From positions 1 through 42,729 of IMG/VR virus record IMGVR_UViG_3300036822_000280: 42,729 nt of DNA; one strand, given 5' to 3'. The translations under genes were made by a program, and so were the position numbers. The notes under the pieces were generated by a model. That model was not told the DNA's origin, did not search any database, and saw only the letters and a list, made by a program, of their open reading frames with translations. Shown here piece by piece: positions 1-42,729 of this stretch (positions are counted from its first letter, which is position 1; every line of letters begins with the position of its first letter). The stretch is from a virus.

Positions 1-477
1 ATCTCCAGTAGATATTGTAATATGAGGAATGAATTCAAGATCGTATATAAATCCAGACTCTAACAACAACCTTTGAGCCAGATAAACCTCTGGCGACGAA
101 ATTATTGCCACCGTGATATTTGCACGATCCCAGTAAACCACGTCATAAATAACAGCGCTTATCTGTTCTGGCATGATTGAATTTACATCGAGCTTTGATG
201 TCGGTTCTGTTCTCATGTGACAGATGGTAACGTGCTTATCATTCAGAATCTCGATATCACTTTTCGTACGCAGAGCAACATACAAATTAGTATCAATACT
301 ATTTGATACATCCACAGCCAGCGCATCGGCTCGTTTCTGCTGCGCATCGCGCTCAGCCTTCAAAGCTGAGGCTCCATTCAATTTTCTTACCAGATATGCC
401 GCAGTGCTTTCACCAACCAGCAAGTCACCCGGCAGGCATTTTCCGCGCAGAAACCCTTCCATTTCGAATGTGTTCAC
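1..477 (-). CDS. 2H phosphoesterase-like protein, partial (possible Acb1-type anti-CBASS nuclease)
   Basis: Only the first 159 residues are in the window; the gene runs off the left edge. A GTG start at 477 has a good ribosome site (AGGTAGGTG) and overlaps the stop of the small upstream ORF. Residues 1-60 look like the N-terminal module of lambdoid accessory proteins (GKCLPGD, AAYLVRKLNG, then a short charged helix). After that come two HxT motifs, H82-V-T84 (HVTIC) and H152-I-T154 (PHITIS), 70 residues apart. Paired HxT motifs define the 2H phosphoesterase fold (ligT/RNA-ligase-like phosphodiesterases). T4 Acb1, which degrades the cyclic nucleotides of CBASS defence, has the same paired motifs at nearly the same spacing as I recall. 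The 2H call follows from the motifs; the anti-CBASS role is inference. It lies at the distal end of the PL operon, a usual place for counter-defence genes. Confidence 0.6.
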   Translation of the reverse strand, partial: MNTFEMEGFLRGKCLPGDLLVGESTAAYLVRKLNGASALKAERDAQQKRADALAVDVSNSIDTNLYVALRTKSDIEILNDKHVTICHMRTEPTSKLDVNSIMPEQISAVIYDVVYWDRANITVAIISSPEVYLAQRLLLESGFIYDLEFIPHITISTGD

Positions 478-548
478 GCTTCACCTACCTGTTGGTTGTT
501 CAGTTTTTCGTATGTAGGGGCTAATTCATCGTTAATTCGTGCTGACAT
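474..548 (-). CDS. small ORF, 24 aa, upstream of the 2H gene
   Basis: A 24-residue ORF beginning MSARINDELAP with ribosome site AGAGG seven bases before the ATG. Its TGA overlaps the GTG start of the 2H phosphoesterase gene (GTGA), so the two are probably translationally coupled. It has no recognisable domain. It may be a real micropeptide or only a leader that loads ribosomes onto the next gene. Confidence 0.4.
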   Translation of the reverse strand: MSARINDELAPTYEKLNNQQVGEA

Positions 549-562
549 ACAAATTCCTCTCG

Positions 563-1576
563 TTAAGCTTGTTTGATTTTTGGAATGCGGCCGCGTGGCC
601 TTGGCTTCATGTCTGGGTATTTGCCACTGGCTATCAGCACTGCGACTCGGCTAACTATTTGCTTAGGCGTCCTTTCCATTTGCTCTGCAATTGAGTGGAT
701 TGACTCGCCGTCAATATAAAATCTGGATAATTGATATTCGTCTTGCGGTCCCCACGGGGTATAAAAGAACGCAGTGGAAAATCCGTGAGCGTTTGCCCAC
801 GTAACGATTGATTGTTTGGTCTTTTTGCAGTGGTTGGCGATTTCTATCGTTGGAATTTTCCCTATATTTTCAACGATGTATTTTATGTCCGCATCCGTGT
901 AACTGCTTGAGTCGCCAGCTTTAATGTCAGATTTAATCTGAGCCTGGATTTTGTCGTTTTTGTGCGAGTTGATGAATCGGCCAATTTCTAGCCTTGTCCT
1001 TTGGCACGCGCTGCTGATTGCATCAATCGATAGCTTTTCGCAGTTCTTCATGATGTAGCTAGCCTCATCCTCTGAGTAGCTATTGTCTGGCTTTGGCTGC
1101 GCTTCTATCTGCTCAGGCGTTAATCGATAGCCGCGGTTGATTGCCTTTTTGATGGCGGCATTGAACCCAAAATGAGTGGTTATCTCACTCAGCTCCTCAC
1201 CCAGGAACATGGACGCCTTGAATCTGCGCTCACCCATATCAGGCTTGTCTTTGCCAATATTTATCAGCAGATGCTTCAAATACTGGATTTCACCGGGCAT
1301 CAGCTTGCTGCAGGGTAAGTCATCCTCTTTGACGACCGTGTGAATGACCCTGTAGCTGTCTGTGAATAGCTGATAGACGTAGGTGTAGTCACCGTCGGGA
1401 GAGTGGAGGTTGTCGGCAGGCAGGTAGTGCGTCCAACCGAGTTTTGCCAGTGGGGAGTGAGGGTTGATGTTTTCCAGCTTGAATGCGGAAATATGCTTCC
1501 CCGGAGACGTCATCACGTTCCCGCGAGAAATGGCATCTCTACGAAAGTTATTCGCATGGAGAGGGTGGGTACTCAT
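563..1576 (-). CDS. hypothetical protein with three Myb/HTH-like repeats
   Basis: 337 residues; start supported by GGAGG six bases before ATG. I do not recognise a named family. Residues 167-204, 226-263 and 275-312 share one pattern: an aromatic residue, D/E-rich turn, YI or L..F helix, then IA......T...I, as in Myb/SANT or small helix-turn-helix modules. The C-terminus (PRPRGRIPK) resembles an AT-hook. Together these suggest a DNA-binding protein with several helical modules. It lies just downstream of the recombination genes in the PL operon and its architecture resembles the smaller products at 1596-1958 and 11461-11826. Function is unknown; DNA binding is inference. Confidence 0.7.
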   Translation of the reverse strand: MSTHPLHANNFRRDAISRGNVMTSPGKHISAFKLENINPHSPLAKLGWTHYLPADNLHSPDGDYTYVYQLFTDSYRVIHTVVKEDDLPCSKLMPGEIQYLKHLLINIGKDKPDMGERRFKASMFLGEELSEITTHFGFNAAIKKAINRGYRLTPEQIEAQPKPDNSYSEDEASYIMKNCEKLSIDAISSACQRTRLEIGRFINSHKNDKIQAQIKSDIKAGDSSSYTDADIKYIVENIGKIPTIEIANHCKKTKQSIVTWANAHGFSTAFFYTPWGPQDEYQLSRFYIDGESIHSIAEQMERTPKQIVSRVAVLIASGKYPDMKPRPRGRIPKIKQA

Positions 1577-1595
1577 GATTGCCTCCGGAGTGGAG

Positions 1596-1958
1596 TTAGT
1601 TTTTTGTTAGCCAGCCATTGCGGCGCAAGTTTTCAAGCAGTCGACGGTCGCCGATGCTCGCTTCACTTCTGCCGGTGAGTTCTGATATTTGCTGGTTGGA
1701 ATGGGTGTTAAAGAGTGATAGTTCTTCTGATGTCCATCTGTCGCAGGGCTTGATTAAGTCTCTCCATTTACTCAGAACCCGCTTCGGGTTGTTGTACTTC
1801 AATTTAAAATCGCCAACCCGGCGCAGTCTCATTTTCTTGGCTTGCTGAATGATTGCCGCCTCGGTTCGCTCCAGCTTCCCTGCAATGATTTCAACCTCCA
1901 TATTTAGCGGGGCCCGCCGTAGAAAAACCTTCTCGTATTCTTGCCATCTTTCAGCCAT
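1596..1958 (-). CDS. hypothetical HTH/Myb-like protein
   Basis: 120 residues from the ATG at 1958. An in-frame ATG at 1970 is less likely, because GGAGATAACC (the ribosome site) lies between the two. Two modules are visible: residues near 5-45 (YEKVF, IIAGKLERTEAAI) and near 75-105 (WTSEELSLF, ISELTGRSEASI). Both follow the acidic-aromatic helix then 'I..L..R...I' pattern of Myb/HTH DNA-binding modules. It starts two bases after the exo stop, so it is in the same operon. Specific function is unknown. Confidence 0.65.
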   Translation of the reverse strand: MAERWQEYEKVFLRRAPLNMEVEIIAGKLERTEAAIIQQAKKMRLRRVGDFKLKYNNPKRVLSKWRDLIKPCDRWTSEELSLFNTHSNQQISELTGRSEASIGDRRLLENLRRNGWLTKN

Positions 1959-1960
1959 GG

Positions 1961-2644
1961 TTATCTCCATTGATCCCCGAATGAGAAGCCAATTTCTGCA
2001 AGCGCTTCGTCCATTTTATCGATGAACTCTGGCACCATTTCATTGAAATCGGACATGTATTTTTCATCACGCTCAATCAGAATGTGGTGAATACCCTCAC
2101 GCTTCATGCGCGGGTCATAATTACCGAAGTACCAGCCATCCTTGCCGGTTACCCACATGCTGTATTGCACTTGTGCCATGTACTCTGATTTGATGGCATC
2201 AAGGCCACCGAGTAGAAACTTCATGAACACTGCGCTTGTGAATGGGCACTTTAGCTCTAGACCGCGGCCGTCTGAGCACAACCCATCTGGAGAGCACGCT
2301 GTTCTCATTGCATCGTCTCGGTACAAGATAGGGGCCTCGATGACGCTTACGTTGGCCGTAAATTCGAATAGCATCCGTGCTGAATCTTCGTGTTGTTTCC
2401 CCCAGGCTAAAGCCTTCGCATTCACTTCCGGTGCTTCACCCGTACAAACTTCACCAAGCAATGTGTAGAAGTAGGTCAGTTTCATGTCAGACCATTTGGT
2501 TCCGTTCCGTGGCTTTGAAATGACTTTTGATGCTTCAGAGGCAGTAATTACACCCAGTCTAAGCCGATGCCATTCTGAGCTTCCTTGCTCAATTTGGTTA
2601 ACGTCTACGCCGGTACGCTGCAGTATCATTTCAGAAGTGATCAT
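1961..2644 (-). CDS. exo: λ Exo-type 5'-3' exonuclease (YqaJ/RecB-like nuclease)
   Basis: 227 residues, collinear with λ Exo (226 aa), and near identical in blocks such as [25 protein letters not shown] and [11 protein letters not shown]. Catalytic residues are conserved as D120 (SPDGL), E130 and K132 (GLELKCP), equivalent to λ D119, E129 and K131. λ Exo is a trimeric, processive nuclease that resects one strand of a double-strand end so that an annealing protein can load. The start overlaps the recT stop (GTGATCATG region), giving coupled translation. It is partnered here with a RecT-family annealase rather than λ Bet. Confidence 0.95.
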
Positions 2645-3582
2645 GCTGCCGCCTTAGTCCGTTTCAATAGGAAGTCATGCGCCTTAACCGCCTCGATTTC
2701 AGTGAGTTCTGAGGCCGCTGTTATAGTGCGCCGGAAAATTTGAGAACAAAGCGGTAGCATATCCTCCCAGGTTTTATCCATCTGAGTAAGAAGGTCGGTG
2801 ATGGTCTGCAGGGTTTCATTAGTGGCTGGAGAAATATCCTTTTCTTTCCCACGCTCTTGGCTAAAATTAATGCCTTCACCGGCCTCGGTATTTACGTAGT
2901 CAATCGCCTGATCCAGCCGGTCGCGACGTGGCCAATATTTGTACGCTTGTTTAACCACTGTTTTTAGGATCATTTGTTCTTCATCGGTTGACCAAGGGCA
3001 AGATTTGATCTTCTTTGCGGTAAATGACTTCCATGCCTCTGACCTGTCGCGAATGGCGTAGATGTCTTCTGATCTCATCGTGTGGGTCAGGTAATCACCG
3101 TCTGCTGTTTTGGCTACAACGTACGCGCCGACGACATCACCACGACTCTCTATGGTGTCGAATTCGTTAAATTCGTGCGACGGCGGCCTGTCGATTGAAG
3201 TGCGCATGAATTTGTCGTTCCTGCGTACAATCGCTGACTGACACCACATGATCGCGCCAGACTGCTGTGCGATGTGCATTAGTCCAAAGTAGGAAATATC
3301 CAAGCAGACCTGAAACTTGTCTTTGAATTTTCGTGGAACGAGATAGGCAAGTTTTTTTCCCGGGTTTAGCGTAATTCCAATTGATGACAGGTTTAAAATG
3401 GCACTACGGGTCGCTGGCCATGTGTCCAAAGCAACCTTCGCAAGAAACTCATTAGCACCGAAGGATTGCATCGCGTATTCCATTTCACGCTTAAAACCGA
3501 TCCCGGGCTCTGAACAGACCGCTTGGAAGTCTTGCTCAAGCGGCAATAACTGTTGGTGAATTACATCGATGTTATTGGCCAT
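2641..3582 (-). CDS. recT: RecT-family single-strand annealing protein
   Basis: 313 residues. The ATG at 3582 overlaps the upstream stop (TGATG) and follows GAGGTGG; a GTG one codon earlier is also in frame. The N-terminal and central part matches the RecT family: [24 protein letters not shown], a [12 protein letters not shown] segment, [21 protein letters not shown], and a [13 protein letters not shown] helix. RecT proteins coat single-stranded DNA and anneal it to complementary strands in phage recombination. The neighbour downstream is λ-type exo, so the pair forms a two-component recombination system. The C-terminal 80 residues are more variable and likely contact the nuclease or SSB. Confidence 0.93.
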
Positions 3583-3884
3583 CACGCCACCTCGTCATAG
3601 CTATGTTTATTTCGGTAAATTTCTAGGGCCCGCTGATGCTTGACCAGCTCAGTTAACCCATCCCAAATTGCCTTGCTGGCTAACTCCTGGTATTCGGTGG
3701 AGTCGGTGCCAATTTCCATTACATCGGCATCAATGCCGGGTAGGTTTTGTTTGAGCATTTCAGTGAAATGGTGAATCCGGAACTGCTTATCAAGACGTTC
3801 AACTTCACTGTAGACGGCCTCATTGTCCCGTTCGGTAAAACTGGCAGCGATGCGTTTAATTTCCAGTGCCTGCAGTGCGTTCAT
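3582..3884 (-). CDS. hypothetical protein upstream of recT
   Basis: 100 residues from the ATG at 3884, chosen because GGAGG lies seven bases upstream; the longer reading from 3929 has no such site. It is helical and charged (MNALQALEIKRIAASF; YSEVERLDKQFRIHHFTEML) with no known motif. Start and stop both overlap neighbours (ATGA before, TGATG after), so it is coupled to recT. It occupies the position of gam in λ, but no similarity to Gam is visible. Function unknown. Confidence 0.7.
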   Translation of the reverse strand: MNALQALEIKRIAASFTERDNEAVYSEVERLDKQFRIHHFTEMLKQNLPGIDADVMEIGTDSTEYQELASKAIWDGLTELVKHQRALEIYRNKHSYDEVA

Positions 3885-3997
3885 TTCGACCTCCAAGCTT
3901 GCTTGAGTTGAACCATTGCCATAGCCCATAGGGCCGGGCTGCGCATTCTGATGGCTGCTCTAGCGATAACTTGCGCGTTGGTGAATGCGTTGTTCAT
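3881..3997 (-). CDS. small ORF, 38 aa
   Basis: Begins MNNAFTNAQVIARAAIRM and ends QLKQAWRSK; a basic amphipathic peptide. GAGG precedes the ATG and the stop overlaps the next start as ATGA. The unbroken chain of overlapping starts and stops from 4128 to 2641 supports translation. It sits where λ carries small regulators such as kil and cIII, but no similarity to those is seen. Confidence 0.5.
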   Translation of the reverse strand: MNNAFTNAQVIARAAIRMRSPALWAMAMVQLKQAWRSK

Positions 3998-4128
3998 GGC
4001 TCGCCTCGCTGATTTAACGTGTCTTTCAACCAACGCCCGATAACACGCATCCGGCGAGTGATAATTTCGAGTAGTGATTCATATTGAGTGCCCATGAGTG
4101 GGCACCCAGCGTAAGCAAGTTGCTTCAT
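3994..4128 (-). CDS. small ORF, 44 aa (kil-position peptide)
   Basis: Begins MKQLAYAGCPLMGTQY and ends LKDTLNQRGEP. TAGGAG lies six bases before the ATG, and the stop overlaps the next ORF (ATGA). The middle (YESLLEIITRRMRVIGRWL) is a predicted basic amphipathic helix. By position it corresponds to the λ kil/cIII segment, whose products are short helical peptides acting on host FtsZ or FtsH. Sequence alone does not establish such a role. Confidence 0.55.
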   Translation of the reverse strand: MKQLAYAGCPLMGTQYESLLEIITRRMRVIGRWLKDTLNQRGEP

Positions 4129-4194
4129 GGGTGACTCCTAATTGATAGGTATTCATTGCTGAACCAACTCGTAAATTGGATTAGCGATGGGAAT

Positions 4195-4216
4195 AAAAAA
4201 GCCGCTCTAGGCGGCT
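4195..4216 (-). terminator. intrinsic terminator in the PL operon
   Basis: Read on the minus strand: GCCGC, loop CTAGA, GCGGC, then six T. The stop codon of the 87-aa gene lies inside the hairpin. Genes downstream would need N-mediated antitermination. Confidence 0.75.
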
Positions 4217-4470
4217 GATATAATTTCGTAGCGCTGAATATATTTGTCTGCATATTCACCGAAGTGTGACCAGTATTCGATACTGGCATCAGCCGCTGGC
4301 TCAATTAGGTCACATAGTGGCGTGAACCTTGAAGCCGCACGGTGGGCATCACTTTCGAAGAAACCCAAGCAAAAATGGAATTCTTCCAACTTGAATTCAC
4401 ATACCTCTATTATTTTTCCAAACATTTCCCTAGGAACGCGCACGGTGTCACCTACAGATGGTTTTTTCAT
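4207..4470 (-). CDS. hypothetical phage protein, 87 aa
   Basis: Starts at the ATG at 4470 (MKKPSVGDTVRVPREMFG), which has GGAG six bases upstream; the longer frame to 4500 begins inside a terminator hairpin. The first 30 residues (VGDTVRVPREMFGKIIEV) resemble a small β-barrel of the SH3/KOW kind. The rest is acidic and ends EIISAA. No function can be given. It lies between two terminators, so its expression depends on antitermination by N. Confidence 0.65.
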   Translation of the reverse strand: MKKPSVGDTVRVPREMFGKIIEVCEFKLEEFHFCLGFFESDAHRAASRFTPLCDLIEPAADASIEYWSHFGEYADKYIQRYEIISAA

Positions 4471-4550
4471 ATTTGCTCCGGGTAAAAAATAGGGCCGCAT
4501 TTCTGCAGCCCGAAGTGATGATAAGAGGGGTATTCGTATTGCTGGTACAT
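4467..4550 (-). CDS. possible 27-aa tyrosine-rich ORF
   Basis: Reads MYQQYEYPSYHHFGLQKCG and ends FYPEQI; the TGA overlaps the ATG of the next gene (ATGA). The ribosome site is weak and the ORF spans a terminator hairpin, so it may be chance. Overlap phasing is the main support. Confidence 0.3.
   Translation of the reverse strand: MYQQYEYPSYHHFGLQKCGPIFYPEQI
4484..4511 (-). terminator. intrinsic terminator in the PL operon
   Basis: On the minus strand GGGCTGCA, loop GAAA, TGCGGCCC (one T·G pair), followed by TATTTTTT. A strong eight-pair stem with a stable tetraloop. Confidence 0.8.
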
Positions 4551-4584
4551 CAGCAAGCCCGCTGTATAACGAGCTTTGGGATGG

Positions 4585-4902
4585 TCAGCGACCTAATGCT
4601 TTGTTGATGGCTTTGCGCACCCTCTCCATATCCGTGCTGTTATATGTGTAAGCCCAATCCTCTATATTTGGCTTATCTTTATCAGTTAGGCCTGCGTAGT
4701 ACTCAATTCGCAAAACCATATCTAGCAATGCCTCCAGAAGCTCAGGCGCTGCCGTTATTAAATAAGCATTAGCCAATCCCTCGGCTCTGCGGCTTACATC
4801 CCCTGTAGACAGGAATCCCAACTGCAATCCCGCCTCATGCTGGCTGCAAATGCTTACATCCTTGCCTTCCCACGGGCCCGGCGTTCCTTTAAACTCACTC
4901 AT
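4585..4902 (-). CDS. hypothetical phage protein (TPGPW family)
   Basis: 105 residues from the ATG at 4902; a GTG one codon earlier is possible. The pattern FKGTPGPWEG near the start and ANAYLITAAPELLEALLDMV in the middle is typical of a widespread small phage protein of unknown function, usually written as TPGPW ... ANA.LIAAAPELLEAL. The C-terminal helix (MERVRKAINKALGR) is basic. It lies in the PL operon between the 72-aa gene and a terminator. Confidence 0.75.
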   Translation of the reverse strand: MSEFKGTPGPWEGKDVSICSQHEAGLQLGFLSTGDVSRRAEGLANAYLITAAPELLEALLDMVLRIEYYAGLTDKDKPNIEDWAYTYNSTDMERVRKAINKALGR

Positions 4903-4912
4903 CACATAACCC

Positions 4913-5131
4913 TCATTGGTTGCGAGCTTTCAGCATGGCGTCAGCGATTCGATAATAGTGATTAGCAAAAAGGTTAATCGTCTCATCTCTAGCTTCTGGT
5001 GCTATTGCCCCAAAAGATAAATCGCCCTGCATTGCTTTCGCAGCGAAAAAATCACGCATCGTGGCATCTGATGCCAACTCTTGGCGCTTGCTGTCTCCGT
5101 CATATACGCCACCCATAAATTCATTGCTCAT
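4913..5131 (-). CDS. hypothetical phage protein, 72 aa
   Basis: Starts at 5131 (MSNEFMGGVYDG) after GGAG; the longer frame to 5314 crosses a terminator and an overlapping small gene and is rejected. Residues 23-35 (DATMRDFFAAKAMQG) and the end (YYRIADAMLKAR) match a common lambdoid accessory family of unknown role, helical throughout. Its start overlaps the stop of the 31-aa membrane peptide (ATGA). Confidence 0.75.
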   Translation of the reverse strand: MSNEFMGGVYDGDSKRQELASDATMRDFFAAKAMQGDLSFGAIAPEARDETINLFANHYYRIADAMLKARNQ

Positions 5132-5223
5132 AACACTATCTCCATCCAAATAATCACAGCCAGACACCAGAAGAGGGCGCAGACGACTAATACACCAAAC
5201 CAAAACTTTTGCTTGTACGGCAT
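5128..5223 (-). CDS. single-span membrane peptide, 31 aa
   Basis: MPYKQKFWFGVLVVCALF, then a further hydrophobic stretch to the end; residues 7-28 form one membrane helix with a basic N-terminus (inside). GGAGGG lies seven bases before the ATG and the TGA overlaps the next gene. Small membrane peptides in PL operons often act on the host envelope, but the role here is unknown. Confidence 0.6.
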   Translation of the reverse strand: MPYKQKFWFGVLVVCALFWCLAVIIWMEIVL

Positions 5224-5240
5224 ACTGCACCCTCCAGTTA

Positions 5241-5266
5241 AAAGAAAAGCCTCCGAAGAGGCTTTG
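5241..5266 (-). terminator. intrinsic terminator (tL-type)
   Basis: Minus strand: AAAGCCTC, loop TTCG, GAGGCTTT, running into TTTTCTTTT. Eight pairs with a UUCG tetraloop. This is the first terminator met by PL transcripts after N and the 92-aa gene, as with tL1 in λ. Confidence 0.88.
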
Positions 5267-5465
5267 TGTTAGCGCTTTCCCCAGACACAACGTCCGTGTT
5301 AATAGATTGAGCACTACCGAGGCTCAGTTTTGAGCCAGTTGATTCTATTGGTAATGCTCAGCCGATTAACGTCAGAATGGGATTCCAAATCCCATGCAGT
5401 GGGGGTTAAACCAGAAGCAGTGGAACTTGCCAGAGTGGGAGTGATGCTTCCCATATGAGTGATGG
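5267..5465 (-). other. non-coding spacer with two perfect inverted repeats
   Basis: No convincing gene. 5321-5336 is a six-pair hairpin (GGCTCA, loop GTTT, TGAGCC). 5377-5395 is an eight-pair hairpin (ATGGGATT, loop CCA, AATCCCAT). Neither has a T-tract. They may be RNA-processing or antitermination elements in the PL transcript. Confidence 0.45.
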
Positions 5466-5744
5466 TTACGCATTACTCACCTCGCTGTTTCTGATGATTT
5501 CTGCTAAATCACGGAGCAGGTATCTGGCGCTCTTATCCAGGGTTTTCTTATCTGCCCGGTCATAGCTCATCGCAGAGCTGATTTTCGTACCAAGCTCACT
5601 TGGACGCATATGCAATACCAGCTCGTTAAAGAAGCTCACAAACTCACTGTCGTAGAACTTAGCGAGTTGCTCTGCTAACTGCTCCGGTGTCAGCTTTACC
5701 GTTACATCCAGTTGTACGGGGACGACTATGCTACGGGTGCTCAT
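5466..5744 (-). CDS. hypothetical phage protein, 92 aa
   Basis: Begins MSTRSIVVPVQLDVTVKLTPEQLAEQLA; GAGG lies upstream of the ATG. An N-terminal β-strand pair is followed by helices; residues 66-90 (TLDKSARYLLRDLAEIIRN) are strongly helical. It is the first gene after N in the leftward operon, 16 bases from it. This family occurs in many lambdoid phages next to N, and I know of no function. Confidence 0.75.
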   Translation of the reverse strand: MSTRSIVVPVQLDVTVKLTPEQLAEQLAKFYDSEFVSFFNELVLHMRPSELGTKISSAMSYDRADKKTLDKSARYLLRDLAEIIRNSEVSNA

Positions 5745-5760
5745 AATTGCCTCGGTGGCT

Positions 5761-6027
5761 CTATCGAGCCGTGATTTTCTCAGACTTACGATGACCTGCT
5801 GCGAACATTGCTACTTGCGGCAAACACATCGCACCGCCTTCTGATGTTTCGTGAACCGGTCGAGGACAAGCTTTGTAGCCAATCAGTGATAATGCCTTGG
5901 CTACTTTTGAGCTACCTACAAGGGCTGTAGCGATGCTCTTACTCAACCTGATATCCTTTGTTGCCTCTGCACGTTCAGCCGCTCTACGGAGCTTCCTGCG
6001 CAGCTTGCAGCGTTCTCTTGCGTTCAT
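5761..6027 (-). CDS. N: antitermination protein N (P22-type)
   Basis: 88 residues. The N-terminus (NARERCKLRRKLRRAAERAE) is an arginine-rich motif of the kind that binds boxB RNA. The C-terminus (MFAAGHRKSEKITAR) matches, from memory, the P22 N C-terminus (YAAGHRKSKQITAR), which contacts RNA polymerase and Nus factors. N lets polymerase read through terminators in the PL and PR operons. It is the first gene of the PL operon and three intrinsic terminators lie downstream, as expected. GGAG lies eight bases before the ATG. This P22-type N is combined with λ-type CI and Cro. Confidence 0.88.
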   Translation of the reverse strand: MNARERCKLRRKLRRAAERAEATKDIRLSKSIATALVGSSKVAKALSLIGYKACPRPVHETSEGGAMCLPQVAMFAAGHRKSEKITAR

Positions 6028-6256
6028 TGTTAATCTCCAGTGGATTGGCTTTGGTGGTGTGGTGGGGATGGCACTGAGTCGCTACTCCCACTTATTTCCT
6101 GAACGCCCTATTAACGTATTGGCCACTATCTGAGCTGGCCCAGCTGGTTCTCAGGTCTTATCTCTCTGCTAGCGTTGCACCTCGCTTGAGGACGCCGCCA
6201 CCACACCCCAAAGCCAACTGCACTTTGGTGTACACCTCTCGGCATACAAATCTGAT

Positions 6257-6268
6257 TGTTAAAGAAGC
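6257..6268 (-). promoter_or_regulatory. nutL boxA-like sequence in the PL leader
   Basis: Minus strand GCTTCTTTAACA, close to boxA of rrn and lambdoid phages. It lies between PL and N, about 65 bases into the transcript. A ten-base palindrome (GGTGTACACC, 6227-6236) follows. I cannot identify boxB with confidence. Confidence 0.45.
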
Positions 6269-6337
6269 AGCCTGACATCATGTCTGGCGCGGCTTGTAGT
6301 TCCGTCTGCCGCATCGAGATTTCGTTTCGATGGGTTT

Positions 6338-6366
6338 AGTATCACCGCGAGAGATAATATAGTCAA
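6338..6366 (-). promoter_or_regulatory. PL promoter
   Basis: Minus strand: -35 TTGACT (6366-6361), 17-base spacer, -10 GATACT (6343-6338). The spacer and -10 are overlapped by operator OL1, as in λ PL. It drives N and the whole leftward operon. Confidence 0.9.
6340..6356 (+). promoter_or_regulatory. operator OL1
   Basis: TATCACCGCGAGAGATA. It overlaps the PL -10 and is identical to OR1 read on the opposite strand. It matches the λ operator half-site TATCACCGC exactly. Confidence 0.9.
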
Positions 6367-6380
6367 CACCGCTAGAGATA
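6364..6380 (+). promoter_or_regulatory. operator OL2
   Basis: CAACACCGCTAGAGATA; differs at one of 17 positions from λ OL2 as I remember it. It abuts the PL -35. Confidence 0.9.
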
Positions 6381-6386
6381 TAAATT

Positions 6387-6403
6387 AACGACCGCTGGTG
6401 ATA
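6387..6403 (-). promoter_or_regulatory. operator OL3
   Basis: Minus strand TATCACCAGCGGTCGTT; conserved left half TATCACC, a weaker right half. Spacing from OL2 fits a three-operator cluster. Confidence 0.75.
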
Positions 6404-6484
6404 TTTATGAATAATAAGGGAATTTATTTTTTGTTCGAGTGGGTTTCTTTTGTTGGCAGTGGGGGAGTAGCGGGATTTGACATA

Positions 6485-6504
6485 GCCCGGATATTGCTCC
6501 GGGC
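6485..6504. repeat. inverted repeat after cI
   Basis: GCCCGGA, six-base loop, TCCGGGC, 17 bases past the cI stop. There is no T-run after it on the minus strand, so it is not a standard intrinsic terminator. The spacer 6404-6520 holds no gene; rexAB is absent. Confidence 0.5.
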
Positions 6505-6520
6505 ATGGTGTTTGCGATGG

Positions 6521-7231
6521 TTAAAAATCAGAGGAGTCTTTATATCTAGTTGATTTTACTATTGCTGATACAAAGTGAATCTTTTCAATTTGGCGTGGTG
6601 AGAGCGTGATTGGTTTGTGATCGTTATTGATGCTTGTGAATTGGTAGTCGCCATCACGCGTTTTATTCATGATTTTAATCATGTTGTGCCCCTCCGTCGT
6701 TCTAACAAACACTTCATCACCTGGGTGAACGACAGTATTCGGCTCTATAACGACGAATTCGCCTGACTGTATTCGAGGGTGCATGCTGTCACCTTTTACT
6801 CTTAGACCATATGCCTCCCTGTCTGGGCTGTATATTTCCAGCCATCCGGCCTGAAACTCGACCATATCTATCATGCCATCTATCCCTAGGATGGCTTCCC
6901 CAATCACGGGAACCATCCCGCCCCTTGGTATCGGAACCTCTTCAAAACTTTCCGGTTTTAATGAGGCTGTCATTACTTCTATATCCCTAGCTATTGTAGG
7001 ACTAAATTCCGATATGGGCACTTTTAATGCCCTTGCATAAATGGGGGCATTGTTAACCGTGATCGCGTTCACGCCATTTAGAACGGCACTGACCGCTGAT
7101 TGAACGACGCCGAGCTCATGCGCTAGCGACTCTTGTGAAAGATTCAGCTCTTTCTTTTTAGCCATGAAGATAGCCTTCAGCCTCTTGGCATCTTCAATCT
7201 GCTCTGGAGATAAGGGAGTTTTCTTTTTCAT
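6521..7231 (-). CDS. cI: CI repressor (λ-like DNA-binding domain, S24 autoprotease)
   Basis: 236 residues. Residues 1-83 align with λ CI: PL..EQ.EDA.RLKAI, NLSQESLA, QSAVSAVLNG, EFSPTIARDI. Operator-contact residues Q33, Q44, S45 and N55 and the lysine arm (K2-K4) are all kept, which fits the λ-like operators. Past about residue 87 the sequence leaves λ CI and enters another S24 subtype. The probable self-cleavage site is GEAILGID (112-119), without the usual Ala-Gly pair. The catalytic pair is S149 (GDSM) and K186. It maintains lysogeny by repressing PL and PR, and is cleaved after RecA activation. The start codon lies six bases after the PRM -10, so the PRM mRNA should be leaderless, as in λ. 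Confidence 0.95.
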   Translation of the reverse strand: MKKKTPLSPEQIEDAKRLKAIFMAKKKELNLSQESLAHELGVVQSAVSAVLNGVNAITVNNAPIYARALKVPISEFSPTIARDIEVMTASLKPESFEEVPIPRGGMVPVIGEAILGIDGMIDMVEFQAGWLEIYSPDREAYGLRVKGDSMHPRIQSGEFVVIEPNTVVHPGDEVFVRTTEGHNMIKIMNKTRDGDYQFTSINNDHKPITLSPRQIEKIHFVSAIVKSTRYKDSSDF

Positions 7232-7237
7232 TAATCC

Positions 7238-7266
7238 AACTTATCACCGCAGGGAATACAAACCAA
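7238..7266 (-). promoter_or_regulatory. PRM promoter
   Basis: By alignment to λ PRM: -35 TTGGTT (7266-7261), 17 bases, -10 TAAGTT (7243-7238). Both hexamers are weak, as expected of a promoter activated by CI at OR2. OR3 overlaps it, allowing autorepression. Confidence 0.65.
7242..7258 (+). promoter_or_regulatory. operator OR3
   Basis: TATCACCGCAGGGAATA, 15 of 17 positions as in λ OR3 from memory. It covers the PRM -10 side. Confidence 0.88.
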
Positions 7267-7281
7267 TCTCCAGCGGTGTTG
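7265..7281 (-). promoter_or_regulatory. operator OR2
   Basis: Minus strand CAACACCGCTGGAGATT. It ends at the PR -35, the right place for CI to touch polymerase at PRM. Confidence 0.85.
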
Positions 7282-7307
7282 ACATTTGTATCTCTCGCGG
7301 TGATAAT
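7279..7307 (+). promoter_or_regulatory. PR promoter
   Basis: TTGACA (7279-7284), 17-base spacer, GATAAT (7302-7307). OR1 overlaps spacer and -10. It drives cro, cII, the replication genes and the nin region. Confidence 0.93.
7289..7305 (-). promoter_or_regulatory. operator OR1
   Basis: Minus strand TATCACCGCGAGAGATA, identical to OL1. It lies between the PR -35 and -10. Confidence 0.92.
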
Positions 7308-7334
7308 TGTCATATGGCAATCATGGAGAACCAT

Positions 7335-7532
7335 ATGAAGCAATTTTCTCTTTCTGAATATGTCGATCTGTACGGGCAAACCAAAACTGCAATTGATCTT
7401 GGTGTCTATCAGAGCGCTATAAGCAAGGCCATTAATACTGGTCGAAAAGTCACGGTAACAATCGATGAAAACGGGAAAGTTAAGGGTGAAGAAACACGCC
7501 CATTCCCAAGCATCAAAAAACAAGCTGCATAG
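7335..7532 (+). CDS. cro: Cro repressor (λ-type)
   Basis: 65 residues (λ Cro has 66). It is collinear with λ Cro: YGQTKTAIDLGVYQSAISKAI, GRKVTVTID and a PFPSIKK end. The recognition-helix residues Q, S, A and K of YQSAI.K are kept; the λ asparagine before K is serine here. It binds the same operators as CI, preferring OR3, to shut off cI and favour lytic growth. The ATG follows GGAG and is about 20 bases downstream of the PR transcript start. Confidence 0.95.
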   Translation: MKQFSLSEYVDLYGQTKTAIDLGVYQSAISKAINTGRKVTVTIDENGKVKGEETRPFPSIKKQAA

Positions 7533-7538
7533 CATTAC

Positions 7539-7593
7539 CGCTCTTTAACATCGATACCGGCTGCCGCAATGTGGCCACCAATATCAAGTGGCC
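7539..7593 (+). promoter_or_regulatory. nutR region (boxA plus downstream hairpins)
   Basis: A clean boxA, CGCTCTTTA (7539-7547), lies just after cro, exactly where nutR is expected. Two hairpins follow: an imperfect GCCGC..GTGGC stem, then GGCCAC with a nine-base loop and GTGGCC ending at 7593. One may be boxB for this N; which one cannot be decided by eye. Confidence 0.6.
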
Positions 7594-7634
7594 TCCCCAC
7601 GGATGCCGCACGTAACTACTTAAACCACAAAGGA

Positions 7635-7667
7635 AGTATGACGTATGGAAACTGCAAACTACAGCAA
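7635..7667 (-). promoter_or_regulatory. PRE promoter with CII-binding site
   Basis: On the minus strand TTGC-N6-TTGC (7667-7654), then 13 bases, then -10 CATACT (7640-7635). The repeat, the spacing and the location over the first codons of cII are the same as in λ PRE. It would transcribe antisense through cro into cI for repressor establishment. Confidence 0.85.
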
Positions 7668-7932
7668 ACCAACCGAACAAGAAATTAACCGGGCCGAATC
7701 TGACCTTCTGATGACGTTATCACTGGTAACTAACAGAGAGTTTGCCCGAATGGCTGGATGCCACGAATCGAAGATTAGCCGGACTGACTGGCGCTATATC
7801 GCAACCATTCTCTGCGTAGCAAAGAAGAGTGTTGAATTCAGCGTGATCGGGAAGGTAGTGCAGGAGATGGTTCGGGCTGCAATGCCTGGAAATGAAACGA
7901 CCCCGAAGAACGGCGAATTCTTCAGGGCCTGA
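7645..7932 (+). CDS. cII: CII transcriptional activator
   Basis: 95 residues (λ CII 97). The core NRAESDLLMTLSLVTNREFARMAG followed by CHESKISRTDW matches the CII helix-turn-helix (E.LL..I...GTE..A...GVDKSQISRW in λ). CII is a tetramer that binds TTGC-N6-TTGC and activates PRE. Such a site lies inside codons 4-8 of this same gene, which supports the call. The C-terminal tail differs from λ, so FtsH sensitivity cannot be inferred. Confidence 0.88.
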   Translation: METANYSKPTEQEINRAESDLLMTLSLVTNREFARMAGCHESKISRTDWRYIATILCVAKKSVEFSVIGKVVQEMVRAAMPGNETTPKNGEFFRA

Positions 7933-7966
7933 GTGCGAATGACTGGATCAATTCACAGGAGTAATT

Positions 7967-8164
7967 ATGGCAGCAATGACTATAGAGGTAAACAAAATCC
8001 CTACTCATAAATGCTCATTTTGCGATATGGACAACACCAACGTTCGTGGCGTGCTCATTGCTGGCCCTGGTGTCTCCATTTGTCAAAATTGCGTTCTATT
8101 GTGCGTAGAGATTGTTTTTAACCACAGCGCGGGAAGGAGGGATGATGACGAAAGCAACGGCTGA
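7967..8164 (+). CDS. stand-alone ClpX-type C4 zinc-finger protein
   Basis: 65 residues. C16-SFC19 and C39-QNC42 frame the segment [14 protein letters not shown] and then VLLCVEIV. This closely follows the N-terminal zinc-binding domain of ClpX (CSFCGKS...VRKLIAGP.VYICDECV.LC). There is no AAA+ part. In ClpX this domain dimerises and recruits substrates and adaptors, including λ O. The gene has a good ribosome site (AGGAG) and overlaps the start of the O-like gene by 20 bases. A role as decoy or adaptor for host ClpXP is inference. Confidence 0.85.
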
Positions 8165-9146
8165 GTTATTTGATCTAACCTCAGAACGCGAGCGCAGGAG
8201 CAACCGGATGGAGAACCAGAAACTTGGTTATGTCCCGTTGTACCGAAGCATCAAGAAGAAATCATGGGCAAAGGATGTTTATCTCCGAGCCTTATGGGAC
8301 AACCTTTTGTTGGATGCAGCCAGACAGCCTTACACGGCGAATTTCAAAGGTAACCAATGGCCTCTTCAATCCGGTCAACTGGTCGTGACTGCGGCAGATT
8401 TAGGCCTCTCTCTCTGCGATAGAAAGGGAGCACCAACAAGCCGTGACACTGTGGAAAGGATGCTGGCATTTTTCGTGAAGGAAGGGATGATTTCTATTGA
8501 AGGTGAAAAGCGGAAAGGCAGGGTGATCACCATTCTGAATTACACCGAATATGCCGAAAAAATAGACAATTTACCCGCACATAGGAGCGCACATAACTCC
8601 GCACATGACAAAGCCAGTAATGACGCGGCTTCAGGAGGTGGTGCCGCACATAAGAGCGCACATAACTCCGCACATCATGAACAAGAAGGTAATAACAAGA
8701 ATATTAAAAGACTAACGTCAGAGAATTCTCACGAATCCTCCGACAGTCGTCTTACAAAGTTTCTTTTGGCCCATCCTGATGCGTTTGTTTACTCAGCCAA
8801 TGGAGCTAAGTGGGGAACTGCTGATGACGACAAGGCCTGTCGCTGGATGTTCAACCTGATCCGCGTAGTGGATGCTTCAGCTAAAGAACCAAGCTGGCCA
8901 GACTGGGCAAACGTTATTCGCCTCATGCGGCAACAAGACAAGCGCACCCATCTGGAAATCTGCGAAGTTTTCCGTTGGGCAAACAAGCAGTCGTTTTGGT
9001 GCAGCAACATTCTGTCCCCTGCAAAGCTTCGTGAAAAATGGGGAACTCTGTCAGCACAGAAGGGCCAGTCAAACCGCCAGTCACAATCTGGCACTGAACC
9101 AGCTCTGCACTGGAACAGCCCTGAATCTTGGGAGGAATTTATATGA
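8145..9146 (+). CDS. O: replication initiator (O-like) with internal origin
   Basis: 333 residues from the ATG at 8145 (AAGGAGG upstream); ATG 8142 and ATG 8208 are alternatives. Residues 20-140 form a winged-helix-like region ([46 protein letters not shown]). Residues 144-178 are a linker of AHxSAHNSAH repeats encoded by the DNA iterons. Residues 195-310 ([47 protein letters not shown]) match the C-terminal domain of phage replisome organisers, which recruits the helicase loader. It is followed directly by a λ P homologue. The N-terminal half is not clearly λ O, so the origin specificity is its own. Confidence 0.85.
8575..8730 (+). repeat. putative replication origin: six iterons plus A-rich segment
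   Basis: Two 34-base blocks, 8575-8608 and 8644-8677, are identical at 32 positions. Each holds three GCACAT units spaced 12 bases apart, so all six lie in groups on one DNA face. An A-rich stretch (about 8680-8730) follows. λ carries its origin the same way: iterons inside O followed by an AT-rich unwinding region. Confidence 0.75.
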
Positions 9147-9844
9147 GCAAGCAATTGTTGAATGCCATAGCCAACCGTGATGGAAGCACGCTAGCAAAGC
9201 TCTACGGTAGTTCTCCTGCACCTGTGCAGAGCATCGTAAACCCGGAAGCAGAAAAACTCGTTGATGCCCTTTTCAAGCAATTGAAACAGGTATTCCCGGC
9301 AGCCAGCCAGACCAACCTGAAAAGCGATTCAGATGAATCAGCAGCGAAGAAACAGTGGATCGCCGCATTCGCCGAGAATGGCATTCGAAGTCGTGAGCAA
9401 CTGTCAGCAGGTATGCAACATGCCAGAGCCAGTGAGTCACCGTTCTGGCCGTCTCCTGGGCAATTCATTGCATGGTGCAAACAGGGAGTAATTCGCGCCA
9501 ATGGACTGCCTAATGATGGCGAGCTGTATGACATGGTCATGAAGTACAGCGCCGAGCGTGGTTACTACGAAAGTCCAGAGCGTTACCCATGGAAGAGCAA
9601 TGCGTGTTGGCTGATGGTCACGAAGCTTTACTCGGAAATGCGAGGGCTAAACCTGACTGAGGCAGAGCTGCGTAAGCGCTGCGGGAAAGAGCTAACAGCC
9701 ATGTCAAAGCGACTTGAGGCGGGGGAAGAAATTCCAGCACCGGTTGTCATGCTGCCGAAACTACATACGCCGGTAAGCAACGAGAAGGGACTCGACAAGA
9801 TCGCCGAGCTTCGCGCCAAGCTAAACATGCCGAGGAAGTCATGA
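9143..9844 (+). CDS. P: helicase loader P
   Basis: 233 residues, the same length as λ P. Shared blocks with λ P include QWIAAFAENGI, PFWPSPGQFIAWC, GLPNDGELYDMV, YPWKSNACWLMVTKLY.MR and KIAELRAKL near the end. λ P binds host DnaB and delivers it to O at the origin. The ATG at 9143 follows GGGAGG and overlaps the O stop (ATGA). Confidence 0.93.
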   Translation: MSKQLLNAIANRDGSTLAKLYGSSPAPVQSIVNPEAEKLVDALFKQLKQVFPAASQTNLKSDSDESAAKKQWIAAFAENGIRSREQLSAGMQHARASESPFWPSPGQFIAWCKQGVIRANGLPNDGELYDMVMKYSAERGYYESPERYPWKSNACWLMVTKLYSEMRGLNLTEAELRKRCGKELTAMSKRLEAGEEIPAPVVMLPKLHTPVSNEKGLDKIAELRAKLNMPRKS

Positions 9845-10044
9845 ACATAACGGATATCACACCAACTGACCTAGAGATCATTGCTAGATATTCAGGTGGT
9901 GACCGCTCTTGGCGCGATCGTCTACGAACCAAATCTAGTGTGGCCAAATACCTGTCACTGGCAAGCGTAACAACAAGCATGGCGATAGTATCGGCGCGAT
10001 ATGAAAGCCGATGTGAGCCACGCAAAGGAGATAACCATGGATAA
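9841..10044 (+). CDS. hypothetical protein, 67 aa
   Basis: Starts by ATGA overlap with P, with GAGGAAG upstream. Begins MNITDITPTDLEIIARYSGGD; basic, no recognisable motif. It overlaps the next gene by eight bases. Function unknown. Confidence 0.65.
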   Translation: MNITDITPTDLEIIARYSGGDRSWRDRLRTKSSVAKYLSLASVTTSMAIVSARYESRCEPRKGDNHG

Positions 10045-10351
10045 GCTACGCGAAGAGTTTGAAAAGTGGCTAGAGGAAACTTACGGCCTATACGGCGAAG
10101 ACGTTGAGTGGCAAGAGACGCGAAACTGCTATGCGAAGTTCGGCATCCATTTGGCGTATCAGGCATGGAAAGAAAGCCGAGCAAGCATCGTGGTTGATAT
10201 CGATTGGCCAGAAGCAAATGACAACCACTGGAAAGACGGGGAGGAAGGTGCTTACGCGCAAGGTTATGAGGTCGGGAAGGACTTAACCGCCATCAAAGTT
10301 CGTCAGGCTATCCGCTCTATCGGCCTATCAATCAAAGGGGAAGGGGAATGA
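10037..10351 (+). CDS. hypothetical phage protein, 104 aa
   Basis: Start at 10037 is set by AAAGGAGATAACC. The pattern FEKWLEETYGLY ... HLAYQAWKESRA is common in accessory proteins of lambdoid phages that carry an F.W...... A..AW.A motif. The C-terminal half is acidic then helical. Part of the compact PR operon (ATGA overlap with the next gene). No known function. Confidence 0.7.
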   Translation: MDKLREEFEKWLEETYGLYGEDVEWQETRNCYAKFGIHLAYQAWKESRASIVVDIDWPEANDNHWKDGEEGAYAQGYEVGKDLTAIKVRQAIRSIGLSIKGEGE

Positions 10352-10755
10352 CCACAAAACGCAAAACAGTATGGGGAATCGCCCTGAAAGACGGAACCTT
10401 GCAGACTGGAATGGCAGTATTCGGAAAGCGCTCGGAAGCCGAGGATGCAATAGCGAAAATATCCCATATGAGTGACGGTTTTGAAGCCGTGGAGCTGGAC
10501 CCGGTGAGCTATCCGCCAATTCCGGATAGCTGGGTGGCCTGCAGTGACCGGATGCCCGAGGAAGACGAGTTCGTGCTTGTTTGGCCACTTCCTGACTTCG
10601 GAGTTGAGTTACACGTCGGGCAATACTGTAAATATCACAAAAAGGGGAGTGGATGGTATGCGCAGGTGAGTGAGCAAAACTACGGAATTGAATGGTATCC
10701 AATCAACGTAACTCACTGGCAACCACTCCCATCACCACCAACCACGGAGAAGTGA
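10348..10755 (+). CDS. DUF551-domain protein
   Basis: 135 residues. Residues 62-130 carry the DUF551 signature: WVACSDRMPEEDEFVLVW and a VTHWQPLPSPP end. This domain is frequent in enterobacterial phages with no assigned role. The N-terminal 55 residues (TVWGIALKDGTLQTGMAVFGKRSEAE) form a separate module resembling small phage proteins that describe 'argument' lists. Start is by ATGA overlap, with GGGGAAGGGG upstream. Confidence 0.85.
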   Translation: MTTKRKTVWGIALKDGTLQTGMAVFGKRSEAEDAIAKISHMSDGFEAVELDPVSYPPIPDSWVACSDRMPEEDEFVLVWPLPDFGVELHVGQYCKYHKKGSGWYAQVSEQNYGIEWYPINVTHWQPLPSPPTTEK

Positions 10756-10756
10756 T

Positions 10757-11011
10757 ATGAAAGATTTCAGCTTTACTGACTGGATGGTTTTCGGCCTGAT
10801 GGCAATTAGCTACTTGTTCATTGTAGTGAAAGCGGGGGAATGGTTCGTTGGAATTCTGCTGAATTCCTGCAATCGCTGGGTCAAGCGAAAAAACAAGCAG
10901 CAACTAGCTATTGAGGATTTGCTTGAAGCTTTCCCGGTGGAAGCAGACGAGGCCATGAACATCACCACAAATGGCGGCTATCGAGTCAGGATCACCAAAG
11001 AAAAGGAGTGA
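10757..11011 (+). CDS. small membrane protein, 84 aa
   Basis: Residues 8-34 form a membrane helix (WMVFGLMAISYLFIVV), followed by a basic segment (WVKRKNKQQ) and a cytosolic tail. Inner-membrane, N-out/C-in by the positive-inside rule. GGAGAAG lies upstream. No function recognised. Confidence 0.65.
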   Translation: MKDFSFTDWMVFGLMAISYLFIVVKAGEWFVGILLNSCNRWVKRKNKQQLAIEDLLEAFPVEADEAMNITTNGGYRVRITKEKE

Positions 11012-11015
11012 ACCA

Positions 11016-11459
11016 TTGGACGACTTTTGTCTCCATAAATCCACCCTAGGCAACTTCACCAAACAACTCTTCGACCTCATCTCCAGCGGTAAACGCTACC
11101 GAATAAAAATATCCGAATGGCGCGATAAGCGCAGCCTTCCCCAGAACTCACTCCAGCACATGTGGTACGTAGAGCTAAGCGCTTATCTCATTAAGCGTGG
11201 CAAGCCCTTTGCGTCTCCAGAATGGGTGAAGGATGCGATGAAGCACACTTTCCTCGGATACGAAGAGCGAGAAATGGTGAATGTAGCAACGGGTGAGAAA
11301 ACCATAACTCGTTCGCTCCGGCACACCTCAAAGCTTGATACAGGCGATATGCATTTTTACCTGAACCAGGTTGAGGGATGGGCACTGAATATCGGTTGCA
11401 GGCTAACCATCCCAGCAGAGAGCGAGTACAACCAACTCAAACAGAAACAGGTGGCTTAA
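11016..11459 (+). CDS. ninB: NinB/Orf-type recombination mediator
   Basis: 147 residues from a TTG at 11016, chosen because AAAAGGAG lies seven bases upstream and the length equals λ NinB (146). The upstream ATG in frame would overlap the previous gene by 41 bases. The block RSLPQNSLQHMWYVELSAYL corresponds to the R.LDQN..LWA segment of NinB. NinB (Orf) binds single-stranded DNA and SSB and supports phage recombination in place of RecFOR. Similarity outside the core is moderate, so orthology rather than mere family membership is not certain. Confidence 0.75.
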   Translation: MDDFCLHKSTLGNFTKQLFDLISSGKRYRIKISEWRDKRSLPQNSLQHMWYVELSAYLIKRGKPFASPEWVKDAMKHTFLGYEEREMVNVATGEKTITRSLRHTSKLDTGDMHFYLNQVEGWALNIGCRLTIPAESEYNQLKQKQVA

Positions 11460-11460
11460 C

Positions 11461-11826
11461 ATGGCCAAATTTAAAGAGTGGACATCCTCTGAAATCGAAT
11501 ACCTCACAATCAATTATCCCAAAGCAGAAACCAAGAACCTCGCCATTGAGATGGGGCGCTCTCAGTCGTCCATCTCGAGCAAGGCAACCAGACTAGGGCT
11601 TTTAAAAGAAGTCGGGCTGGCATATCAAATCCATTTGAAAAATGGCACGACAACATTACGAGTGGCTCATAGGCCTAACACCTACGCCAAAGAGCGCGGA
11701 ATAGTTTATGTGAAATCGCTAACCGGGCATCCGTCACTGGATTGTTACCGGAAGGTCAGTCAAGTATATCGCATGGATTTATTGCTGCGGAGCGTTGGTC
11801 TAAACACTGTTCGGAGGGTTGCATGA
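11461..11826 (+). CDS. HTH (Myb-like) protein, 121 aa
   Basis: Residues 7-50 (WTSSEIEYLTINYP; NLAIEMGRSQSSISSKATRLGL) form a Myb/GcrA-like DNA-binding module with the same layout as the leftward genes at 563-1958. The remainder (residues 55-121) is basic, with no known motif. It is one base after ninB and overlaps the methylase gene. Probably a DNA-binding protein; target unknown. Confidence 0.7.
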   Translation: MAKFKEWTSSEIEYLTINYPKAETKNLAIEMGRSQSSISSKATRLGLLKEVGLAYQIHLKNGTTTLRVAHRPNTYAKERGIVYVKSLTGHPSLDCYRKVSQVYRMDLLLRSVGLNTVRRVA

Positions 11827-12371
11827 GCGATTACACCGGCAGCAACACCCCAATCGACATCCGCGATTTATGGCGAACCCCTCCGGCACTGTATGCCGCC
11901 CTTGACGCAGAATTCCGTTTCGTGGGTGATGTGGCCGCTAGCCATATTAATCATTTGCATCATGCATTTTTGACGGAGGAAGACGACGCGTTAACCGCAG
12001 ACTGGTACGACTCATTCGGTGCTGGTTATCTGTGGTGCAACCCGCCATACAGCGACATTACCCCATGGGTGGAAAAATCAATTGAGGCGTCATTCAATGG
12101 AAACGGAGTTGTGATGCTTGTCCCGGCAGACACCTCTGTTGGTTGGTTCAAGCTTGCAAGAGAGCATGCGACTGAAGTCAGGTTTATCACAGGCGGCCGC
12201 ATTTCGTTTGTGCGTGCAGATACTGGATTAACGGTAAACGGAAATAACAAAGGCTCAATGTTAATTATCTTCAACCATATGCGCCGTGGTGCGGGGCTGA
12301 CAAGTTTTGTCGATCGGTATGAAATGATGAATTACGGGGCCACATCGATAAAAATGGGAATGGCATCATGA
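11823..12371 (+). CDS. phage N6-adenine DNA methyltransferase (Dam-like)
   Basis: 182 residues from ATG 11823 (GGAGG upstream). RDLWRTPPALYAALDAEF at the N-terminus and LWCNPPYSDITPWV (motif IV, NPPY) are diagnostic of the phage Dam family. TGGRISFVRADTG and GSMLIIFNH follow, as in relatives. It would methylate adenine in short DNA sites, commonly GATC, helping to mask phage DNA from restriction or to modulate packaging and replication. Motif I is not obvious, as is usual in this short family. Confidence 0.88.
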   Translation: MSDYTGSNTPIDIRDLWRTPPALYAALDAEFRFVGDVAASHINHLHHAFLTEEDDALTADWYDSFGAGYLWCNPPYSDITPWVEKSIEASFNGNGVVMLVPADTSVGWFKLAREHATEVRFITGGRISFVRADTGLTVNGNNKGSMLIIFNHMRRGAGLTSFVDRYEMMNYGATSIKMGMAS

Positions 12372-12544
12372 CACGAAGGCGTAAATCAGTCTGGGACCGG
12401 CTAGAAGAAAGGCTGATATTCAAAACAACAACCCGCATTCCCCGCAAGAAGCAGTTACCACCTACCGAAATCGTAACGTTCAATTATACCGCGACCCTCG
12501 CCGACAGCATGTGGCTACGTCGTCGCGCCAGGAGGAAGCCATGA
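12368..12544 (+). CDS. ninE: NinE homologue
   Basis: 58 residues beginning MTRRRKSVWDRLEERL. The C-terminus (TFNYTATLADSMWLRRRAR) matches, from memory, λ NinE (TFNYTAHLWDIRWLRRRAR). Starts by overlap with the methylase stop and ends by ATGA overlap with the next ORF. Function of NinE is unknown. Gene order before NinG and NinH is as in the λ nin region. Confidence 0.85.
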   Translation: MTRRRKSVWDRLEERLIFKTTTRIPRKKQLPPTEIVTFNYTATLADSMWLRRRARRKP

Positions 12545-12714
12545 TTACCATCTTCATTGTTGTGCTGCTTTGTGCCTACTTCTTCATCTCAGGCATGTGC
12601 TTTGAGTTCTACGACAAAAACGAGCCAACCCTATCAACCATTAAGTCACTACTACTCAGCCTCGCATGGCCGGGTAATGCCGTTCTGTTCCTTCTGCTGA
12701 GGTGCGTGAAATGA
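12541..12714 (+). CDS. small membrane protein, 57 aa
   Basis: Begins MITIFIVVLLCAYFFISGMC; one N-terminal membrane helix and a second hydrophobic stretch near residues 40-55. AGGAGG lies upstream. It is coupled to NinE and to the next ORF by ATGA overlaps. Function unknown. Confidence 0.65.
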   Translation: MITIFIVVLLCAYFFISGMCFEFYDKNEPTLSTIKSLLLSLAWPGNAVLFLLLRCVK

Positions 12715-12902
12715 ATTCCATCACAATCCCCGCGAGCATGAAAGTGCCAAAGAAATACGCTGAATCTGGTCATTGCTGTAGTTGCGGCTTATCGCTTTCC
12801 AGCGATGAAACCTACATCTGCCAGCAGTGCAACGATGAGATAGATCGCCTAGCTGACGAAACCCTGGGGAATGCGGAGGATGAAGATGCGACTAACGTTT
12901 GA
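12711..12902 (+). CDS. small zinc-ribbon-like protein, 63 aa
   Basis: Start by ATGA overlap with GAGGTG upstream. HCCSCGLSLSSDETYICQQC gives two CxxC pairs about 13 residues apart, a likely zinc ribbon. The C-terminal tail is acidic. Similar short zinc proteins sit in nin regions of other lambdoid phages; the role is unknown. Confidence 0.65.
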   Translation: MNSITIPASMKVPKKYAESGHCCSCGLSLSSDETYICQQCNDEIDRLADETLGNAEDEDATNV

Positions 12903-13260
12903 GCATTTCTGTGACAATCCATCATGGGCAGCCGCTGCAGGTTATAAGTTCAACGTGTTTGACTGCTTATCCGATGCCGCCAACAAGGCAAGCATCAGGG
13001 AGGCTATAAAGCAGCTGATCAGTAATATTCCAGACATTGAGCTACGCAGTGCGTGGTGGGAGTTACCGTTTAGCATTTTAGCGATTATCGCCCTTATAAC
13101 ATGGCCTTTAACGTTTTGGGTGGTTGGACTCCTGACTTACGCGAAATGCATCCGATGCCGGAATAAATATCTCGGCTCTGATAACCCAACGGTCATAAAA
13201 AATCTCCGAAACTGGTATGAACAATGCGATAGGGAGATTCGCCATGCAAAAAGGCGCTAA
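12886..13260 (+). CDS. hypothetical membrane protein, 124 aa
   Basis: Start at 12886 follows GGAGG at six bases. Residues 1-55 are soluble; residues 64-92 (LPFSILAIIALITWPLTFWVVGLL) form one long or two short membrane helices; the tail is basic with a CIRC pair. It overlaps NinG by 17 bases. Function unknown. Confidence 0.6.
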   Translation: MRLTFEHFCDNPSWAAAAGYKFNVFDCLSDAANKASIREAIKQLISNIPDIELRSAWWELPFSILAIIALITWPLTFWVVGLLTYAKCIRCRNKYLGSDNPTVIKNLRNWYEQCDREIRHAKRR

Positions 13261-13828
13261 GCCGCCGAAGCCTAAGAAATGCCGAATGTGTCCCACCAAG
13301 TTTACCCCTCGTAACTCCCTCCAAATCGTATGTAGTCCCGCCTGTGCAATCCAACACGCCAAGAAGCAATCAGAGCGCAAGAAAAAGCAATCTGAGGCAT
13401 CTGCACGTCGTGAGTGGAACAAGCGCAAGGCTGACGTGAAGCCGCTCAAACACTGGGAAGACTTAACCCAGCGCGTGGTTAACGATTACATCACAAAAGT
13501 GCGGGACGTTAACGAGTCGTGCATCAGTTGCGGAACGTGGGAGACGGTTCAATGGGAGGCGGGGCATTTCAGGTCTAGAGGCGCAGCATCACACCTTCGG
13601 TACAACGAAGACAATATTCACAAACAATGTCATCGGTGTAATGACGAGCTATCAAGCAATGCTGTTGAGTACCGCATTCACCTTGTGCTGAAAATCGGCC
13701 TTGAGCGCGTCTTGGCGCTTGAAAACGACAACATCCCTCACCGATACACCCGCGAAGAGCTAGACAGCATCAGAAAGCTTTACAGAGCGAAATTGAGAGA
13801 GCTTAAAAAACTATCGGAGGCAGCGTGA
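13244..13828 (+). CDS. ninG: NinG (Rap-type Holliday junction nuclease)
   Basis: 194 residues from ATG 13244. An N-terminal zinc motif (CRMCPTKFTP ... CSPAC), a lysine-rich helix, then CISCGT, QWEAGHF, LRYNEDNIHKQCHRCN as in λ NinG/Rap. Rap binds and cleaves branched DNA in phage recombination, and the late cysteine/histidine cluster resembles an HNH zinc site. It fits the exo-recT system in the left operon. Confidence 0.93.
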   Translation: MQKGAKPPKPKKCRMCPTKFTPRNSLQIVCSPACAIQHAKKQSERKKKQSEASARREWNKRKADVKPLKHWEDLTQRVVNDYITKVRDVNESCISCGTWETVQWEAGHFRSRGAASHLRYNEDNIHKQCHRCNDELSSNAVEYRIHLVLKIGLERVLALENDNIPHRYTREELDSIRKLYRAKLRELKKLSEAA

Positions 13829-14010
13829 TAATCCAAACAATCCCAGACCTTCTAGTAACCACCCGAGGAAACATGTCTGAAGTTGCCCGCAAATTGCAAT
13901 GTCAGCGCCAGACGGTGGCTAACTACGCTAGAGACTTCAAAGCTGAATTCCATTGCATTGTAAACGGAATCCTTATGACCAAGACAAAGCAGAAGGGGAG
14001 CAGAGCATGA
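13825..14010 (+). CDS. ninH: NinH homologue
   Basis: 61 residues from a GTG at 13825 that overlaps the NinG stop and has GGAGG five bases upstream. TIPDLLVTTRGNMSEVARKL followed by the QTVANYARD helix is the NinH helix-turn-helix, related to Fis. Probably DNA binding; function in phage growth unknown. Confidence 0.85.
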   Translation: MIIQTIPDLLVTTRGNMSEVARKLQCQRQTVANYARDFKAEFHCIVNGILMTKTKQKGSRA

Positions 14011-14852
14011 GAATGGAAAGTACGTTGAGATATTTTTTCGCGAAAACTTCAACGATAAGCGACTCTCCACGCGCAACAGCATCTGATGACTTGACCGGTA
14101 CCGACATCATGGCAGCATTTGGGTTGGCAGACTCAAGAGCTGGTTTCGGTTTCGATCTCTTCTTGGCAAAGCATGGCATCAGCAATCCAGATCGCGCTAT
14201 AGAGAGTCTTTATCAATTCGCTTTAACTCGGGTTGGCAAGTCGCAATCAATTTCAAACCTCGCAGAAGATATTAAACACATCGCTCTGCAAACACTCGCA
14301 ACTTTCGCATTCCAGGATTACGCAAGGTCAGCCGCCAGCGTTCGCCCATGTGACTGCTGTAATGGAGAAGGTTTCCTTGATGCGGAAGTTTTTGCCAACA
14401 AAGTCCACATGCCATTCCCTGCGAAAGGGATTGTAAAAGCCTCGTTGAGCTGGGGCGTAAAAGGATTCAAGCCTTCTGAATATGAGGTGCATAGGGAACT
14501 TAGAGAGAAGGTAAGAGTGCTTTGCCCATCCTGCAATGGCAAAAAGGTGCTGAGCAATGCCTGCCGGTGTCATGGCAAGGGAAAAATTTTGGATAAAGAT
14601 GCAACGGAAGAGCAGGCTGGAATTCCAGTTTACAAGGACTGCGACAAATGCGACGCACGCGGTTACTCGAGACTTAAGTTTTCAGCAGTTATAGCAGCTC
14701 TTAACCAGCAAAATTCAGGGATAGGTAAGACTTTTGCTTATGATCACCTTCAACCCTTCATGGAATTGTTAGTAACCCAATGCCACAAAGAAGAGTCAAT
14801 TGCGGAAGCAATGCTTAATGCTGTGACTAAAGGAGAAATAATTGCTGCATAA
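14007..14852 (+). CDS. Q: late antitermination protein Q (phage 82 type)
   Basis: 281 residues from ATG 14007. The N-terminus (SDSPRATASDDLTGTDIMAA) and the mid-region LATFAFQDYARSAAS fit the Q82 antiterminator family. Four cysteine clusters follow: CDCCNGEG, CPSCNGK, CRCHGKG and CDKCDARG, a DnaJ-like zinc region. Q binds DNA between the -35 and -10 of the late promoter and modifies polymerase to pass terminators. A promoter and an early terminator lie just downstream, as required. It is the last gene of the PR operon. Confidence 0.9.
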   Translation: MRMESTLRYFFAKTSTISDSPRATASDDLTGTDIMAAFGLADSRAGFGFDLFLAKHGISNPDRAIESLYQFALTRVGKSQSISNLAEDIKHIALQTLATFAFQDYARSAASVRPCDCCNGEGFLDAEVFANKVHMPFPAKGIVKASLSWGVKGFKPSEYEVHRELREKVRVLCPSCNGKKVLSNACRCHGKGKILDKDATEEQAGIPVYKDCDKCDARGYSRLKFSAVIAALNQQNSGIGKTFAYDHLQPFMELLVTQCHKEESIAEAMLNAVTKGEIIAA

Positions 14853-14876
14853 AATGCACATGATAGAAAATAGTTC

Positions 14877-14905
14877 TTGAACTTCGCGGAAAAATGGACT
14901 AGATT
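14877..14905 (+). promoter_or_regulatory. late promoter pR'
   Basis: TTGAAC, 17-base spacer, TAGATT, 25 bases after the Q stop. It is the single likely source of the lysis, head and tail transcript. The Q-binding site should overlap it. Confidence 0.75.
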
Positions 14906-14943
14906 TAACTCTAAGAATGGGTTAATTCGTTCTTGCGGAACTT

Positions 14944-14971
14944 AAGGCTGGCAGAAATGCTGGCCTTTTTT
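14944..14971 (+). terminator. terminator tR'
   Basis: AAGGCTGGCA, loop GAAA, TGCTGGCCTT with two G·T pairs, then a T-run. It lies about 35 bases into the pR' transcript and would block late expression without Q. Confidence 0.85.
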
Positions 14972-15448
14972 GTTTCTCCGGCTTAGACCGGCATGAAGAC
15001 CTCTCATTGAGGCCGAGACCAGGAAGGTCGCGCTGTCATTTTAAATAAGCATCTATCCCACGCCGACACCTTCGGCATTCCTACCCACTGCCATCATCGG
15101 CGCCGTGGGGCGCATTCCTGCGTCTGATGCTTATCCTATTCGTTCAAGCTCACTCAACGTTCACGCAGCATGAACAACAAAACTTAGCCCGCGCCAATAT
15201 CAGTCAGACGCCCTCAAAAACACTCCTTGTCAGCTCCGTGACTACGGCGTGAGGCTAACCAATTCGTGAAGATGGGCGACCAATAACAGTCTCACCTGTT
15301 ACCGGTCATCCCGCCCATGAGTCTCATCATGAGCAGAACCAAGGCCCAGCCCGTCCGCGCGGACTGGATCAACATAGTCGCTGCTTTTAATAACAACAAC
15401 TAGAACAAGTTTAAAGCTTGATCGGCAGCGCCTTTTGGGGCTAAGCGA
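14972..15448 (+). ncRNA. structured non-coding late leader
   Basis: No gene is seen in these 477 bases on either strand. Many inverted repeats are present. Small hairpins occur at about 14997-15016 and 15016-15030 (GACC..GGTC). A nine-pair long-range stem, ATAAGCATC (15044-15052) with GATGCTTAT (15125-15133), encloses CCCACG/CGTGGG and GCCGA/TCGGC stems. A 12-base palindrome GTCCGCGCGGAC lies at 15352-15363. The density of nested pairing suggests a folded RNA, but no known RNA family is recognised and no tRNA was found. Confidence 0.4.
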
Positions 15449-15763
15449 ATGAAAATGAATCCAGATAATGACCCTAACAATATTGCCGGTGTTTCATGGC
15501 TCATCCTTTTTGGCATGTCCTGTTGGGGCGGATTGGTGCGATATCTAATCGACATCAAACAAAACAAAACAACCTGGAGCTGGATTAACGGTCTGGCTCA
15601 GATAGTGGTTTCCGGTTTTGCTGGCATCCTCAGTGGGCTGATAAGCATCAGTTCCGGCCTTGACCCGTACTGGACATTATTCTGCGCTGGCATTAGTGGT
15701 GCGATGGGTAGTGTGGCTATCACCTATTTCTGGGAAAGATTTTCAGGCGCTAGAGAAAAGTGA
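15449..15763 (+). CDS. holin-like membrane protein (LydA/superfamily III type)
   Basis: 104 residues with three hydrophobic segments: about 15-34 (WLILFGMSCWGGLVRYLI), 46-66 (GLAQIVVSGFAGILSGLI) and 72-92 (WTLFCAGISGAMGSVAIT). The first gene of the lysis cassette, directly before the endolysin, as expected of a holin that opens the inner membrane at a set time. An in-frame ATG two codons later could allow dual starts, as in λ S. Family assignment is from layout and size. Confidence 0.75.
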   Translation: MKMNPDNDPNNIAGVSWLILFGMSCWGGLVRYLIDIKQNKTTWSWINGLAQIVVSGFAGILSGLISISSGLDPYWTLFCAGISGAMGSVAITYFWERFSGAREK

Positions 15764-15770
15764 GGGCACC

Positions 15771-16400
15771 ATGAACAAAGACCAATTTATGCGAGCCGCA
15801 AACATCGACCCCAGCTTAGCTGATCGCTGGTTACCTCATATCGATGCTGTCATGAAAGAATTCGACATCTCAACTGTACGCCAACAAGCGGCCTTCATCT
15901 CTCAAATATGCGTAGAGTCAGGCGGGTTCCGGTCATTATCGGAGAGCCTCAACTATTCGATTGGTGGGTTGGCCATCTTCGGCAGTCGGCTAACTGCAGC
16001 GCAGAGAGAGCAACTCGGACGAAAACCGGGCGAACCAGCATTATCTCCAGCACGTCAGGCCGCCATTGCAAACTTGGTGTATGGCGGTCGATATGGGAAC
16101 AACCAAAATCAAGACGGCTGGCTGTATCGCGGCCGAGGTCTGAAACAGGTAACGTTCAGATCAAATTACATTGCCTGCGGCAAAGCATTGAACCTCCCTT
16201 TGGAAGCTAACCCAGAGCTTCTGGTTGTTGATGAAAACGCCGCGCGTTCTGCTGGCTGGTTCTGGAAAGCAAATAACTGCAGCACCTTTGCTGATCTGGG
16301 CGACATTGTCGGATTAACCAGGCGGATTAATGGCGGCTCAAATGGGTTGGCAGATAGGCAATTAGGTTACAAACGAGCAATGGGGGTTTTATGCGTTTAG
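15771..16400 (+). CDS. endolysin, GH19 chitinase-like fold
   Basis: 209 residues from ATG 15771 (GAGGG upstream). QQAAFISQICVESGGFRSLS contains the catalytic glutamate E49, and YRGRGLKQVTFRSNY is the second signature of GH19 endolysins. No signal peptide is visible, so it needs a holin to reach peptidoglycan. It cleaves the glycan strand. Confidence 0.9.
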   Translation: MNKDQFMRAANIDPSLADRWLPHIDAVMKEFDISTVRQQAAFISQICVESGGFRSLSESLNYSIGGLAIFGSRLTAAQREQLGRKPGEPALSPARQAAIANLVYGGRYGNNQNQDGWLYRGRGLKQVTFRSNYIACGKALNLPLEANPELLVVDENAARSAGWFWKANNCSTFADLGDIVGLTRRINGGSNGLADRQLGYKRAMGVLCV

Positions 16401-16606
16401 TCGATGACTGGCACAAAGCCTGGAAATACTTCTCTGTCCAATGCCTCACTCTGGCTGGTGCAATTAGCATCAGTTGGGCCACATACGGCGACATCATTAA
16501 ACAGTACATCCCGGCTCAGTATATGCCGTGGATCATCGGAGTCGTCTCAGTAGCTGGGTTGGTTGGTCGCTTCGTAGACCAGCAGAAACCGGACAAGCCG
16601 CAATGA
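16391..16606 (+). CDS. second small membrane protein of the lysis cassette
   Basis: 71 residues with two hydrophobic helices, residues 16-35 (VQCLTLAGAISISWATY) and 45-62 (MPWIIGVVSVAGLVGRFV), and a charged tail. It overlaps the endolysin by ten bases and Rz by four. Its size and topology suit an antiholin or pinholin, which I infer from position only. Confidence 0.7.
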   Translation: MRLVDDWHKAWKYFSVQCLTLAGAISISWATYGDIIKQYIPAQYMPWIIGVVSVAGLVGRFVDQQKPDKPQ

Positions 16607-17013
16607 GCATCCTTCTGTTACTTCGCACCTACTGGAAACAGTTCGCTCTCGCCGCTTTGGTGATTGTGTTTCTCGGCGCTTGTTGGCTGGCAAGTCACTA
16701 TCATGCTACAGCAACACGGCTCGCTAAAGACAAGACAGACCTGCTGGCACAAATAACAAGCCAGCAAGCCATCATCACAAAACAGATTCAACAGGCGCAG
16801 CAGTTCAACTCGATCGCCGCAGGAGTCGAAAGTGAAAAGCAACAGACAACTGATACCGGCGAAACAGTCCGGGTGGTGTACAAGACCAAGATGGCAAGCG
16901 CTCCCTGCACTATCAGCCCTGTTAATAGCGATGTGTCTATCGGCCTGTACAGCCACGCAAGTAAAGTACGTAGCGGCCCCGGTAACGCCAATCCCGGAAA
17001 GTCTGACCGCTAA
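16603..17013 (+). CDS. Rz: Rz-like i-spanin
   Basis: 136 residues. An N-terminal membrane anchor (FALAALVIVFLGACWLASH) is followed by a long periplasmic coiled coil rich in Q, K and E (residues 40-90). The lipoprotein Rz1 gene begins inside it in another frame, the classic spanin arrangement. With Rz1 it disrupts the outer membrane at lysis. Confidence 0.85.
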   Translation: MSILLLLRTYWKQFALAALVIVFLGACWLASHYHATATRLAKDKTDLLAQITSQQAIITKQIQQAQQFNSIAAGVESEKQQTTDTGETVRVVYKTKMASAPCTISPVNSDVSIGLYSHASKVRSGPGNANPGKSDR

Positions 17014-17152
17014 CTGCATTCCTCCATTACCCGAACAGCCATTAACCTACGGCGGCGGGGTTCTCTACTCAGACCAGCTACTGGACGTGATTGATAACTG
17101 CAATCGCGACAAGGCAGGCATTCGGAAGATTGAAGCTGAGAGGCAGAAATGA
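16832..17152 (+). CDS. Rz1: Rz1-like o-spanin lipoprotein
   Basis: 106 residues from a GTG at 16832 with AGGAG seven bases upstream, nested in Rz in another frame. The signal segment WQALPALSALLIAMCLSAC ends in a lipobox with C39 as the lipidated residue. The mature part is proline-rich at first (VTPIPES, CIPPLPEQP), as in o-spanins, and ends in a basic helix. It runs 139 bases past the Rz stop, an overlapping rather than fully embedded layout. Confidence 0.85.
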   Translation: MKSNRQLIPAKQSGWCTRPRWQALPALSALLIAMCLSACTATQVKYVAAPVTPIPESLTANCIPPLPEQPLTYGGGVLYSDQLLDVIDNCNRDKAGIRKIEAERQK

Positions 17153-17406
17153 CACCAGAACAATTCACATATTGGCTGCAAGGCTTCGTTGAGCTGCATG
17201 GTGAGCTGCCGACCAGTGAACAATGGAAATCAATCAAAGAGCATCTGCAGACTGTGTTCGTTAAAGTAACGCCAAAAACAGGCGATAAAGAATCACCTAA
17301 AACTGCAGAAGAACTAGCAAGTGAATTTTTTTCCCCGTCCCAAGCAATCCCAGGGAATGGCTGGAACAGACATCCATCAACTTGGCCAATAGCAATAACC
17401 TGCTGA
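17149..17406 (+). CDS. hypothetical protein downstream of Rz1
   Basis: 85 residues; start overlaps the Rz1 stop (ATGA). MTPEQFTYWLQGFVELHGEL followed by PTSEQWKSIKEHLQTVFVKVTP is a well-conserved phage motif found after spanin genes. Function unknown. The C-terminus (from about residue 60) is low in structure. Confidence 0.75.
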   Translation: MTPEQFTYWLQGFVELHGELPTSEQWKSIKEHLQTVFVKVTPKTGDKESPKTAEELASEFFSPSQAIPGNGWNRHPSTWPIAITC

Positions 17407-17576
17407 TACGGCGGAGTGGGATAGAAAAACACCCCTTAGGGAGTAATCACCCATTTACACCCTATAGCGAGTAAACGAAGTGGGTAACAACGGGACTATC
17501 TCCTTAGTAAATCCCGCATCGGTGTCAGAGCTAAGCTACCTGACCGTCAGCTCCACGAAACGGAGCACACAACAAT

Positions 17577-17750
17577 ATGAATATTCCAAAGCCGGAGCTA
17601 CCTGTCGCGGGTCAGATGATATGCGTCGAGTGTTCATTTTGTTGTGATGACGCCAGTTGGTTACTGGTATCGGATTGGGCCATTACCACCCCGAGTGGAG
17701 AAACAAACTGCCACCCACCACAACCTCTGCATTACCCCAGAGAGAGGTGA
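17577..17750 (+). CDS. possible cysteine-rich small protein, 57 aa
   Basis: Begins MNIPKPELPVAGQMICVECS with C16, C19, C22 and C23, and C45-H46 further on, a possible metal site. The ribosome site is weak (GGAG 12 bases away). A GCTCC/GGAGC hairpin precedes it. Its stop overlaps the GTG of the next ORF. The stretch 17407-17576 before it holds no gene. Confidence 0.45.
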   Translation: MNIPKPELPVAGQMICVECSFCCDDASWLLVSDWAITTPSGETNCHPPQPLHYPRER

Positions 17751-17833
17751 TCCATAGTCTTAATGGCTGTGACTACAGCAAGTGGTTTAGCCATGCTGTG
17801 AAGCATCGCGACTACTGCGCACCATTCAGATAA
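17747..17833 (+). CDS. possible 28-aa Cys/His peptide
   Basis: GTG start overlapping the previous stop (GTGA). The sequence contains LNGCDYSKWFSHAVKHRDYC, with two cysteines and three histidines spaced like a zinc site. It ends 20 bases before the metallophosphoesterase gene. Support is phasing and composition only. Confidence 0.35.
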   Translation: MIHSLNGCDYSKWFSHAVKHRDYCAPFR

Positions 17834-17853
17834 TCACCCTCCAGAGAGATATC

Positions 17854-18981
17854 ATGGCTAAGAAAAAAATAACCGATGAGCAGCTAAAAGCTGAGCTTTC
17901 TGCTGGGATGACGTCAAGCCAAATCGCCCACAAATACAGCGTCCATGTGCGCAGAGTGCAGGAGCGCAAAGCGGCTTTAGCGGTCAAGGGATTTAGTCCT
18001 GAGCACGCAATGAATAAAGAACTGATGTTCGGCCAGCGTCTGCGCGGGACGTCAGATATGGTAGATAAAGACGGTAATATCCTACTTCGTTGGATAAAAA
18101 CCACGGCAGATGAAGAAAAACAGCGTGAAGCGATGCTCGCGGCTATTGAGGCTTTAAGTGAAGATCTGCCGCGAGTAAAAGCAACACCTAAGCCAATATT
18201 CGCCAATGAAAACCTGCTCGACCTTTACGTAATCACTGACTACCACCTTGGCATGCTTGCATGGAACCAAGAGTCCGGCGATGACTGGGACGTGAGCATT
18301 GCAGAAGACCTGTTGATCCGATGGTTCAGGGCCGCAATAGCATCAGCACCAGGAAGCAAGATAGGCATACTGGCCAACCTCGGTGATTTCCTACACTGGG
18401 ATGGGCTTGACGCAGTAACCCCATCATCCGGTCATGTCCTAGACGCCGACACGCGCTTCCAAAAACTGGTGCGCGTAGCCATTCGGGTGATCCGCCAAAT
18501 TATCGATATGCTGCTGGCCAAGCATGATCACCTACACGTCATTATGGCGGAGGGAAACCATGACATGGCTTCCAGCATATGGCTCCGTGAGTGGCTATCT
18601 GCCATATACGAGAACGAGCCAAGAATAACCGTAGACTGCAACCCAGACCCGTACTATTGCTACGAGTTCGGCAACACGTCACTATTCTTCCATCATGGGC
18701 ATAAGTCAAAGCAAGCCAGCCTGGACAGCGTATTGGTGGCTAAGTATCGCGATGTGTTCGGCAGAACGAAACACAGCTACGCGCATTGCGGCCATCTCCA
18801 TCACGTCAAAGCACTTGAAACAAATCTGATGGTAGTTGAACAGCATCGCACCCTTGCAGCTAAAGACGCATACGCAAGCAGGGGCGGCTGGATGAGTGGC
18901 CGTGACGCCAAGGTGATCACATACCACAAAGAGCACGGAAAAGTTTCTGAGCTAGTGATTAGTCCATCAATGGTGGCTTAA
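17854..18981 (+). CDS. metallophosphoesterase with N-terminal HTH
   Basis: 375 residues. Residues 5-48 form a helix-turn-helix (ITDEQLKAELSAGMTSSQIA). The calcineurin-like core has all metal-binding motifs: D129-Y-H131, GDFLHWD (G177-D178), GNHD (234-237), HHGH (280-283) and GHLHH (313-317). Such enzymes use two metal ions to hydrolyse phosphodiesters or monoesters; the substrate cannot be read from sequence. It lies between the lysis genes and terminase, where many phages carry this gene. It is not close to λ NinI phosphatase. The DNA-binding module suggests a nucleic-acid substrate (inference). Confidence 0.88.
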   Translation: MAKKKITDEQLKAELSAGMTSSQIAHKYSVHVRRVQERKAALAVKGFSPEHAMNKELMFGQRLRGTSDMVDKDGNILLRWIKTTADEEKQREAMLAAIEALSEDLPRVKATPKPIFANENLLDLYVITDYHLGMLAWNQESGDDWDVSIAEDLLIRWFRAAIASAPGSKIGILANLGDFLHWDGLDAVTPSSGHVLDADTRFQKLVRVAIRVIRQIIDMLLAKHDHLHVIMAEGNHDMASSIWLREWLSAIYENEPRITVDCNPDPYYCYEFGNTSLFFHHGHKSKQASLDSVLVAKYRDVFGRTKHSYAHCGHLHHVKALETNLMVVEQHRTLAAKDAYASRGGWMSGRDAKVITYHKEHGKVSELVISPSMVA

Positions 18982-18999
18982 AGCAAACGCAAAATAACC

Positions 19000-19008
19000 T
19001 GATATAAT
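19000..19008 (+). promoter_or_regulatory. extended -10 promoter of a moron
   Basis: TGATATAAT, a perfect extended -10 element with no clear -35. It lies 25 bases before the moron's start codon. Confidence 0.65.
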
Positions 19009-19032
19009 GCAATCTCCTACCAGGAGATAACA

Positions 19033-19401
19033 ATGAGAAAGTTCGCATTATTAGGTTTGATTTTATTAGCAAGCACAGCACAAGCAGAGCAATGGAAATT
19101 AGTTGATAATGGCGAATCCATTACTGATGGCCACTTGACCATCGGACAGCTAAACGGACATTACAAAGTTAAATTCCCAGGAAGCATAAACGCCAGATCT
19201 GCAAGCCTCTCTATTGATGGCGAAGAGGTTTATGGGAATGAACCTTATGGATTTAGCGGAGTTCACGGGGATGGTGCTGTGAAAAGACTACTGTCAGCAA
19301 AGGAGGCATCAGCTAACTATGATGACAGATACAAAACAAAGGCAGATCACAACCCAATAGACCTAGACAGCTTAAGGGCGGTCATAGGAAAGATAAAATA
19401 A
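19033..19401 (+). CDS. secreted protein, moron
   Basis: 122 residues. A clear signal peptide (MRKFALLGLILLASTAQA) is cleaved before E19. The mature 104 residues are periplasmic, β-rich (GHLTIGQLNGHYKVKF, SASLSIDGEEVYG) with no cysteine. AGGAG lies upstream. The gene has its own extended -10 promoter and intrinsic terminator, so it can be expressed from a prophage. This is the arrangement of a moron (host-benefit or exclusion gene). I do not recognise a family. Confidence 0.8.
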   Translation: MRKFALLGLILLASTAQAEQWKLVDNGESITDGHLTIGQLNGHYKVKFPGSINARSASLSIDGEEVYGNEPYGFSGVHGDGAVKRLLSAKEASANYDDRYKTKADHNPIDLDSLRAVIGKIK

Positions 19402-19428
19402 ACCCGCTACGGCGGGTTTTCTGCTTTT
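19401..19428 (+). terminator. terminator after the moron
   Basis: AACCCGC, loop TACG, GCGGGTT, then TTCTGCTTTT. It begins in the moron stop codon. The stem is the same as at 36840-36862. Confidence 0.85.
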
Positions 19429-19439
19429 AAGAGGTGCCT

Positions 19440-19634
19440 ATGGATGAATATGACGAAGGAGTTCGCTATTTCGACACTCATCCACTGATAGGCCGAGATA
19501 TGTGGATCACTTCCGCTGACATCAAAATTCACGTTACTGACGTATGGCTAGAATGTGGAGAAATCTACATTGGCGGAAGCGTTGGTGACGAATCATTCTT
19601 TGCCCTGGCAGACCTTGCCCAAACAATTCATTGA
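19440..19634 (+). CDS. hypothetical protein, 64 aa
   Basis: Start at 19440 after [24 protein letters not shown] then alternating strands ([21 protein letters not shown]). Acidic, soluble. Located between the moron terminator and the head-fibre-like gene. Not recognised. Confidence 0.65.
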
Positions 19635-19644
19635 GGATTACCCA

Positions 19645-19869
19645 ATGCCTAAACGTGTCGTGGGAGCCAGTGGCGTCCCTGTAACCGTAGCAGATATGAC
19701 TGATGTAGCAGGCGCAAGCTATGTATTGCCAGCTGCCACTACATCCGTAATTGGTGGCGTTAAGAAGATGGCAGCACAAGCAGACTCAACAGCAACTGAT
19801 GCTGCAGGTGTCGTAACAGACCTGAACGCATTACTTGCGAAGCTTCGCACTGCTGGAATCCTATCTTAA
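19645..19869 (+). CDS. head fibre-like protein, 74 aa
   Basis: Start at 19645 after GAGG. The sequence ends [19 protein letters not shown] and [15 protein letters not shown], which matches the short C-terminal motif of the phage head-fibre family (VKQ..A...S.A.......FNALLAKLKAAGL). These proteins decorate capsids or pair with a larger capsid protein. Location next to terminase fits a virion component. Confidence 0.65.
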
Positions 19870-19927
19870 GAAATTAAATATCGCGAAGTGAGGAGTGCTC
19901 ACCGAGCAAAAAGTGGAATATTCCAAA

Positions 19928-20437
19928 ATGGCAAAGCTCACCGACAAACAAGAGCTGTTTGCCCGTGAGTACCTGAAAGATTTAAATGCCACTCAGGCAG
20001 CGATCAGGGCGGGTTACAGCGAGAAGACCGCTCAGGTGCAATCAAGCCGCCTGTTATCAAATGCTATGGTTCAGCAGTATGTAAGTGAACTTGCCACGGA
20101 AAGAAATACCCGCGTTGGCATAGACGCTGACTACGTGCTCAGGCAGGCGGTAAAGCTTCATGAGAGATGCATGCAAGAAGTCGAGCCACTAACTGACCGA
20201 AGAGGGGATGAGCTAACCGATGAGGATGGCAAAACAATCTTCGGGTTCGATGCTAAGGGTGCGGTGGCTGCGCTGAAGCTTATTGGTGAGCATGTGACGG
20301 TTCAGGCATTTAAGCAGCAGACCATCAATGAGCACGTTGGCAAAGATGGACAACCAATGCAGGTAGTCAACTACACATCGGCTGATTATGCAGCAGCCTC
20401 TAAGCAATTGGAGGAGAAACTAGACGGGTTGGATTGA
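19928..20437 (+). CDS. terminase small subunit
   Basis: 169 residues from ATG 19928 (MAKLTDKQELFAREYLKDLN); a GTG at 19895 in frame has its ribosome site too close. TQAAIRAGYSEKTAQVQSSRLL is the Terminase_2 DNA-binding helix-turn-helix. It recognises the packaging site and passes DNA to the large subunit. A perfect 12-base palindrome (TGGAATATTCCA) lies at 19914-19925 just before the start. Confidence 0.9.
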   Translation: MAKLTDKQELFAREYLKDLNATQAAIRAGYSEKTAQVQSSRLLSNAMVQQYVSELATERNTRVGIDADYVLRQAVKLHERCMQEVEPLTDRRGDELTDEDGKTIFGFDAKGAVAALKLIGEHVTVQAFKQQTINEHVGKDGQPMQVVNYTSADYAAASKQLEEKLDGLD

Positions 20438-20438
20438 T

Positions 20439-22115
20439 ATGACAAAGGTTATCGAATGGGATGATTTGTCATTTCCTGAGCGCGTGATGCTCAAATCTAA
20501 ATCCACCAAGTCGTTTCTTAACTTCACCCGACTGTGGTTCGAACTGATGCAGGGTGACAGGTTGCTGGTTAACTGGCATCACCGTCTAATGGCATCGAAG
20601 ATTGATGAGCTGATCGCCGGTGAGTTAGAGCCGGGTAATTTGATTATCAACATTCCCCCTGGCGGCACGAAAACAGAATTCTTCTCTATCCACTTCCCGG
20701 CCTACGTTAACGCTCTGGTTCAAGAGGGTAGACTAAAGCGCTTCCGTAACCTGAATATTTCCTTCGCTGACACACTGGTTAAGCGTAACTCACGCCGCAC
20801 CCGAGACATCATCGCTAGCCGTGAATATCAGGAACTTTGGCCATGTGGCTTTGGCGTAAATCAGGCTGAAGAGTGGGAGATTATCGACACTCGTGGTCGC
20901 TCAACTGGCCAGACGATATCTCGCTCAAGTAACGGTCAGATTACTGGTGGTCGTGGTGGATACTACGGTGACCTGTTTTCCGGTGTCGTTATGCTTGACG
21001 ACTACAACAAGCCGGTCGATATGCTCAGCGAATCTCGTCGTGATAGCGCGAACAACTTGTTGGTCAACACTATCCGCTCACGTCGTGGTGATAAGTCGAA
21101 AGAGCACCCAACCCCGTTTGTAAGCATTCAGCAGCGCCTCCATACGAACGACGCCACAGGGTTCATGCTAACGGGTGGAATGGGCGTCAAGTTCCACCAC
21201 GTAGCCATACCTGCGTTAATCAGCGAACGATACATCCAGTCGCTGCAAGAGCCTTGGCGGTCACTGTGCTGGGAAACGGTAAAAGATACAGAATCAGTCG
21301 AATACTCTGGTGAGCGTTACTGGTCATACTGGCCACAAATGGAGGATGTAAACGACCTAATCCAGCTATGGGAAAAGGATCGGTATACATTCTTATCACA
21401 GTACCAGCAGAACCCAATGGCACTGACCGGCGGGATACTCGACACCAGTTGGTTCAATAATTACACCACGTTGCCAAAGCTGCAGTATCGCGCTGTATAC
21501 GTGGACACCAACAGCGGAAAGGTAGAAGACTGGCTCGACTACACCGTATTCAGTCTTGTGGGAATGGGTGTGGACGGAAATCTCTACATCATCGATGTCG
21601 TTAGAGGTCGCTGGGACCCGGAAGACCTGCTGAAGAAAGCAGAAGAACTCTGGGAGAAATGGCGGCTAAGCGGTTCTGTTCGAATGATGCCGATGCGACA
21701 TATGGCCATTGAAGAGAAGCAAGCCGGGCAGGGCCTCATCACCACACTGAAGAAACGTAGTGCCACCCCTGGGCAGATGAGTATCCCAGTCAAAGAAATT
21801 CCACGCGGCACCGGACAGAACAAATTAGTCCGCTGCCTCAACGTTATTCCCCAAATCAAAACTGGCAAGGTCTACGTGCCATCAACGCATGACGAAAGCG
21901 GTGCATCAATCGCTCACGTCTATTACGAGGATGGTGCAGTGGCCGGTAGCACATCATGGGTATTAACCGCCATGACTGAGTGCGCGGCATTCTCTGCTGA
22001 TGATAGCCACGACAACGACGACATTCTGGATACATGGATGGACGCCATTGATGACAACCTTATTTCTGGTCGCCAACCAATGGTAATTGACCCTAACCAA
22101 CTCAGGAGAATTTAA
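20439..22115 (+). CDS. terminase large subunit
   Basis: 558 residues. The ATPase domain has a modified Walker A (NIPPGGTKTE, 71-80), Walker B VVMLDD (183-188) and a coupling segment near QQRLH. The nuclease domain has acidic residues at YVDTNSG (D356) and at the DDILDTWMD segment near the C-terminus. The large subunit pumps DNA into the prohead and cuts it. The Walker A lacks the usual GKS, having GTKT as in relatives of this head module. Confidence 0.92.
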   Translation: MTKVIEWDDLSFPERVMLKSKSTKSFLNFTRLWFELMQGDRLLVNWHHRLMASKIDELIAGELEPGNLIINIPPGGTKTEFFSIHFPAYVNALVQEGRLKRFRNLNISFADTLVKRNSRRTRDIIASREYQELWPCGFGVNQAEEWEIIDTRGRSTGQTISRSSNGQITGGRGGYYGDLFSGVVMLDDYNKPVDMLSESRRDSANNLLVNTIRSRRGDKSKEHPTPFVSIQQRLHTNDATGFMLTGGMGVKFHHVAIPALISERYIQSLQEPWRSLCWETVKDTESVEYSGERYWSYWPQMEDVNDLIQLWEKDRYTFLSQYQQNPMALTGGILDTSWFNNYTTLPKLQYRAVYVDTNSGKVEDWLDYTVFSLVGMGVDGNLYIIDVVRGRWDPEDLLKKAEELWEKWRLSGSVRMMPMRHMAIEEKQAGQGLITTLKKRSATPGQMSIPVKEIPRGTGQNKLVRCLNVIPQIKTGKVYVPSTHDESGASIAHVYYEDGAVAGSTSWVLTAMTECAAFSADDSHDNDDILDTWMDAIDDNLISGRQPMVIDPNQLRRI

Positions 22116-23642
22116 GTGTGGCCATTTAAAAAGAAAGAAGTCGCCGCGCCTGAGCCGGTGAAAGAACCAGTTAAGCAGCACATGACCATCACGCCCGAGG
22201 CGGTAGCAACCATCAGGCCAAAGCCTGCAAGAGAATTCCAGCGTTATGAGCCGCCAAGGGGAGTTATCCCTGAGAAAATTAAAAGTTCAATTCTGGCAAT
22301 GGATGAAACCCCATATGACATGCTCAATGATGCGTATATGGGCTACGGATACGGCAGTCTAGAAAGCTTCCCTGGCTACCCCTATCTGGCTACCTTGGCG
22401 CAAAAGCCTGAGTACCGGAAAATGGTAGGCACCATTGCAGAGAAGATGACAAGCAAGTGGATCAAGCTGAAAACTGTCGGCGATGATGACAAATCAGAGC
22501 GTGTGAAGAAAATCACTGATGCTCTTGAGCGTTATCAGGTGCGAGACAAATTCCGAGAGGCTGCAGAGCATGATGGTTACTTTGGTGGCGGACAGATTTA
22601 TATCGACGTCCAGTCACCGAAAAATGTATCGGCGTGGACAGACGACAACGAGCTGCAGTCTAAGCTGTTTCTGTCAAACAAAAAGGTTACCAAGGGTAGC
22701 CTGATTGGCTTCCGGGTTATTGAGCCGGTATGGACGTATCCAGGCGTTTACAATGCAGCAAACCCACTGAGCCCTGACTTCTACAAGCCAACAGAATGGT
22801 TTGTGATGGGTAAGACGGTTCATGCAAGCCGAATGATTGATTTCGTATCTCGGCAAGTGCCAGACCTGCTGAAAGCGTCGTATAACTTCCGTGGCCTATC
22901 GCTGACGCAAATGGCTGAGCCATACGTCAATAACTGGCTGCGTACGCGTGATAGCGTCAGTGACATGATCCACTCGTTCAGCATCCCAATCCTTAGTACC
23001 GACATGAGTCAGATGCTAAGTGGTGGCGGCGCAGAGTCATTACTCCAGCGCTTGCAGTTGGTCAACCAGTGCAGGGATAACCGGGGGTCATTTGCTGTTG
23101 ATAATGACCCAGCCAAGCCTGAATCATTCGATTTTGCGTACACCCCACTGACTGGGCTAGAAACGTTACAGGCTCAAGCGCAAGAGCAAATGGCATCAGT
23201 TTCAAGCATTCCACTGGTCTTCCTTCTCGGCATTACGCCAGGTGGACTTAATGCGTCCTCTGACGGTGAGATACGCGTGTTTTATGACTACATCCACTCC
23301 ATCCAGCAGGCAATGTTTAAGGCTCCGATGCAGCGCGTTCTGGACGTTATACAGCTATCTGAATTTGGTGATATTGACCCAGACATCTACTTCGAGTTTG
23401 AGCCACTGTACGAGATGACATCGAAAGAGAAAGCAGAGATTCGCAAAATCGATGCCGACACTGATGCGGTGTATGTCACAACTGGCGCACTGTCGAATAA
23501 TGAGGTTAGAGAGAAGATCGCCGAAGACCCAGAATCTCCATATCACTCATTGGACTTAAGCGATGATATCGAAATTGAAGATGGCGACTACGACGAAAAC
23601 GAAGAAGACGCAACCGAAAACGATAAGGGCAGTAAAACCTAA
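22116..23642 (+). CDS. portal protein (DUF1073 family)
   Basis: 508 residues from a GTG right after the terminase stop, with AGGAG upstream. YPYLATLAQKPEYRKMVGTI, EHDGYFGGGQIYIDV and the helical SIPLVFLLGITPGGLNASSDG wing are typical DUF1073 portal features. It forms the dodecameric DNA channel. Some databases label this family 'anti-CBASS Acb1-like N-terminal', a naming artefact that should not be confused with the real 2H gene at the left edge. Confidence 0.88.
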   Translation: MWPFKKKEVAAPEPVKEPVKQHMTITPEAVATIRPKPAREFQRYEPPRGVIPEKIKSSILAMDETPYDMLNDAYMGYGYGSLESFPGYPYLATLAQKPEYRKMVGTIAEKMTSKWIKLKTVGDDDKSERVKKITDALERYQVRDKFREAAEHDGYFGGGQIYIDVQSPKNVSAWTDDNELQSKLFLSNKKVTKGSLIGFRVIEPVWTYPGVYNAANPLSPDFYKPTEWFVMGKTVHASRMIDFVSRQVPDLLKASYNFRGLSLTQMAEPYVNNWLRTRDSVSDMIHSFSIPILSTDMSQMLSGGGAESLLQRLQLVNQCRDNRGSFAVDNDPAKPESFDFAYTPLTGLETLQAQAQEQMASVSSIPLVFLLGITPGGLNASSDGEIRVFYDYIHSIQQAMFKAPMQRVLDVIQLSEFGDIDPDIYFEFEPLYEMTSKEKAEIRKIDADTDAVYVTTGALSNNEVREKIAEDPESPYHSLDLSDDIEIEDGDYDENEEDATENDKGSKT

Positions 23643-24384
23643 CGCGGGTGTAGAGGCTTGGTATCGTCGCCAGTTAGATAAACAGGTTAAGGATATGCAG
23701 AAATCTGTCGTCTACTGGTTAACGGCAAACTACAAGGCCAGTGGTGCTGCAGTGGCAATGGATGCATCACCGGCAATCTTTATGCGCGATGCAATGAGAA
23801 AGCTGGCTAGGCGCTGGACAAAGCGCTTTGATGACATTGCAAAGAAACTGGCTGACAGATTATCAAATGACGCCATGAAGAACTCAGATGTGTCTTTGTA
23901 TAACGCACTGGACACTGCAGGGTTCACTGTCGAATTCAAAATGACGGCACCAATGAACAATGCGCTGCAAGCGACCATCACTGAAAACATCGGGCTGATA
24001 CGCTCTATCCCAGAGAAGTATTTTACTGAGGTTGAGGGGCTGGTTATGCGCTCAGTTGCTCGCGGTCGTGATCTGGGTTATCTCACCGATGAACTAGAGA
24101 AGCGGTATGGAATAACGCGCAGACGCGCAGCACTAATTGCACGTGACCAGAACAACAAAGCTACATCAGTAATGCAATCGGCAAGGCAGCAGTCTCTTGG
24201 CATCACAGAAGGCATCTGGCGGCATTCTCATGCAGGAAAAGAACCAAGGCCATCACACGTTAAGGCTGATGGGGAAAAGTTCGACCTGAGCAAGGGGATG
24301 TATCTGGATGACAAATGGGTCATGCCGGGCGAAGAGATTAACTGCCGCTGCACATGGTCACCAGTAATACCCGGAATCAACTAA
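23581..24384 (+). CDS. Mu F-like head morphogenesis protein
   Basis: 267 residues from ATG 23581, overlapping the portal C-terminus by 62 bases. The C-terminal domain (RHSHAGKEPRPSHVKADGEK; PGEEINCRCTWSPVIP) is the Mu gpF minor-head signature, with a conserved HxxA..P...H and C.C. It associates with the portal during prohead assembly. Confidence 0.88.
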   Translation: MATTTKTKKTQPKTIRAVKPNAGVEAWYRRQLDKQVKDMQKSVVYWLTANYKASGAAVAMDASPAIFMRDAMRKLARRWTKRFDDIAKKLADRLSNDAMKNSDVSLYNALDTAGFTVEFKMTAPMNNALQATITENIGLIRSIPEKYFTEVEGLVMRSVARGRDLGYLTDELEKRYGITRRRAALIARDQNNKATSVMQSARQQSLGITEGIWRHSHAGKEPRPSHVKADGEKFDLSKGMYLDDKWVMPGEEINCRCTWSPVIPGIN

Positions 24385-24396
24385 TCGGAACAACAC

Positions 24397-25578
24397 ATGA
24401 ACCCTACCGAACGGTTAGCGTTTGATCGCGCATCCGTGCGTTCATTCGATAAGGTGGGCCGACTTCAGGTAACAAAAAGCAACATCAGCAAGGCAAATGT
24501 CTGCCCATACTTTGGGCGGGAGATTCCAAACCATGAAGCCCTTGGCCTCGACCCAGAAAAGATATACCGGCTCTGGCGTCATCCTGATGAACTGAAGAAG
24601 GCCGCAGCAACATTCAACAACATCCCACTCCTCAATATTCATATCCCAGACTTCCCAGGTGATCCGCCGCGTGAATCCCGCGTTGGTGTGACGCACTCAA
24701 GCGCAGAATTTGACGGTACATACCTCACAAACGGTCTGTCAGTTTGGGACAACTCTGCCATCGCAGGGATTGAAACTGAGGAGCAAGAAGAACTGTCTTC
24801 GTCGTACCAATACGTCGCTGACATGACACCCGGCACTACTCCTGATGGTGAAGTCTATGACGGCATCATGAGGGACATTGTTGGGAACCACGTAGCGCTG
24901 GTTGAAACAGGCCGCGCAGGAAGCGACGTATTGGTCGCAGATTCATTACCTCCGGAGTTAAAACACATGAGCAAACGCAAAGCTGCGGCTATTCGCGCCA
25001 CTCTGAAGCCTTTACTGGCGCAAGACGCGGATTTGGAAGCTGAAGTGCGCAAAGCGCTTCTGGCCCTCGATGAGGCTGATAAAGAAGACAAGAAAGACAA
25101 GCCAGCCGAAGACGAAGAAGAAGAGCTGGACGAAAAGAAAAAGAAAACAGCGGAAGACGCTGATGAAGACGAAGAAGACGACAAAAAGAAAAAGACCGCT
25201 GACGACGAAGATGATGAGGAAGACAAGAAAGACGAAAAAGTCTCCAAAACAGCTATGGACTCAGCCATTCGTTTAGCAGCAGACAGCGCTACCAAAAAAG
25301 CCGCACAAAACTTCCGTGCCGTGCGTGAAGCGGAACAGGCTGTGCGTCCGCTGATCGGCGACGTAGTTGCTATGGACTCTGCTGAAGAGGTCTATCGCAC
25401 CGCGCTTGAACAGGCTGATGTAGACATTACTGGCGTACATCATTCTGCATTCCCGGCGATGGTCAAAATGGCGATCAGCCAAAAAGACAATAAGCGCCCG
25501 AAAATCGCACAGGATTCAGCAATCATCAGCGATTTCGAAAAAGACTTCCCTGAAGCCAAATTGAAACGAGGTTACTAA
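24397..25578 (+). CDS. DUF2213 prohead protease/scaffold protein
   Basis: 393 residues. Residues 1-185 carry the DUF2213 protease-like domain ([43 protein letters not shown]), with the H and S residues of a capsid-maturation protease. Residues 190-295 form a low-complexity acidic/lysine region ([13 protein letters not shown]). The C-terminal third is helical with repeated MDSA and QDSA motifs. This fusion suits a protease that also supplies scaffold. Confidence 0.82.
24967..25578 (+). other. possible in-frame internal start for a separate scaffold protein
   Basis: ATG 24967 ([17 protein letters not shown]) is in frame with the DUF2213 gene, is preceded by GGAG at nine bases, and lies exactly at the protease/scaffold boundary. 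It would give a 203-residue scaffold, as λ Nu3 lies within C. Confidence 0.35.
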
Positions 25579-25579
25579 C

Positions 25580-26062
25580 ATGGCAGGTTTTCAGAGTGTA
25601 ATTAACCAATATCCAGCACCGGGTATTGAAGGTGGCTTTGCGGGTACAAACCCTCACGCCACATACCTGGCAGGCGAAGCGGCATTGGTTGCTGGCTCTT
25701 CTGGCCTGACCGTTGGTCGCTTTGCGTGGGACGTTGCAGGCGTAGCGTCAAATGCTGGCTCTGGCGTTCCGTCTGGCTTTGTTCATCGTGATGGACAGGC
25801 GTCTATTACTGTTTGGCTCGATCAGGCATCCAACCTAATTCAACCCGGTCGCGAAGTAACACTGATGGTTGCTGGCGATTTCTGGGCACGCACATCCACC
25901 GCGGCAACTCGCGGTCAAAAGATCTTCGCATCACTGACCACTGGGCAGGTTCAAACCGGTGCTGCTGGCGCAACCATCTCGGGTTACATCGAAACACCAT
26001 TCAAAGCCGGTAGCGCTTGCGATGCAAACGAACTGGTCAAAATCAGCACCTGGAGCAACTGA
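25580..26062 (+). CDS. capsid cement/decoration-like structural protein
   Basis: 160 residues, small-residue rich and β-like ([46 protein letters not shown]). This matches structural cement proteins found between DUF2213 and DUF2184 genes. It overlaps the capsid gene by one base (TGATG). Confidence 0.75.
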
Positions 26063-27102
26063 TGAACGAATTCCAAAAACACTACGCCGCAGCAAGTGGC
26101 AAATACGGCATTGTGCTGCGAGGTGCAGAAAAGGCGCAGTACCTGAAGCCAGAATTTGCAGCGAACTTTGATCTGGCCATGGATGCTCAGCCGACAATGG
26201 TTACCGCAACCAACTCAGGCATTCCGGCTTATTTCACAAACTATGTAGACCCCGAGCTGATCCGCGTTTTGGTTACCCCAATGAAAGCGGCGCAAATCAT
26301 CGGCGAAGTGAAGAAAGGCGACTGGACGACTCTCACCGCTCAGTTCCCAATCGTTGAAGCTACCGGTGAAACCAGTTCATATGGTGACTACAACAACAAC
26401 GGCATGACGTCTGCGAACGTAAACTGGGTTCCTCGCCAGTCATACCACTATCAAACTCACACCCGCTGGGGTGAGCGTGAGCTGGATATGTATGGTGCTG
26501 CCCGTATCGGTTATGCGGCTGAGTTGAATGTGGCATCTGCTCTGACTCTGAATAAGTTCCAGAACAAATCCTACTTCTACGGCATCGCTGGTCTGCAAAA
26601 CTACGGCTTATTGAATGACCCAAGCCTGCCAGCCTCGATCGCTCCAAATGCTACTGGTACCGGTAACGCGCTGCCATGGAGCACCAAAGATGGTCAGGCT
26701 GTTTATGATGACATCGCGAAACTGTACGGCCAGTTGGTTACACAAACCAAGGGCCTGATCGAGCGCGATGCACCAATGACCCTGGCTATGTCGCCTACCT
26801 CTGAAGTGGCGCTGACCAAGACGAATATGTACAACGTCAACGTGTCAGATCAGCTGAAGAAAAACTTCCCGAACCTGAAAATCGAGACTGCCGTGGAATA
26901 CACCACAACAGCCGGTGAAATGGTTCAATTGATCGCCGACCGCCTTGGCGAACAAGACAGTGCTTATGCGGCATTTACCGAAAAAATGCGTGCGCATGCT
27001 GTTGTAGTCGAAGAGTCATCCTGGAAACAGAAAAAATCTGGCGGTACCTGGGGCGCAATCATTCGCCAACCGCTGGCAATCGCAACCATGGTCGGGGTGT
27101 AA
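26062..27102 (+). CDS. major capsid protein (DUF2184)
   Basis: 346 residues from ATG 26062 (GGAG upstream). [36 protein letters not shown] and the ending [20 protein letters not shown] fit the DUF2184 capsid family, an HK97-fold protein. It forms the icosahedral shell. Its place after scaffold and cement genes is canonical. Confidence 0.9.
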
Positions 27103-27106
27103 CTAA

Positions 27107-27448
27107 ATGGCTGAAACATTAACCGTAGGCTGCAAACTGCCTAATGGCCTCATCGTTGAGCAGGATGGCTATACCGTCCAACTTAATGGGGGCAACTCTG
27201 CGAACATCGTAGGCGGCTATGGCCTGACCGAGGGTGTTGATAAGGACTCCTTCGAAAAGTGGCTGTCTATTCATAAAGACCAGCCTTATGTGAAGAATGA
27301 GTTGGTATTTGCACAAGCAAAAGCCAACAGCGCAGCGGCAAAAGCGGCTGAAAATGCTGAAGTTAAATCAGGTTTGGAAGGATTGCCGCAAGAAAAACCG
27401 ATGGCTGGCATTGAGGTTGATAAAGAGGCCATGAAGGCTAAGGGTTAA
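27107..27448 (+). CDS. hypothetical head-region protein, 113 aa
   Basis: Begins [20 protein letters not shown]; an N-terminal β domain (residues 1-45) with a helical, alanine-rich tail ([16 protein letters not shown]). The same sort of short gene sits after the capsid gene in related phages and probably encodes a head-completion or minor capsid component. Role inferred from position. Confidence 0.7.
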
Positions 27449-27451
27449 ATA

Positions 27452-27895
27452 ATGGCTATCGTTGTCTTTGATGTGGACGCGTTCCGCGAACGTTATCCGG
27501 AATTCGATACCGTAAGTGATGAGTTGCTGAATGCGTACTTCATAGAGGCAACGGTTTACCTGAATAACACTGATACCAGCCCGGTCTGCGATGTTGCAGT
27601 CAGGGCGGTATATCTCAACATGCTCGTCGCTCACATAGCCGCTTTGAACTCAGGAGTTAATGGGCAAAAAGCATCTGGCTTGGTAGGCAGGATCAACAGC
27701 GCATCGGAGGGTTCAGTTTCCGTTTCAACGGACGCAGGGCCATCTAGCGCTTCTTCATGGTGGTACCTGCAGACCCCTTATGGCGCTGCTTATTGGCAAG
27801 CGATTCTCCCATACAGAACCATTCGCTACGTCCCTGGCGGTTCACCATCAATGTATCCATACCATTACAACCGCAGATCGTTTATTCGGAGGTAA
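27452..27895 (+). CDS. DUF4054 head-tail connector
   Basis: 147 residues. [20 protein letters not shown] and [19 protein letters not shown] are the DUF4054 signature, a helical head-completion protein akin to HK97 gp6 in position. The C-terminus ([16 protein letters not shown]) is aromatic, as in relatives. It links portal to neck. Confidence 0.85.
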
Positions 27896-27897
27896 AC

Positions 27898-28356
27898 ATG
27901 GCGACCATTGAATTAAGTGGTGGTAGCGAGATGGAAAAAAAACTGAAGGAAATGATGGATAGGCTGGGAGAGGGCACCTTACTGCGTGTCGGATTCTTGG
28001 AAAATGCTACCTATCCAAGCGGTGAATATGTTGCAACCATTGCCGCATCTAACGAGTTTGGCGACCCTGGAAACAATCAGCCACCGCGACCTTTCTTTAG
28101 AAACATGATCGCCGCCAATTCTTCTGCGTGGCCACTAGAGGTTGGCAAAGTGGTGAAGGCAGTGGACTTTGATGGAAAGAAAACCCTGCAGCTAATGGGG
28201 GAGCGAATCAAAGATCAGTTGCAAGGCTCGATAAGAGAATTAGTCGAGCCTCCATTGTCCCCATACACAATCAAGAAGAAAGGTTTTGATAAACCACTTA
28301 TCGACACTGGCCACATGCTTAACAGCGTTGACTATGACGTGAGAGAGGAAGAATGA
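27898..28356 (+). CDS. neck/virion morphogenesis protein, 152 aa
   Basis: Start at 27898 follows GGAGGTAAAC. LRVGFLENATYPSGEYVATI, ASNEFGDPGNNQPPRPFFRNM and PLIDTGHMLNSVDYDV are the pattern of neck proteins related to HK97 gp10/Mu gpG-like factors (a PxR.F. motif and LxDTG..L.S). It probably helps joining of tails to heads. Confidence 0.8.
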   Translation: MATIELSGGSEMEKKLKEMMDRLGEGTLLRVGFLENATYPSGEYVATIAASNEFGDPGNNQPPRPFFRNMIAANSSAWPLEVGKVVKAVDFDGKKTLQLMGERIKDQLQGSIRELVEPPLSPYTIKKKGFDKPLIDTGHMLNSVDYDVREEE

Positions 28357-28721
28357 ACCTACACGGCATTGTTAGCGGCGCGATAGGTGCGGTTAATCCC
28401 TTTGTGCCGGCACAGATAAAAGTTAGCACTGGTTACTCTACCGATGCAGCTGGTCACAGAATCCCATCCTATACCACTACGAATGTCTCTGTGCAGTTAC
28501 AGGCGCTTGGTTACAAAGACCTGATGCAAGTTGATGGGCTAAACCTTCAGGGCGTCGTGAAGGCCGCTTACGTGAACGGTAACTTCAATGGCGTCAATCG
28601 GCCTAAACAGCAAGGTGGAGACCTGCTCATCGTCAATGGCGAAGAGTGGTTAATTGTCCAGCCCTTGGAAGAGTGGCCGGATTGGTGCAAGTTTGTGGTT
28701 AACCTGCAGAGGCAAACATAA
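28353..28721 (+). CDS. hypothetical neck/head-closure protein
   Basis: 122 residues, β-rich (VQLQALGYKDLMQVDGL, GGDLLIVNGEEWLIVQPLEEW). Overlaps both neighbours by one to four bases. Its place between neck and tail-terminator genes and its size suit a head-closure protein; no motif proves it. Confidence 0.7.
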   Translation: MNLHGIVSGAIGAVNPFVPAQIKVSTGYSTDAAGHRIPSYTTTNVSVQLQALGYKDLMQVDGLNLQGVVKAAYVNGNFNGVNRPKQQGGDLLIVNGEEWLIVQPLEEWPDWCKFVVNLQRQT

Positions 28722-29263
28722 TGACTGCCTCGATCAGTATTTCAGATGACGATATCACGACCGCCTTGCGCGGTTTTTTATTGTCCCTAATCAGCACTGA
28801 AGTGGTGTTGGCACAAGAAAACCGGGTGCCGATGCCAAGTGCGGATTTCTGCACAATGACCCCAATGGGTGTGAGTGGGCTATCAACAAACAGATATTCA
28901 TACACTGATCCGGGAACATCTACTGGCGGAACGCAGCAAACGACACGAACTAACGTGTGGCGCTGTCAGCTAGATTTCTACGGTGAAACTGCTCAAACAA
29001 ACTCGCTTATCGTCGCAACCATGGTTCGCTCTGAATATGCCATAGATCAGTTCAAAACAATGGGCTACGACATCAGGCCGCTTTACTCCGGCGAACCACA
29101 CCAGACGACGATGATCAACGGCGAGCAGCAGTATGAATCGCGTTGGACGTTAGATTTCTCAGCTCAGGTAAACGCCGCAATCACCACCCCAATGCAATTC
29201 ATGGACATCATCTATATCGGCCTAATTGAGGTCGACACAAAATTCCCACCGGAGAATGCATAA
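28721..29263 (+). CDS. neck/tail terminator protein
   Basis: 180 residues. DDDITTALRGFLLSLI, then ENRVPMPSADFCTMTPMG and WRCQLDFYGETAQTNSLIVAT match the phage neck-terminator family (LIC_12616-like). It caps the tail tube and joins it to the head. It lies directly before the sheath gene. Confidence 0.8.
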   Translation: MTASISISDDDITTALRGFLLSLISTEVVLAQENRVPMPSADFCTMTPMGVSGLSTNRYSYTDPGTSTGGTQQTTRTNVWRCQLDFYGETAQTNSLIVATMVRSEYAIDQFKTMGYDIRPLYSGEPHQTTMINGEQQYESRWTLDFSAQVNAAITTPMQFMDIIYIGLIEVDTKFPPENA

Positions 29264-30745
29264 ATGGCAATTCCTATTACCAAAGACGTTAAAATCAATC
29301 CGGGTGTGCTTGCCGCTGGCGGCACCGCGCTTGATTTGAACGGACTGATTTTGACTGATAGCGCATACGCTCCGGTTGGATCGGTTTTAACCTTTTCCTC
29401 AGATGAAGACGTGGCTAAGTATTTTGGCAGCACATCTCAGGAAACATCGATGGCGACCATCTATTTTTCTGGCTATAAAAACTCCACAAAACAGCCAGGG
29501 TCGCTACTGTTCTCTCAATTCAACACCGCTGAAGTCTCAGCATTCCTTCGCTCTGGATCAATGGCAACGGTAACGCTGGAAACTATCAAAGCTTTGCCTG
29601 CTGGAACCATCATCCTGACAGTTGACGGTACTTCAGTTACATCGTCCAGCATCAACCTGAGCACAGCAACCAGCTTCAGCAACGCGGCAAGTATCATTGA
29701 AACTGGTATCGGAGCAACAGTGGATGTGGTTTGGGACACCACGCTCAAGTCATTCATCATCAAATCAGCAACCACTGGTGATTCAAGCACACTGACATTC
29801 GCTACCGGCACTCTGGCAGCAGGCCTGAAGTTAACTAGCGCAACTGGGGCTGTATTGTCTCAGGGGGCTGATATCGCCATGGTTGCAGATGTGTTCCAGA
29901 ATATCCTGGCGATCAGCCAAGATTTTGCATTGTTCACTACATCCTTCGTATGTGACGAGGAAGAGCATCTTGCGTTCGCCGCCTGGGTTAGTGCGCAAAA
30001 TTACCGGTTTGGCTATGCAGCTCATGACGCTAGTTCTGATGCAATCGTGCAGAACAGCACTACCTGCTTGGCATACCTGCTGATTAACACATACAGCTAT
30101 GGACAGGTAGTTCCTGTGTATGGCTCTCAAACACACGCCGCTTCAGTGCTGGGTTACGCAGCCTCGTTGGACTTTGACCGTGCAGAGGGCCGCGTACCGT
30201 TTAAATTCCGCTCTCTCGATGGCCTTCTGGCTCAAGTAAGTGATTCAAGCACCTATGATGTGCTGATCGCCAACGGTTACAACTTCTACGGTGCATACAG
30301 TTCAAACAATTACAGCACCAAATATTGGGCCGACGGCACTATCACCGGCGACTTCAAATGGCTTGATACTTTCTGCTTCCAGATTTGGCTGAATGCCAAC
30401 CTGATGCAGGACGCGATTGAGATGTTCCAAGCCAATCGTTCATATCCGTACAACAACGCGATGAAAGCTGCGGTAGAGGCTTCGTTTGCTGACACTATCG
30501 CTCAGGGTGTGGCATATGGCGGTATCCGTACCGGCATAACGCTGTCAGGCTCTCAAAAGTCCCAAATCCAAAACTCTGTCGGCGTGGACATCTCTTCAAC
30601 ATTGCAGGCAAAAGGTTGGTACCTGTTTATTGCTGATGCCACTCCAGAGCAACGCGCAGCACGAACTTCACCATCTATGACTTTCTACTACTGCGATGGC
30701 GGCAGTCTGCAGAAACTCACCCTGGCAAGCATCGAGGTACAATAA
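29264..30745 (+). CDS. contractile tail sheath protein (DUF3383)
   Basis: 493 residues. [20 protein letters not shown] at the start and the block [20 protein letters not shown] near residue 345, with [19 protein letters not shown], are features of DUF3383 sheath proteins. The presence of a sheath shows a contractile (myovirus) tail. The next gene, the tube, overlaps by one base. Confidence 0.88.
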
Positions 30746-31185
30746 TGAGCAACACAATTACTAGTGCCGACGCTACCTACGCGCTTTCGGTTACCAACCT
30801 GTACCCGACGGCTCAGGTTCTGCAGGGTTATGCTGCAGATGCGATGTTTGCTGTAAGCGACACTGATTATGCCGTAACTGTCCGTGGTGCAGACGGGAAG
30901 CTATCAGCAGGCTTCGTGTTTGGTCAGTACATTCAGACTATCACCATCATGCCGGATAGCCCGAGTCGCGAAATCTTCGAAACCTGGGCGCAGACCTCGC
31001 GCACGGCTATTGCCGTATTCCGCTGCAATGCAACAATCATCATGCCAGCCATCGGCCGGAAATTTACCCTCACCAATGGCGTCCTACTTCGCTCCCGACT
31101 GCACCCTGACGCTAACCGCGTACTGCAGCAAATCCCATATCAAATCGAGTGGGAAAGCGTCACATCTGAACCCTATAGCGCGTAA
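30745..31185 (+). CDS. tail tube protein (DUF3277)
   Basis: 146 residues. NTYQ-type start (SADATYALSVTNLYPTAQVL), ADAMFAVSDTDYAVTVRGAD and IMPAIGRKFTLTNGVL fit DUF3277 tube proteins. The sheath-then-tube order is standard. It polymerises into the inner tail tube. Confidence 0.85.
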   Translation: MSNTITSADATYALSVTNLYPTAQVLQGYAADAMFAVSDTDYAVTVRGADGKLSAGFVFGQYIQTITIMPDSPSREIFETWAQTSRTAIAVFRCNATIIMPAIGRKFTLTNGVLLRSRLHPDANRVLQQIPYQIEWESVTSEPYSA

Positions 31186-31193
31186 GGAATAAC

Positions 31194-31601
31194 ATGGCAC
31201 GCAAAGAACTCTACTACAGCGTATCTGATACCAAAGGTCGCGATGAGGGGAAAATGTTCCTCATCAAAGAAATGTCGGCAATGCAGGCGGAATGGTGGGC
31301 TATTAGGGTTTGTCTAGCACTTGGCAATGCGGGTGTAGAGATTCCCGAAAACATCGCGAATATGGGTATGGCAGGCATGGCTGTTGAGGGTTTGAAGATT
31401 GTTGCCAAAATTCCCGCCGATCAAGCCAAGCCTCTTTTGGATGAGTTGATGACATGCGTCTCAATAGTGCCAAATCCAGCAGATAAGAAAATTGTTCGAA
31501 ACCTGCTAGATGATGATATTGAGGAAGTGGCCACTCGGCTTAAATTGCGTGCTGAGGTGTTCAAGTTACATGTGGATTTTTTCACCGCCGCCGCCGCTTA
31601 G
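31194..31601 (+). CDS. tape-measure chaperone (G-like)
   Basis: 135 residues, helical (EMSAMQAEWWAIRVCLAL; DEEVATRLKLRAEVFKLH). Lying between tube and tape measure, it corresponds to λ G. It ends with VDFFTAAAA. The codons for FF lie on a perfect slippery heptamer (31577-31583), and a -1 shift there fuses it to the next ORF, as G-GT does in λ. Confidence 0.85.
   Translation: MARKELYYSVSDTKGRDEGKMFLIKEMSAMQAEWWAIRVCLALGNAGVEIPENIANMGMAGMAVEGLKIVAKIPADQAKPLLDELMTCVSIVPNPADKKIVRNLLDDDIEEVATRLKLRAEVFKLHVDFFTAAAA
31577..31583 (+). other. -1 ribosomal frameshift site
   Basis: T TTT TTC in the zero frame of the G-like gene, 15 bases before its stop codon. The -1 frame is open from there through the next ORF. 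A GC-rich tract follows, and an ATGGT/ACCAT hairpin at 31613-31627. Confidence 0.72.
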
Positions 31602-31816
31602 ATATCCCGCCAATGGTTCATGACCATCCTCCCGGACTAATCGAATGCGTGAATGTTCCCGCAACGATCAGCACCATTATTTCATGCGATATGAACTTAG
31701 CGACTCTTCATGACCTTGATACGCACTACGGGGTTGAAGACATGTGGCGGCTATTGGAAGTTATTACTGTTCATAACTACAACCAGAAATTAATGAACAA
31801 GCGGAGTGAAAGCTAA
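31583..31816 (+). CDS. frameshifted extension (GT-like T part) of the tape-measure chaperone
   Basis: The -1 frame continues HRRRRLDIPPMVHDHPPGLI and ends QKLMNKRSES, giving a 207-residue fusion of the two ORFs. An internal ATG at 31613 has no ribosome site upstream, which argues against independent translation. Its last base overlaps the tape-measure start. In λ, G and GT load and hold the tape measure; the same role is inferred here. Confidence 0.72.
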   Translation, partial: HRRRRLDIPPMVHDHPPGLIECVNVPATISTIISCDMNLATLHDLDTHYGVEDMWRLLEVITVHNYNQKLMNKRSES

Positions 31817-33642
31817 TGGCGACTATCATTGATGCTTTGGTGGTCACTCTTGGCCTGGATGCATCCGGTTTCAAAAAAGGGCAGGAAGAGACCAAAGAGA
31901 GTCTCGATAAGACCCGAAAAAACTCTGAACAGACAGCAAAAGATATGGAGGCCGCAGGTAAAAGAGCGGCCTCCTTCTTTGGATCCATTCGCACAGAATT
32001 GCTGGCGTTGGTTGGCGTAACACTTTCAGCCAATGGCATTAAAAACTTCATCACTAACACCGCTAATAGTCTGCAGCAACTAGGCATAAACTCCAAAGCA
32101 TTAGACATGTCTGCCAAGTCGCTGGATGGATGGGGGCGTGCTGCAGAGGCTGCAGGATCAAGCGCTGAGAAGATGCAGGGGACTCTGTCAGGCTTTCAGG
32201 ATGTGCTGACCCAGATTAGGACTGGTGGAGCTTCCGATAGCCCGTTATTTTCTGCTCTAGCATCGTTTGGTGGCGCGACAGGTGCTAACTTCGACTATCA
32301 GAAAGATAATTCCGAAGCCATCATGCGCAAGATTGCGCAAAACTGGAACAAGTTAAACGCTGATGCAAAACGACGTTTTGGGGGCATGTTTGGGTTCGAT
32401 AATGCCACGCAACAGGCTTTAAGCAGTGGGCAGTTAGTCACTGATGCAGGCCGGTTTGAAAAAACATCGAAAGCTACAGAGGATGCTACGAGAAAAGCCG
32501 CAGAATTAAACCGGCAACTCGTAGCTATGAAGCAAAATTTTTCTGCTGCATCCCAGGTGCTTTTAACTGCATTAATTCCTTATATCGAAAAGCTGATCCC
32601 TCTCATAGAGCGGTTTGGTGTCTGGATATCAAATCACGGCCCAGAGATACAGCAATTCTTTAAAGATACCGCAGATACCATACACAAGGTTTCAGATGCT
32701 GCTGGCGGTTGGCAGAACATCATGGAAGGACTTCTGATTTTTATCGGAGGGAAATGGCTGCTGGGAATGATTTCCGCTATCGGCGGTGTGAAAGGTGCTC
32801 TGGTAGCGCTATCGAGAGTAAGCCTTATCGCCGGGCTAGTTGAGTTGCAAAAATATGCAGAAGTGTTGGAGAAAAAATATGCATGGCTGACAAATAATCC
32901 GGTAGCAAACACGCTAAACGATTTGCCAGGAATGGATAAGACTGAAACCTACGGGAAAATGTTTCACGACTGGGTGCAGGAAAAAACCGGAATAAATCTT
33001 CCTAGAGCCGATGGGTATGGGCAAGTCAATCAAGAGGATCAGCGTTCTCAGCCAGCGAATGCGCCAAGGGGCATTCGGAATAACAACCCAGGAAACCTTA
33101 ACTTTGTTGGGCAAGCTGGTGCATCGAAAGAGCGTGGTGAAAACGGAAGGTTTGCTGTCTTTGGGTCAATGACGGATGGAGTTGCAGCGCTTTACAAGCA
33201 GATCCAACTCTACTTTAAGCGTGGCACTGACACTATTTCCGAGATCGTCAATAAGTATGCCCCAGAAAGTGACAATAACAATGTGATGGCTTACATCAAC
33301 TCGCTAGTCAAATCCACAGGGAAGGGAGCGAATGAGTCACTTAGCTCTGCTGATATGTCCACAATATTCAATCTCCTAAAAGGGATCATTAGCCATGAAA
33401 ATGGAAAAGGATATGTCAGTGATGACGAGATTATGCGCGGCATACAGGTTGGAGCAAAGGCAAGCATGCAGCGTGGTTCTGGCAGTTATGCTGGCCCTGC
33501 GGGGAATAAGACCGAAATTCATATAGGCAAGGCGGAATTTGTAACTTCAGCCAACAATCAGCAAGCCCTATCTAAAGACATTGAGCGCGGAGCTGGGCGG
33601 TCAAGCATGCTGACCCCATCACTTACTGGTCAGGGTGGTTAA
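31816..33642 (+). CDS. tape measure protein with C-terminal peptidoglycan-hydrolase-like module
   Basis: 608 residues. Residues 1-60 (VVTLGLDASGFKKGQEETKE) are the classic tape-measure start; residues 60-300 are helical; residues 290-350 are hydrophobic. From about residue 417 (RGIRNNNPGNLNF, GRFAVFGSMTDGVAALYKQI, VNKYAPESDNNNVMAYINSL) it resembles the P5-like lytic tail module, which locally opens peptidoglycan during DNA entry. Protein length sets tail length. Confidence 0.87.
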   Translation: MATIIDALVVTLGLDASGFKKGQEETKESLDKTRKNSEQTAKDMEAAGKRAASFFGSIRTELLALVGVTLSANGIKNFITNTANSLQQLGINSKALDMSAKSLDGWGRAAEAAGSSAEKMQGTLSGFQDVLTQIRTGGASDSPLFSALASFGGATGANFDYQKDNSEAIMRKIAQNWNKLNADAKRRFGGMFGFDNATQQALSSGQLVTDAGRFEKTSKATEDATRKAAELNRQLVAMKQNFSAASQVLLTALIPYIEKLIPLIERFGVWISNHGPEIQQFFKDTADTIHKVSDAAGGWQNIMEGLLIFIGGKWLLGMISAIGGVKGALVALSRVSLIAGLVELQKYAEVLEKKYAWLTNNPVANTLNDLPGMDKTETYGKMFHDWVQEKTGINLPRADGYGQVNQEDQRSQPANAPRGIRNNNPGNLNFVGQAGASKERGENGRFAVFGSMTDGVAALYKQIQLYFKRGTDTISEIVNKYAPESDNNNVMAYINSLVKSTGKGANESLSSADMSTIFNLLKGIISHENGKGYVSDDEIMRGIQVGAKASMQRGSGSYAGPAGNKTEIHIGKAEFVTSANNQQALSKDIERGAGRSSMLTPSLTGQGG

Positions 33643-33643
33643 C

Positions 33644-34453
33644 ATGGCATTTTCACTTAATGAAACGACGCTGATAAATGCCATTAACGGCGGTGGTCTG
33701 CTTTCCATCCTGAATAGCACGCTTTCTCCTGGTTATGGAATATACACGTCAGGAGGTGTTTTAAAGGCGTTAAGACCAACCTCGTTTCTGGGGATTGAGT
33801 ATGGGGCTGACGCTGCTGTTGTATCGGCACCTATAGAGCAGGGTTCTTATAATTCCTACAACAAGGTTAAGCGACCGCCAGTTATTAGAGTCGCATTTAC
33901 CCTTGAGGGCTGGTCTGGGTTTAGCGGTGGATTGCCAAATCTGACCAATTTCTCCCTAACAAGTAGGTCTGACACCTTGGCCGCCCTGGATGACATGGTG
34001 AGTAGCGCACAGGTTTATGATATCGAAACCCCAGACACGACTTACGAAAGCTATGACCTGATCCGTTACAACTATCGAACCTCAGATAGAGAGGTAACTC
34101 TTCTTACTGTAGAGGCTATTTTTCAGGCCGTTCTGCAGGAGGCGGAGGTCAAGATAACCAGTAACACAGGGAACGACCCGGGTGATGTGCCGACATTCGG
34201 CGTAAAGGGTGCAAATGGCCGCACGATTATTGGGAACTCAACAACATCAGGTGCAACCCTTGTCGATGTTAAGGGAGCTTTAAGCGGCCTTAAAAGCTCT
34301 CTATCAAGCGCATCTACCAAAGTAGCATCATCGGTAAGTTCCGCAGTTTCAGGGGTAACAAGTGGTGTTACTGGGGCGATTAATGGTGCCGCAACCTCCT
34401 CCATCAACAAGCTATCTGATGCCGTTACTGAACTGGTCAAGGGGTTGTCATAA
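33644..34453 (+). CDS. tail/baseplate protein, 269 aa
   Basis: Start at 33644 (MAFSLNETTLINAINGGGLL) after GGGTGG. PPVIRVAFTLEGWSGFSGGL and SRSDTLAALDDMVSSAQVYD form a β domain; residues 210-269 are Ser/Ala/Val repeats (SSAVSGVTSGVTGAING). Position between tape measure and hub suggests a baseplate-hub accessory protein. Family not named with confidence. Confidence 0.7.
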   Translation: MAFSLNETTLINAINGGGLLSILNSTLSPGYGIYTSGGVLKALRPTSFLGIEYGADAAVVSAPIEQGSYNSYNKVKRPPVIRVAFTLEGWSGFSGGLPNLTNFSLTSRSDTLAALDDMVSSAQVYDIETPDTTYESYDLIRYNYRTSDREVTLLTVEAIFQAVLQEAEVKITSNTGNDPGDVPTFGVKGANGRTIIGNSTTSGATLVDVKGALSGLKSSLSSASTKVASSVSSAVSGVTSGVTGAINGAATSSINKLSDAVTELVKGLS

Positions 34454-34764
34454 TGCAGGAAATCACCCTAAAGCCAATAAAGGCGCAGCAGGTAAGTGTC
34501 ACAATTGGTGGGCAAGCATGCCAAATAAGACTGGTGCAAAGAACTACTGGCCTATTTATTGATGTTGCCTTGGGTGATCTGTGGATTGTCCAAGGCGTGA
34601 TTTGTCTAAATTGCAATAAATTGGTCAGGTATGCACACCTGGGGCTGCAAGGTGAATTGTTCTTTGCTGACACGGTAGGTGACGCCGATCCGATTTATGA
34701 CGAACTGGGTACGAGATTCCGGCTTTTCTATGCAACTAAAGAAGAAATGGAAACTGCACAATGA
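34453..34764 (+). CDS. baseplate plug-like protein, 103 aa
   Basis: Begins MQEITLKPIKAQQVSVTIGG; β-rich throughout (IRLVQRTTGLFIDVALGDLW), ending FRLFYATKEEMETAQ. This is the short protein that precedes the hub in this baseplate type, probably closing the tube end. Both ends overlap neighbours. Confidence 0.75.
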   Translation: MQEITLKPIKAQQVSVTIGGQACQIRLVQRTTGLFIDVALGDLWIVQGVICLNCNKLVRYAHLGLQGELFFADTVGDADPIYDELGTRFRLFYATKEEMETAQ

Positions 34765-35618
34765 CATACAAAAAACGCAGCCTTAAGTTTCAGTTCACAC
34801 TTAAAAGCGGTGCCTTTGACGATCGCGGTGGAAATATACTCACGATAGATAATATCAAGGCCGAACTAGAGGTTGGGGCTTATGGCGGCGTAACTGGGAC
34901 AACTCTTGATGCCAGGGTATATGGCCTAAGCATGGAAAAAATGGCCCTCCTGAGTTACAAGGGCATCCAGCTAAATGGCGCAAAGCAAAACATGATTAAA
35001 ATTTGGGCTGACGAAGAACCTATATTTTTTGGCTCCATCATGAACTGCTTTGCCGACATGAACCAGATGCCCGACGCGCCACTGCACATAATGGCGACAG
35101 CAACTGGGTTTGAACAATCTGTGATTGCTGCTGATTTTTCCGCTAAGGGAAGCGTATCAGTAGCTGACATCATCACTTCGATCGCCAAATCAATTGGGTA
35201 TACGGTTGTAAATAATGGGGTCAAGGATGTAAGAGATAACCCCTACTACAGTGGTGACCCAATAAGCCAGATTAGGCAATGTGCAAGAGATGCAGGTATA
35301 GAGATTGATATCAGTTTAATGGTTATCTCTATTTGGCCAAGAGGCGGGAGCAAGGATGAGGTAAAACCTTTTATTTCCCCAGAATATGGGTTAATTGGGT
35401 ATCCTGTTTTTAATAATTATGGCATTAGCTTTTCATGCATCTATAGCAACTTGATTATCAGGGGGCGGGAGCTTGAGCTGGTTACTAGCCTTCCTAACGC
35501 TTCAGGGACGTACACCATTCAGGCCGCAAAACATTACCTCTCCACATGGACGGAAGGAGGCCCATGGATGACGACAGGATGGGCCAGTATTGGTCCTATA
35601 ACCGGAGGGCTGCAATGA
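34761..35618 (+). CDS. baseplate hub protein
   Basis: 285 residues. KFQFTLKSGAFDDRGGNILT, ELEVGAYGGVTGTTLDARVY and MATATGFEQSVIAA fit hub proteins related to Mu gp44/P2 gpD (first domain and second β-barrel). It links tube and spike. ATGA overlap with the spike gene. Confidence 0.75.
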   Translation: MTYKKRSLKFQFTLKSGAFDDRGGNILTIDNIKAELEVGAYGGVTGTTLDARVYGLSMEKMALLSYKGIQLNGAKQNMIKIWADEEPIFFGSIMNCFADMNQMPDAPLHIMATATGFEQSVIAADFSAKGSVSVADIITSIAKSIGYTVVNNGVKDVRDNPYYSGDPISQIRQCARDAGIEIDISLMVISIWPRGGSKDEVKPFISPEYGLIGYPVFNNYGISFSCIYSNLIIRGRELELVTSLPNASGTYTIQAAKHYLSTWTEGGPWMTTGWASIGPITGGLQ

Positions 35619-36241
35619 GCACTAACTTATTTACGGCTCGGCCACAAGACACCACATCAGATGCTAATGTCCAGGAATTTCTGATGTATCAGTTCCTAAT
35701 GCGGCAGTCTTTTATAAATTTAGTAGTTGTGGTTGGAGTTTCAGATGATGGAAACTCCGTTGATGTAAGGCCAGTGGTTCATGGCTTCACAGGAACAGGG
35801 GATAAGATAGAAAAGGGAATTGTGTTCGGCATCCCAGTCTGGCGACTTCAACGCGGATCCAGTGCGGTTAAAATGAAGCCAGTAATCGGTGACATAGGGT
35901 TGGCGGCCTGTTGTGATAGAGACATAACCAACGTCAAAAACACAAAGGCCCCAAGCTTGCCTGGCTCCAATCGCGCCCATAGCCAAGCCGATGCAATTTA
36001 TCTAGGCGGTGTTCTTAATCATGAACCATCTCAATATATTGATTTTGCAGATGGGGAAATAACTATCGTATCGCCAGCAAAAGTGCGAATCCATGCCCCA
36101 ATATCATCATTTGAGGGTGATGTTGAAGTCACTGGTAAAGTGACGGCAAATGGCGACGTTGTAGGTGCGGGAATTTCTCTATCAACACATGTCCACGGAG
36201 GAGTAGAATCGGGAGGTTCAAATACTTCGGGGCCAGAATAG
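35615..36241 (+). CDS. baseplate spike protein (Gp138/gpV-like)
   Basis: 208 residues from ATG 35615 (GGAGGG upstream). An OB-like domain (NSVDVRPVVHGFTGTGDKIE; GDIGLAACCDRDI) is followed by a β-helix (SFEGDVEVTGKVTANGDVV) and a tip ending THVHGGVESGGSNTSGPE. The HxH near the tip is the usual iron-binding motif of phage spikes. It pierces the outer membrane on contraction. Confidence 0.88.
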   Translation: MSTNLFTARPQDTTSDANVQEFLMYQFLMRQSFINLVVVVGVSDDGNSVDVRPVVHGFTGTGDKIEKGIVFGIPVWRLQRGSSAVKMKPVIGDIGLAACCDRDITNVKNTKAPSLPGSNRAHSQADAIYLGGVLNHEPSQYIDFADGEITIVSPAKVRIHAPISSFEGDVEVTGKVTANGDVVGAGISLSTHVHGGVESGGSNTSGPE

Positions 36242-36242
36242 T

Positions 36243-36824
36243 ATGTTAATCAAGCATGGTATTATTTCTTTATTCCTAATGTGTTCATCCAGTTATGCTG
36301 CTGATTTTGTGGATACAACCCTTTCAAATGGGGTGAAGTTAAGTGTCGCATGCTCTCAAAGCTTGATTGGGGGGAGTTCTGGTTCACTTTCACCATGCAT
36401 AAAAGTTGTTGAAAACGACCCAGATGATGAATCGCCTTATGTGGCTGTAACATTTGGGACGGAAGATTTTAGAGCGGTCGAGAAAGTAATTGGAAAGGCC
36501 TTCATGATTGTCTACGACCGAGGAAACATAACGGTACCAGTAGACAAGATCATCCCTGCATATAATGGCGGTATGGTTGCCATGTATGGGAGGGGCGTAT
36601 CAAGTGAAATATTACATTCAAAGTATGTTTATCTGATTATTCCTGGCGGCAAGAAGGTGGACATAAAGTCCAGCATTTCCTCAAACAACAAGGCTGCCAG
36701 ATGCAAGGAGGAGGCAGATCAGTTTATGTCCTCAAATGAGCAGTTTATGTATCCAGACCCATCATGGGCTGCCAATAGTGCCAGCATTCATTCCAGATAT
36801 TACTTAGATTGCATAAACAGATAG
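36243..36824 (+). CDS. secreted protein inserted in the baseplate cluster
   Basis: 193 residues. Signal peptide near MLIKHGIISLFLMCSSSYAA; the mature part has at least four cysteines, so disulfides in the periplasm are likely. It is β-rich (VKLSVACSQSLIGGS; NITVPVDKIIPAYNG). The gene starts one base after the spike stop with only a weak GGGG site and is followed by a terminator. It splits the spike gene from the wedge gene, which are normally adjacent. No family recognised; superinfection exclusion is one possibility. Confidence 0.75.
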   Translation: MLIKHGIISLFLMCSSSYAADFVDTTLSNGVKLSVACSQSLIGGSSGSLSPCIKVVENDPDDESPYVAVTFGTEDFRAVEKVIGKAFMIVYDRGNITVPVDKIIPAYNGGMVAMYGRGVSSEILHSKYVYLIIPGGKKVDIKSSISSNNKAARCKEEADQFMSSNEQFMYPDPSWAANSASIHSRYYLDCINR

Positions 36825-36839
36825 AACATTATTGAAACC

Positions 36840-36862
36840 AACCCGCTCCGGCGGGTTTTTTT
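36840..36862 (+). terminator. intrinsic terminator inside the tail operon
   Basis: AACCCGC, loop TCCG, GCGGGTT, then seven T. It lies 16 bases before the next gene start, so baseplate genes downstream need Q antitermination. Confidence 0.88.
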
Positions 36863-36877
36863 ATGCCCGGAGAAAAC

Positions 36878-37237
36878 ATGATCACGAAGTCGATGCTTCT
36901 GAACACTGACACGTGGGACTTGCAGCTTGATGATTTCGGCAACATTGCGCAGACAGAAAACCCTTATGCAGTAGCCCAAGACGTTTCCACCGCCTGCAGT
37001 ACCTTTTCCGGCGAGTGTTGGTATGACACCACGCTGGGGTTGCCGTATTACGAGAAAATCCTAGGCCACTGGCCAGGCACTCAATATGTGAATACCAAGT
37101 TGCAAACCGAAGCTAAAAAGCTCCCATACGTCCAATCAGCAACCTGCTCAATTGTCATTGGCCAGTCAGACCGGAAAGCGTCTGGCGTCATGGTCATCAC
37201 CGACACGAACAACGTAGAAAGCACCATTCAACTCTGA
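36878..37237 (+). CDS. baseplate wedge protein (Mu gp46/T4 gp25-like)
   Basis: 119 residues from ATG 36878 (GGAG six bases upstream). DWDL-type start (NTDTWDLQLDDFGNIAQTEN) then YAVAQDVSTACSTFSGECWY and TTLGLPYYEKILG is typical of gp46 wedge proteins. It helps to start sheath assembly. Confidence 0.85.
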   Translation: MITKSMLLNTDTWDLQLDDFGNIAQTENPYAVAQDVSTACSTFSGECWYDTTLGLPYYEKILGHWPGTQYVNTKLQTEAKKLPYVQSATCSIVIGQSDRKASGVMVITDTNNVESTIQL

Positions 37238-37244
37238 GGCATTC

Positions 37245-38483
37245 ATGGCTGATTCCGTAACAGTAACTACTGCCGTACCTGCCGTGACTATCACTGCAAC
37301 AGGATTGGCAATCCCTGACGAACTGGACATTCTCAACGGCCGCCTGAGCGACTTAGATACCGCGATGGGTGGTGGCATGAGTACTAGCCTGACGACGCCA
37401 CAAGGCCAGATAGCCATGAGTGACACCGCCATCATTGCAGCAAAGAATGATGAGTTGGCAGAGTTGACCAATCTAATTAACCCAGATTACAGCTCAGGTC
37501 GCTATCAAGATGGTATAGCGCGGATCTACTTTATTGATCGCATTGCAGCGACGGGAACAATTGTCACTGCCACATGTACTGGACTTGTTGGAACGGTGAT
37601 TCCGGCCAATAGCGTAGCAGTCGATGATAGCGGATATATCTATTACTCCCTGGCTGCGGCAACAATACCAGCCCTTGGGTCGATTGATGTTGTCTTTCAG
37701 AACCTGAATACGGGCCCAATTGCTTGTCCAATTGGGGCATTGAATTCTATCTACAAGGCGGTTAATGGCTGGTCTAGCGTGAATAACGCAACGGCTGGGG
37801 TTGTGGGAAATGACGTGGAGGGGAGGGCCAACTTCGAATATAGGCGCAAACAATCGGTAGCAAAAAACGCAGTAAATACACTGGGTGCTATCTACGCGGC
37901 TGTGCTTGCAGTTGATGGTGTGAGTGATGCGTATGTTACTGACAATAAGACAGGATCTGCCGTGACCAAGGGCGTTACAAACTATAGCGTACTAGCCCAT
38001 TCAATTTACGTAGCAGCATACGGCGGCGCAGCAGCTGACATCGGTAATGCCATATTTCGCTCCTCCCCTCCTGGTGTGGATATGAATGGATCAACCAGCG
38101 TTGTCATTCAAGATACAGAAAATTATGTATACCCATATCCAGAATACACCATTAAATGGGTGACGCCAGCGGCGATAAGTGTTCACTTCCACGTTCAATT
38201 GCAAGAAAACGATTTGCTTCCATCAGATATAACTGCGCAGGTTCAGCAATCCATTATCAACTCCTTCAATGGAGAGGATGGCGGTACAAGGGCTAGAATC
38301 GGCTCTAAGATTTTTGCGGGAAGATATTATTCTGGCATTCAAGATATTGACCAAGACAACGTTAACATCTTGGGAGTGACAATTTCTAAAGATGGAACAA
38401 CATATTCCTCATCTGTTGAGTTCGGCATTGACCAGATACCAACAATAGATGCAACGAATATTACGGTTGAACTGGTGGCATAA
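37245..38483 (+). CDS. baseplate J-like protein (Mu gp47-type)
   Basis: 412 residues. DELDILNGRLSDLDTAMGGG, SLTTPQGQIAMSDTAII and VGNDVEGRANFEYRRKQSVA are Baseplate_J features; residues 310-400 form β domains. It joins wedge and fibre attachment. Begins seven bases after the wedge stop. Confidence 0.87.
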   Translation: MADSVTVTTAVPAVTITATGLAIPDELDILNGRLSDLDTAMGGGMSTSLTTPQGQIAMSDTAIIAAKNDELAELTNLINPDYSSGRYQDGIARIYFIDRIAATGTIVTATCTGLVGTVIPANSVAVDDSGYIYYSLAAATIPALGSIDVVFQNLNTGPIACPIGALNSIYKAVNGWSSVNNATAGVVGNDVEGRANFEYRRKQSVAKNAVNTLGAIYAAVLAVDGVSDAYVTDNKTGSAVTKGVTNYSVLAHSIYVAAYGGAAADIGNAIFRSSPPGVDMNGSTSVVIQDTENYVYPYPEYTIKWVTPAAISVHFHVQLQENDLLPSDITAQVQQSIINSFNGEDGGTRARIGSKIFAGRYYSGIQDIDQDNVNILGVTISKDGTTYSSSVEFGIDQIPTIDATNITVELVA

Positions 38484-39070
38484 TGGAAAATTATGCAGAC
38501 ACGATACTATCTCAATATGCTGGCAGCCCTAAATTACTTGGGTTGATCGATACCTTCAATCAGACAATGGACACTGGAGTGTTCCTTGATAATTTCTATG
38601 ATTTAATCTGGAACATAGAGACGGCAGACACATATGGGCTTGATGTGTGGGGTAAGATAGTCGTCGTTAGTAGACTGCTAAAAGTAACCCCAAGTGAAAA
38701 ATATTTCGGTTTCGAAGAGGCGTTAAGCACTCCGCCAGAAATTGGCGATCCACGGCCATTCGATCAGGCACCATTTTATACTGGTGAACAAGCAACAAAT
38801 ACTGTCAGCTTATCAAATGACGTATATCGCAAATTAATCATGCTGAAGGCAATGGCGAACATTACTGATTGCACAATACCAAGCATGAACAAAATGCTGA
38901 TGTATATGTTTAGCGGAAGCGGCAAAGCATACGTTCGTAATGATGGCGGGATGGTAATGAGCTATGTATTTGAGTTTGCGCTATCACCATCTGAGCTTGC
39001 AATAGTTCAGAGTTCTGGTGCGTTACCATCTCCTGCGGGTGTGACCGTTAATATTGTCCAGGAATCATAA
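38483..39070 (+). CDS. DUF2612 baseplate protein (tail protein I position)
   Basis: 195 residues. YADTILSQYAGSPKLLGLID at the start, LDNFYDLIWNIETADTYGLD, then WGKIVVVSRLL is the DUF2612 pattern. It lies between J-like and fibre genes, where P2 has gpI and Mu has gp48. It connects fibres to baseplate. Confidence 0.85.
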   Translation: MENYADTILSQYAGSPKLLGLIDTFNQTMDTGVFLDNFYDLIWNIETADTYGLDVWGKIVVVSRLLKVTPSEKYFGFEEALSTPPEIGDPRPFDQAPFYTGEQATNTVSLSNDVYRKLIMLKAMANITDCTIPSMNKMLMYMFSGSGKAYVRNDGGMVMSYVFEFALSPSELAIVQSSGALPSPAGVTVNIVQES

Positions 39071-39090
39071 CAAATAAACTCGGTGCAAAT

Positions 39091-40092
39091 ATGCAATCAA
39101 GCTCATCTCCTAAAAAAATATCAGTACCATTTGCAAATACTGGCGAAAAACAAAACGTACCCGACGCATCTCAAATAGGTATTGATGGGGGCCGCGCATC
39201 GTACACGGATGGATTCCCACCACTAACAAGAACCCCTATTTCGGCTGGAGGAATCCCACCTTTTGGAACTGATTTTAATGGGGTTCTATTTGACCTGTCA
39301 TCTTCAGCAAGATGGACGGCGGCAGGTGGTGCTTATTCATATGACTCAACGTTTTCTACGTCTGTAGGCGGTTATCCAAAATCTTCAATTTTGCTAAATG
39401 ATAGTAAAGATGGGTTATGGTTAAATACTGCTGAAAACAACATTAAATCACCAGAATCCTCAAATTCAGGCTGGGTTCCGTTTGGTTCATACGGGATAAC
39501 TTACATAACCGCTACAAGCACGGCAAATATTGTTCTTACACCGGCACAAGCATCCAAAAAAATAATTACTCTTTATGGTAATGTCGGGGGGCCAGTAACA
39601 TTGGTTTTCCCTACGTGGGTTGGCGAATGGACAATTATAAACAGATCTCAATCTAGCTATTTTATTTGCAAAACTGCTTCTGGATCATTCTCTGCCACTA
39701 TCTGGTTCGGGGCCACAACTGAGGTGGTTGGCAATGGTGCTGATATTATACAAAAATTCCCATCTCAACGTTCTGCGGGTGGAGGGTGTTTTATCAACTC
39801 AGGCTTGAAAATGATGTGGGGAAGAACATCTGCTGTAACCAATATACCAACGTCAAATGGAGCCTTTGAGAGTTCCGCAGTTGGGGTTACACCCACATTT
39901 CTAGATGAAGGCATTACATATATTTTTAATAATATATTTACTGTTAGTTTAACCCCTAATGATATAGGGGGAGTCGGCCTAGAAGAGTCTTCATGGATCA
40001 ACTCAACATCAACATCATCGTTTACATATTTATGCTCGAGTAGACAAAATGGCGCGACGCTTTATACGTCATGGCTTGTTATCGGTAATTAG
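39091..40092 (+). CDS. tail fibre/host-recognition protein
   Basis: 333 residues. KISVPFANTGEKQNVPDASQ then GGRASYTDGFPPLTRTPISA and GGIPPFGTDFNGVLFDLSSS is the conserved N-terminal adaptor of many enterobacterial tail fibres. Residues 130-333 are β-rich. The region is more AT-rich than the baseplate genes, as common for exchanged receptor-binding modules. Confidence 0.8.
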   Translation: MQSSSSPKKISVPFANTGEKQNVPDASQIGIDGGRASYTDGFPPLTRTPISAGGIPPFGTDFNGVLFDLSSSARWTAAGGAYSYDSTFSTSVGGYPKSSILLNDSKDGLWLNTAENNIKSPESSNSGWVPFGSYGITYITATSTANIVLTPAQASKKIITLYGNVGGPVTLVFPTWVGEWTIINRSQSSYFICKTASGSFSATIWFGATTEVVGNGADIIQKFPSQRSAGGGCFINSGLKMMWGRTSAVTNIPTSNGAFESSAVGVTPTFLDEGITYIFNNIFTVSLTPNDIGGVGLEESSWINSTSTSSFTYLCSSRQNGATLYTSWLVIGN

Positions 40093-40107
40093 AAGAGGCT
40101 TGAATAA

Positions 40108-41940
40108 ATGGGTTTGACCGACAATCTTGCTGCTTCAAGATATGCAAGCATCTCAGAAAATGCTGCTGCCGAAGCCAAATCATATGCAGATCGCGCCGCG
40201 CTATCAGAAGACTACGCCGATCAATCACAAGAAAGTGCTGATGCCTCAGCACAAGCTGCAATACAAGCTGAGTCAGCAAAACAAGATGCGATTATTTCAT
40301 CAGAGGCATCCGCTGCATCTGCCGATGCATCTTTGACATCGGCAAATGAGGCTGCCATTTCAGCGGCCTATGCTTCAACATCATCAAACGTGTATTTGAC
40401 CGTTGCTGACGCGCAGGCGGCGATTACTGCCGGGACAATACCTTTGAATGCTCTGTTTAATGTTCGCGGGTCAGATGAGTCATTCGTAGATCGATATCAG
40501 AACGTAGCGGGTGTGGCCACCTTTACCGGTGAAAGTGATCCGAGCAAGGACTTTGTAACATCAAAGGTTGATAGCACCGAAGCCGGTAACAGCCGCGTTC
40601 CGCTGTATCAGGATGATGCAGGCAAAGTGCCTGTATGGCTAACAAATGGTGATCTGGATGCCAGAGGGGTTGCAGACGGGATAGTAAACAGTCTGGCCGG
40701 GCGTGTTATTGGGAAAGGGACAGAGCAATTTACCGCGAAAAGCGTCAAGGTTCCACTGTGGTATGACGAGGCGGGTAAGGTACCAGTATGGTTAGATAAT
40801 GGAAACTTGGCCGCTCGCGGGCTCTCTAGCGCACTATTAAATGTCATAACAACACTCATCTCTCCATCATTTCAAATGAGAGAGGCACCTCTAGCCGCGA
40901 CTAAGCCTATCTCTTCTGATGGCCGAACATTGTTTAAGTTCAAGTCAAAACTTGGGCGCGTTTTGAATAACGAAGCCATCACGCCAAGGATAATGTTGAC
41001 GGGGGATTCTTGGGCTGAGTATGTAGCCATACCACAGGCTGTATATAATATTTGCTCATCAAAGTATGCTGCATCAAACTCGTCATATATATCAGTTAAT
41101 GGCCAGTTCATGCTTAATTCAGCCACATTTTCTAAGTCAGCAGGGTGGGTACTTTATGATGCAAGTCTTGTTTCTGTTGGGCCGACAAATGGTTGCGGGC
41201 CTGATGGGCAATCAATAAGCACCACCGCAGCAGATCAGACGATAAACATCACAAGTCAGCAATGCACCCAAGTTAATATTCTTTGCCAGAATCTGAATGG
41301 TACCTTCAGATACAGGATTGATGGCGGATCATGGGTCACTATTACCGGAACTAACACTGGGGTAATGCAGCGAGTAACTACCGGAACGCTATCTGACACC
41401 ACTCACTCCATTGATATAGATACTACGGGGAATACCGGTACTGTAGCAATTCACGGGCTGTGGTGTCCAAGGGCGGCAAGAGGTGTTGAAATACAGAAGT
41501 GTGGTAATGCAGGCATAACCGGCAGCGGCATAACTAACTATTACACCCAAATACAGCAATATGCTTCCTTCATGCAGCCCGATTTGATATTTATTATTCT
41601 AGGGACTAATGATTTCAGGCTGAGTAAAACAATTCTTTCTTATACCGATGGTATGAGGAATATGATTGCTCAGTACAAAGCGGCCTATGCAGAAACAGGA
41701 ATTGTATTGGTAAGTCCCGCGAGGTGTAATGCAACCGGAGCGCTACCTACGACAGATTTTAGGAATGCAATGGCAGCATTGGCAATGGAGTTGGGCGTGG
41801 AATTTTTCAATTTTCACGATGATTGGGACGTTTGGGCCGTAATGAATCCATATGGTGTATGGGTTGACTCACTTCATCTCAACGACTCAGGCGCTGCCGC
41901 ATTGGCTAAATCTCTCGATAAGCATTTCCTTTCCCAGTAG
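40108..41940 (+). CDS. tail spike with GDSL/SGNH esterase domain
   Basis: 610 residues. Residues 1-95 are an alanine-rich coiled coil (QESADASAQAAIQAESAKQD). Residues 163-197 and 214-248 are a tandem duplicate (VPL..D.AGKVPVWL.NG.L.ARG). The SGNH hydrolase core follows: block I GDSW (S301), block III GTND (N501) and block V D587-S-L-H590. A β domain of about residues 365-455 is inserted between I and III. SGNH enzymes on tail spikes remove acetyl groups from capsule or O-antigen. It is probably a trimer. Confidence 0.85.
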   Translation: MGLTDNLAASRYASISENAAAEAKSYADRAALSEDYADQSQESADASAQAAIQAESAKQDAIISSEASAASADASLTSANEAAISAAYASTSSNVYLTVADAQAAITAGTIPLNALFNVRGSDESFVDRYQNVAGVATFTGESDPSKDFVTSKVDSTEAGNSRVPLYQDDAGKVPVWLTNGDLDARGVADGIVNSLAGRVIGKGTEQFTAKSVKVPLWYDEAGKVPVWLDNGNLAARGLSSALLNVITTLISPSFQMREAPLAATKPISSDGRTLFKFKSKLGRVLNNEAITPRIMLTGDSWAEYVAIPQAVYNICSSKYAASNSSYISVNGQFMLNSATFSKSAGWVLYDASLVSVGPTNGCGPDGQSISTTAADQTINITSQQCTQVNILCQNLNGTFRYRIDGGSWVTITGTNTGVMQRVTTGTLSDTTHSIDIDTTGNTGTVAIHGLWCPRAARGVEIQKCGNAGITGSGITNYYTQIQQYASFMQPDLIFIILGTNDFRLSKTILSYTDGMRNMIAQYKAAYAETGIVLVSPARCNATGALPTTDFRNAMAALAMELGVEFFNFHDDWDVWAVMNPYGVWVDSLHLNDSGAAALAKSLDKHFLSQ

Positions 41941-41949
41941 GACACTCAT

Positions 41950-42729
41950 ATGACCACCGTAACCAAGTTAACGGGAATTACTTTGCCGGGAACCGGCTAC
42001 CCAGATATTAATAGTTTTAAAGAAATATACATGTCAGTGACTAGTGGGCTTATTGGCTTGTACTCAATAAGAGACACGCTGGCTTTCTCATTAAATAATT
42101 ACGCGACTGGCGGCTCTCCTATGACTATTGTTGGTGCCCCCACAATGTCGGGTGACGGGGCTGTTTGTAATTATGCAAACTGCTTTGATACAGGTATAGC
42201 GACACAGACTGCATATTCGTTTCTTGCGCTGGCCAAGCCAACTTTATCAACAGATGCGACACAAAACTGCATGATAGTGAGCAGTTATTTCCAGCCATCA
42301 GCAGGACAAAATGCGGGGGACTCAATAGGGTTTGCCGCTAATGGTACAACAAACCCTAGATTTAGAAACTACTCACAAAACTCTACGTCTTCGGTAATAT
42401 TTGCAGATGCTGGTGTGACAGGATTTAGCGAAAGCAGTGTGGCATTTTTTGCAGGCGTGACGTCTTTAACTGATGGAGTGCGATTGGCATTTGGTCATGG
42501 CGGGTCGCTTTCGATTGGCACACCTACGACATTGTCTGCTCGAAACATTACTGGCGCAGGAACCATCCTCGTTGGTGGTCACCGGGGCCCATCGACATTC
42601 TTCCCGGCATTCGGGAAAGGTATTTACGCTGTCGCTATTTATAATCGCGCGATAACCAACGCAGAGATTACCCAGGGCTACGCAGACCTATCAAGCTATG
42701 CCGTAGATCGCGGGATCACTACTGTTTAG
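41950..42729 (+). CDS. tail-associated receptor-binding protein, LamG-like
   Basis: 259 residues, β-rich. SLNNYATGGSPMTIVGAP, FLALAKPTLSTDATQ, GHRGPSTFFPAFGKGIYAVA and IYNRAITNAEITQGYADL resemble concanavalin/LamG-like domains, where IYNRALT..EI is a common closing motif. It could bind surface sugars or attach to the SGNH spike. The stop codon is the last three bases of the window. Confidence 0.7.
   Translation: MTTVTKLTGITLPGTGYPDINSFKEIYMSVTSGLIGLYSIRDTLAFSLNNYATGGSPMTIVGAPTMSGDGAVCNYANCFDTGIATQTAYSFLALAKPTLSTDATQNCMIVSSYFQPSAGQNAGDSIGFAANGTTNPRFRNYSQNSTSSVIFADAGVTGFSESSVAFFAGVTSLTDGVRLAFGHGGSLSIGTPTTLSARNITGAGTILVGGHRGPSTFFPAFGKGIYAVAIYNRAITNAEITQGYADLSSYAVDRGITTV

Follow-up and report, generated by a model that had tools for sequence, protein, structure and literature searches.

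The window analyzed here is the whole 42,729-nucleotide stretch of DNA that makes up virus record IMGVR_UViG_3300036822_000280, and its left end runs through a minus-strand gene whose predicted product combines a lambdoid scaffold with a 2H phosphoesterase domain. The gene, its parts and its neighbors are listed below.

1..477, minus strand: truncated scaffold-2H fusion gene (159 codons, GTG start, 3' end past the record)
370..477, minus strand: N-module, residues 1-36, of the M-N-x-[YF]-E-M-E-G-F-L-R-G-K-C type, common to lambdoid proteins with other payloads
307..369, minus strand: coiled-coil linker, residues 37-57, ALKAERDAQQKRADALAVD, a helix in the model
1..291, minus strand: predicted Acb1-type 2H phosphoesterase domain, residues 63-159, last strand cut off by the record edge
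280..282, minus strand: Y66, aligned with base-stacking Y12 of T4 Acb1
226..234, minus strand: first HxT motif, H82-V-T84, aligned with T4 Acb1 H44/T46
130..132, minus strand: W116 of the YW motif, aligned with base-stacking W74 of T4 Acb1
16..24, minus strand: second HxT motif, H152-I-T154, aligned with T4 Acb1 H113/T115
474-548, minus strand: leader open reading frame of 24 residues (MSARINDELAPTYEKLNNQQVGEA), in GTGA overlap with the start of the 2H gene
563-1576 and 1596-1970, minus strand: two phrog_323-type regulators, in the same PL-type operon, upstream of the 2H gene
1961-2644, minus strand: RecE-like exonuclease, same operon, upstream
2641-3585, minus strand: RecT, same operon, upstream
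5761..6027, minus strand: N-like antitermination protein (phrog_271), at the operon head

The minus-strand frame from GTG 477 stays in phase to base 1 over 159 codons without a stop, as the original prediction had stated, and the start appears to be correct, since the proteins of viral contigs L002 and L003 begin at the same residue. Because the record holds only 42,729 bases, the 3' end of the gene is truly missing; no contig extending it was found in the viral-contig, genome-contig or E. coli genome collections, and a DNA search with positions 1-548 against the E. coli genomes gave 0 matches. Joining the record ends into a circle adds 12 codons before a stop, and this reading was rejected because the record is classed as linear and the joined frame lacks both the last 2H strand and the C-terminal module of the relatives. 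Comparison with close relatives gave a dN/dS of approximately 0.12 to 0.26, which points to purifying selection on the window gene; in more distant comparisons dS was saturated, making those values rough. The leader open reading frame is conserved in L002, and its overlap with the start of the 2H gene suggests translational coupling. At its other end, the record stops exactly with the last tail gene, whose stop codon occupies positions 42727-42729, as though the contig had been trimmed to a gene boundary.

Upstream of the 2H gene on the same strand lie the regulators, the RecE-like gene and RecT (together 563..3585) and, at the head, the N-like gene, which places the 2H gene distally in a PL-type operon. 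This order is consistent with the predicted position at the distal end of an N-dependent operon; the dependence on N itself is one that we infer, since a simple boxA scan revealed no nut site. It had also been proposed that this position fits counter-defense: it does fit early expression, but position alone does not show counter-defense, and no defense or anti-defense genes were recognized near the 2H gene. Elsewhere in the window, positions 40108-41940 (plus strand) encode a tail-fiber-like protein, perhaps a deacetylating depolymerase, in which a DDAGKVPVWL-type repeat occurs twice and the C-terminal part resembles SGNH/GDSL hydrolases by eye (GDSW, GTND, DSLH).

The two HxT motifs of the window protein are 70 residues apart, and H44 and H113 of T4 Acb1 are 69 apart by the numbering of PMC9117128, in line with the closeness to the T4 Acb1 spacing that the original prediction had stated. 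The truncated protein has a sole Pfam match, to Acb1 (PF23474), at 18.0 bits (E 0.0025), which is below the gathering cut-off of 27 bits. Its full-length relatives, 57-59% (L029 and L030) and 54% (L037, a bacterial copy) identical to it, score 31.9 (L029), 27.7 (L037) and 26.3 bits (L030), two of the three being above the cut-off. The window protein also matches phrog_755, the family that contains T4 57B/Acb1 (5e-68). Neither the window protein nor the Pontus protein, used singly as query against the PDB, returned anything useful, whereas a profile of the family, run against the complete set of PDB sequences, placed 9q2g, 7t26 and 9q2y, all of them Acb1, in the top three positions. In HHalign comparisons, the family aligned with seven Straboviridae gp57B/Acb1-type proteins at 97.2% probability (score 70), against 6.3% (score 24) for cellular ThpR from the bacterial family searched; the LigT_PEase and 2_5_RNA_ligase2 profiles gave no match to the window protein and only scores below cut-off for the relatives. 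On sequence comparison, then, we assign the window domain to the Acb1 family of 2H phosphoesterases as a divergent member.

The 2H fragment alone matched none of the viral contigs, while the family alignment reached L029-L034; the GTDB family search yielded one bacterial copy (L037, in genome G193), and no further 2H copy was found in 395 genomes of the order. At one of these loci (L034, 997-1366) the 2H relative is split into two overlapping frames, through either a genuine frameshift or an error in sequencing.

Structure prediction had been proposed as a check on the 2H fold and on the placement of the two histidines. In the model of the full-length relative L029 (mean pLDDT 71.5, higher in the 2H core), a 2H fold is predicted in which the two HxT motifs lie on core strands and the last strand is in place. 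Its VIA-align Z scores were 11.5 for Acb1 9q2g, 11.2 for the Arabidopsis CPDase, 11.1 for FBB1 Acb1 7t26 and 9.2 for LigT, the alignments with Acb1 structures covering 114-120 residues. The truncated window protein gave a model with a mean pLDDT of 69 that lacks the last 2H strand; five Acb1 rows rank first for it, without significance, and Foldseek returned no E value below 0.001, so the fold claim rests on the model of the relative. The concern that a C-terminal strand might be missing from the full-length gene can be judged only in the relatives, where the strand is present. The predicted fold supports a 2H phosphoesterase and by itself cannot choose between Acb1 and CPDase, a choice in which the sequence profiles favor Acb1.

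In the family alignment of 11 sequences, the histidine and threonine of the first motif and the histidine of the second are present in 11/11 and the threonine of the second in 10/11, and residues H22, T24, Y55, W56, T62, V63, G82, H92 and G98 (domain numbering) are invariant. This conservation, the low dN/dS and the position of the histidines on core strands in the relative's model argue that the HxT pair is more than a chance occurrence. The roles of the catalytic, base-stacking and lid residues of Acb1 are taken from PMC9117128. The window protein keeps the catalytic tetrad and the equivalents of Y12 and W74, and in the joint alignment it has Leu147 at the position of F107. The position of E141, which reads adenine in T4 Acb1, is usually Arg in the full-length relatives, and the fused full-length relatives have no Trp at the position of the lid residue W147; both positions would fall past the edge in the window gene. 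With E141 and W147 replaced or absent in the relatives and Leu standing at F107, the substrate may be another than that of T4 Acb1. The catalytic mechanism is likely shared with Acb1, while the substrate range may not be, and the exact nucleotide specificity probably differs; with an altered lid, a different signal may be the one that is degraded.

The domain sits within a much larger family of mosaic proteins. Over residues 1-56 the window protein is 88% identical to L002 and 75% identical to L003, its front half matches phrog_614 (1.4e-11), and its N-module was matched at the N-terminus of 18 out of 95 scaffold proteins. All three complete 2H relatives (L029, L030 and L037) have the same order of coiled-coil N-part, 2H domain and C-module, the latter of the type TPATDAFLAEVRAQGVEMFA...QLRKG. 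The C-module is present in at least 565 viral loci; the 80 retained for comparison all share this architecture, with interchangeable N-modules and interchangeable central payloads. The four 2H carriers, the window included, have four different N-modules, with weak similarity found only between L029 and L030, in the coiled coil; each of these N-modules recurs in 5-18 scaffold proteins with other payloads, and no match to the 2H cassette exists in any of the 95 other scaffold proteins. Escherichia phages KarinMuster and PDP46 and Erwinia phage AH03 were set aside, as they share the N-module only, without the 2H domain.

The linker of the window protein, ALKAERDAQQKRADALAV, is found in viral contigs L002-L016, and all 15 of 15 proteins end in an EAK-type C-module, for which reason the window gene is expected to enter such a module past the edge. 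Its missing 3' part would thus comprise the last 2H strand and a C-module of the type TPAT(D/S)AALAAI.A.GVE...LREAK. Across 75 diverse loci (L046-L125, L002-L017), the DNA encoding the C-module linker, DAFLAEVRAQGVE, hardly varies at many synonymous positions, with GCT in 74/75, CTG in 73/75 and CAG in 74/75; near invariance that extends to third positions fits payload exchange by recombination in shared linkers. A second payload, GxxxFSYGSEFSFECHKTAEEAIAAAEAAIDDYRGDACDGWSEEV...WGIIIQ, recurs with differing N-modules in L011, L074, L097, L100, L124 and L125; in L011, the one case tested, it had no Pfam or NCBIfam match, and the other scaffold payloads tested against Pfam and NCBIfam received no family name either.

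These comparisons identify the 2H domain as a cassette that can be exchanged at the center of mosaic lambdoid scaffold proteins (phrog_614/492/368), a family linked to Ea22. Of the original interpretation, the 2H fold, the Acb1 kinship and the fusion to a lambdoid accessory module hold up through profiles, fold comparison and full-length relatives, but what was called an unusual fusion is better seen as one payload of a large scaffold family. The link to Ea22 runs through phrog_368, which connects the front part of lambda Ea22 to the scaffold C-module, and phrog_614, which connects the window N-module to it. At E<=1 the window protein has no match to Pfam PF13935 (Ead_Ea22), for which lambda Ea22 reaches 100.9 bits, and "Ea22-related" is therefore the furthest label that is supported. 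Published work describes the Ea22 variants as mosaic proteins whose C-terminal domains are unrelated and have no known activity (PMC7093339, PMC10834534).

We consider it reasonably probable that the product of the window gene is a mosaic scaffold protein of the lambdoid type, with an Acb1-family 2H payload that degrades a cyclic-nucleotide defense signal. Such a protein would act as follows: (i) it would be made early from the N-antiterminated PL operon; (ii) it would oligomerize via its coiled coil; (iii) H82/T84 and H152/T154 would open a 3'-5' phosphodiester bond of a small cyclic di- or trinucleotide without the help of a metal; and (iv) the cleavage would lower a host defense signal, e.g., a CBASS messenger. 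Anti-CBASS activity is something that we infer and no more than that. Suitable targets do exist, as CD-NTases (SMODS) occur in 13/198 genomes of the GTDB family of a scaffold-bearing bacterium, which may not be the family of the phage host. The wider idea, that the scaffold family with its hundreds of loci is a general, recombination-driven carrier of counter-defense or host-takeover payloads, the Acb1-type 2H domain being the first among them to show a recognizable enzyme fold, is a tentative one that we would not bet on.

The profile and fold data bear also on whether the domain could instead be an RNA-end or tRNA-repair enzyme, that is, a LigT/CPDase-like 2',3'-cyclic phosphodiesterase rather than a cyclic-oligonucleotide nuclease, countering anticodon nucleases or processing Appr>p. 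The plant ADP-ribose 1'',2''-cyclic phosphate CPDase (Arabidopsis, Z 11.2) ties with Acb1, LigT following at 9.2, and the distant relative S0112 scores LigT_PEase above Acb1. The phage homologs are labeled "RNA ligase," but so is T4 Acb1 itself, and with the W74 and Y12 stacking positions kept and both HHalign and the profile searches setting the family apart from ThpR in favor of Acb1, we regard an RNA-end role as unlikely. Another proposal is that of an Ea22-type developmental regulator tuning the lysis-lysogeny decision, the 2H payload of which would bind or degrade a housekeeping messenger without a direct counter-defense role. In its favor are the phrog_368 connection between the scaffold and the Ea22 family, a PL-distal location matching that of lambda ea22, and the pro-lysogenic character of Ea22 proteins, whose C-terminal domains are unrelated (PMC7093339, PMC10834534). 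Against it speak the consistent conservation of the HxT motifs, the purifying selection on the gene, the fact that the nearest characterized relatives are anti-CBASS nucleases and the failure of Pfam Ead_Ea22 to match the window protein, and we judge it rather improbable.

The location of the gene at the very edge of the record, together with the distant relative locus broken into two frames (L034), raises the question of whether the fusion is only apparent and stems from a chimeric contig end or from a gene in decay. Three independent records (L029, L030 and the bacterial contig L037) encode the coiled coil, 2H domain and C-module in an identical order; together with the intact frame in the window and its low dN/dS, they make this highly improbable. 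The preferred reading, of an Acb1-family payload acting on a defense signal, would give early lambdoid proteins of this class, whose variable domains were previously without known activity, a first testable biochemical role, with the Acb1 fold as a swappable cassette in an Ea22-related mosaic. It suggests that mosaic lambdoid proteins can carry counter-defense enzymes and that the other scaffold payloads are worth screening for counter-defense.

Descriptions of Acb1 come from phages and prophages, the T4 protein being a free enzyme of 152 residues (PMC9117128), and our literature search found no paper on Acb1 in a lambdoid fusion. With the known Acb1 proteins (T4 gp57B, FBB1 7T26/7T27 and BCSR5 9Q2G; PF23474, phrog_755) the window family shares the predicted 2H fold, the HxT/HxT tetrad at a spacing of 69-70, the Y12 and W74 equivalents and profile kinship. 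It differs in a shorter loop before the first HxT and the Leu at F107 of the window protein, and in the replaced E141 and missing W147 of its full-length relatives; furthermore, the C-terminus of T4 Acb1 forms the lid, whereas the 2H domain of the window family is embedded between scaffold modules. Stand-alone 2H proteins of Vibrio phages Pontus, Thalassa, KIT04 and 1.198, Shewanella phage S0112 and Klebsiella phage vB_Kpn2-P2 have the domain at 24-33% identity with conserved HxT, YW, TV and G, but are free-standing, without scaffold modules, and are unannotated or labeled "RNA ligase." LigT/ThpR and the plant CPDase share the 2H fold, ThpR being set apart by profile comparison and CPDase tied in fold score. 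The Ead/Ea22-like lambdoid proteins (phrog_368/250, PF13935) lie, like the window gene, in the PL operon beyond the exo/recombinase genes, and have the same short N-module, coiled coil and variable domain in a mosaic organization (PMC10834534); the window protein differs from them in having no PF13935 match and a payload with a recognized enzyme fold, and its complete relatives in ending in the shared C-module.
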